Shown here piece by piece: positions 1 to 33,111 of a stretch of 33,111 nucleotides of DNA. The stretch's first letter is position 1. Every line of letters begins with the position of its first letter. Source of the stretch: Bacillota bacterium (GTDB lineage: Bacteria; Bacillota_I; Bacilli_A; Erysipelotrichales; Erysipelotrichaceae); assembly GCA_030526175.1 (NCBI GenBank), contig JAUNDJ010000015.1, forward strand, positions 1 through 33,111. Direction: 5' to 3'. A model generated the notes under the pieces. That model searched no databases. It saw only the letters and a program-made list of their open reading frames with translations, and was not told where the DNA came from. The position numbers were made by a program, and so were the translations under genes.

Positions 1-12
1 TAAATTTGGATT

Positions 13-144
13 TTAGTATCTCCTAAAAAATATAGTGCTAACTACGAAAGACGGGTAACTCTTGTAACATACTTTGTTTGTTTCATCGAGTACTACCGCT
101 TTAATGGTTGTACTTCCTATATCAAAACCGATTCTATATTTCAT
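13..144 (-). pseudogene. Truncated acyl-CoA dehydratase activase (BadF/HgdC family), N-terminus only
   Basis: The reading frame starts at an ATG at 142-144 behind a GGTGAG ribosome site. Its first 30 residues carry the ASKHA ATPase phosphate-1 motif (FDIGSTTIK, residues 7-15) followed by VVLDE and YKSY, which is the standard start of the 2-hydroxyacyl-CoA dehydratase activators (BcrA/BadF/HgdC). These iron-sulfur ATPases energise an electron for dehydratases. After residue 30 the family pattern (normally ERH...) stops; 13 unrelated residues follow and the frame ends at 13-15. An intact activase has about 260 residues or a much longer fused form, so this is a broken gene. Positions 1-54 do not look like the family in any frame. 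A small hairpin (11-28) lies in the foreign part. The rest is outside the window, so an insertion, a deletion or an assembly error cannot be told apart. Confidence 0.6.
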
Positions 145-325
145 CTAATCTCACCAGCCTATTTTTAAACAAAATGTATTTTCTAACTTTTATTTTAAAA
201 AGTCAAATCTTAAGTTTTCTTCACTATTATATATACTTACATTCACCCGATATTTAGCTTATATATCAATTATGATACATTTCTCTCCTTTTTGTCTCAA
301 GAAGAAATTTCGCCCCCTAATCTTA

Positions 326-354
326 ATGAAACTTTCAAAATTTCGTGTTAGAAT
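326..354 (+). promoter_or_regulatory. Promoter of the MFS transporter gene
   Basis: An extended -10 box (TGT-TAGAAT, hexamer 349-354) sits 17 bases after ATGAAA (326-331), a 4/6 match to the -35 consensus. A GTGAGG ribosome site and the ATG at 376 follow. The same extended -10 string precedes polA. Confidence 0.6.
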
Positions 355-375
355 AGGAACCGAAGTGAGGTATAT

Positions 376-1614
376 ATGAAAAACAATAAATTAACTCCTA
401 TGGAATTTAAATGGGTTATTTATGATATTGGAAACAGTGCTTTTATTTTATTAGTAACCACAATCATTCCTATTTATTTTAATTCCATTTCTAAAGCAGA
501 AGGGATAGCTGAAAATGCATATTTATCGTATTGGTCATATGCAGCTAGTATTTCTACATTAATCGTTGCCATTCTTGGACCTATTCTTGGTACCATTGCT
601 GACTACAAAGGAAACAAGAAGAAAATCTTCTTAATTTCTGCTTTTGCGGGAGCTATTGGTCTTGCGTGTTTTTGGATTCCCAATTCTATGTTAGGCTTCC
701 TTTCCTTATTTGTTGGTGCAAAAGTTGCCTATTCTATCTCCTTGATTATTTACGATTCTATGATCAACGATATTACTACAGAAGAAAGAATGGACATGGT
801 TTCCACAAAAGGATATGCTTGGGGATATATCGGTAGTGTTGTTCCTTTTGTGATTAGTTTGATTTTCATTTTATTTAATGAAAAAATTGGCATTTCCATG
901 ACAACCGCAATGATTATCTCTTTCTTATTAAATGCGATATGGTGGATTGCCTTCACACTTCCTTTGGCAAAAAACTTTAAACAAAAGTACTTTGTGGAAA
1001 AAGAGCCAAAAGTTATTTCTCAAACATTCTCTCGTTTATTCCAAACTCTAAAAGAAGCAAAAAAACAAAAGAAAGTATTCTTATTCTTATTAGCGTTCTT
1101 CTTCTTTATCGATGGTGTTTATACAATCATTGATATGGCTACTGCTTATGGAACTTCTTTAGGATTGGATACAACTGGATTATTGTTAGCTTTATTAGTC
1201 ACACAAATTGTCGCTTTCCCAGCCAGCTTGATTTTTGCGGTATTATCTAAGAAAAAGAATTCCGAATCATTAATTAAGATTTGTATTCTTGCATATTTCT
1301 GTATTGCTCTATATGCGATTCAATTAGATAAACAATGGGAATTCTGGTTACTTGCCGTTGCGGTAGGATGCTTCCAAGGAGGAATCCAAGCACTTTCTCG
1401 TTCTTATTATGCTAAGATCATTCCTCAAGAAAACAGTGGAGAATATTTTGGTTTATTAGATATTTGTGGAAAAGGTGCTAGCTTTATCGGAACATTGATT
1501 ATGGGTGTTGTTACTCAAATTACAGGTCATCAAAACATCGGGGTTGCAGCCATCAGCGTACTCTTCTTAATCGGATTCTATTTATTCAACCAAGTTTGTA
1601 AGATTAAAGACTAA
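376..1614 (+). CDS. MFS transporter of the UMF1 / Atg22-like family
   Basis: This 412-residue integral membrane protein has about twelve hydrophobic segments and a central hydrophilic loop (around residues 200-235) rich in Lys and Gln, the usual layout of a 6+6 helix MFS carrier. The N-terminal WVIYDIGNSAF (residues 13-23) and the GTIADYKGNKK loop (residues 73-83) between helices 2 and 3 are characteristic of bacterial UMF1/Atg22-like transporters. The substrate of this group in Firmicutes is not established; amino-acid or small-metabolite efflux is only an analogy with yeast Atg22. The start is supported by GTGAGG seven bases upstream. The gene stands alone on the plus strand and ends at its own terminator, converging with murA. 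Family assignment is firm, substrate unknown. Confidence 0.85.
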   Translation: MKNNKLTPMEFKWVIYDIGNSAFILLVTTIIPIYFNSISKAEGIAENAYLSYWSYAASISTLIVAILGPILGTIADYKGNKKKIFLISAFAGAIGLACFWIPNSMLGFLSLFVGAKVAYSISLIIYDSMINDITTEERMDMVSTKGYAWGYIGSVVPFVISLIFILFNEKIGISMTTAMIISFLLNAIWWIAFTLPLAKNFKQKYFVEKEPKVISQTFSRLFQTLKEAKKQKKVFLFLLAFFFFIDGVYTIIDMATAYGTSLGLDTTGLLLALLVTQIVAFPASLIFAVLSKKKNSESLIKICILAYFCIALYAIQLDKQWEFWLLAVAVGCFQGGIQALSRSYYAKIIPQENSGEYFGLLDICGKGASFIGTLIMGVVTQITGHQNIGVAAISVLFLIGFYLFNQVCKIKD

Positions 1615-1623
1615 TGTAAACAT

Positions 1624-1650
1624 AAGGCGTTCAAGTGAACGTCTTTTTTT
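1624..1650 (+). terminator. Terminator of the MFS gene
   Basis: Stem AAGGCGTTCA/TGAACGTCTT (one G-T pair) with a T run, 10 bases after the MFS stop codon. Confidence 0.85.
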
Positions 1651-1655
1651 AAAAT

Positions 1656-1686
1656 AAAAAGCCTAGTATTGATTACTAGACTTTTT
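1656..1686 (-). terminator. Terminator of murA, overlapping its stop codon
   Basis: A 13-base stem (1656-1668 with 1674-1686, one wobble) and five-base loop. The murA stop codon (1676-1678) lies inside the hairpin, and a T tract follows in the minus direction. Confidence 0.8.
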
Positions 1687-2941
1687 CTCTCCACATTTTA
1701 GCTCCTAAAGCTTTTAATTTTCCATCTAAATTATCATATCCACGTTCAATATGATAGATATCATGAATTTCTGTAACTCCATCTGCCATCAATCCTGCTA
1801 CAACAAGACCAGCTCCGCATCGTAAATCTGTTGCGGTTACTTTTGCACCATATAGCTTTGTCTTTCCTTGAATAAAAGCACTTGGCATGTGTACATCAAT
1901 ATCTGCACCCATTCGTTTTAATTCATCACAGTGTTTAAAACGTTCTCTATAAATCGTTTCTGTAACTGTAGAAACACCATTACATTGTGTTAGTAAAACA
2001 GTAAATGGTTGTTGAACATCTGTGGCAAATCCAGGATATGGTTTTGTTAGAATTTCCGTTGGTTTTAATGGCCCTTCACTCTTATATACTCGAACAAAGT
2101 CACTACCAACATCCATATTAATTCCAATTTGATCCAATTTCATTAAAATTGCTTCTAAGTGCGTTGGAATAATATTTTCAATTGTCATATCATCCGCCAT
2201 TGCGGCTGCCATCAATACGTATGTTGCCGCTTCAATACGGTCTGGAATAATGTCATGAATGCATCCTTTTGACAATTCTTCTACTCCATCGATTTGAATG
2301 GTGCTTGTTCCCATACCACGGATTTTTGCACCCATTTTATTTAATAAAGTTGCGATATCAATAATTTCCGGTTCACGAGCTGCATTTTCAATAATTGTAC
2401 GCCCTTTCGCATATACAGCTGCCATCATGATATTAATGGTTGCTCCAACGCTTGAAATATCAAGGAAGATATTTGTTCCTTTTAATTCTTTCGCGTCCAA
2501 TATATAACATCCATTTTCATATTCAATAGTGGCACCTAATGCTTCAAAACCTTTTAGATGCAAGTCAATAGGACGTGGTCCTAAATAACATCCTCCTGGC
2601 ATTTTAATTTCAGCATGACCATATTTTCCAAGTAAAGCCCCCATAAAATAATAAGAAGCTCTTAACTTTTGAACGGCAGCCGATACCATTGGGATATTCT
2701 TCATATTTGAAGGATCTATATATAAAGTGTCTTCCCCTTGTTTTTCAACACTTACACCTAATTCTCTTAATAGTACAATTAATGACTCAACATCGGAAAT
2801 ATTGGGAATTCCATACATTGTGATTGGCTTGTTACCTAATACACAAGCTGGAATTAGAGCTACTGTCGCATTTTTTGAACCGCTAATTCTAACTGTTCCT
2901 TTTAAGCGATGTCCTCCTTCGATTTTAATTACTTCTTCCAT
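1676..2941 (-). CDS. murA: UDP-N-acetylglucosamine 1-carboxyvinyltransferase (MurA)
   Basis: MurA transfers enolpyruvate from PEP to UDP-GlcNAc, the first committed cytoplasmic step of peptidoglycan synthesis and the target of fosfomycin. The protein has 421 residues, the normal length. Visible family residues are Lys23-Asn24 in SGSKNA, the catalytic Cys118 in PGGCYLGPRPID (so the fosfomycin-sensitive Cys form, not the Asp variant), Arg374 in DLRCGAGL and Arg400 in ERGYDN, at a constant +3 offset from E. coli MurA. It forms the inside-out alpha/beta barrel of the EPSP-synthase family. The start codon has GGAGGG about six bases upstream. It is a single-gene unit with its own promoter. Firmicutes often carry two paralogues (murA, murZ); which of the two this is cannot be decided here. 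Confidence 0.95.
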   Translation of the reverse strand: MEEVIKIEGGHRLKGTVRISGSKNATVALIPACVLGNKPITMYGIPNISDVESLIVLLRELGVSVEKQGEDTLYIDPSNMKNIPMVSAAVQKLRASYYFMGALLGKYGHAEIKMPGGCYLGPRPIDLHLKGFEALGATIEYENGCYILDAKELKGTNIFLDISSVGATINIMMAAVYAKGRTIIENAAREPEIIDIATLLNKMGAKIRGMGTSTIQIDGVEELSKGCIHDIIPDRIEAATYVLMAAAMADDMTIENIIPTHLEAILMKLDQIGINMDVGSDFVRVYKSEGPLKPTEILTKPYPGFATDVQQPFTVLLTQCNGVSTVTETIYRERFKHCDELKRMGADIDVHMPSAFIQGKTKLYGAKVTATDLRCGAGLVVAGLMADGVTEIHDIYHIERGYDNLDGKLKALGAKMWREKV

Positions 2942-2965
2942 ACTATCCCTCCAAGTTGCGTGAAT

Positions 2966-2994
2966 AGTTTACACTATTTTCGACAAGAATCCAA
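2966..2994 (-). promoter_or_regulatory. Promoter of murA
   Basis: Minus strand TTGGAT (2989-2994), 17-base spacer, TAAACT (2966-2971). The -35 is weak; placement just upstream of the murA ribosome site supports it. Confidence 0.5.
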
Positions 2995-3028
2995 CATTAA
3001 TTGTAAGGTCTCTAAAATAAAATGTAAA

Positions 3029-3054
3029 GAAAAAAGAGAAGAAGAATCTTCTCT
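3029..3054 (-). terminator. Terminator of the PTS-IIB-like gene
   Basis: Perfect 8-base stem AGAGAAGA/TCTTCTCT (3035-3042 with 3047-3054) followed in the minus direction by a T run; it touches the stop codon at 3053-3055. Confidence 0.8.
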
Positions 3055-3757
3055 ACGAACAAATATTTAATTTTTCTAATACAGATGTAAAATTAAATGT
3101 CGCAAAAGCAATGCGATCAATCAATTGAATTTTCTCTCCATATTTTTCTCTTAATTCATCATACATATAGAAAATTTGTGGTGTTAATAAGACTACATCG
3201 TATTCATCAATTAACTCTGGTAAGTACGATACATTATATCCTTCACAAATAATGTCATTATCTTCTATATCTTGATCCAATTTGTCTTGAAGCAAGCTGG
3301 CAAAATATCCCGATGTCAATCCAGCTGTACAACAAATTAAGATTCTCTTAATTTTGTTTGGTACTTCGATAAGCTCTTCATCTTCTGGATTTGTTCCATA
3401 TAAGAAACAGAAGAATGCTGAAATCTGTTCTAATACAAATTCAAAATCGACCATTTCAAAGTGTAAATAGAATTCAGGATCGATAGATTTTCTTTTTTCT
3501 TTTCCATCGAATCTAACTTCATATACAGACAATTCCATGATATCACCATAAAATTGATGTTGTTCTTTATTTTGCGTAGAACGATCCCAAAATTGAACGA
3601 CTCCGTAACGAGTGATTGCTTCTTGTTCATTACCACATTCATACTCAATAAACATTCGATTTCTTTTTGGTGAATCTTGTGTACATTCCATAGCGGATAG
3701 CCAAGCTTGTACCATTGGTTTTATATACGCTTTTGTAAATTTATTCTTCTCCCTCAT
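3053..3757 (-). CDS. Two-domain protein: unknown N-terminal domain plus PTS lactose/cellobiose IIB-like domain (copy A)
   Basis: 234 residues. Residues about 137-230 resemble the lactose/cellobiose PTS EIIB fold: a first strand KRILICC then a P-loop-like CTAGLTSGY whose Cys143 aligns with the phosphorylated Cys of EIIB (CSAGMSTS), then DEYDVVLLTPQIFYM like the DVVLLGPQV.YM strand, and a last segment IDRIAFATFN. Residues 1-130 match no family I recognise; they contain IKPMVQAWL, FYGDIMELSVYEV and FYLHFEMVDFEFVL, which recur almost unchanged in the paralogue at 27459-28203. No EIIA or EIIC gene is nearby, so a role as a phosphorylation-responsive regulator is more likely than sugar transport (inference). 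It starts behind GAGGAGG and overlaps the upstream HAD gene by 17 bases, so the two are co-translated. Confidence 0.7.
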   Translation of the reverse strand: MREKNKFTKAYIKPMVQAWLSAMECTQDSPKRNRMFIEYECGNEQEAITRYGVVQFWDRSTQNKEQHQFYGDIMELSVYEVRFDGKEKRKSIDPEFYLHFEMVDFEFVLEQISAFFCFLYGTNPEDEELIEVPNKIKRILICCTAGLTSGYFASLLQDKLDQDIEDNDIICEGYNVSYLPELIDEYDVVLLTPQIFYMYDELREKYGEKIQLIDRIAFATFNFTSVLEKLNICS

Positions 3758-4538
3758 TTTTTCCTCCTCTTTCTAGCACACAGGTATAGATAGCTTGAGC
3801 AAGACCATCTTGATCTACAGGGTCACTCACATAGTCAACTATAGATTTTATTTCTTCAGGAGCTTGTCCCATGGCTATTGAATACGTTGCCTTTTCTAAC
3901 ATATCATAATCGTTCATACTATCTCCAAAAGCGATATAGTTTTTCGCTCCCATATGTTCTAAAAAGACTTGAATACCTTTTGATTTTGAAATGGATGATA
4001 AGATCAAATCGCAATAGGAAACATAAGAAGGAATCGCTTTTACTTCTTTTATGTCATTATAAGGTGCATATGAATAGCCTGCTGGAGCGAAAATCATCAT
4101 AGCACGAACAATACGATTGTCATATTGTGCGCAATACGATACTTTTTCATGCAAAAAGGACAATGCATCTTGGGCATTATTATCCATCTCATCTAACATA
4201 TAAATCCCATCGTCACAAATAATACAGCTACTATGTCCCTCTTTTAAAACGATCTCGTGTACTTTTGTGACAAGTTCTGTAGAAAATGCATCATTAGCCA
4301 AATACTTCCCTTCTTTATCTACGACTTGTAATCCATTTCCACAAATATATCCATCCCAATCTATCGCTTTATAAGCGATATTCTCTTTAAAATTTGAAAA
4401 TATTCTTCCTGTGGCTACACAGCACAAATAACCTTTTTCCTGTAAAGTAGAAATCGCTTCTATAGAGCTTTTCGGCACTTCATTTTTCTTCGTATCCACA
4501 AGAGTGCCATCGACATCAAAAAAAAATACTGGTTTCAT
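3741..4538 (-). CDS. HAD-superfamily phosphatase, Cof-type (class IIB)
   Basis: 265 residues from the chosen ATG (4536-4538). Motif I is FFDVDGTLVD with nucleophile Asp8 and acid/base Asp10, motif II is CVATGR, motif III is Lys in SISKSKG, and motif IV is AFGDSMNDYDML, the GDxxND form typical of Cof-type sugar-phosphate phosphatases. The cap between motifs II and III is the IIB type. Substrate unknown; sugar phosphates or FMN-like compounds are usual in this family. The frame can be extended five codons to a TTG at 4551-4553, but that TTG has no ribosome site and the TATAAT -10 box overlaps those codons. The start is therefore placed at the ATG, which coincides with the predicted transcription start. 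The gene overlaps the PTS-IIB-like gene downstream by 17 bases. Confidence 0.85.
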   Translation of the reverse strand: MKPVFFFDVDGTLVDTKKNEVPKSSIEAISTLQEKGYLCCVATGRIFSNFKENIAYKAIDWDGYICGNGLQVVDKEGKYLANDAFSTELVTKVHEIVLKEGHSSCIICDDGIYMLDEMDNNAQDALSFLHEKVSYCAQYDNRIVRAMMIFAPAGYSYAPYNDIKEVKAIPSYVSYCDLILSSISKSKGIQVFLEHMGAKNYIAFGDSMNDYDMLEKATYSIAMGQAPEEIKSIVDYVSDPVDQDGLAQAIYTCVLERGGKNEGEE

Positions 4539-4544
4539 GGAATT

Positions 4545-4573
4545 ATTATACAAAAGAAAAAGGTGAGCATCAA
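4545..4573 (-). promoter_or_regulatory. Promoter giving a leaderless HAD mRNA
   Basis: Minus strand TTGATG (4568-4573), exactly 17 bases, consensus TATAAT (4545-4550). Counting seven bases from the end of the -10 box puts +1 on base 4538, the A of the HAD ATG. The -35 box is the loop of the fba terminator and the spacer is its 3' arm and T tract. Confidence 0.7.
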
Positions 4574-4582
4574 ACTCACCTT
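4552..4582 (-). terminator. Terminator of fba
   Basis: Perfect 8-base stem AAGGTGAG/CTCACCTT (4560-4567 with 4575-4582), seven-base loop, then TTTTCTTTT in the minus direction. Confidence 0.85.
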
Positions 4583-4607
4583 AATTGATTTTTGGTTTAC
4601 TTATTAA

Positions 4608-5474
4608 TTAAGCTTTTCCAGCACATCCGAAGAAGTCTGTGTTCATAGCTTTAACTTTTTCTACGATAGCGTCTGAACCAGCTTTTAATAATTTACGTGG
4701 GTCGTAACCTTTACCTTGTTGGTCTTTACCAGCTTCGATGTAAGCACGTGTAGCAGCAGCGAATTCTAATTGTAATTCTGTGTTAACGTTAACTTTAGAA
4801 ACACCCATAGAGATAGCTTTTTTAACTTGTTCTGAAGGGATTCCTGAACCACCGTGTAATACTAATGGTTTACCATTTGTAGAAGCTTGGATTTTTTCTA
4901 ATTGGTCAAAGCTTAATCCAGCCCAGTTTTCAGGATATTTACCGTGGATATTTCCGATACCAGCAGCTAAGAAGTCTACACCTAAGTTAGCGATTGTAGC
5001 ACATTCTTCTGGATCAGCTAATTCACCAGCAGAAACGACACCGTCTTCTTCTCCACCGATTCCACCAACTTCACATTCGATTGATTTTCCTAAAGAGTGA
5101 GCTAATTCGATTAATTCTTTTGATTTAGCTAAGTTTTCTTCAAATGGGAAGTGAGATCCGTCGAACATAATTGAAGTGAATCCAGCTTCGATACAAGCTT
5201 TAGCTCCTTCATATGATCCGTGGTCTAAGTGAAGAGCAACTGGTACAGTGATTCCCATGTTGTCGTGGATTTGAGTAACCATAGCTACAACGTTTTTGAA
5301 TCCTTGCATGTACTTAGCAGCACCTTCAGATACACCTAAGATAACTGGTGATTTTGTTTCTTCGCATCCTTTTAAGATAGATACGATCCATTCCATGTTG
5401 TTGATGTTGTATTGTGGAACGGCATAGTGACCTTCATGAGCTTTATTGATCATTTCAGCAGCAGATACTAACAT
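4608..5474 (-). CDS. fba: Fructose-1,6-bisphosphate aldolase, class II
   Basis: This is the zinc-dependent glycolytic aldolase that splits fructose 1,6-bisphosphate into DHAP and glyceraldehyde 3-phosphate. At 288 residues it has the Gram-positive class IIA length. Visible motifs are LHLDHGSYEGAKACIEAGFTSIMFDGS (catalytic Asp and first zinc His), GEEDGV, GIGNIHGKYP and VLHGGSG (second and third zinc His, phosphate loop), and KVNVNTEL. The start has a full AAGGAGG site. Codon choice is narrow (repeated TTA, GAA, GCT, GTA), as in eno, fitting high expression. It is monocistronic, with its own promoter and a strong terminator. Together with pfkA and eno elsewhere in the window it belongs to the glycolytic trunk. 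Confidence 0.95.
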   Translation of the reverse strand: MLVSAAEMINKAHEGHYAVPQYNINNMEWIVSILKGCEETKSPVILGVSEGAAKYMQGFKNVVAMVTQIHDNMGITVPVALHLDHGSYEGAKACIEAGFTSIMFDGSHFPFEENLAKSKELIELAHSLGKSIECEVGGIGGEEDGVVSAGELADPEECATIANLGVDFLAAGIGNIHGKYPENWAGLSFDQLEKIQASTNGKPLVLHGGSGIPSEQVKKAISMGVSKVNVNTELQLEFAAATRAYIEAGKDQQGKGYDPRKLLKAGSDAIVEKVKAMNTDFFGCAGKA

Positions 5475-5510
5475 TTTTCATTTCCTCCTTGCAGTATTGT
5501 ACTAAGCCAT

Positions 5511-5539
5511 ATTTTATACTATTTTCTGAATTTTGAAAA
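5511..5539 (-). promoter_or_regulatory. Promoter of fba
   Basis: Minus strand TTTTCA (5534-5539), 17 bases, TAAAAT (5511-5516) within TATAAAAT; the ribosome site AAGGAGG follows about 20 bases on. The -35 is a 4/6 match. Confidence 0.55.
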
Positions 5540-5550
5540 GTCCTATCCTT

Positions 5551-5576
5551 ATTATCGCCTTGAAATAGCCGATAAT
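5551..5576. repeat. Inverted repeat upstream of the fba promoter
   Basis: ATTATCG (5551-5557) and CGATAAT (5570-5576) form a perfect 7-base inverted repeat with a 12-base centre, ending 11 bases upstream of the fba -35 box. It has no T tail, so an operator is possible; no regulator is identified. Confidence 0.4.
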
Positions 5577-5631
5577 TTTACTTCTTTTGTAAGGGTGTGG
5601 ATTCTTTTTGTAATATCTGATCCTTTTTTAA

Positions 5632-5665
5632 AATTAAGACTCTATTTCTTAAGCCTTTAGAGTTG
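5632..5665 (-). terminator. Weak terminator after dnaI
   Basis: In the minus direction ACTCTA and TAGAGT pair across a 13-base loop a few bases after the dnaI stop, followed by CTTAATTTT. The stem is short; termination may be partial. Confidence 0.45.
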
Positions 5666-5670
5666 ATACA

Positions 5671-6576
5671 CTATCTTCTAGAATTTCCTTTTAATTCTAA
5701 ACAATTTGATAAAGTATTGATTCTTTCAATAATACGTTTGGCAGAAACATTGTCTTTCATTCCATCACAATATGCGTATTTTTCTTCCAATTGTTTGATA
5801 TCTAGATTGGATGTAAAGTACGTTTTAAGTTTTCTTTCCATACGGAAATCCAATATTGGAAAAAGAATTGTATCTCTTGCCCATTTGGAAATACTTTCAC
5901 TTCCTAAATCATCTAATATTAACACTTCACTATAGTATAAATCATTTAAGATATCTCTTTGATAATCGTATTCGTTAAAATTCGATTTCAAATCACTAAT
6001 CAATTGTGGAACTTTGACAAAAGATACACGTTTTCCCTTCTTGGCATAATAATTGGAAACACACATCATCAAATAGCTTTTTCCAACACCCGGTATTCCA
6101 CAAAGGTAAATTCCTTTTTCTTCTTCCAAAGAATTCTTTACTTGAATATATATTGGAAAATATTGTGTTGATTCGTTTTCCAATGAAATCTTATTAAAAT
6201 CAACTAAATAGTCTTTCTTAGACAAATGCGATAAGCGATACTTTTCTTCATGATTGGTTTCCTTATTTAACTTTTGTTGATGTCGGCAAGGACGATATTT
6301 AGAAGAAACACAATTATAATCATCCATAAATAATTCTTTCACAAGACCTGTCACATTTTGTCGACAAAAATCTAAGCCACGGCACCCTTTACAACGATCC
6401 ACATTTTCTAGCCAGTCTTCTAAATAACTTGTGTTATTCTCTACAAAGTGAATATCCAATTGATATTTTTCTAAAAACTTCTGAATTCGTGCATCTTGCC
6501 AAAGTCGTTCAATCAATCGTTTGCGATAGGCTTCTTCTTGCGGAGTCAGTTTAATATTAAATTTTACAGTATTCAT
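5671..6576 (-). CDS. dnaI: Primosomal helicase loader DnaI
   Basis: DnaI is the AAA+ ATPase that loads the replicative helicase with DnaB/DnaD at origins and restart sites. The 301-residue protein shows a cysteine-rich N-terminal region (C62, C65, C71, C89, C97 and H99) matching the zinc-binding helicase-interaction domain of DnaI. The ATPase domain follows: Walker A GIPGVGKS (160-167), Walker B LILDDLG (219-225), and TYFTSN (252-257) at sensor I. The start is the ATG at 6574-6576; a second ATG four bases upstream is in another frame. Its AGGAGG site lies over the end of dnaB, so translation is coupled. It is the last gene of the polA-mutM-coaE-dnaB-dnaI operon, the same order as in Bacillus. 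Confidence 0.9.
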   Translation of the reverse strand: MNTVKFNIKLTPQEEAYRKRLIERLWQDARIQKFLEKYQLDIHFVENNTSYLEDWLENVDRCKGCRGLDFCRQNVTGLVKELFMDDYNCVSSKYRPCRHQQKLNKETNHEEKYRLSHLSKKDYLVDFNKISLENESTQYFPIYIQVKNSLEEEKGIYLCGIPGVGKSYLMMCVSNYYAKKGKRVSFVKVPQLISDLKSNFNEYDYQRDILNDLYYSEVLILDDLGSESISKWARDTILFPILDFRMERKLKTYFTSNLDIKQLEEKYAYCDGMKDNVSAKRIIERINTLSNCLELKGNSRR

Positions 6577-6579
6577 TCA

Positions 6580-7755
6580 TCAATCCTCCTTTAAAGACGC
6601 TTGCGCAGCTAAAGCTTGAGCCAATAATTCATCTCGGTCCATTTCAATTTCTCCTTCTTTTTCCACAAAAGACTCAGAAAAATCGATTGTTTTTACTTTT
6701 CTAGAGTAAGTATATGTGTTATCCAAAGAAGTATTTCCTCTAGTTTGTTCAATTGCTTTTTCCAAACTATCCACACCTAGTCTTACCCAAGTAGATGCCA
6801 CTTTTTCCACAAAAGCTTTCGGAAATTTTTGTCCGGTTTGCGCTAGGACATAATCAATCAGCACATTCACAACTTCAAAAGAAAATCCATATTCTGTACA
6901 CAACGATTCAATGATTGTCTTGTCCGATTTACTTACGGGAACATTCCTTTGTTTCATGGAGAAATATTTAATTGGAGCCATAGAATATCCGTCGGATTCT
7001 TTAAATTCATTTCTAGATCGCATCACAAGATCTCTTAACTTTTCAAAATTAATGGTCGATTTATTATCTTCAAGAGAACGAGAAACAAAAGTTCTCATTT
7101 TCTTTTCCGTCACCCCATAAATAGTCGCTAGTTCAGCAATGCGAGTCATATTTTCTGTACTACGAATTCTTTGTGGAAGTGTTCTTTCCATCCCATCAAA
7201 AAACTCGTTAAAGTCAAATGGATATTTTTTCAATCCGTCTTTCGCCTTAGGCACCATTCTTTGGTATAAGTCTTCATTATCTTCATCCCAGCTATCCAAA
7301 CGAGATAAATCTAAAGAACTTGATACATTGATCATATTTTTTGTCTCTACATTTTCTTCCTGAAACAAAAGTTTCATTTTATCAAAATGTTTCGAACCCA
7401 TTTCCTTTAGGAATAATCGAGAAAATGTATCGTGTGTTAAAAAATCATGTGCATTTAGTGGCGGATAGAGCTGATAAACCCAATGTTTTGTGGAAGGCTG
7501 ATAATATGTCATCAACAAATTGTAATTTTCTAATACTTTTCTTGCCCTTTCAAACTGTACTTCGCTAAAAAAAGTCAAACCGATTAAAAAGGATTGGTCG
7601 TATTTCTCTTTTTTGTTCGCCAACGACAACAACACTTGATACACCAGCACTGCATCACTGTGCATAAGAGGAAAATACAACAAATGTAAATACGATTGAT
7701 CTTCTTCACTAAAAGAATTCATTTTTACAATTTGACACGTCCCTTTTAAATCCAT
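6580..7755 (-). CDS. dnaB: Replication initiation / membrane attachment protein DnaB (DnaD-like helicase co-loader)
   Basis: 391 residues. The N-terminal winged-helix-like part (MDLKGTCQIVKMNSFSEEDQ, then LHLLYFPLMHSDAVLVYQVLL) and the C-terminal DnaD-type helical domain (roughly 190-345, with a YGFSFEVVNVLIDYVLAQ helix and WVRLGVDSLEKAI) are those of Gram-positive DnaB, not of the replicative helicase called DnaB in E. coli. It recruits the DnaI-helicase complex to origin DNA with DnaA and DnaD. GGAGTAATC lies before the ATG. It starts two bases after coaE and is three bases from dnaI. In Bacillus nrdR lies between coaE and dnaB; here it is absent. Confidence 0.85.
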   Translation of the reverse strand: MDLKGTCQIVKMNSFSEEDQSYLHLLYFPLMHSDAVLVYQVLLSLANKKEKYDQSFLIGLTFFSEVQFERARKVLENYNLLMTYYQPSTKHWVYQLYPPLNAHDFLTHDTFSRLFLKEMGSKHFDKMKLLFQEENVETKNMINVSSSLDLSRLDSWDEDNEDLYQRMVPKAKDGLKKYPFDFNEFFDGMERTLPQRIRSTENMTRIAELATIYGVTEKKMRTFVSRSLEDNKSTINFEKLRDLVMRSRNEFKESDGYSMAPIKYFSMKQRNVPVSKSDKTIIESLCTEYGFSFEVVNVLIDYVLAQTGQKFPKAFVEKVASTWVRLGVDSLEKAIEQTRGNTSLDNTYTYSRKVKTIDFSESFVEKEGEIEMDRDELLAQALAAQASLKED

Positions 7756-7757
7756 GA

Positions 7758-8348
7758 TTACTCCTTTCGCAAAATTTCATTCACTTTTTCTTCTAATTCT
7801 TCCAACGATCCATTGTTCTCAATCACAACGTCACTTTTTTTCTTTTTTTCCTCAACAGACCATTGATTCGCCCATCGTCTTTTCGCTTCTTCTTTTGGAA
7901 TATGACGATATGTTTCTAAGCGATACAAAGATACTTCTTGATCCGATACAACGCACCATACTTCATCAAACCGATTTTCCCAATGTGTCTCAAACAACAA
8001 TGGTACTTCCACAAAAAGCAAGGATACTTCTTGTTGAGCAATCCATTTTTCTATTTCTTCGTTAATAAGCGTATGAAGTATAGATTCCACTTCTTTTTTT
8101 ATACTTGGATTGGAAAACATATCTTTGGATAATTGTGCTTTATCCAGTTGTCCATTTTCCAAAACTTGGATAAGCCCTTTTTCTTTTAATTGTTTAAACC
8201 CTAACCCATCTGGTTCGATCAATCGTGCATTTACACGATCACAATCTAGAACTGGATATTTCTTGGCAATAAATTGGGATACTTGACTTTTGCCGGCTCC
8301 CATTGAACCGGTAATCGCCACTACTTTCTTTTTTGACAATTCTGACAT
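7758..8348 (-). CDS. coaE: Dephospho-CoA kinase
   Basis: CoaE phosphorylates the 3'-OH of dephospho-CoA, the last step of coenzyme A synthesis in the cytosol. The 196-residue protein has the P-loop GSMGAGKS (14-21), the following DCDRVNARL acceptor-binding segment, the VEVPLLFET strand and the LETYRHIPKEEAKRRWANQ lid typical of the family. The start at 8346-8348 lies 28 bases inside mutM and has AGAGGA upstream within mutM, so the two genes overlap and are probably coupled. Position between mutM and dnaB repeats the Bacillus order. Confidence 0.92.
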   Translation of the reverse strand: MSELSKKKVVAITGSMGAGKSQVSQFIAKKYPVLDCDRVNARLIEPDGLGFKQLKEKGLIQVLENGQLDKAQLSKDMFSNPSIKKEVESILHTLINEEIEKWIAQQEVSLLFVEVPLLFETHWENRFDEVWCVVSDQEVSLYRLETYRHIPKEEAKRRWANQWSVEEKKKKSDVVIENNGSLEELEEKVNEILRKE

Positions 8349-9151
8349 ATATACGTTCCTCTTGTACTCACAACCAACTTTTTAATTGGTCTTTGACATA
8401 ATAAACAAGCTTCTCCTTCTCTTTGATGCACTTTTAGCTTTAGTTGAAATAGACCTGTTACACCTAAGGAAGAAGTATACGATCGGATGGTTGTTCCCCC
8501 CGCCTTCATAGCACCTCGAATAATTCTTTTTGTATGATAGATGATATTTTCGCAATCTTTTTTTGAAATACGCGTACAACGACTTCTTGGATCCAAACCA
8601 GCGCTGAAACAAATCTCATCCGCATAAATATTTCCAACCCCTGCCATAATCGATTGATCCAATATAGCCGATTTTAGATTTCTATTTGAGCGATGAATAT
8701 GAGAATAAAAATACATGCCATCCACTCGATCATCTAATACGTCGAACCCGACATTTTGTAAAGGAGGTAAGGTAGAAATATCCTCTCTTTTTTCATAAAG
8801 AGACAATCTACCAAATTTCCTTGTATCGTGATAACACAAAAAGCGTCCATCATCTAATCCAAAAATCACATGAATATGTTTCCATTCTTTGGCATCGGGT
8901 AAAGAATCTAAAATATAAAATTTTCCTTCCATTCTTAGATGAACCACTAAATTATATTCTTCGGTTGTAAAAATCAAATACTTTCCTATTCGTGAAAAGC
9001 CAAGGAAGGATTGTCCAACTATAGAATAAAAAGTGGATACATCGGGTTGTACACACTTTTCATATCGAACGATCACTTCTTTAACGCGACATTCTTTAAT
9101 CTGATTTTCTAAGGTCGATAAGACCGTTTGTACTTCTGGTCCTTCTGGCAT
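8321..9151 (-). CDS. mutM: Formamidopyrimidine-DNA glycosylase (8-oxoguanine repair)
   Basis: MutM/Fpg removes oxidised purines and nicks the site by beta,delta-elimination. All hallmark residues are visible in 276 residues: MPEGPE with catalytic Pro2 and Glu3 after Met removal, the HLRMEGKF lysine, the helix-two-turn-helix, and a C-terminal zinc finger with C249, C252, C269 and C272 plus the RGT loop. This separates it from the zincless Nei-type enzymes. Its ATG overlaps the polA stop as TAATG, and its end overlaps coaE. The linkage to polA is the standard Firmicutes arrangement. Confidence 0.94.
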   Translation of the reverse strand: MPEGPEVQTVLSTLENQIKECRVKEVIVRYEKCVQPDVSTFYSIVGQSFLGFSRIGKYLIFTTEEYNLVVHLRMEGKFYILDSLPDAKEWKHIHVIFGLDDGRFLCYHDTRKFGRLSLYEKREDISTLPPLQNVGFDVLDDRVDGMYFYSHIHRSNRNLKSAILDQSIMAGVGNIYADEICFSAGLDPRSRCTRISKKDCENIIYHTKRIIRGAMKAGGTTIRSYTSSLGVTGLFQLKLKVHQREGEACLLCQRPIKKLVVSTRGTYICQNCQKRK

Positions 9152-11718
9152 TATTTTGCCTCATACCAGCGTGTTCCATACGCTACACTCGTTGCCAAAG
9201 GAACACTTAATTCGACCGCGTGCTCCATTGCATTTCGGATTAAAGCAATCATATCGTCTAATTCTTTTTCCGGTACTAAGAAAATCAATTCATCGTGAAT
9301 TTGAAGTAACATCTTACTTTCAACGTTCGCTTCTTTCATAGCTTCTTTTACCTTAATCATCGCAATCTTAATTAAATCCGCTGCACTACCTTGAATCGGT
9401 GCATTCATGGCTGCTCGTTTTCCAAATTCACGAGTCATGAAATTCTTGTCGTTAATTTCCGGAATGGAACGACGACGATTAAAAATTGTTTTGACATAGC
9501 CGTTTTCTTTACAGAACTCCACTAACGAATCCATATAGTTTCGAATATTCGGATAACTATCAAAATAACTGTTCATAAATTCATTAGCTTCTTTACGCGT
9601 TATTTTAAGTTGCGTACTTAATCCATGTTCCGTTTGTCCATATACGATTCCAAAGTTGACCGTTTTGGCAATACGACGCATTTGAGAATCCACTTCTTCT
9701 TTGTCCACACCAAAGATCAAAGTTGCCGTTTTCGTATGGATATCCACACCCTCGTTGAAAGCTTCCATCATATGTTTTTCTTGTGCCATATGAGCCAGCA
9801 TTCTCAGTTCGATTTGTGAATAGTCTGCTGAAACTAAATAGTATCCTTCTGGTGCTGTAAAGGCCTTACGGATTTCTCTTCCTTCTTCATCACGAACACT
9901 GATATTTTGTAAGTTTGGTTCACTCGAAGACAATCGCCCTGTTTGTGTCATTGTTTGATTAAAACAAGTGTGAATTTTTTCGTCTTTTTGAATGTGCTTT
10001 TTCAATCCTTCGATATATGTTGAAGAAATCTTTGCGTATTTTCGATATTCCAATAATAAATCAATAATAGGGTGATTCCCTTTTAATTTTTCTAATACTT
10101 CCGCTGAAGTCGAACGTTTTTTTCCTCCACCCGATAGATTTAGTTCATCAAAAAGTACACCTGCTAATTGTTTTGGTGAATTAATATTAAACACCATACC
10201 AGCTTGTTGATAGATTTCTTTGGCAATCTCATCTATTTTTTCTTTTACTTGATCCCCAATCTGATTCAAGATGGATTCATCAATATGAATACCTTCCTTT
10301 TCCATTTCAAATAATATGGAGACTAAAGGCATTTCAATATCGGTATATAAGCTTTCACATTCTTCATCAGCAAGTTGTTGATAGATTTCTTCTTTTTTCA
10401 AAGATAATCCTTCAATAAAATCTGCATATACTTTAATTGCGCGTTCTTCCATAGTGACATCTTTTTTCTTTTTTGACAATTCATGGAAGGTTTCACAAAC
10501 TGGAATTTGTAAAGCGGATAATAGGGCATCCGTATCTTTCGCATTTGAATGTGTTAAAAACGAAGCAATGTGCATATCTTCCAATTTTGAAGGAAGCGGA
10601 AGCCCAAATGTATCTAATGCATGCAGCATCTCTTTAGCATCCCAAGTATAAATGTGTTTTTCTTTTAATGCTTGTTTCAATTTTTTATCTTCAAGAGCAT
10701 CTTCTATTTTTTCAAAGTAAATATGTTCTTCATCAATTCCCATAAAGCCAAATACAGTTTGTTCTAAATAACTGTTTGTATCACAAACACATAATAAAAT
10801 TTGATTTTCTTCTTGAATTGGCCAGGAAGAAACTTGTTTACAAGTTTTTTCGTGAGATTCCTCTTTATTGGTTTCCACCATTAAAGATTTCATTTCATAT
10901 TTTAAGAAAAACTCGTTAACAGTATCTTTATATCCTTGGAAAGCACAATCTTCTACTGTAAAAGGCAATTCCATTTTTGTATAGATTGTCGCTAAATCTT
11001 TGGACATAAAAGCCGATTCTTTCCCATTTATCAATTTCTCTTTTAGTTTCCCTTTAATTGAATCAATATGATCGTATACACCTTCTACCGTATGATATTC
11101 ACTTAATAATTTTATTCCTGTTTTTTCACCAATTCCGGCAACACCTGGAATATTGTCACTTGGATCTCCCATCAATCCTTTTAAGTCAATCATTTGAATT
11201 GGATCTAAGCTATATTTTTCACGGAATGAATCTTCATCCATCATTTCCATATCCGTAATTCCTTTTTTCATCAATAAAGCGTGTGTAGTCGAATCAATCA
11301 ACTGCAACAAATCACGGTCGCTAGAAAGAATTGTTGTTTGAAGTTCTGGATGCGATTTAGCCATACTACCGATAATGTCATCGGCTTCATAACCCGAAAT
11401 CTCATATCGCATAATTCCGGCTGCATCTAAAAATTCTCGTATGATTGGAAATTGAAGTTTTAAGTCTTCGTCCAAAGGTTTTCTTGTTCCTTTATAAGAT
11501 TCGTATTTTTCGTGACGGAAGGTCTTCTTATCCGCGTCCCAGGCTACCAAAATTGCGTCTGGTTTTACAACTTCAATCGCTTTATTTAACATGAGTACAA
11601 AACCGTATACAGCGCTTGTTGGAAGTCCTTCGCTCGTTGACATTCGATGTGTATATAATGTTGCATAGTACGCTCTAAATAACATAGAGTTCCCATCTAA
11701 AATCATTAATTTATTCAT
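9151..11718 (-). CDS. polA: DNA polymerase I
   Basis: 855 residues from the ATG at 11716-11718. That start is preferred over an in-frame GTG nine bases upstream because the GTG is part of the AGGTGA ribosome site. The N-terminal 5'-3' exonuclease domain begins MNKLMILDGNSMLFRAYYA and includes GYEADDIIG and GDPSDNIPGV metal-site motifs. The polymerase domain has motif A DYSQIELR (from about 632), motif B RRIAKTVNFGIVYG (about 681) and motif C HDEL (about 808-811). The middle proofreading domain (roughly 300-420) lacks the DxE metal motif, so the 3'-5' exonuclease is probably dead, as in Bacillus-type Pol I. The enzyme fills gaps and removes RNA primers. It is the first gene of the five-gene operon. 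Confidence 0.95.
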   Translation of the reverse strand: MNKLMILDGNSMLFRAYYATLYTHRMSTSEGLPTSAVYGFVLMLNKAIEVVKPDAILVAWDADKKTFRHEKYESYKGTRKPLDEDLKLQFPIIREFLDAAGIMRYEISGYEADDIIGSMAKSHPELQTTILSSDRDLLQLIDSTTHALLMKKGITDMEMMDEDSFREKYSLDPIQMIDLKGLMGDPSDNIPGVAGIGEKTGIKLLSEYHTVEGVYDHIDSIKGKLKEKLINGKESAFMSKDLATIYTKMELPFTVEDCAFQGYKDTVNEFFLKYEMKSLMVETNKEESHEKTCKQVSSWPIQEENQILLCVCDTNSYLEQTVFGFMGIDEEHIYFEKIEDALEDKKLKQALKEKHIYTWDAKEMLHALDTFGLPLPSKLEDMHIASFLTHSNAKDTDALLSALQIPVCETFHELSKKKKDVTMEERAIKVYADFIEGLSLKKEEIYQQLADEECESLYTDIEMPLVSILFEMEKEGIHIDESILNQIGDQVKEKIDEIAKEIYQQAGMVFNINSPKQLAGVLFDELNLSGGGKKRSTSAEVLEKLKGNHPIIDLLLEYRKYAKISSTYIEGLKKHIQKDEKIHTCFNQTMTQTGRLSSSEPNLQNISVRDEEGREIRKAFTAPEGYYLVSADYSQIELRMLAHMAQEKHMMEAFNEGVDIHTKTATLIFGVDKEEVDSQMRRIAKTVNFGIVYGQTEHGLSTQLKITRKEANEFMNSYFDSYPNIRNYMDSLVEFCKENGYVKTIFNRRRSIPEINDKNFMTREFGKRAAMNAPIQGSAADLIKIAMIKVKEAMKEANVESKMLLQIHDELIFLVPEKELDDMIALIRNAMEHAVELSVPLATSVAYGTRWYEAK

Positions 11719-11745
11719 ATTCTTCACCTATTTTCTGTATGTTCT

Positions 11746-11754
11746 ATTCTAACA
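11746..11754 (-). promoter_or_regulatory. Extended -10 promoter of the polA operon
   Basis: Minus strand TGT-TAGAAT (-10 hexamer 11746-11751). No good -35 at 16-18 bases because the mreD terminator stem occupies that place, but the extended -10 is identical to the one before the MFS gene. Expected leader about 20 bases. Confidence 0.5.
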
Positions 11755-11756
11755 CA

Positions 11757-11793
11757 AAAAAGAAAATAGGAAATGAGAAAACTCATTTCCTAT
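11757..11793 (-). terminator. Terminator of mreCD
   Basis: Perfect 12-base stem (11766-11777 with 11782-11793), AAAA/TTTT loop, followed in the minus direction by TTTTCTTTTTT. It begins directly after the mreD stop codon. Confidence 0.9.
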
Positions 11794-11794
11794 A

Positions 11795-12307
11795 CTATGC
11801 TCTTTTTCTTAATTGTGTATTTTCATAGTCAATCACAAATGTATCAATTACTAGTAAAAGTACTCCATTTACAATCACAGTTAATATGGCTTGGTTGAAA
11901 AACCATGTTTTTAGTGAAATGCATAATAATTTAAAGGAGACCGAAAACAACACTGGAATCGCATCGAGTAAAAATATCGCAAGACATCCTAAAAGGATAC
12001 GATACACTCGGTCCACACGAACAAACATTCGTAGCACGTTAATAGCTCCAATCAAAAGCGGGAACAAGATAAAGTTTACTGGAAACATGCCTCCGAAACA
12101 AAAGTCATAAATCAATCCCACAAAAGCGGAAATAAATAGCTGATCTTTCCAATGCCATTTGTAAAATATGGCATAAAGCCCACAAAACGTTAAATAAGGT
12201 ACAAAACAAAAGCCTTGGTATGTAAAATCCATAACGCCCCAAAGAGCGAACAATTCATCAAACAAAGCTAATACAAGCAAGACCAAACTAGCCAAAGGAA
12301 GTTTCAT
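11795..12307 (-). CDS. mreD: Rod-shape-determining membrane protein MreD
   Basis: A 170-residue, very hydrophobic protein with about five to six membrane segments (first at residues 4-24), the size and pattern of MreD, partner of MreC in the elongasome that guides lateral peptidoglycan synthesis. The sequence itself is poorly conserved in this family, so identity rests on topology and on direct coupling to mreC. The ATG at 12305-12307 overlaps the mreC stop as TAATG. A longer frame starting 33 bases upstream inside mreC begins with polar residues and is not preferred. mreB is not adjacent in this window. Confidence 0.75.
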   Translation of the reverse strand: MKLPLASLVLLVLALFDELFALWGVMDFTYQGFCFVPYLTFCGLYAIFYKWHWKDQLFISAFVGLIYDFCFGGMFPVNFILFPLLIGAINVLRMFVRVDRVYRILLGCLAIFLLDAIPVLFSVSFKLLCISLKTWFFNQAILTVIVNGVLLLVIDTFVIDYENTQLRKRA

Positions 12308-13143
12308 TATTCCACTACCCCACTTCCAAGAACAATACAATAACTAAAACCAGTAATATTATCAACCGGTTTTACATAAACCGTTGAAACAATCGCATCG
12401 TCATTGATTTTGATATCCGTTACTGTTCCGACAAAGATACCACTTGGATAGTTACCACCTTTTCCCGAAGTAGCAACACTTTGTCCAATAGCGACTGTTG
12501 CAGTAGAGTCTAATAAATACATTTTGTAAGCATTACGTTGTGCATCATAAGATTCTAAAACACCTTCCACACTGCTTCCATCGTCCATTGACATTTTGAC
12601 AGCAATATCGTTTGTCAAAGTTTCGGTTGTAAATAAACGAACTGTACTTGTTGCAGTTTGTGTTTCTTCAATCAACCCAACAGCCCCATCGCTTGTTACA
12701 ACTAACATATTAGGAATAATACCATTTGCACTACCTACGGAGATGGTTAATGTTTGATTCCAAGATTTAGAAGAACGTTCCAATACAGTTGCCGGAATAG
12801 AAATCGCTTCATCCAAACCATTTTGCATATCAATCAAACTTTCTAATTCTTGATTTTTATTTCTTTCTTCTTCATACAAGGTTTTATAACTTCTTTGTTT
12901 TGCTAATTGTTCATTCAAGTATTCATTATCCGCGTAAACATGCCATAAATTGGAAATGTCCAAAAAAACATTTTTCGCAGACGTTAGTGGATATTCAAAC
13001 AATCCATATTTTATATATGTCCAAGCGCTATATCCTGGATTTGATAAAGAATTTTGTCGTAACCCAAACATAATGGTTCCAAATCCTAATACAACACAAA
13101 TCAGTAATAAAAGAATTCGTTGAAGTCTATTTAGTTTATCCAT
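12307..13143 (-). CDS. mreC: Rod-shape-determining protein MreC
   Basis: 278 residues from the ATG at 13141-13143, which follows GGGGGTG; upstream in-frame codons overlap the promoter and are excluded. The layout is that of MreC: a short cytoplasmic start (MDKLNRLQR), one membrane helix (about residues 10-27), a coiled coil (about 65-100, YLNEQLAKQRSYKTLYEEERNK is its core), then a beta-rich extracytoplasmic domain containing ATVLERSSKSWNQTLTI, GANGII-type GSANGIIPNMLV and VGLI. MreC scaffolds the elongation machinery outside the membrane. It is transcribed with mreD from a consensus promoter at the end of radC. Confidence 0.9.
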   Translation of the reverse strand: MDKLNRLQRILLLLICVVLGFGTIMFGLRQNSLSNPGYSAWTYIKYGLFEYPLTSAKNVFLDISNLWHVYADNEYLNEQLAKQRSYKTLYEEERNKNQELESLIDMQNGLDEAISIPATVLERSSKSWNQTLTISVGSANGIIPNMLVVTSDGAVGLIEETQTATSTVRLFTTETLTNDIAVKMSMDDGSSVEGVLESYDAQRNAYKMYLLDSTATVAIGQSVATSGKGGNYPSGIFVGTVTDIKINDDAIVSTVYVKPVDNITGFSYCIVLGSGVVE

Positions 13144-13165
13144 ACTACACCCCCGAATACTTAGT

Positions 13166-13194
13166 ATTATACCGATTATTTTTTTTGGTTTCAA
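13166..13194 (-). promoter_or_regulatory. Strong promoter of mreCD
   Basis: Minus strand TTGAAA (13189-13194), 17 bases, TATAAT (13166-13171). The -35 box overlaps the radC stop codon, so mreCD is expressed separately from radC. Confidence 0.8.
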
Positions 13195-13880
13195 TCCAGA
13201 TATTTTTGTTGCTTAAAAGAAAACCACTTATTTCGTCCGACAATTATATGATCTCTCAATTCAATCCCCATCATCATACCTATTTCAAAAAGCTGTTGGG
13301 TAAAACTAATATCCGCTTGTGAAGGTGTTGGATCGCCTGAAGGGTGATTATGTACACAAAGGATAGAATGAGCATTGGCTAAAAAAGCTTCTTTATAAAT
13401 GTTACGAGGATGCACACTACTCTCTGTCAATGTTCCTTTAAACAATATCTTATGCGTAATGATGCGCAACTTACTATCCACAAAAATCACGACAAACTGT
13501 TCTTGTTTATCAAAGCCAATTTCCATTTGAAACCAATTAAAAACATCGACCGGACTTTGAATTACAGTTTGATACACACTTTTTCTTAAAACTCTTTTGC
13601 ACAATTCCACACTTGCCATTAAATTTAAAGCTTTAGCCTCCTTTATCCCTGGAATTTGCATAAGTTCATTCACACTCAAATCAAAGAGTTTAGATAATCC
13701 TTCGCTACGATCTAGAACTTCTTTAGCCATTTCAAACACTAAAGTGTGACGATTCCCGTTTTGTAAGATAATCGCCAACAATTCTTCATCGCTTAATACA
13801 TCAAATCCAAAGCGTAACGCTTTTTCACGAGGACGTTCTTCCTCTTTCATTTCCATAATTTTTTGTTCTCTATATTTCAT
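13191..13880 (-). CDS. radC: RadC-family JAB-domain protein
   Basis: 229 residues. An N-terminal helix-hairpin-helix-like UPF0758 part (EERPREKALRFGFDVLSDEELLAIIL, then LMQIPGIKEAKALNLMAS) precedes a JAMM metalloprotease-like domain with VHNHPSGDPTPSQAD, giving the HxH...SxxD zinc site. Despite the name, a DNA-repair role is not established for RadC proteins. The start is uncertain: the ATG at 13880 has no ribosome site and lies just after a TATAAA, so it could be leaderless, while the later Met codons 9 and 11 would give the usual short N-terminus but also lack a clear site. It lies upstream of mreC as in many Firmicutes. Confidence 0.88.
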   Translation of the reverse strand: MKYREQKIMEMKEEERPREKALRFGFDVLSDEELLAIILQNGNRHTLVFEMAKEVLDRSEGLSKLFDLSVNELMQIPGIKEAKALNLMASVELCKRVLRKSVYQTVIQSPVDVFNWFQMEIGFDKQEQFVVIFVDSKLRIITHKILFKGTLTESSVHPRNIYKEAFLANAHSILCVHNHPSGDPTPSQADISFTQQLFEIGMMMGIELRDHIIVGRNKWFSFKQQKYLD

Positions 13881-13934
13881 ATATATTTATACGAAAATTA
13901 ATTTGAAAATTTTTAAATTTTTTTATTTTTTTAC

Positions 13935-13963
13935 TTGCATTATATATTGGGTTGATGTATTAT
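13935..13963 (+). promoter_or_regulatory. Promoter of tRNA-His
   Basis: TTGCAT (13935-13940), 17 bases, TATTAT (13958-13963), about 40 bases before the tRNA. Confidence 0.65.
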
Positions 13964-14002
13964 AAATGGGCAATCGATAAAGCCACATAGATTGAAAGAT
14001 AT

Positions 14003-14079
14003 GGCGGTTGTGGAGAAGTGGTTAACTCAGCGGTTTGTGGCACCGTCATTCGCGCGTTCGAATCGCGTCAGCCGCCCCA
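14003..14079 (+). tRNA. tRNA-His (GTG)
   Basis: Acceptor GCGGTTG pairs with CAGCCGC; the extra G at position -1 (14003) faces discriminator C73 (14076), the histidine identity pair. Anticodon loop TTGTGGC gives GTG; T arm GCGCG-TTCGAAT-CGCGT. CCA (14077-14079) is encoded. Confidence 0.95.
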
Positions 14080-14089
14080 CTTAAAAATT

Positions 14090-14118
14090 AAACTTCGAGA
14101 AATCGAAGTTTTTTTTAT
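14090..14118 (+). terminator. First terminator after tRNA-His
   Basis: AAACTTCGA/TCGAAGTTT stem, GAAA loop, run of eight T. Confidence 0.9.
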
Positions 14119-14137
14119 GTCTAAAACATTAATCTTT

Positions 14138-14163
14138 AACAGAGTGAAAAACTCTGTTTTTTT
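14138..14163 (+). terminator. Second terminator after tRNA-His
   Basis: AACAGAGT/ACTCTGTT stem (14138-14145 with 14151-14158), five-base loop and T run, 20 bases beyond the first. It would catch read-through from the first. Confidence 0.75.
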
Positions 14164-14174
14164 CCTCCAGCAAA

Positions 14175-14212
14175 ATAACAATATAGAATTAATATTTCAT
14201 GTAACTATATTG
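14175..14212. repeat. 8-base inverted repeat in the tRNA intergenic region
   Basis: CAATATAG and CTATATTG form a perfect inverted repeat with an 18-base centre; in the minus direction it is followed by TTATTTTG. A second repeat (ATAATATT/AATATTAT) lies right beside it. Either could be a leftover terminator of the decayed gene nearby. Confidence 0.35.
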
Positions 14213-14230
14213 CATAATATTATACAAATA

Positions 14231-14400
14231 TTATTCTTCGAAAAAATCAAAGCTAATTTCTTTTCCTAACAGATCCCCTTTAATAAGTAAATCTAAAGAG
14301 TAATTATCGATTCGTGCGATTCCTCATTAACCCAATACAGTAAACCTACGATCAACTCTCGCCTAACACTTAAATATATAAACACAGACTTTTTTAATTA
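14231..14400 (-). pseudogene. Possible decayed C-terminal gene remnant in the 14164-14440 gap
   Basis: This stretch of about 275 bases between the tRNA terminators has no intact gene. On the minus strand two short coding-like pieces lie in different frames. One runs about 14299-14390 and reads RELIVGLLYWVNEESHES before a TAG. The other (14231-14323) reads LDLLIKGDLLGKEISFDFF and then EE before TAA. Joined by one frame change they would read as a continuous acidic C-terminus. I do not recognise the family. The alternative is chance, since AT-rich sequence can give such stretches. Confidence 0.3.
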
Positions 14401-14439
14401 AAGATTTTCCACAATTCACATCTCTAGATTTCGAGAAAA

Positions 14440-14468
14440 TAAAAAAAGCCAATTCTTACGAACTGACT
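14440..14468 (-). terminator. Terminator of the tRNA-Ser/Asp/Asp operon
   Basis: Minus strand AGTCAGTTC/GAATTGGCT stem with wobble pairs, GTAA loop, then a T7 run. Confidence 0.8.
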
Positions 14469-14484
14469 TAATAAACAAAAAAAA

Positions 14485-14560
14485 TGGCGGTCCAGATGGG
14501 ACTCGAACCCACGATCTCCTCCGTGACAGGGAGGCATGTTAACCACTACACCACTGGACC
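14485..14560 (-). tRNA. tRNA-Asp (GTC), copy 2 of the operon
   Basis: Acceptor GGTCCAG pairs with CTGGACC, discriminator G, encoded CCA. The anticodon loop lies in CCTGTCACGG, giving GTC. Identical to the copy 108 bases upstream in the operon. Confidence 0.95.
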
Positions 14561-14592
14561 AAAACTATATATATTCAATTTTCAAAAAAAAA

Positions 14593-14668
14593 TGGCGGTC
14601 CAGATGGGACTCGAACCCACGATCTCCTCCGTGACAGGGAGGCATGTTAACCACTACACCACTGGACC
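14593..14668 (-). tRNA. tRNA-Asp (GTC), copy 1 of the operon
   Basis: Same 76-base sequence as the neighbouring tRNA-Asp, including encoded CCA. The spacer between copies (32 bases) is not a continuation of the repeat beyond a few A residues. Confidence 0.95.
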
Positions 14669-14684
14669 AATAATTTATAAAAAA

Positions 14685-14775
14685 TGGCGGAGAAGGAGAG
14701 ATTTGAACTCTCGCACCAGTTTCCCGATCTATACCCTTAGCAGGGGCACCTCTTCAACCACTTGAGTACTTCTCC
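14685..14775 (-). tRNA. tRNA-Ser (GCT)
   Basis: 91 bases with the long variable arm of serine tRNAs. Acceptor GGAGAAG/CTTCTCC, discriminator G, encoded CCA; anticodon in CCCTGCTAAGGG is GCT, reading AGC/AGT. Confidence 0.95.
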
Positions 14776-14815
14776 AAGAACTTTCAGATCGGCAGTACAC
14801 TCATCGAGCCATTAA

Positions 14816-14844
14816 AATATACCATGCCTTTACACTTATTGCAA
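14816..14844 (-). promoter_or_regulatory. Promoter of the tRNA-Ser/Asp/Asp operon
   Basis: Minus strand TTGCAA (14839-14844), 17 bases ending in TGG, TATATT (14816-14821). Confidence 0.75.
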
Positions 14845-14850
14845 GCAAAA

Positions 14851-14886
14851 AAATAAAAAAAATCAGAATTTTTTTTAATTCTGATT
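14851..14886 (-). terminator. Terminator of the M19 dipeptidase gene
   Basis: Perfect 10-base stem AATCAGAATT/AATTCTGATT (14861-14870 with 14877-14886) and an eight-T tail in the minus direction; it overlaps the stop codon. Confidence 0.85.
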
Positions 14887-15889
14887 ATTTTAATACTTCC
14901 TTGTATACACGAAGCACATTTTTATAGAATATTTTCTCAATTTCTTCTTGTGAGAAACCTTCTTCTTCTAAGGCAACGGCTAGTTTTTGAATTTGAGAAG
15001 CATCCTCAATTTCCAATTCACTATTGATTCCATCAAAATCAGTTCCTAACGCAATTACATCAATGCCAGCTAAATCACGAATGTATTTAATATGGGTTAC
15101 CATATCTTTAATACGAGATGGAGAATGATCCTTATCCGGAATATCTAAGAAATCTCCACAAAAGTTAATTCCCATTACTCCGCCACGTTTAGCCAATTCA
15201 ATAATCATGTCATCACTCATATTTCTGGCAACAGGACAAATAGCTCGAGCATTGGAATGGCTAGCTACAAATGGTTTTGTCGTAAAATCTAAAACATCAT
15301 AGAAACCAGCATCGTTTAAATGTGATACATCAATAATCATTCCTAATCGTTCCATTTCTTGAATGTATTCAATCCCAAAATCCGTTAATCCGTTCATCGT
15401 ATCCACGCGTTGCAAGAAATTTGCTTCCTTATAATTTTCAAAATCTTGAATCGAAAGATTCGGATAACCCACACCATTCGGATAATTCCATGTTAAGGCA
15501 ATCATTCTTACTCCCAATCGATAATAATTTCTTAACATAGCTAAGCTATCAAAAACGACTCCACCATCTTCCAATGTTAGTAATGCTGAAATTTTTCCTT
15601 CTTTTTCATTTTTTTCAATATCATTATATTTCAATACTGGAGCAATTAAGTCTTCATGCTCTTCTAACATACGATAATACATATCCACTAATCTCATCGT
15701 TTCTTCTTCTGGAATTTCTCTTTTCTTTTGATTCGTGAATAACGCGAAGTTTTGCAGCAAATAATTCCCTTTTTTTAATTTATTCAAATCTACATGGTTC
15801 TCATTTTCCACAAAAGAAATCGGGTATCCTTGTTCTTCTTGTTCTAAAAGATTCAAAATAGAATCGCAATGCATATCTACAACTTTCAT
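14885..15889 (-). CDS. Membrane dipeptidase (peptidase family M19)
   Basis: 334 residues, close to the bacterial M19 norm. It is a binuclear zinc amidohydrolase that cleaves dipeptides, including D-amino-acid-containing ones from wall turnover. Visible metal-site elements are VDMHCDS (His7, Asp9), LLTLEDGG (bridging Glu), IIDVSHLND and VASHSNARAI (two His), and ALGTDFDGI (Asp). There is no signal peptide, so the enzyme is cytoplasmic here despite the family name. GGGAGG stands one base after the T tract of the upstream PTS-IIB terminator and no promoter fits in the 44-base gap, so expression probably depends on read-through from the PTS-IIB gene or on a promoter inside it. Confidence 0.9.
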   Translation of the reverse strand: MKVVDMHCDSILNLLEQEEQGYPISFVENENHVDLNKLKKGNYLLQNFALFTNQKKREIPEEETMRLVDMYYRMLEEHEDLIAPVLKYNDIEKNEKEGKISALLTLEDGGVVFDSLAMLRNYYRLGVRMIALTWNYPNGVGYPNLSIQDFENYKEANFLQRVDTMNGLTDFGIEYIQEMERLGMIIDVSHLNDAGFYDVLDFTTKPFVASHSNARAICPVARNMSDDMIIELAKRGGVMGINFCGDFLDIPDKDHSPSRIKDMVTHIKYIRDLAGIDVIALGTDFDGINSELEIEDASQIQKLAVALEEEGFSQEEIEKIFYKNVLRVYKEVLK

Positions 15890-15901
15890 AAAATCCTCCC
15901 T

Positions 15902-15929
15902 AAAAAAACACCTAGCATCGTAGGTGTCT
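15902..15929 (-). terminator. Terminator between the PTS IIB gene and the M19 gene
   Basis: Stem ACACCTA/TAGGTGT, six-base loop and T7 tail in the minus direction. It ends next to the ribosome site of the M19 gene, so it may act as an attenuator. Confidence 0.8.
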
Positions 15930-15933
15930 TATA

Positions 15934-16410
15934 CTATTTAAAAATGCTATCTATATCTTCTTCTGGAATATTTGGCACGCGTTGAATTGATAATTTCACA
16001 CCTAATTCACGAAGTCTTTCAAATGCTTCGACATCTTTATCGTCTACCGCTACACTTGTTGCAACTTGTCTTTTTCCTTCTGCCATGTGCATATTTCCAA
16101 TGTTTACTTTATCAATTGGAACTCCACCTTCCACAAGTTTTACAACATCCGTTGGATTTTCACAAATAATGAAAATCAATTGTTTCGGACTCGCTTTATG
16201 AATCACATCAATCGTTTTTTGAATACTGAAATATCGAGTTTGTACAGAGTCTGGAGCCGCCATATTCATTAGTCCTTGTCTAAATGTATCTGCCGCAACG
16301 GCATCGTTTGCCACCAATAATAAATTCGCTCCAACATAACTATTCCAAAGCGTAGCCACTTGTCCATGAATCAAACGCTGATCAATTCTTGTAAGTAAAA
16401 TATTAGGCAT
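15934..16410 (-). CDS. PTS system mannose/fructose/sorbose-family EIIB component
   Basis: 158 residues, the size of a free-standing EIIB of the mannose superfamily. The N-terminal LLTRIDQRLIHGQV contains the phosphorylated His15, and LLVANDAVAAD, VGGVP-type VEGGVPIDKVNIGNMH and the C-terminal LSIQRVP are typical, with closest resemblance by eye to the N-acetylgalactosamine group (AgaV/AgaB). It takes phosphate from EIIA and passes it to sugar during EIIC/EIID transport. No EIIA, EIIC or EIID gene is in the window, so it is an orphan here; partners would have to be elsewhere, or it has a regulatory role. It has its own strong promoter and GAGGAG site. Confidence 0.9.
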   Translation of the reverse strand: MPNILLTRIDQRLIHGQVATLWNSYVGANLLLVANDAVAADTFRQGLMNMAAPDSVQTRYFSIQKTIDVIHKASPKQLIFIICENPTDVVKLVEGGVPIDKVNIGNMHMAEGKRQVATSVAVDDKDVEAFERLRELGVKLSIQRVPNIPEEDIDSIFK

Positions 16411-16447
16411 GATATTATCTCCTCTAAAGTATGTATTTATTACCTAA

Positions 16448-16476
16448 ATTATACCTATTTTAAAAATCTTGTTCAA
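16448..16476 (-). promoter_or_regulatory. Promoter of the orphan PTS IIB gene
   Basis: Minus strand TTGAAC (16471-16476), 17 bases, TATAAT (16448-16453). Confidence 0.8.
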
Positions 16477-16477
16477 C

Positions 16478-16504
16478 CAAAAAAGGACTTCTTACGAAGT
16501 CCTT
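16478..16504 (-). terminator. Terminator of eno
   Basis: Perfect 9-base stem AAGGACTTC/GAAGTCCTT, GTAA loop, T6 tail in the minus direction. Confidence 0.9.
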
Positions 16505-16517
16505 AAGTTATTGATTC

Positions 16518-17849
16518 TTATTTTCCGAATTCAACGTCTTTTAAGTTATAGAAAGTTTTGTCTCCTAAGTATTGAGCGATTGAAGCAGCTCCACGTTGAT
16601 TTAATTCGTCTTCGATACGCATTAAACGGTTGTATTTAGCAATACGGTCAGTACGTGATAATGAACCAGTTTTGATTTGTCCTGCATTTAATCCAACAGC
16701 GATATCAGAGATTGTTGAATCTTCAGTTTCTCCTGAACGGTGAGAAACGATGCAAGTGTATCCGTGTTTTTTAGCCATTTCGATTGCGTCGAATGTTTCA
16801 GTTAAAGTACCGATTTGGTTAACTTTGATTAAGATAGCGTTAGCGATACCTTTTTCGATTCCTTCGTAAAGGATTCCAGGGTTAGTTACGAATAAGTCGT
16901 CTCCAACTAATTGAACTTTGTCACCTAAACGATCAGTTAAACGTTTCCATCCGTCCCAGTCACCTTCAGCTAATCCATCTTCGATAGAGATGATTGGGTA
17001 TTTAGCTAACCAAGCTTCGTACATATCGATCATTTCATCAGAAGTTTTAGTTCCTTCTCCTGATTTAGTTAATTCGTAAACACCTGTTTCTTCGTTGTAG
17101 AATTCAGATGAAGCAACGTCCATAGCGATTTTCATATCTTTACCTGGTTGGTATCCAGCTTTTTCCATAGCTTCAACTAATAATTGTAATGGTTCTTCGT
17201 TTCCATCTTTACATGAAGGAGCGAATCCACCTTCGTCACCAACGTTAGTGTTGTATCCTTTAGCTTTTAATACTGATTTTAAAGCGTGGAAAGTTTCAGC
17301 AGCCATACGAACAGCTTCTTTTTCTGATTTAGCACCAACTGGCATAATCATGAATTCTTGGAAGTCAACTGTAGAGTCAGCGTGTGATCCACCGTTGATT
17401 ACGTTACACATAGGAACTGGTAAAGTTTTTCCGTTGAAACCACCGAAGTAGTTGTATAATGGCATTCCATAGTAATCAGCAGCAGCAATAGCAACAGCCA
17501 TAGAAACACCTAAAGTAGCGTTTGCTCCTAATACTTTTTTGAATACATCTCCTCCACCTAATTCTAACATTTTAGCATCGATTAAGTTTTGGCTACGTAC
17601 GTCCATACCGATGATTGCTGGAGCGATAATTGTGTTTACATTATTTACAGCTTTAGTAGTTCCTTTTCCTAAGTAACGAGATTTGTCACCGTCACGTAAT
17701 TCTAAAGCTTCACGAACACCAGTAGATGCTCCACTTGGAACCATAGCGCGTCCGAAAGCACCTGATTCAGTTGTAACTTCAACTTCTACAGTTGGGTTAC
17801 CACGTGAATCGATTACTTCACGTGCATATACATCAACAATAATAGGCAT
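16518..17849 (-). CDS. eno: Enolase
   Basis: Enolase dehydrates 2-phosphoglycerate to PEP in the lower glycolytic pathway. The 443-residue protein contains the expected landmarks: [18 protein letters not shown] at the N-terminus, SGASTG loop, the magnesium ligands in MDVAS, SIEDGL and VGDDLF, the catalytic lysine in [10 protein letters not shown], and SHRSGETED near the end. It is slightly longer than the usual 430 residues. The GAGGAGG site is strong and codon choice is narrow, as in fba, which fits high expression. It is monocistronic between its own promoter and terminator. Confidence 0.97.
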
Positions 17850-17887
17850 AATTAAATAATCCTCCTCTTAGCCTTAAAGCTAATAAA

Positions 17888-17916
17888 ATAATATCACTTA
17901 CTCTTGTTTCTTTCAA
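17888..17916 (-). promoter_or_regulatory. Promoter of eno
   Basis: Minus strand TTGAAA (17911-17916), 17 bases, TATTAT (17888-17893). The -35 overlaps the end of the U32 gene. A small hairpin (TTAGC/GCTAA) sits in the leader before the ribosome site. Confidence 0.75.
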
Positions 17917-20078
17917 CTAAATTCCTTTTTTAAACAAGCCACAATACGCTTTATTTCTTCGTTTGTTTCATCTGTAAAAACACATTTAAAACTTGTGACA
18001 TTATTTCCTAAATAATGGAAAACGCTTTCAATATCATTCGCTATTTCTTCATCAAACAAACGCATGTGACATTTCGCATCTCCTAAACACAATACACGAT
18101 GTCCATCGAGCCCTTTTAACTCATAACGATTCGTATGACACAAGGAACAATTCTTTCTTTGACCATCTTTTAAAGCCGTATTTATTGGACAATGATTCAT
18201 TGTCATAAAACGTCTTCTTCCATAAATCGGTACTGTTACAGGCGCTTTTTGACCATATCGTTGTTCAAAAGCTTTTACTAAAGAAACAATCTGATCCATA
18301 CTACATTCACTAGAAACAACCACTTGTTTATACCCTAGTTCAATCAGCGAGGCTAGAGCGTACGAATTGGTTACATTCATAGAAGAATCCACAATTTCTC
18401 CTTCTACCAAATGAGACACAACTTTTCCTTTTAAGCCTGTAATATCTGCTTTTGAATCTTTAATAAATTCACTAATCCAGATGCCTTGTTCATCTAAGAT
18501 TTGTTTTGGAGATTGAACCTCAAAAATATTTTGAGGAATTTCTGTTTTTTCAATTTTGAAATCGTATTCTCTTTCTTTTACAAAAGATTTCTCTTTTCTT
18601 TTTTCTTCCAAAGCCTCTATCGCACTTCTTCTCAAGGCATTCATCGAAGAGATGGAAAAATAAATTCCATTTGGAAGGTCACACTCCATATTCGTTATAT
18701 TGACCCAGGAATTCTTTGTCTTATTCATTTGTTTAGATAAAACGGCTTCGTTTGTTTCTTGTTTCAGAGCTTTCGAAGCGCATTCTTCACTCATTACCAC
18801 AATTGAATGTTTTCCATCACTCATTTCACAAACAAGAGGGGTTCCTTCTCCTTGGCAAGATAATTTCACTCTCACATCGACTTTTCTAGGAAGTTTTGTC
18901 AAAGCTTCGATTTCTTTTGCGAGCTTAGAGTCCAAAGTCTTACGAACAACGCTTCCCATTTTGACACCTTGACTCTCTACAATACAAACTTGTCCGGCAT
19001 CCACGCGATTCACAAGTTTTCCATTTTCGCCATATAAATAGTTCACAAAGAATCCAATTTCTTTTGTCTTATCTTCAATACGAATACCATCTCCTTGAAG
19101 AAGATCTTTCGTTAATTTGATATACACTTGTTTCCCACGAACACGAACCACTTTTCCAATCGGAATACCCTGATGATTACAAGATTTTGTGTTCATCAAT
19201 TGATTTCCTCGTTTTTCAAAAGTGTGACCATATGTATATCCTCGATTAAAAGAAACTTGTAAATTTTCTTGGTCCTGTGCAGATATTTTTTGTCCTTCTA
19301 AAGCTTTTTTTACCATAGATACGGATTCATATACATACGAAGCACTTTTCATACGACCCTCAATTTTTAAAGAATCTACACCTGCATCTTCCAATTCTTT
19401 TACACGATCAATCAAGGACAGATCTTTAGGACTAAGTAAGTATTCCCCTTTTGTATCCACAACGTTGCCATTTTCAAGCAACTCATATTTCATACGACAA
19501 GGTTGTGCACACAATCCTCGGTTTCCACTACGGTTATATTGGAAGGATGAGAAATAACATTGTCCCGAATAACATATGCATATAGCCCCATGAACAAATG
19601 TTTCAATTTCTAATCCAGCTTTTTTACAAGCGCGGATTTCTTCCAAAGTACATTCTCTAGCCAAAACAACACGAGATACGCCAAGTTTTTTTAATTGCTC
19701 AATAATTTGAATATTATTCGTACTCAATTGTGTTGAAGCATGAATCGTGCATCCTGGTAAACGATGATGAATCAAGTGAATTAGTCCTAGATCTTGAATA
19801 ATCAGAGCATCTACACCCATTTCATATAATCGTTTGGCTTGTAAGTAAGCTTCTTCAATTTCATCTTCATATAATATTGTATTCATCGTCACGTGTACTT
19901 TAATCCCTAATACATGACAACGATCGATAATTTCTTGTGTTTCTTCAAAAGTAAATCTTTTGGCAAAAGCTCGAGCACCAAAAGATGGTAAACCAAAGTA
20001 TATCGCATCACATCCGGCTGCTATTGCGGCTTCTAACGCTTCAAAAGAACCGACTGGTGCTAATATTTCTGGACGCAT
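17913..20078 (-). CDS. U32-family peptidase-like protein (RNA hydroxylation type)
   Basis: 721 residues from the ATG at 20076-20078, which follows AAAGGA; the 19 upstream in-frame codons are not expected in the family. The N-terminal U32 domain begins MRPEILAPVGSFEAL and has HASTQLSTNN, ETFVHGAICICYSGQCYF and GNRGLCAQPCR. Cys167, Cys169, Cys174, Cys190 and Cys194 include the conserved cluster linked to an iron-sulfur site. The remaining roughly 400 residues correspond to the long form with a C-terminal DUF3656-like region. E. coli homologues (TrhP, RlhA) hydroxylate uridine-34 of tRNAs or C2501 of 23S rRNA; peptidase activity is doubtful. Bacillus splits the function over two genes (yrrN/yrrO); this one is a single long gene. 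Which RNA it modifies cannot be read from sequence. Confidence 0.85.
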   Translation of the reverse strand: MRPEILAPVGSFEALEAAIAAGCDAIYFGLPSFGARAFAKRFTFEETQEIIDRCHVLGIKVHVTMNTILYEDEIEEAYLQAKRLYEMGVDALIIQDLGLIHLIHHRLPGCTIHASTQLSTNNIQIIEQLKKLGVSRVVLARECTLEEIRACKKAGLEIETFVHGAICICYSGQCYFSSFQYNRSGNRGLCAQPCRMKYELLENGNVVDTKGEYLLSPKDLSLIDRVKELEDAGVDSLKIEGRMKSASYVYESVSMVKKALEGQKISAQDQENLQVSFNRGYTYGHTFEKRGNQLMNTKSCNHQGIPIGKVVRVRGKQVYIKLTKDLLQGDGIRIEDKTKEIGFFVNYLYGENGKLVNRVDAGQVCIVESQGVKMGSVVRKTLDSKLAKEIEALTKLPRKVDVRVKLSCQGEGTPLVCEMSDGKHSIVVMSEECASKALKQETNEAVLSKQMNKTKNSWVNITNMECDLPNGIYFSISSMNALRRSAIEALEEKRKEKSFVKEREYDFKIEKTEIPQNIFEVQSPKQILDEQGIWISEFIKDSKADITGLKGKVVSHLVEGEIVDSSMNVTNSYALASLIELGYKQVVVSSECSMDQIVSLVKAFEQRYGQKAPVTVPIYGRRRFMTMNHCPINTALKDGQRKNCSLCHTNRYELKGLDGHRVLCLGDAKCHMRLFDEEIANDIESVFHYLGNNVTSFKCVFTDETNEEIKRIVACLKKEFS

Positions 20079-20106
20079 CCTATCATCCTTTCTATTCATC
20101 TTCCTC

Positions 20107-20112
20107 ATTATA
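20107..20112 (-). promoter_or_regulatory. Candidate -10 box of the U32 gene
   Basis: Consensus TATAAT on the minus strand 29 bases before the U32 ATG; the -35 region is filled by the T tract of the preceding terminator and is poor. Confidence 0.4.
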
Positions 20113-20122
20113 CTAAATTGCG

Positions 20123-20147
20123 AAAAAAAAAGCACATTACTGCGCTT
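20123..20147 (-). terminator. Terminator of the DtxR-family gene
   Basis: Stem AAGCGCA/TGTGCTT with one wobble, GTAA loop, nine-T tail in the minus direction; it overlaps the stop codon. Confidence 0.85.
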
Positions 20148-20514
20148 CTTTGTCCAAATAGTATTTTTTTATCGCATTAAACGACTCTTCACTTAAAACA
20201 TGTTCTAATCGACAAGCATCTTCCGCTGCAATATTCTTAGGAACCCCAATGCTTACCAACATTTCCGTAAAAAAACAATGTCTTTGATACGTTTCGTTGG
20301 CAATTTTACGACCAGCATCCGTTAGCTGTAAGATTTTACTCGTATCTAATTTAATTAAGCCTTTTTGGTTCAATAATTTCATGGCATGAGAAACACTAGG
20401 TTTAGAAAAACCAAGATAACTTGCAACATCCACACTTCGAACATGTTCCAATGCGCCTTCTAACACGAGAATCGCTTCTAAATAATCTTCTAATGATTCA
20501 CCTATAGTTTCCAT
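20137..20514 (-). CDS. DtxR/MntR-family metal-dependent transcriptional repressor
   Basis: 125 residues: an N-terminal winged helix (ESLEDYLEAIL, then VDVASYLGFSKPSVSHAMKLLNQKGLI recognition helix, about 27-55) and a metal-binding dimerisation domain; the SH3-like third domain is absent, as in MntR. Aligned with Bacillus MntR (offset +2), Asp10, Glu13, His79, Glu104 and His105 are kept, but the Glu99 position is Cys101, as in the iron regulators DtxR/IdeR (ACRxEHV). So Mn or Fe specificity is open. A DtxR-type box lies inside its own promoter, indicating autoregulation. No metal transporter gene is in the window; targets must be elsewhere. Confidence 0.9.
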   Translation of the reverse strand: METIGESLEDYLEAILVLEGALEHVRSVDVASYLGFSKPSVSHAMKLLNQKGLIKLDTSKILQLTDAGRKIANETYQRHCFFTEMLVSIGVPKNIAAEDACRLEHVLSEESFNAIKKYYLDKEAQ

Positions 20515-20538
20515 ATATCCACTCTCCTTGCCTACCCT

Positions 20539-20567
20539 ATTTTAGTTTAGGCTAACTATATTGTCAA
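20539..20567 (-). promoter_or_regulatory. Promoter of the DtxR-family gene with overlapping operator
   Basis: Minus strand TTGACA (20562-20567), 17 bases, TAAAAT (20539-20544). The spacer and -10 contain GTTAGCCTAAACTAA (20542-20556), close to the DtxR/IdeR consensus core and right arm (GTTAGSCTAACCTWA), with TTAGCCTAA an exact 9-base palindrome. Binding there would block RNA polymerase. Confidence 0.7.
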
Positions 20568-20889
20568 ATGAATTGCTTATGCCCAATTCTTTCAAATAAG
20601 CATGAATAATTTGCGTAAATTCTTCTGTTTTCAAAATGCAAAAGGATTCATTCATTTGACTTTCAATACGAACATATTCCTTATCAATTTTTGCGATACA
20701 AGAATTTCCCGCAAAAGAAGTTGTTGATTCTTTTTGAATCGCTTCTTCAACCAAAGATAAAATCTCTTTTCCAAAAGAAAGCACTTCTCCTTCTACAAAA
20801 GAAGAAAGAATATCACTTTTTGGACTAAATTCGATTAATAGTTGTTCTTTTCCGCTTTTAAATACTAATTTTTTAAATGTAAAATTCAT
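20542..20889 (-). CDS. Orphan 115-residue protein, possible immunity partner of the EndoU lipoprotein
   Basis: I do not recognise the family. The protein is cytosolic-looking (no signal peptide or membrane helix), acidic, and ends in EEFTQIIHAYLKELGI, a helix that could close an alpha/beta fold. Its ATG is three bases after the stop of the EndoU-domain lipoprotein gene, and its ribosome site GAGGGA is made of the last codons of that gene, so the two are translationally coupled. A small orphan immediately downstream of a nuclease-toxin domain gene is the usual place of a cognate immunity protein; that role is inferred from position only. Its 3' end overlaps the promoter of the DtxR-family gene. 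Confidence 0.55.
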   Translation of the reverse strand: MNFTFKKLVFKSGKEQLLIEFSPKSDILSSFVEGEVLSFGKEILSLVEEAIQKESTTSFAGNSCIAKIDKEYVRIESQMNESFCILKTEEFTQIIHAYLKELGISNSFDNIVSLN

Positions 20890-20892
20890 AAT

Positions 20893-21453
20893 TTATCCCT
20901 CATAAATCGGAAATGCCGAAATAATCTTATCATCTTCCGTTAAATACATTTCTACTATAAATCCATAAGAAGTTTCCCCTCTATAAACATTGGAACGGAC
21001 ATGTACTTTTTCTTCATAAGCTTCATTAATCGCATAAACGACTTCTTGTGGAGAAAGCGACTCTGGATAAAAAGAAGAATATCCTTTATTCCCTGTTTTT
21101 TGTACACCATCAACCACAACTTGTCCTGTATAAACTTCGTTTTCATCAGGACTTGTTTTTGTTCCTTCCACAATGGATCCCGGACTGTTTTCAATTCCAT
21201 CGTAATGATATCCTGTGGCATCGCCTTTACGATTGATTTGTCCTAAAAATATATGTTCAATGGCGGATTCTAAAAAATAATCTGTATCTTGTAAGTATTC
21301 CAAATCTTCTTTGGTATACACATTAGAATCCGTATCCACAATCACAATTTCTGTAGGACCATCACTACCACCAATTACATTTGAATCTTTATCACACGCA
21401 CATGTGGATAAAGATAAAAAAAACAATACTATTAAACTCACTATTTTTTTCAT
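20893..21453 (-). CDS. Lipoprotein with a C-terminal EndoU nuclease domain
   Basis: 186 residues. The start MKKIVSLIVLFFLSLSTCAC is a lipoprotein signal; Cys18 or Cys20 would be lipidated (the lipobox is not ideal for either). Residues 26-37 read VIGGSDGPTEIV. From about residue 65 the sequence follows the bacterial EndoU domain (PF14436 as I recall it): HIFLGQIN (His67), ATGYHYDG (His83), IVEGTKTSPDENEVYTGQV, VQKTGNKGYSSFYP with Lys119 and Ser126/127, LSPQEVVYAINEAY, and the ending DDKIISAFPIY. EndoU domains are metal-dependent or metal-independent RNases widespread as polymorphic and contact-dependent toxins. Here there is no LXG, WXG or repeat carrier, only a lipid anchor. GAGGA stands before the ATG. 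No promoter lies between it and the pfkA terminator, so expression may come by read-through from pfkA. Confidence 0.75.
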   Translation of the reverse strand: MKKIVSLIVLFFLSLSTCACDKDSNVIGGSDGPTEIVIVDTDSNVYTKEDLEYLQDTDYFLESAIEHIFLGQINRKGDATGYHYDGIENSPGSIVEGTKTSPDENEVYTGQVVVDGVQKTGNKGYSSFYPESLSPQEVVYAINEAYEEKVHVRSNVYRGETSYGFIVEMYLTEDDKIISAFPIYEG

Positions 21454-21474
21454 ATATATTCCTCTTTCAACAAG

Positions 21475-21499
21475 AAAGGATAGATTTCTCTATCCCTTT
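21475..21499 (-). terminator. Terminator of pfkA
   Basis: Stem GGATAGA/TCTATCC (21478-21484 with 21489-21495), GAAA loop, TTTCTT tail in the minus direction. The tail is interrupted by C, so some read-through into the EndoU gene is possible. Confidence 0.7.
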
Positions 21500-21503
21500 T
21501 TTT

Positions 21504-22466
21504 CTATACCAATCTTTCGAATAGATTTTCCAATGGCTTACGAGATTCTGCAGGCATTGCCAAGGCTTTTTCAATTGGAATGGCAACAATTTTATTTTCA
21601 ATAATACCAACACATTGTCCACCAATACCTTGCATCAATAAATCAACCGCTTTTTCTCCCATACGGCTAGCTAACATACGGTCAAACGGAGTAGCTGAAC
21701 CACCACGTTGAATGTGTCCCAATACAGTTGCACGACCCGCAAATCCAGTATTCAAGCTTATTTTCTTAGCCAATTGGTCTACATCTGTTAATTTTTCACT
21801 TACAATAACGATCGCATGTCTTTTCTTTTTGATTAAATCAATATCACGTAAGCGATCTAATACATCTTCTTCGTCAAATCCTGTATCTTTTGTGATAATA
21901 ATATCCGCACCCGTAGCGATTCCAGCCCATAAAGCTAAATCCCCACAACGATTTCCCATTACTTCAACAATCGAACAACGGTGGTGAGAACCAGAAGTAT
22001 CTTTTAATTTGTCAATGGCATCCACGATTGTTTCTAAAGCTGTTTGGAAACCAATTGTAAATTCTGTACAAGTAATGTCATTATCAATTGTACCTGGTAG
22101 ACCAATACAGTTAATTCCCATTTCCGTTAGTGCAAGAGCTCCACGATAAGAACCGTCTCCACCAACAACGACAACTGCTTCAATACCACGTTTTTGAAGT
22201 TGATGAACGGCTTTTCTACGAACTTCTTCGTCTTTGAATTCTGGTAAGCGGGCAGAACCTAACATCGTTCCTCCATTACTTACAATTCCACTTACGGAAG
22301 CGTGTGTTAAAGGTTCGATATATCCTTCTACCATACCTTTGTATCCATTATAAATCCCAAACACTTCCAACCCAGCATTCAAACCAACACGGGTAACCGC
22401 ACGAATCGCAGCATTCATTCCCGGAGAGTCTCCTCCCGAAGTCAAGATCCCAATTCTCTTGATCAT
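21504..22466 (-). CDS. pfkA: ATP-dependent 6-phosphofructokinase
   Basis: This tetrameric enzyme phosphorylates fructose 6-phosphate, the committed step of glycolysis. At 320 residues it matches the bacterial allosteric form. Motifs include LTSGGDSPGMNAAIRA (ATP site), VVVGGDGSYRGA with Gly at the position that is Asp in PPi-dependent enzymes, GLPGTIDNDI with catalytic Asp residues of the TIDND loop, EVMGNRCGDLAL (the usual MGR reads MGN here, then RCG), HIQRGG and FDRMLASRMG. The AGGAGG site is strong. It is followed by the EndoU lipoprotein gene. Confidence 0.96.
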   Translation of the reverse strand: MIKRIGILTSGGDSPGMNAAIRAVTRVGLNAGLEVFGIYNGYKGMVEGYIEPLTHASVSGIVSNGGTMLGSARLPEFKDEEVRRKAVHQLQKRGIEAVVVVGGDGSYRGALALTEMGINCIGLPGTIDNDITCTEFTIGFQTALETIVDAIDKLKDTSGSHHRCSIVEVMGNRCGDLALWAGIATGADIIITKDTGFDEEDVLDRLRDIDLIKKKRHAIVIVSEKLTDVDQLAKKISLNTGFAGRATVLGHIQRGGSATPFDRMLASRMGEKAVDLLMQGIGGQCVGIIENKIVAIPIEKALAMPAESRKPLENLFERLV

Positions 22467-22512
22467 AATACGTCCTCCTAAGACCTTTTTAAGTATCTAT
22501 AAATGTACTTTA

Positions 22513-22541
22513 AATATATCATATTTCGCTAGTTTAGTGAA
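22513..22541 (-). promoter_or_regulatory. Promoter of pfkA
   Basis: Minus strand TTCACT (22536-22541), 17 bases, TATATT (22513-22518). The -35 is a 4/6 match. Confidence 0.5.
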
Positions 22542-22552
22542 TGAGTAAATCC

Positions 22553-22582
22553 TTGAAAACAACTTAATATACTCTTTAAAAT
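22553..22582 (+). promoter_or_regulatory. Promoter of the MBL-fold hydrolase gene
   Basis: TTGAAA (22553-22558), 18 bases, TAAAAT (22577-22582), followed by AAAAGGAGC and the ATG at 22619. It diverges from the pfkA promoter without overlap. Confidence 0.6.
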
Positions 22583-22618
22583 GTGCTAATATTTAAACAT
22601 CAAAAGGAGCGTTATTCT

Positions 22619-23422
22619 ATGTATACTTTCGAATTAATCAACGAATATACTTTAAAAATCATCGATGAGTACGATGAGTCAATTTTTCTAATCGAAGGAG
22701 CCGACCAAGTTCTTTGTATCGATTCGGGAATGAGTAAGGAAAACCTTTATGAATATTGTTTAAATTTTACTGATAAACCCATTCTTCTTGCTCTAAGTCA
22801 TGGACATATCGACCACATTGGACAATCGGGTTCGTTTGAAAATGTCTTTATGAATCAAAAAGATCAAGCGGTATATTGGGCTCATACACAAATGCCAGAT
22901 CGAGGACATTTTTCAACCAAAGGATTGAACTTTAAAGACATTGAAGAAATCCAAGAAATGCCACAAGTCTTCCATTTAGGACAAAGAGATATTTATGTAT
23001 TTCCATTAGAAGGGCATACTCCAGGTTCGGTTATCTTTATCGATCCATCCGACAAACATATTTATACTGGAGATGCCATTGGTTCTGGATGTGGATGCTG
23101 GATGCAACTGGACGAAAGTTCAAATATCACAAATTATAAAAAAGCATTATGGAACATTCTAAAAGTATTCAAAGCCTTCCAAGTCGATGAAACATGGAAA
23201 TTCTTTGGTGGTCACGATAAACAAGAATTCCAATCCAAAGTAAGTTCTTATAATCCATTAGATTTGAAGCTTGTCAAAGATATGCATAAACTATGCGTCG
23301 AATTAGGAAAAGGAACCATAGATTTCCAAGAAACAGAAAACATGGCTATGTCCCAAAAGCCATACTATGTTGTCTACAACAAAGCTGAAATGATTACGAC
23401 AAAAGAAAAAGCGAGCAAATAA
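22619..23422 (+). CDS. Metallo-beta-lactamase-fold hydrolase
   Basis: 267 residues from the ATG that follows AAAAGGAGC; the 12 upstream in-frame codons lie in the promoter region and are left out. The binuclear metal site is complete: SHGHIDH (His61, His63, Asp65, His66), EGHTPGS (His133), TGDAIG (Asp152) and GGHDKQ (His199). This is the glyoxalase II-like branch of the MBL superfamily; the real substrate is unknown. No membrane segment or signal peptide. It is a single-gene unit converging with the YugP-like gene over a shared terminator. Confidence 0.88.
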   Translation: MYTFELINEYTLKIIDEYDESIFLIEGADQVLCIDSGMSKENLYEYCLNFTDKPILLALSHGHIDHIGQSGSFENVFMNQKDQAVYWAHTQMPDRGHFSTKGLNFKDIEEIQEMPQVFHLGQRDIYVFPLEGHTPGSVIFIDPSDKHIYTGDAIGSGCGCWMQLDESSNITNYKKALWNILKVFKAFQVDETWKFFGGHDKQEFQSKVSSYNPLDLKLVKDMHKLCVELGKGTIDFQETENMAMSQKPYYVVYNKAEMITTKEKASK

Positions 23423-23437
23423 TATACTCGCTTTTTT
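23406..23437. terminator. Bidirectional terminator between the MBL and YugP-like genes
   Basis: Perfect 9-base stem AAAAGCGAG/CTCGCTTTT (23407-23415 with 23427-23435) with T runs in both directions; it contains the MBL stop codon and touches the YugP-like stop. Confidence 0.9.
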
Positions 23438-24136
23438 CTATCGTCTACGATTATTGTTTTGGGCAATCAAAATCAAACGAAGAAGTTGTAAGATAGCAGA
23501 TAAAGCACCGGCTACATAAGTAAGAGCTGCCGCGGAAAGAACCGCACGAGCATCGCCAACCTCTTGTGTATTGACCATTCCATATTCTTCCAACATTTTG
23601 ATGGCACGATTGGAAGCATTAAATTCCACAGGCAATGTCACCAATTGGAATAATACAACCGCACAAAAACATAAAATTCCTGCATTAATAAAGAAGGATG
23701 AAGAATTAGAACGAATGAACAACCCGATTAATATTAAAGGCCATGAAATAGAAGAACCAATATTGGCAATTGGCACTAAACTAGCACGAAGTTCTAAAGG
23801 TTTGTATCCAAACGCATGTTGCATAACGTGCCCACATTCATGTGCTGCCACACCCATGGCTGCAATAGAAGTCGAATTGTATGTTGAATCTGACAATCGT
23901 AATACTTTCGAACGAGGATCATAATGATCTGTCAAATTTCCCGAAACGCGCTCAATACGTACATCGTATACCCCAGAACAGTGAAGTATACGTTCGGCAA
24001 CTTGTGCTCCTGTCATATTTGCATAGTTTCGAACCTGAGAATACTTTGCGAACGTAGAATTCATAAACATACTTGCTAAGGAACAAAGAATAACACCTAT
24101 AATAACTAAGATGTATGTATAATCCATAAAAAACAT
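23438..24136 (-). CDS. Membrane zinc metallopeptidase, YugP family
   Basis: 232 residues. It opens with a membrane helix (about 6-28), then a soluble part with VAAHECGHVMQHA (zinc motif HExxH at 99-103) and further hydrophobic segments at about 118-138 and 145-170, and a final helix near 205-228. This is the pattern of the YugP / zinc-peptidase 2 family, whose physiological substrate is unknown. The ATG at 24136 follows AGGAGGG. A 10-base stem hairpin lies just upstream of this ribosome site. It converges with the MBL gene. Confidence 0.85.
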   Translation of the reverse strand: MFFMDYTYILVIIGVILCSLASMFMNSTFAKYSQVRNYANMTGAQVAERILHCSGVYDVRIERVSGNLTDHYDPRSKVLRLSDSTYNSTSIAAMGVAAHECGHVMQHAFGYKPLELRASLVPIANIGSSISWPLILIGLFIRSNSSSFFINAGILCFCAVVLFQLVTLPVEFNASNRAIKMLEEYGMVNTQEVGDARAVLSAAALTYVAGALSAILQLLRLILIAQNNNRRR

Positions 24137-24154
24137 AATTTCCCTCCTACAAAG

Positions 24155-24176
24155 AAAGCCGACAAATGTCGACTTT
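24155..24176. other. Hairpin directly upstream of the YugP-like ribosome site
   Basis: AAAGCCGACA/TGTCGACTTT (24155-24164 with 24167-24176) pairs with one wobble over a tight loop. In the plus direction a T6 run follows, in the minus direction CTTTCTTT and then AGGAGGG six bases on. It may be the argF terminator or a leader structure for the YugP-like gene. Confidence 0.5.
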
Positions 24177-24239
24177 TTTCTTAAATAATTGTACCCTATT
24201 ATTTCTACTAAAGAATGTCTAAATCGTGTGAAATTGTGG

Positions 24240-25229
24240 TTATTCTCCTAAAGTAGCTACAATAACTGCCTTAATAGTATGCATTCTATTTTCAGCTTCT
24301 TCAAACACTTTTGATTGTTCACTTTCAAAGACTTCGTCTGTTACTTCCATATCTTGGATTCCAAAACGCTCTGCCATTTCCGCACCAATTTTTGTCTTCA
24401 AATCGTGGAAAGCAGGTAAACAGTGTAAGAAAATAGCCGAAGGTTTTGCCAAGCTCATTAATTCTTTTGTCACTTTATAAGGACTTAATTCTTTAATACG
24501 TTTTTCCCATACTTCATCTGGTTCTCCCATAGAAACCCAAACATCTGTATAGATTACATCTGCATCTTTACATGCCACTTGTGGATTTTCTTCCAATGTG
24601 ATTGTTGCACCACTCGCTTTGGCATATTCTTGACATTCGTTTACTAATGCTTCATTTGGGAAATATTCTTTTGTCGTACAAGCTACAAAATCTAAACCTA
24701 ATTTCGCACAAACGATCATTAAAGAGTTACCCATATTGTAACGAGCATCTCCCATATATACTAATTTTTTCCCTTTTAATTCTCCAAATTGTTCTTTAAT
24801 AGTCAACATGTCCGCTAGCATTTGTGTAGGATGGTATTCGTTTGTCAAACCATTCCATACTGGAACTTTTGAATATTTAGCCAATTCTTCTACAATTTCT
24901 TGACCAAAACCACGATATTCAATTCCTTCAAACATTCCCGCTAATACTCGAGCTGTATCGGCAATGCTTTCTTTTTTACCAATTTGTGAACCTGTTGGAT
25001 CTAAATAAGTAGATCCCATTCCTAAATCACTTGCAGCCACTTCAAAAGCACAACGTGTACGAGTGCTTGTTTTTTCAAAAATTAAGGCAATATTCTTTCC
25101 ACGGAACATGTCGTGTGGAATTCCTTTTTTCTTCTTATCTTTTAATTCCGCTGCCAAATCGATTAAATAATTAATTTCATCTGGCGTAAAATCTTTTAAT
25201 GTTAAAAAATCTCTTCCTTTTAGATTCAT
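24240..25229 (-). CDS. argF: Ornithine carbamoyltransferase
   Basis: 329 residues from the ATG at 25227-25229 behind AAGGAG; upstream in-frame codons lie inside the NUDIX gene and are excluded. Carbamoyl-phosphate binding STRTR (55-59), the [16 protein letters not shown] region, ornithine-binding DVWVSMGE and the HCLPA loop with its catalytic Cys are all present. The enzyme makes citrulline from ornithine and carbamoyl phosphate, or the reverse in arginine fermentation. No arcA, arcC or other arginine-biosynthesis gene is in the window, so anabolic (argF) or catabolic (arcB) use cannot be decided. It lies 10 bases downstream of a NUDIX gene and is probably co-transcribed with it. Confidence 0.92.
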
Positions 25230-25239
25230 ATTATTCTCC

Positions 25240-25740
25240 TTATTCAAAAACTTGTTTAATACTATCGTAGTGTAAGAAAATTCCTTCTTTGGCAAAAGCT
25301 TGAATTTCTTCAACCGTTGCGATTTTGAAAGCTAACGCTTCATCTTCACGAATTTTTACATCTTTTTCATCAAAATCCAAAATAAATTTATAGATATCCA
25401 CAAAATAGTTATCGCCTTCACCCGGGTTTTCTCTATGATAACTAAACACAAATCCACCTTCTGCATTTGTTACATCTAAACCCGTTTCTTCTTTTACTTC
25501 ACGAATAACCGCTTCTTTCGATTCTTCACCAGCCATACAAGCGCCACCAGCAACTTCCCACCAACCAGGTGCCCAGTGTTTACTCATAACACGTTGCGTA
25601 ATTAAAAATTTACCATCTGGTCTTTGGATAACACCCAATACAGACAAATGATATTCATCGTCTTTTAAACACCAGTCGTTTCTTTTCATTACTCTTCCAG
25701 TTTTTTGTTTGTTTTTGTCGTAAATATCCCAATATTCCAT
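25240..25740 (-). CDS. NUDIX hydrolase
   Basis: 166 residues from the ATG at 25738-25740 after GGAGATAGA; longer in-frame extensions cross the promoter. The NUDIX box is complete from Gly66 to Leu88 (GX5EX7REVKEETGL), with the divalent-metal Glu residues at 81, 84 and 85. The N-terminal [15 protein letters not shown] is like NUDIX proteins related to isopentenyl-diphosphate isomerase or YfcD. Substrate (nucleotide, dinucleotide or other diphosphate) is unknown. It is the first gene of a probable two-gene unit with argF, though no functional link is evident. Confidence 0.88.
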
Positions 25741-25767
25741 TTCTCTATCTCCGTTATATATAGAAAG

Positions 25768-25796
25768 AGTATATTCGAAAATAAAAAAAAGCTCAA
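25768..25796 (-). promoter_or_regulatory. Promoter of the NUDIX-argF unit
   Basis: Minus strand TTGAGC (25791-25796), 17 bases, TATACT (25768-25773), about 28 bases before the chosen ATG. Confidence 0.65.
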
Positions 25797-25884
25797 GTAT
25801 ATACAGAGCATTCACAAAATCGTCTTCAAAAATGTTTTTCTTTGTGAATAAGAAACAAGAAAGTTTTGTTCTCATTGCGCACGG

Positions 25885-25907
25885 ACTATTACTTTTGATT
25901 TAATAGT
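25885..25907. repeat. Inverted repeat between the NUDIX and NagB-like genes
   Basis: ACTATTA (25885-25891) and TAATAGT (25901-25907) form a perfect 7-base inverted repeat with a 9-base centre in the 233-base divergent gap. No T tail; an operator for either side is possible. Confidence 0.35.
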
Positions 25908-25973
25908 ATTAGATAAACAATTCTTTTAGTTTTTTACCTAATAATAGTACATTTTACAGAAAGGTTTAATAAT

Positions 25974-26696
25974 ATGAAAATAATAAAATGTAAAGATTAC
26001 GAGGAAATGTCAAAAAAGGCATTTGAAATTGTAAAAAAAGAAATTACAGAAAATCCAAAAACCAATCTTTGTCTGCCCTATGGATTAACACCATTGGGTT
26101 TATATAAAGAAATGGTTTCAGATTACTATACAAATCATACATCGTATCAAAATGTTCAATTTTTCAATATTGATGAATTTGTCCCTATTGCCAAAAATCA
26201 TCCGGGATCCCATTATTCCTATATGAAAATGAACTTATTATCATTTCTAAACGTCCCGGAAAACCATATTCATTATCCATATGGGATTGATTATTTAGAA
26301 TGTATAAAATATGAAAAGCTCTTACAAGAATATCCAATTGATCTTCAAGTATTAGGAATTGGAAGGAATGCTCATATTGGATATGCAGAACCCGGAACAC
26401 AAAAAGATGAACCGACACATATCGTTACTTTAGCTCCATCTTCTCGAGAAGGAATAAAACGATTCTTTCATAATGATTTAGAAAAAGTTCCTCGTTTTGC
26501 GATCACAATGGGAATTGGTACAATCTTACAAGCAAAAAAGATTCTGTTGTTAGCCAGTGGAAAAAATAAAGCCGAAGCTATCCAACAAATGATTGAAAAT
26601 GAACCAAATCCTGATTGTCCTGCTTCCTATCTTCAAGAACACCCGAATGTAACCGTCATTCTTGATGAAGAAGCCGCTAGTTTACTCAAAAAATAA
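25974..26696 (+). CDS. Glucosamine-6-phosphate deaminase-like sugar-phosphate isomerase (NagB family, divergent)
   Basis: 240 residues, the NagB length. The phosphate loop LPYGLTPLGLY (34-44), FNIDEF with the general-base Asp67, and the lid YSYMKMNLL follow NagB. The active-site stretch reads GIGRNAHIGYAEPGT (128-142) where Firmicutes NagB has GIGRNGHIGFNEPGT: His134 and Glu139 are kept, but Gly becomes Ala133 and the FN of FNEP becomes Tyr137-Ala138. The fold is therefore clear, but activity on glucosamine 6-phosphate is less certain than for a standard NagB. Weak AAAGG site before the ATG. No nagA or amino-sugar gene is adjacent. It converges with the phosphatase gene over a shared terminator. 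Confidence 0.75.
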   Translation: MKIIKCKDYEEMSKKAFEIVKKEITENPKTNLCLPYGLTPLGLYKEMVSDYYTNHTSYQNVQFFNIDEFVPIAKNHPGSHYSYMKMNLLSFLNVPENHIHYPYGIDYLECIKYEKLLQEYPIDLQVLGIGRNAHIGYAEPGTQKDEPTHIVTLAPSSREGIKRFFHNDLEKVPRFAITMGIGTILQAKKILLLASGKNKAEAIQQMIENEPNPDCPASYLQEHPNVTVILDEEAASLLKK

Positions 26697-26727
26697 GAGA
26701 AGAAGCCATCACTTCTTCTCGTTTTTT
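26697..26727. terminator. Terminator after the NagB-like gene
   Basis: Perfect 9-base stem GAGAAGAAG/CTTCTTCTC (26697-26705 with 26712-26720), six-base loop, then GTTTTTT. It also lies just beyond the stop of the convergent phosphatase gene. Confidence 0.9.
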
Positions 26728-26729
26728 CA

Positions 26730-27455
26730 TTATTCTCGACCAGAATACACCGTTGTCTGATCGATTTTATACACATAGAATTCTTCCATTGTATTTAAAC
26801 AAAGGCAAGCTAGACTTCCACCATAAGCAATGCCACAATCTATGACAATGTGATTCTTATGATGGTATATTTTACCGGCACTATTGTCATCAATCAAAAA
26901 TGTGGGAGTATGCCCCGAAATAATCGTAGTATCCTCAAAATAGCTTTGTTCATCATAATGCATACGTTCGTATAAAAAATTCTCTTTTTGATACTCTTCT
27001 AATGGTTTATTTGGCTCAAAGTCACTAATACCTGCGTGTACTAAGAAAAACTTACGTCCATTTACGGTAATTTTCTTATAAAACTGGAATTTTTTCATAT
27101 ATTCTATAATCCAGCGACGATGCACAGGTTCTAGATTTCTAAATTTTTCTATCGTAGATTTTCCACCATCCGCATACCAGCAACGAAACTCAATCGAATT
27201 ATTATGATTCTTAGGATCGCTATCTAAATCCACACCTTCGGCTAGTGTACTTAAAGCAACATATTCATGATTTCCCATTAAAGGGATAACATTTCTTCTT
27301 CGCATCATATCCAAAAGTATATGAAAACCTTTAGGCCCACGGTCAATGACATCACCAAGAATGAATAATACATCACTGCTTGAAAAATTAATCTTTTTCA
27401 ACATAGCCTTGTACTCTTGATAACAACCATGGATAACACTCATCACATAAATCAT
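26730..27455 (-). CDS. Calcineurin-like (PPP-family) phosphatase with a substituted metal ligand
   Basis: 241 residues. Motifs of the PPP phosphoesterases are in order: GDVIDRGP (Asp35, Asp38), GNHE (62-64), FLVHAG and SGHTP. Motif I, normally D-x-H-G, reads MSVIHG: the metal-binding Asp is Val7, while His9 is kept. One base change (GTT for GAT) accounts for this. The protein may have low or no phosphatase activity, or be a sequencing error. The family includes bacterial Ser/Thr-Tyr phosphatases and Ap4A hydrolase-like enzymes. Its ATG is three bases after the restored stop of the frameshifted PTS-IIB-like gene, whose end carries the GAGGAA ribosome site, so the two were built as a coupled pair. 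Confidence 0.8.
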   Translation of the reverse strand: MIYVMSVIHGCYQEYKAMLKKINFSSSDVLFILGDVIDRGPKGFHILLDMMRRRNVIPLMGNHEYVALSTLAEGVDLDSDPKNHNNSIEFRCWYADGGKSTIEKFRNLEPVHRRWIIEYMKKFQFYKKITVNGRKFFLVHAGISDFEPNKPLEEYQKENFLYERMHYDEQSYFEDTTIISGHTPTFLIDDNSAGKIYHHKNHIVIDCGIAYGGSLACLCLNTMEEFYVYKIDQTTVYSGRE

Positions 27456-27458
27456 AGT

Positions 27459-28203
27459 TTATTCCTCTTTTAAAGAAGTATACAATCTGTCTAAAATCGA
27501 ATTAAAATTAAGTGTCGCAAAATCAACTCGATCGATCAATTGAATCTTATCCCCATATTTTTTTTAGTTCTTTTTCCATATAGTAAATCTGTGGTGCCAA
27601 AAGTACAATATCATATTCATCAATCATGGATGGCAAAAAAGATACATTGGCTCCACAAACTTGAATCTTATTATTAGGCATGTCTTCATCCATTTTACTT
27701 TGAAGCAAAGAAGCGTAATAACCAGATGTTAGCCCCGCTGTACAACATATCAAAATATTTTCTATTTTTTCAGGAAATACCTTAATTGTCACTTCCTCTT
27801 CCTCGGTTTGATAATAAAAGCGAAAAAAAGAAGACAATTGACTTAGTACAAACTCAAAATCGTGCATTTCAAAATGTAAATAAAAAAGAGGTTGCGCTCC
27901 TATCTTTTGTAAGTAACCGGTCAACGATGTTTTTTCCCCATATATATTAATATCCACTTCATAAATAGAAAGTTCCATGATATCCCCATAAAAACGCCCT
28001 TGTTGTTTCCTTTTAAATTCTCGATCATAAAATTGTATAATCCCAAATCGAGCTCTGCAATTTCCATTTTCGTCTTGATGTTCCTCATCCACAGACTTAA
28101 TAAACATACGGTTATGATCGGAAGAATCATGTGTACAATCCAACGATTGAAGCCAAGCTTGTATGATTGGTTTAATAAAGGCACTCGTTAAATTTTCTGA
28201 CAT
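27459..28203 (-). pseudogene. Paralogue of the PTS-IIB-like protein (copy B), frameshifted at an A8 tract
   Basis: From the ATG at 28203 (AGGTGA upstream) the frame follows copy A (3053-3757) throughout: IKPIIQAWL, CTHDS, NRMFI, FYGDIMELSIYEV, FYLHFEMHDFEFVL, then ILICCTAGLTSGYYASLLQ with the phosphoacceptor-like Cys154, and IVLLAPQIYYM. At an eight-A run (27558-27565) the frame breaks and ends at 27547 after 218 residues. Moving one base there restores KYGDKIQLIDRVDFATLNF to a TAA at 27459-27461, nearly identical to the copy A ending. So about 30 C-terminal residues are lost unless transcriptional slippage on the A run or a sequencing error explains it. The next gene is a PPP-type phosphatase. 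Confidence 0.8.
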
Positions 28204-28227
28204 AATAAATCACCTATTTCTAAACAT

Positions 28228-28256
28228 ATTTTAAGAGAAAAAGTAGATATATTCAA
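28228..28256 (-). promoter_or_regulatory. Promoter of the copy B / phosphatase unit
   Basis: Minus strand TTGAAT (28251-28256), 17 bases, TAAAAT (28228-28233). Confidence 0.7.
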
Positions 28257-28292
28257 ATGATTTAGTGAAACGTATTTTCCATTCACAAAACT

Positions 28293-28325
28293 AAAAAAAG
28301 ATGCACAATTCATATCAATTGTGCA
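28293..28325 (-). terminator. Terminator of the LtaS-like gene
   Basis: Perfect 9-base stem TGCACAATT/AATTGTGCA (28302-28310 with 28317-28325), then CTTTTTTT in the minus direction. Confidence 0.9.
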
Positions 28326-28336
28326 CCATACATTCT

Positions 28337-30109
28337 CTATTCTGTATCTGGGGTTGGAGTTGGCGTTGGGGTTGGGGGAATAACTTCTCCTCCACCAGTT
28401 TCGCCACCAGTCGTTCCTCCACCACCGGTTTCTCCACCAGTTTCGCCTCCGGTACTTGGTTTTTTATTAGGATATGTGATTACTCCTGTTTGGAAATTGT
28501 ATTCTCCTTCAAAATATTGAGGAAGATCTGTGTACGTTTCCCCACCAGTTCCAAAAGTATCCCAAGCTGCTTTTTCCGTATCTTTTAATTCTTCGGCAAT
28601 GTCACGACCACTAAATAAATAATTTGTATAATAATCTGAGCTTTGATTAATTTGCGCTTCAAACGAATCAAATCCCAATTCTTCAATCAAAGTATCTGCT
28701 TCAGAAAATAGATTTGTTCCAAAACCTAAACGGTCGGAATCAAAAGTAATACCTAAACTAGCCAAAGTCGTTGGATATAGATCATAAGAACAAATATCCC
28801 TAGCATCGTTACGAACAGGTGTTGCTCCTGGATTGATAATTGTGTAATACGCTTTTCGTGTATATTCTGGATAGTCTTTGTCCACAAACCAATATCGATC
28901 CATCGTTGTATGATCGCCGGAAATCACAATCGTTGTATTTTCATACCAGTCTTGTTCTTTAGCCCAATCTACAAATTCACCAACTTTTTTTGATGAACAA
29001 CCCATAACATTTGAATATGGCTGGTCATAATTATATTGGCAATCTAAGCATGTGTATCCATCTGGGAAATGTGTATCGCAAGTTAATAATGTCAAGTTAA
29101 AAGGTTCGTCTTCTTTCGACAATCTATCTAATTCGGATTTCGCAAAAGAAAATAACTTTTTGTCTTCAAATCCCCACCATACACCATAATCAGGACTTAC
29201 ATATCCATTTTCCTTCGCATATCCTAAATCAAAGAAATCGTAGTCACCATGTTGTTTCAAATAATTTTCACGACCACCAAAAGCAATGTTTGAACCACAC
29301 ATAAATTCATTTGTATATCCACCAGCTTTTAATATATCCCCAACAGATGTCGCATTCGGAAGAAATTCTCCTTCTGTCACATTGTTCTTTACATCCCAAT
29401 CCAAGTTTAATGGCGTTCCACAAGTTTGTCCGATAATACCACCAACCGTCCAAGATGCTAAGCTTGAAACACGATATCCATTGTAATTTGGATCTCCACC
29501 ATTAAATGTTAGATTTTCTTCTTGAAGTTTTGTTAGTTCAGGAATGTAGTCAATCTCCGTCATTCCTCCTGTTTCTTTTCCTTCATATGTCACTTCCATT
29601 GATTCTAAAAAGATATAAATCAAATTTCTTTTCTTTTCTGGAAATTGAATATTCACCTTTTTTGCATCCACATAATAGTTTTCATAAATATCCGAAGACT
29701 TCGATTGGCTTTCTAAATAAGAAGTGATTTTCATATTCGTAACCAATTGATATCCACCATACGCAAACACACAAAGCGAAACAATGAAAGAAGAAAATAA
29801 TACTTTCCCATTAATTCTAAAGAATTTCTCATATTTCTTGCGGAAAGCATAGAATAAAATCCATATTACTGTAACAATTAGAGGAAGAGGTAAACATTGG
29901 CTAAAAAAACCATTCATAAATCCTGTATCGCTTCCTTCTAATGGAGATAAGGCAACACTTAACAATTGAGCAAAAGAAACATTTGCATAGTACGTTTTAT
30001 ACCAATTCGCGGTTGTGATTAATAATAAACCCAAAAATAACAGTAATGTTATCGTAACAAAAAGAATAATACTGATGATTTTTGACTTCTTACCACTCTT
30101 ACTTGACAT
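28337..30109 (-). CDS. LtaS/MdoB-type phosphoglycerol transferase (sulfatase fold) with a repeat tail
   Basis: 590 residues. Membrane helices near 11-33, 74-89 and 103-121 are followed by an extracellular sulfatase-type domain. Metal and catalytic residues can be placed: Glu169 in IFLESME, the likely nucleophile Thr221 in ASWTVGG followed by CGTPL as in MdoB-type enzymes, His347 in CDTHFPDG, and Asp399-His400 in SGDHTTMDRYW. Such enzymes transfer glycerol-phosphate from phosphatidylglycerol to lipoteichoic acid or glycans. The three helices rather than five, and the WTVGG/CGTPL motif, point to the MdoB-like branch rather than true LtaS. The last 38 residues are a low-complexity tail of Thr-Gly-Gly-Glu repeats and Pro-Thr repeats ending DTE, unusual for the family. 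AAAGGAGAA precedes the ATG. Confidence 0.82.
   Translation of the reverse strand: MSSKSGKKSKIISIILFVTITLLLFLGLLLITTANWYKTYYANVSFAQLLSVALSPLEGSDTGFMNGFFSQCLPLPLIVTVIWILFYAFRKKYEKFFRINGKVLFSSFIVSLCVFAYGGYQLVTNMKITSYLESQSKSSDIYENYYVDAKKVNIQFPEKKRNLIYIFLESMEVTYEGKETGGMTEIDYIPELTKLQEENLTFNGGDPNYNGYRVSSLASWTVGGIIGQTCGTPLNLDWDVKNNVTEGEFLPNATSVGDILKAGGYTNEFMCGSNIAFGGRENYLKQHGDYDFFDLGYAKENGYVSPDYGVWWGFEDKKLFSFAKSELDRLSKEDEPFNLTLLTCDTHFPDGYTCLDCQYNYDQPYSNVMGCSSKKVGEFVDWAKEQDWYENTTIVISGDHTTMDRYWFVDKDYPEYTRKAYYTIINPGATPVRNDARDICSYDLYPTTLASLGITFDSDRLGFGTNLFSEADTLIEELGFDSFEAQINQSSDYYTNYLFSGRDIAEELKDTEKAAWDTFGTGGETYTDLPQYFEGEYNFQTGVITYPNKKPSTGGETGGETGGGGTTGGETGGGEVIPPTPTPTPTPDTE
28341..28455 (-). repeat. 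Low-complexity repeats coding the Gly/Thr/Glu and Pro/Thr tail of the LtaS-like protein
   Basis: Short imperfect repeats code TGGE units, then a (Pro-Thr)5 run in which the CCAACN-type dipeptide unit recurs. Such tracts often vary in length between strains by slippage. Confidence 0.7.
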
Positions 30110-30158
30110 ATATCGTTCTCCTTTTCAATTTCAACTTTCACAATTCGTGTTAATTTAT

Positions 30159-30167
30159 ATTATAACA
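30159..30167 (-). promoter_or_regulatory. Extended -10 promoter of the LtaS-like gene
   Basis: Minus strand TGT-TATAAT (-10 hexamer 30159-30164); the -35 region is a T-rich tract without a clear box. Predicted leader about 43 bases. Confidence 0.55.
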
Positions 30168-30201
30168 ATAAAAAATGAAAAAAAAAACAAAGTTCTAACA
30201 G

Positions 30202-30229
30202 AAAAAAAAGCTGATTTTCAAAATCAGCT
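30202..30229 (-). terminator. Terminator of the sugar isomerase gene
   Basis: Stem AGCTGATTT/AAATCAGCT with a tight loop and an eight-T tail in the minus direction. Confidence 0.9.
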
Positions 30230-30237
30230 CTAATACA

Positions 30238-31473
30238 TTATCCTTTTACAGCTTCTTTAATTGCTGGGGCAATCGATACAGCAGCATCATAATAAGGAAT
30301 CTTAGTTGCTTGGAAAGCATGATATAAATCGGATTTTCCTGGCCATACAGTTCCAATGACATTGTTTTCACGATCCATTTGGTGGTACCAGTTTCCATAT
30401 GTATGATCTAATACTTTTTCATCCAAGTATTTCATAAAGTCGTAATAATCGTTTGCGTATTTTTCTTTTTCTGTTAAGCGAAGTAATACAGAAGAAGTGT
30501 TAATCGCTTCGGCAAGTGTCCAGTGCATACGATCGTGTACAACAGGTTTTCCATTCCAGTCTGTTGTGTAACAAATTCCTGGTGCACCATCGCTATTCCA
30601 TGCATCCGCAATAGCTTGATTATATAAGTTTTCAGCCGCTTCAATATAAGGTTTTGCCTCTTCTTTTTCTCCATATGTTGAAGTTGCCCATTGGCAAATT
30701 AAACGTGACCATTCAATACCATGTCCTGGAGTTGCACCATATGGTTTAAATGGATCATCTGGTTTATCCGCGTTGCATTCTAGATCGGCTACCCAATCGC
30801 TGCTGTAATGTTCCGGAATACGCCAATTGTTGTTTTTTGCCCAAACCAATACTTGATTAATGATTCTTCCTGCACGAACGCGATATTTTTCATCTTTAGT
30901 CACATCGCTTGCGGCTAAAAATGCTTCTACAGTGTGCATATTCGCATTCAATCCACGATAAGAATCTAGTTCCGTAAATTCTGTATTCCAAGTATCACAA
31001 GATAATCCTTCTTCTTCGTTCCAGAAACGTAGATCGTACGTTGCCAAAGCTTCTTCTAATAATTCTTTAGCACCTTCTCTTCCAGCTAATACACCACTTG
31101 AAGCTGCCAAAATCACAAAAGCATGTGCATAACATTGTTTTGTAGGTAAGATTTCTCCATCCGCCGTTAATCCAGCATACCATCCACCATTTTCATCATC
31201 GTGAAGTTCTGTACGAAGACCTTTTAATGCAGCATCTGCCAATTCTTCACTTCCTTCATGTCCTAAAAATGTTCCAATAGAATAAACGTGGGCCATACGT
31301 GAAGTAATCCATGTTTCACGATTTCTTTCCGTCCATGGTGTACCATCGTCACCTAAATAGTAAGATCCTCCTTTTGGAGATGGGAATTTGTGCCCGAATT
31401 TAAGAATACCTTCTCCCACTTCTTCAAGGAATTTCTTATTCTCTTCTGTACCATATTGATACTTCTTATTCAT
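30238..31473 (-). CDS. AGE-family aldose-ketose isomerase, YihS-like
   Basis: 411 residues forming an (alpha/alpha)6 barrel. It follows E. coli YihS (sulfoquinovose/mannose isomerase) through its length: WITSRMAHVYS (Trp55, Arg59), GGWYAG, NANMHTVEAF (His180), TPGHGIEWSRL (Glu254) and SDLYHAF (His385), matching the YihS catalytic His176, Glu251 and His383. The RFR stretch just before YGGTPG in YihS, linked to sulfonate binding, reads PFK here, and the Gln before the DIYH motif is Ser381, so mannose/fructose-type sugars are more likely than sulfoquinovose (inference). No sulfosugar-pathway gene is nearby. Strong AGGAGG site. A cre-like box just upstream suggests carbon catabolite control. Confidence 0.85.
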   Translation of the reverse strand: MNKKYQYGTEENKKFLEEVGEGILKFGHKFPSPKGGSYYLGDDGTPWTERNRETWITSRMAHVYSIGTFLGHEGSEELADAALKGLRTELHDDENGGWYAGLTADGEILPTKQCYAHAFVILAASSGVLAGREGAKELLEEALATYDLRFWNEEEGLSCDTWNTEFTELDSYRGLNANMHTVEAFLAASDVTKDEKYRVRAGRIINQVLVWAKNNNWRIPEHYSSDWVADLECNADKPDDPFKPYGATPGHGIEWSRLICQWATSTYGEKEEAKPYIEAAENLYNQAIADAWNSDGAPGICYTTDWNGKPVVHDRMHWTLAEAINTSSVLLRLTEKEKYANDYYDFMKYLDEKVLDHTYGNWYHQMDRENNVIGTVWPGKSDLYHAFQATKIPYYDAAVSIAPAIKEAVKG

Positions 31474-31491
31474 ATACTTCCTCCTAATGCT

Positions 31492-31506
31492 TTGTAAGCG
31501 TTGTCT
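31492..31506. promoter_or_regulatory. cre-like (CcpA) site upstream of the sugar isomerase gene
   Basis: TTGTAAGCGTTGTCT fits 11 of the 13 defined positions of the cre consensus WTGNAARCGNWWWCA. It lies 19 bases before the ATG on the minus strand, where bound CcpA would block transcription. A LacI-family operator is the alternative. Confidence 0.55.
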
Positions 31507-31563
31507 ACCCTTATCATGACATAGAATCGTATAGAATTCTAGTGATATTTATCATGTTTTCGA

Positions 31564-31591
31564 TTGCTCATTTTGTTTCTCATGATATAAT
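31564..31591 (+). promoter_or_regulatory. Promoter of the FemX-like gene
   Basis: TTGCTC (31564-31569), 16 bases ending TGA, TATAAT (31586-31591); an extended -10. Confidence 0.7.
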
Positions 31592-31621
31592 GATATGGCT
31601 TTTAGAATAGGGGGAATCCAA

Positions 31622-32890
31622 ATGGAATTTTTACAACTAAAAGAAGAAGAATTTGTAGCGTTTGCCGATACACATCCTTTACGAAATATGTGGCAAACAA
31701 GAGAAATGGCTGAAACACGAAGAATTCGTGGTTTTGATATTTATTATGTGGGAGTAAAAGAAAACGACCAAATCATTGCGGGATCCATGATTTCCACAAT
31801 TCCACTATTTATGGGATATAAATATGCCCAAGCTTTACGTGGATATTTAATCGATTTCAATAATTTTGAATTATTCGATTTCTTCCACAATAATGTCGTG
31901 AAGTTCTTAAAAGAAAAGAAATGTTTAAAATTAAGAATCGACCCATATTTAGAATATTGTCAAAGAGATTTAGACGGAAATCCTGTTGAAGGAGGATTTA
32001 ACAATCAATCGGTTGTGGATCACTTGACAAAATTAGGATACAAACACAATGGTTTTACACGCGGAATCGATTTGGGTGTAGAACCAAGATGGATGTATAC
32101 AATTCCTTATAAAGGATTATCCGCTGATGAATTATTTAAAACATTTGAAAGAAACTGTCAAAGAAGTATTAAGAATACAGAAAGATTCAATGTCACAGTA
32201 CGAGAACTTCAACGTGAAGATTTACACTTATTCATGGACGTTATGAAACACACCGAAGAACGACGTGAATTTGAAGGAAGAGATGAATCGTACTATACAA
32301 TGATGTACGATGTGTATTCAAAAAATGACAACATCAAATTCTTATATTGTGAAGAAAATTTAGTAGATTACTTAGAAATCTTAAACAAAGAGCTTCAAGC
32401 ACAAGAAAAAATTGAAAAAGATGCGTTAGCTCGTTTAGAAACACAAAACTCTAAGAAAATGCGCAACAAGTTGAACGAAGCACAAAACCAAATCAATCAG
32501 CTTCACAAAAAAATTGCGAATATCGAAGCTCTTCGCCAAGAAAAAGGCGATGTCATCGTTCTTTCCAGCGGTGTCTTCTTCACATACGGAAGAGAAACCA
32601 TTTGTTTAATGAGTGGTGTTTACGATGAATATATGCAGTTTGCTTCACCATTTGCGATGCACTGGAAAATGATGAAAGAAGGAATTGCCAAAGGACAAGA
32701 CCGTTATAACTTATATGGTATTTCAGGAATTTTTGAAAAAGATGCCAATGACTATGGAGTATACTTATTCAAAAAAGAATGGAATGGTGAAGTCAATGAA
32801 TTGTTAGGAGAATTTGACTATGTCTTCCATCCAGCAATCAATGCCCTATATAACACTTTAAGAAAAGTGAAACACATGATCAAAGGTTAA
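31622..32890 (+). CDS. FemA/FemX/MurM-type peptidoglycan bridge aminoacyltransferase
   Basis: 422 residues from the ATG that follows TAGGGGGAA; an ATG nine codons upstream lies across that ribosome site. The protein has the two GNAT-like subdomains of the Fem family (FPL/MWQTREMAETR start, ALRGYLIDF, KLRIDPYLEY, then YNLYGISGIFEKDANDYGVYLFKKEWNGEV near the end) and a long antiparallel coiled-coil arm (about residues 240-305, rich in Lys, Glu and Gln), as in FemA and MurM. These enzymes use aminoacyl-tRNA to add bridge amino acids to lipid II on the cytoplasmic face. Which amino acid and position cannot be read from the sequence. Single-gene unit with promoter and terminator. Confidence 0.9.
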   Translation: MEFLQLKEEEFVAFADTHPLRNMWQTREMAETRRIRGFDIYYVGVKENDQIIAGSMISTIPLFMGYKYAQALRGYLIDFNNFELFDFFHNNVVKFLKEKKCLKLRIDPYLEYCQRDLDGNPVEGGFNNQSVVDHLTKLGYKHNGFTRGIDLGVEPRWMYTIPYKGLSADELFKTFERNCQRSIKNTERFNVTVRELQREDLHLFMDVMKHTEERREFEGRDESYYTMMYDVYSKNDNIKFLYCEENLVDYLEILNKELQAQEKIEKDALARLETQNSKKMRNKLNEAQNQINQLHKKIANIEALRQEKGDVIVLSSGVFFTYGRETICLMSGVYDEYMQFASPFAMHWKMMKEGIAKGQDRYNLYGISGIFEKDANDYGVYLFKKEWNGEVNELLGEFDYVFHPAINALYNTLRKVKHMIKG

Positions 32891-32898
32891 ATTAAAAC

Positions 32899-32941
32899 AG
32901 CGTTAGTTATTCAAATGAATGAAATAGCTAGCGCTTTTTAT
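32899..32941 (+). terminator. Terminator of the FemX-like gene
   Basis: A 13-base stem with two wobble pairs (32899-32911 with 32923-32935) followed by TTTTTATTT. Confidence 0.8.
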
Positions 32942-32958
32942 TTAAGACCAGCAGAATA

Positions 32959-33111
32959 CTCCAGCTTCTATAAGCTGGAGATGCATGCGTAGTTTTTTTA
33001 AATTAATGCCATAAATAATGTCAGTATGTGTGAGATTCTTAATTTAAAATCGTATATATATATGTATGTATATTCTAGAAAGGAGAAGACCATGTATCTG
33101 ACTATCAAACA
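32959..33111 (+). mobile_element. Left end of an IS200/IS605-type element (continues beyond the window)
   Basis: A perfect 9-base hairpin CTCCAGCTT-ctat-AAGCTGGAG (32959-32980), the kind of subterminal hairpin recognised by Y1 transposases, precedes a T tract, an AT-rich leader and the first codons of a tnpB-like gene. No inverted terminal repeats or target duplication are expected for this family. The exact outer boundary cannot be fixed; it lies between the FemX terminator and the hairpin (32942-32958). No tnpA is seen before tnpB. Confidence 0.5.
33092..33111 (+). CDS. tnpB: tnpB-like gene, first codons only
   Basis: AAAGGAG, seven bases, then ATG and MYLTIK plus an incomplete codon starting CA (Gln or His). 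MYLTxKQ is the usual start of Firmicutes TnpB proteins of IS200/IS605 elements, which are RNA-guided DNA nucleases. Only 20 bases are in the window, so this rests on six residues and the hairpin upstream. Confidence 0.5.

Follow-up and report, generated by a model that had tools for sequence, protein, structure and literature searches.

A candidate PTS signaling adaptor in Erysipelotrichaceae that joins an unnamed N-terminal domain to a lactose/cellobiose-type IIB domain

Copy A, a protein of 234 amino acids encoded in the window (the whole 33,111-nucleotide stretch of DNA analyzed here), combines an N-terminal domain of an unnamed family with a lactose/cellobiose-type phosphotransferase system (PTS) IIB domain that carries an invariant cysteine, Cys143. 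As sugar-regulator proteins are joined to its relatives or encoded next to them, copy A is probably a switch reporting sugar-phosphate flow, and probably neither part of a sugar pump nor a true partner of the phosphatase encoded next to it. The reading that we favor, at a probability of about one-half, places copy A, as a stand-alone member, in a family of PTS signaling adaptors that is lineage specific and here called N-IIB, and holds that it is phosphorylated on Cys143.

Copy A and its transcription unit

The features of copy A and its surroundings are as follows.
3053 to 3757, minus strand: copy A, stand-alone N-IIB with N-domain and lactose/cellobiose-type IIB domain (ORF of 234 aa; PF02302; TIGR00853; AlphaFold2; Foldseek)
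3356 to 3757, minus strand: N-domain of copy A, residues 1 to 134 (alignments A1 and A2; secondary structure of the model)
3056 to 3352, minus strand: IIB domain of copy A, residues 136 to 234 (profile, sequence, and Foldseek matches)
3329 to 3331, minus strand: codon of Cys143, where phosphorylation is predicted (sequence alignment to the active-site Cys in solved IIB structures)
3741 to 4538 (4553 from TTG), minus strand: Cof-type HAD-IIB phosphatase, 265 aa from ATG (PF08282, E 5.8e-46; TIGR00099)
4560 to 4582, minus strand: terminator-like hairpin separating fba from the HAD gene (hairpin scan)
3035 to 3054, minus strand: terminator-like hairpin directly 3' of copy A (hairpin scan)

A preliminary description of this DNA had presented copy A as a domain of about 130 residues without a known family joined to a lactose/cellobiose IIB domain retaining Cys143, and the ORF, the PF02302 match, and the alignment with CelA and ChbB all agree with it. 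PF02302 (PTS_IIB) matched residues 138 to 212 (E 6.1e-5; 24.0 bits against a Pfam gathering cutoff of 23.6), while TIGR00853 matched with an E value of 3.8e-11 at 43.1 bits, far below the NCBIfam cutoff of 110 bits for transporter IIBs. In the sequence alignment, Cys143 occupies the phospho-cysteine position of CelA/ChbB, at the end of strand 1. The best Foldseek match of the AlphaFold2 model (mean pLDDT, 86.8; pTM, 0.84) was phospho-IIBchb (1h9c; E 6e-6; target-length TM-score, 0.80). Foldseek matches covered the IIB part only; the N-domain, modeled with confidence as a helix, an antiparallel sheet of five or six strands, and a second helix, had no credible match. Searches of Pfam, NCBIfam, and PDB with residues 1 to 130 returned chance matches only. 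A Pfam search found no ROK domain (PF00480) in copy A, which stops after the IIB domain.

As previously described, copy A overlaps the gene of a HAD phosphatase. The overlap is 17 nt, and the ribosome-binding site of copy A sits inside the 3' end of the HAD gene, as judged from the junction sequence. The HAD translation is intact, with the motifs FFFDVDGTL, ATGR, SKGIQ, and GDSMND all found, and scored 150 bits with TIGR00099 (NCBIfam cutoff, 137). Because terminator-like hairpins lie on either side of the HAD gene and copy A, these probably form a single two-gene unit.

The N-domain defines an unnamed family

Profile and structure-sequence searches returned no Pfam or PDB family that describes the N-domain. 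Alignment A2, iterated from copy A, contains 21 sequences with the core pattern W...G.I.FY...I.EL.I......FYLHFEM. The profile search for homologues suggested in the preliminary description found the domain in 88 of the 316 genomes searched from the window's order. In a sample of 392 genomes of the phylum, all 19 genomes with an N-domain belonged to that same order, and when two peptide patterns taken from the closest members were run against approximately 85,000 species genomes, 11 loci were returned, mostly from Erysipelotrichaceae or Massilimicrobiota.

The N-domain is almost always followed by a IIB domain, and almost all members are either N-IIB proteins (about 190 to 250 aa) or N-IIB-ROK proteins (about 455 to 500 aa). 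An 88-aa ORF resembling an N-domain without IIB was observed directly after one N-IIB gene (L037:8532-8795). All 78 aligned family rows have Cys143 and Pro193, and 77 have Gln194, while position 142 is variable (Cys in 26). The active-site turn C-x-x-G/A-x-T/S-T/S is retained across these rows; in the N-domain, every row has Leu98 and His99, and 77 of 78 have Phe100. Low-molecular-weight protein tyrosine phosphatases have a Cys-loop architecture that resembles lactose-type IIB. Membership of N-IIB in that family was rejected, since the CX5R signature is ruled out by residue 149, which is Thr in 61, Ser in 16, and Ala in 1 of the 78 rows.

PTS genes are distant from N-IIB loci but present in the genomes

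Gene neighborhoods were compared at 79 nonredundant homologous loci, with five genes either way considered for EII genes. Within this distance, EIIA-Lac genes were found at none of the 79 loci, EIIC genes at 8, and canonical IIB genes at 4, so homologues do not lie mostly beside EIIC or EIIA. Likewise, no EIIA or EIIC gene was seen among the window ORFs, in agreement with the earlier report of none near copy A. The earlier statement that copy A is not a transporter subunit is supported by these counts and by the linkage of relatives to ROK proteins described below, which points to regulation. Other common neighbors, assigned by eye, were aldo-keto reductases, 6-phospho-beta-glucosidase-like GH1 proteins, RpiR-like regulators, and MATE transporters; stand-alone members have mixed neighbor genes. 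Elsewhere in the window, an orphan mannose/sorbose-type PTS IIB gene (15934 to 16410, minus strand; PF03830, E 3e-52) lies between dipeptidase-like and enolase genes, and the window showed no further EII gene.

The genome from which the window derives encodes enzyme I and contains 3 EIIA-Lac and 17 EIIC matches above the cutoff. With three EIIA-Lac genes and enzyme I in the genome, a candidate phosphate donor is therefore available in trans. At least one EIIA-Lac gene was present in all 36 N-IIB genomes tested, compared with 24 of 31 N-IIB-free genomes from the same family (one-sided P ~0.003, calculated by hand); genome size and shared descent are confounders of this difference. The earlier idea of a sensor read out by phosphorylation is made plausible by this distribution and by the invariance of Cys143.

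Relatives are linked to ROK proteins

The strongest evidence for a regulatory role is the ROK linkage of the relatives, not the two phosphatases of the window. Approximately 54 of the 79 loci encode an N-IIB-ROK fusion, whose ROK part matches NanK, Mlc, and MecR2 in fold. For most of the fused and paired relatives tested, PF00480 matched at E values between 4e-16 and 2e-8; the ROK part of one member (L035) fell under the cutoff (E 0.04). In the 52 aligned ROK parts, the AGE-motif Glu is retained throughout, the consensus lacks the ATP phosphate-binding DxGGT motif, and the catalytic Asp of N-D-x-N is Asp in 35 and Asn in 15. As DxGGT is not conserved and the catalytic Asp is replaced by Asn in 15 sequences, the fused ROK domain is probably degenerate, a pseudokinase rather than a kinase by its motifs.

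Seven genomes carry a gene for an HTH-ROK repressor right after N-IIB, overlapping it or within about 12 nt, and in one such couplet the ROK part matches the fused-ROK profile at an E value of 5e-74. A further candidate couplet (L100) was rejected as a probable broken fusion, since its sister L127 is fused. In a phylogenetic tree that omitted two long-branch members (L033 and L037), a fully supported branch separates 20 stand-alone N-IIBs from all 62 that are linked to ROK, whether by fusion, as split genes, or as pairs. Copy A and the two further copies of its genome, B and C, all fall within the stand-alone group. No ROK partner gene adjoins any of the three, and the couplet ROK protein had no match in the window's genome at an E value of ≤1e-8. 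No description of IIB-ROK fusions was found in the literature searched. Overall, the preliminary description was probably right that the protein is regulatory.

Several further arrangements were observed around HTH-ROK genes. One locus (L179:4703-7101) contains N-IIB, HTH-ROK, and HAD genes as a same-strand run. HTH-ROK genes akin to that of the couplets (L185-L189, L191, L193-L196, and L198) repeatedly adjoin a PHP-type phosphoesterase-like gene (YIDLHMHS..SDDGE); such pairings in the window's order occur without N-IIB. At L192 and L197, HTH-ROK is followed by a gene whose product starts with RILxxxLAxxVAxxRHGEMxFIADAGSG (RbsD/ribose-pyranase-like by eye) and by a maltose-acetyltransferase-like gene, and this same RbsD-like and maltose-acetyltransferase-like pair precedes N-IIB at L100.

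Phosphatase genes next to N-IIB

The proposal of a phosphatase-based module relied in part on a second paralogue in the window, the features of which are as follows.
27547 to 28203, minus strand: copy B, paralogue of 218 aa as assembled, with a frameshift near its 3' end (ORF; tblastn; profile)
27558 to 27565, minus strand: A8 run, the frame shift point of copy B (sequence; tblastn)
26730 to 27455, minus strand: PPP/ApaH-like gene (PF00149, E 5.7e-14; alignment with five homologues)
28300 to 28327, minus strand: terminator-like hairpin upstream of copy B (hairpin scan)
26697 to 26720, minus strand: terminator-like hairpin 3' of the PPP gene (hairpin scan)

Copies A and B are 54% identical. The last ~35 residues of copy B continue in another frame (27483 to 27587; tblastn), and the truncated protein scored 23.2 bits with PF02302, slightly under the cutoff of 23.6. 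The adjacency of copy B and a PPP-family gene was confirmed, with 3 nt between the end of the copy B region and the PPP gene and terminator-like hairpins enclosing both, but the two partners look damaged. The PPP gene encodes SVIHG, whereas all five homologues from four other genomes have SD(I/L)HG; with Val at codon 7 in place of the motif I Asp (D-x-H), the metal-ligand Asp is lost. The frameshift in copy B and the loss of this Asp could each reflect assembly error or gene decay; for the A8 run, a slippery, phase-variable site is a further possibility.

The third copy, copy C (G000:C83:6290-7012; PF02302, 35.4 bits), has a DnaJ/TPR gene on one side and, as judged by eye, a phosphoribosyltransferase gene on the other, and no phosphatase gene adjoins it. 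In a fuller tree, copies B and C have orthologues in a sister genome (G059), those of copy B being L027/L046, while copy A represents a third, separate paralogue. Neither HAD-IIB nor PPP genes adjoin the orthologues of B and C, and synteny corresponding to HAD-copy A or copy B-PPP was looked for in the sister genome and not detected. An exported-looking protein with GNHD and GHNH motifs is encoded 18 nt after the copy B orthologue (L027:8230-9372, minus strand). These motifs are like those of metallophosphoesterases, but neither Pfam nor PDB searches bore this out, so the candidate was left out of the phosphatase pairs.

Across the family, HAD-IIB genes occupied 8 of 155 immediate-neighbor slots, compared with ~1.6 expected from about 10 HAD-IIB genes per Mb (approximately 5-fold enrichment; P ~3e-4), and PPP genes occupied 2 of 155 compared with 0.13 expected (P ~0.008); these P values are guides only, because related loci are not fully independent. 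HAD-IIB adjacency concerns only about 10% of the loci and the pairings are not conserved, while the PPP pairing recurs once outside the window, in a gene divergent to an N-IIB-ROK gene (G115). Phosphatases thus adjoin N-IIB more often than by chance, but these statistics indicate that the link is real as part of a wider sugar-gene context and not as a defining partnership. Small sugar phosphates are the usual substrates of HAD-IIB proteins, and the HAD-IIB protein beside copy A is most likely a sugar-phosphate housekeeper rather than the enzyme that dephosphorylates copy A.

Alternative explanations

Copy A might instead be an ordinary soluble IIB for an EIIC encoded elsewhere, with the N-domain as a docking or stability element. 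The IIB domain keeps its active-site Cys and fold, 17 EIIC and 3 EIIA-Lac matches are available in the genome, and in one relative (L092) an EIIC gene immediately precedes N-IIB. We nevertheless consider this rather unlikely: EIIA and EIIC are found within five genes at 0 and 8 of the 79 loci, many relatives have a ROK domain or an HTH-ROK partner, the TIGR00853 score is 43 bits where NCBIfam transporter IIBs require 110, and the same genome has canonical IIB matches that lie near EIIA and EIIC genes. It is less probable still that the IIB domain is no longer phosphorylated and persists as a ligand- or protein-binding relic with a structural Cys. The absence of a linked EIIA and the drift of the turn residues from CxxGxSTS (T/S, S/G, G, L, T, T/S) would fit such a relic. 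Against it stand a strictly conserved Cys143 whose neighbor, position 142, varies, an invariant Pro193 with a nearly invariant Gln194, and EIIA-Lac in every N-IIB genome tested.

A module in which the adjoining phosphatase reads or resets IIB phosphorylation appears very unlikely. In the window, copies A and B each form a two-gene unit with a gene of a phosphatase family between terminator-like hairpins, and the HAD-IIB excess and the G115 PPP gene agree with such a module; however, about 90% of relatives lack an adjoining phosphatase, neither the third copy nor the orthologues in the sister genome are paired with HAD-IIB or PPP genes, the window PPP protein lacks a metal ligand beside a frameshifted copy B, and the HAD-IIB family usually acts on small sugar phosphates. 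Least likely, finally, is N-IIB-ROK as a PTS-driven sugar kinase, in which the phospho-Cys would donate to a sugar in the ROK cleft and stand-alone forms would use a separate acceptor. The ROK fold, the AGE Glu (52/52), the catalytic Asp in 35/52, and the missing ATP-binding DxGGT could accommodate it, but that Asp is Asn in 15/52, the HTH on the couplet forms fits a repressor, and copy A has no ROK domain at all.

Comparison with known systems and proposed mechanism

Lactose/cellobiose-type IIBs (PF02302; ChbB and CelA; 1h9c, 1iib, and 2l2q) share with N-IIB the fold, the Cys position, the turn Gly, and the PQ motif. N-IIB differs in its additional N-domain of about 90 to 135 aa, in lacking an EIIA/EIIC operon, and in scoring far under the transporter-IIB cutoff. 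A functional parallel may be drawn to Mlc: dephosphorylated EIICB-Glc binds and sequesters this repressor (PMC3901232). As in Mlc-EIIB(Glc) (PDB 3bp8), a IIB domain and a ROK repressor are linked in N-IIB relatives, here by gene linkage and fusion, though not in copy A. In contrast to EIIB(Glc), the IIB domain of N-IIB is lactose-type and soluble, is not part of a membrane EIICB, and is separate from any transporter; it follows the new N-domain, and in the relatives the ROK protein is either joined to it or encoded alongside.

MtlR-type regulators contain IIB-like domains with a conserved Cys (PMC8560693). PRD regulators (MtlR, LicR, AtxA, and Mga) resemble N-IIB in having a IIB-like domain whose conserved Cys serves regulation, not transport. 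However, N-IIB has no PRD and no HTH in the same chain, belongs to another IIB subfamily, and is linked to ROK instead of PRD. The C-terminal domain of the fused relatives matches the ROK family (PF00480; NanK, Mlc, and MecR2) by sequence and fold, but its ATP-binding motif is lost and its catalytic Asp is not conserved; copy A lacks this domain.

For the favored adaptor reading, we propose that a lactose/cellobiose-type EIIA~P encoded elsewhere would phosphorylate Cys143 when PTS sugar is scarce, and that sugar flow through the PTS would leave the IIB domain dephosphorylated. The phosphorylation state would then decide between binding and release of a partner by N-IIB, although the direction of this control is a guess. 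For copy A, the proposal draws on the domain architecture, the conserved Cys, and the setting of its family. In the ROK-linked clade, the partner would be the degenerate ROK domain in cis or the HTH-ROK repressor encoded next door, and such control would resemble the way in which the PtsG IIB domain governs Mlc. Put more broadly, and tentatively, N-IIB may be a dedicated class of signal carrier, a freed lactose-type IIB capped by a new N-domain that would pass the EIIA~P signal to pseudokinase ROK repressors in cis or in trans, with the clade of copies A to C possibly directed to another target.

If the adaptor reading is right, a transporter subunit has become a stand-alone signaling component in an order of Firmicutes with many gut species, and to call the family "PTS transporter subunit IIB" only on the strength of its IIB domain would mislead. 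IIB control of ROK repressors has so far been known mainly from Mlc and PtsG, and the series of N-IIB forms that stand alone, are paired, or are fused would make such control testable in soluble proteins, in cis and in trans.
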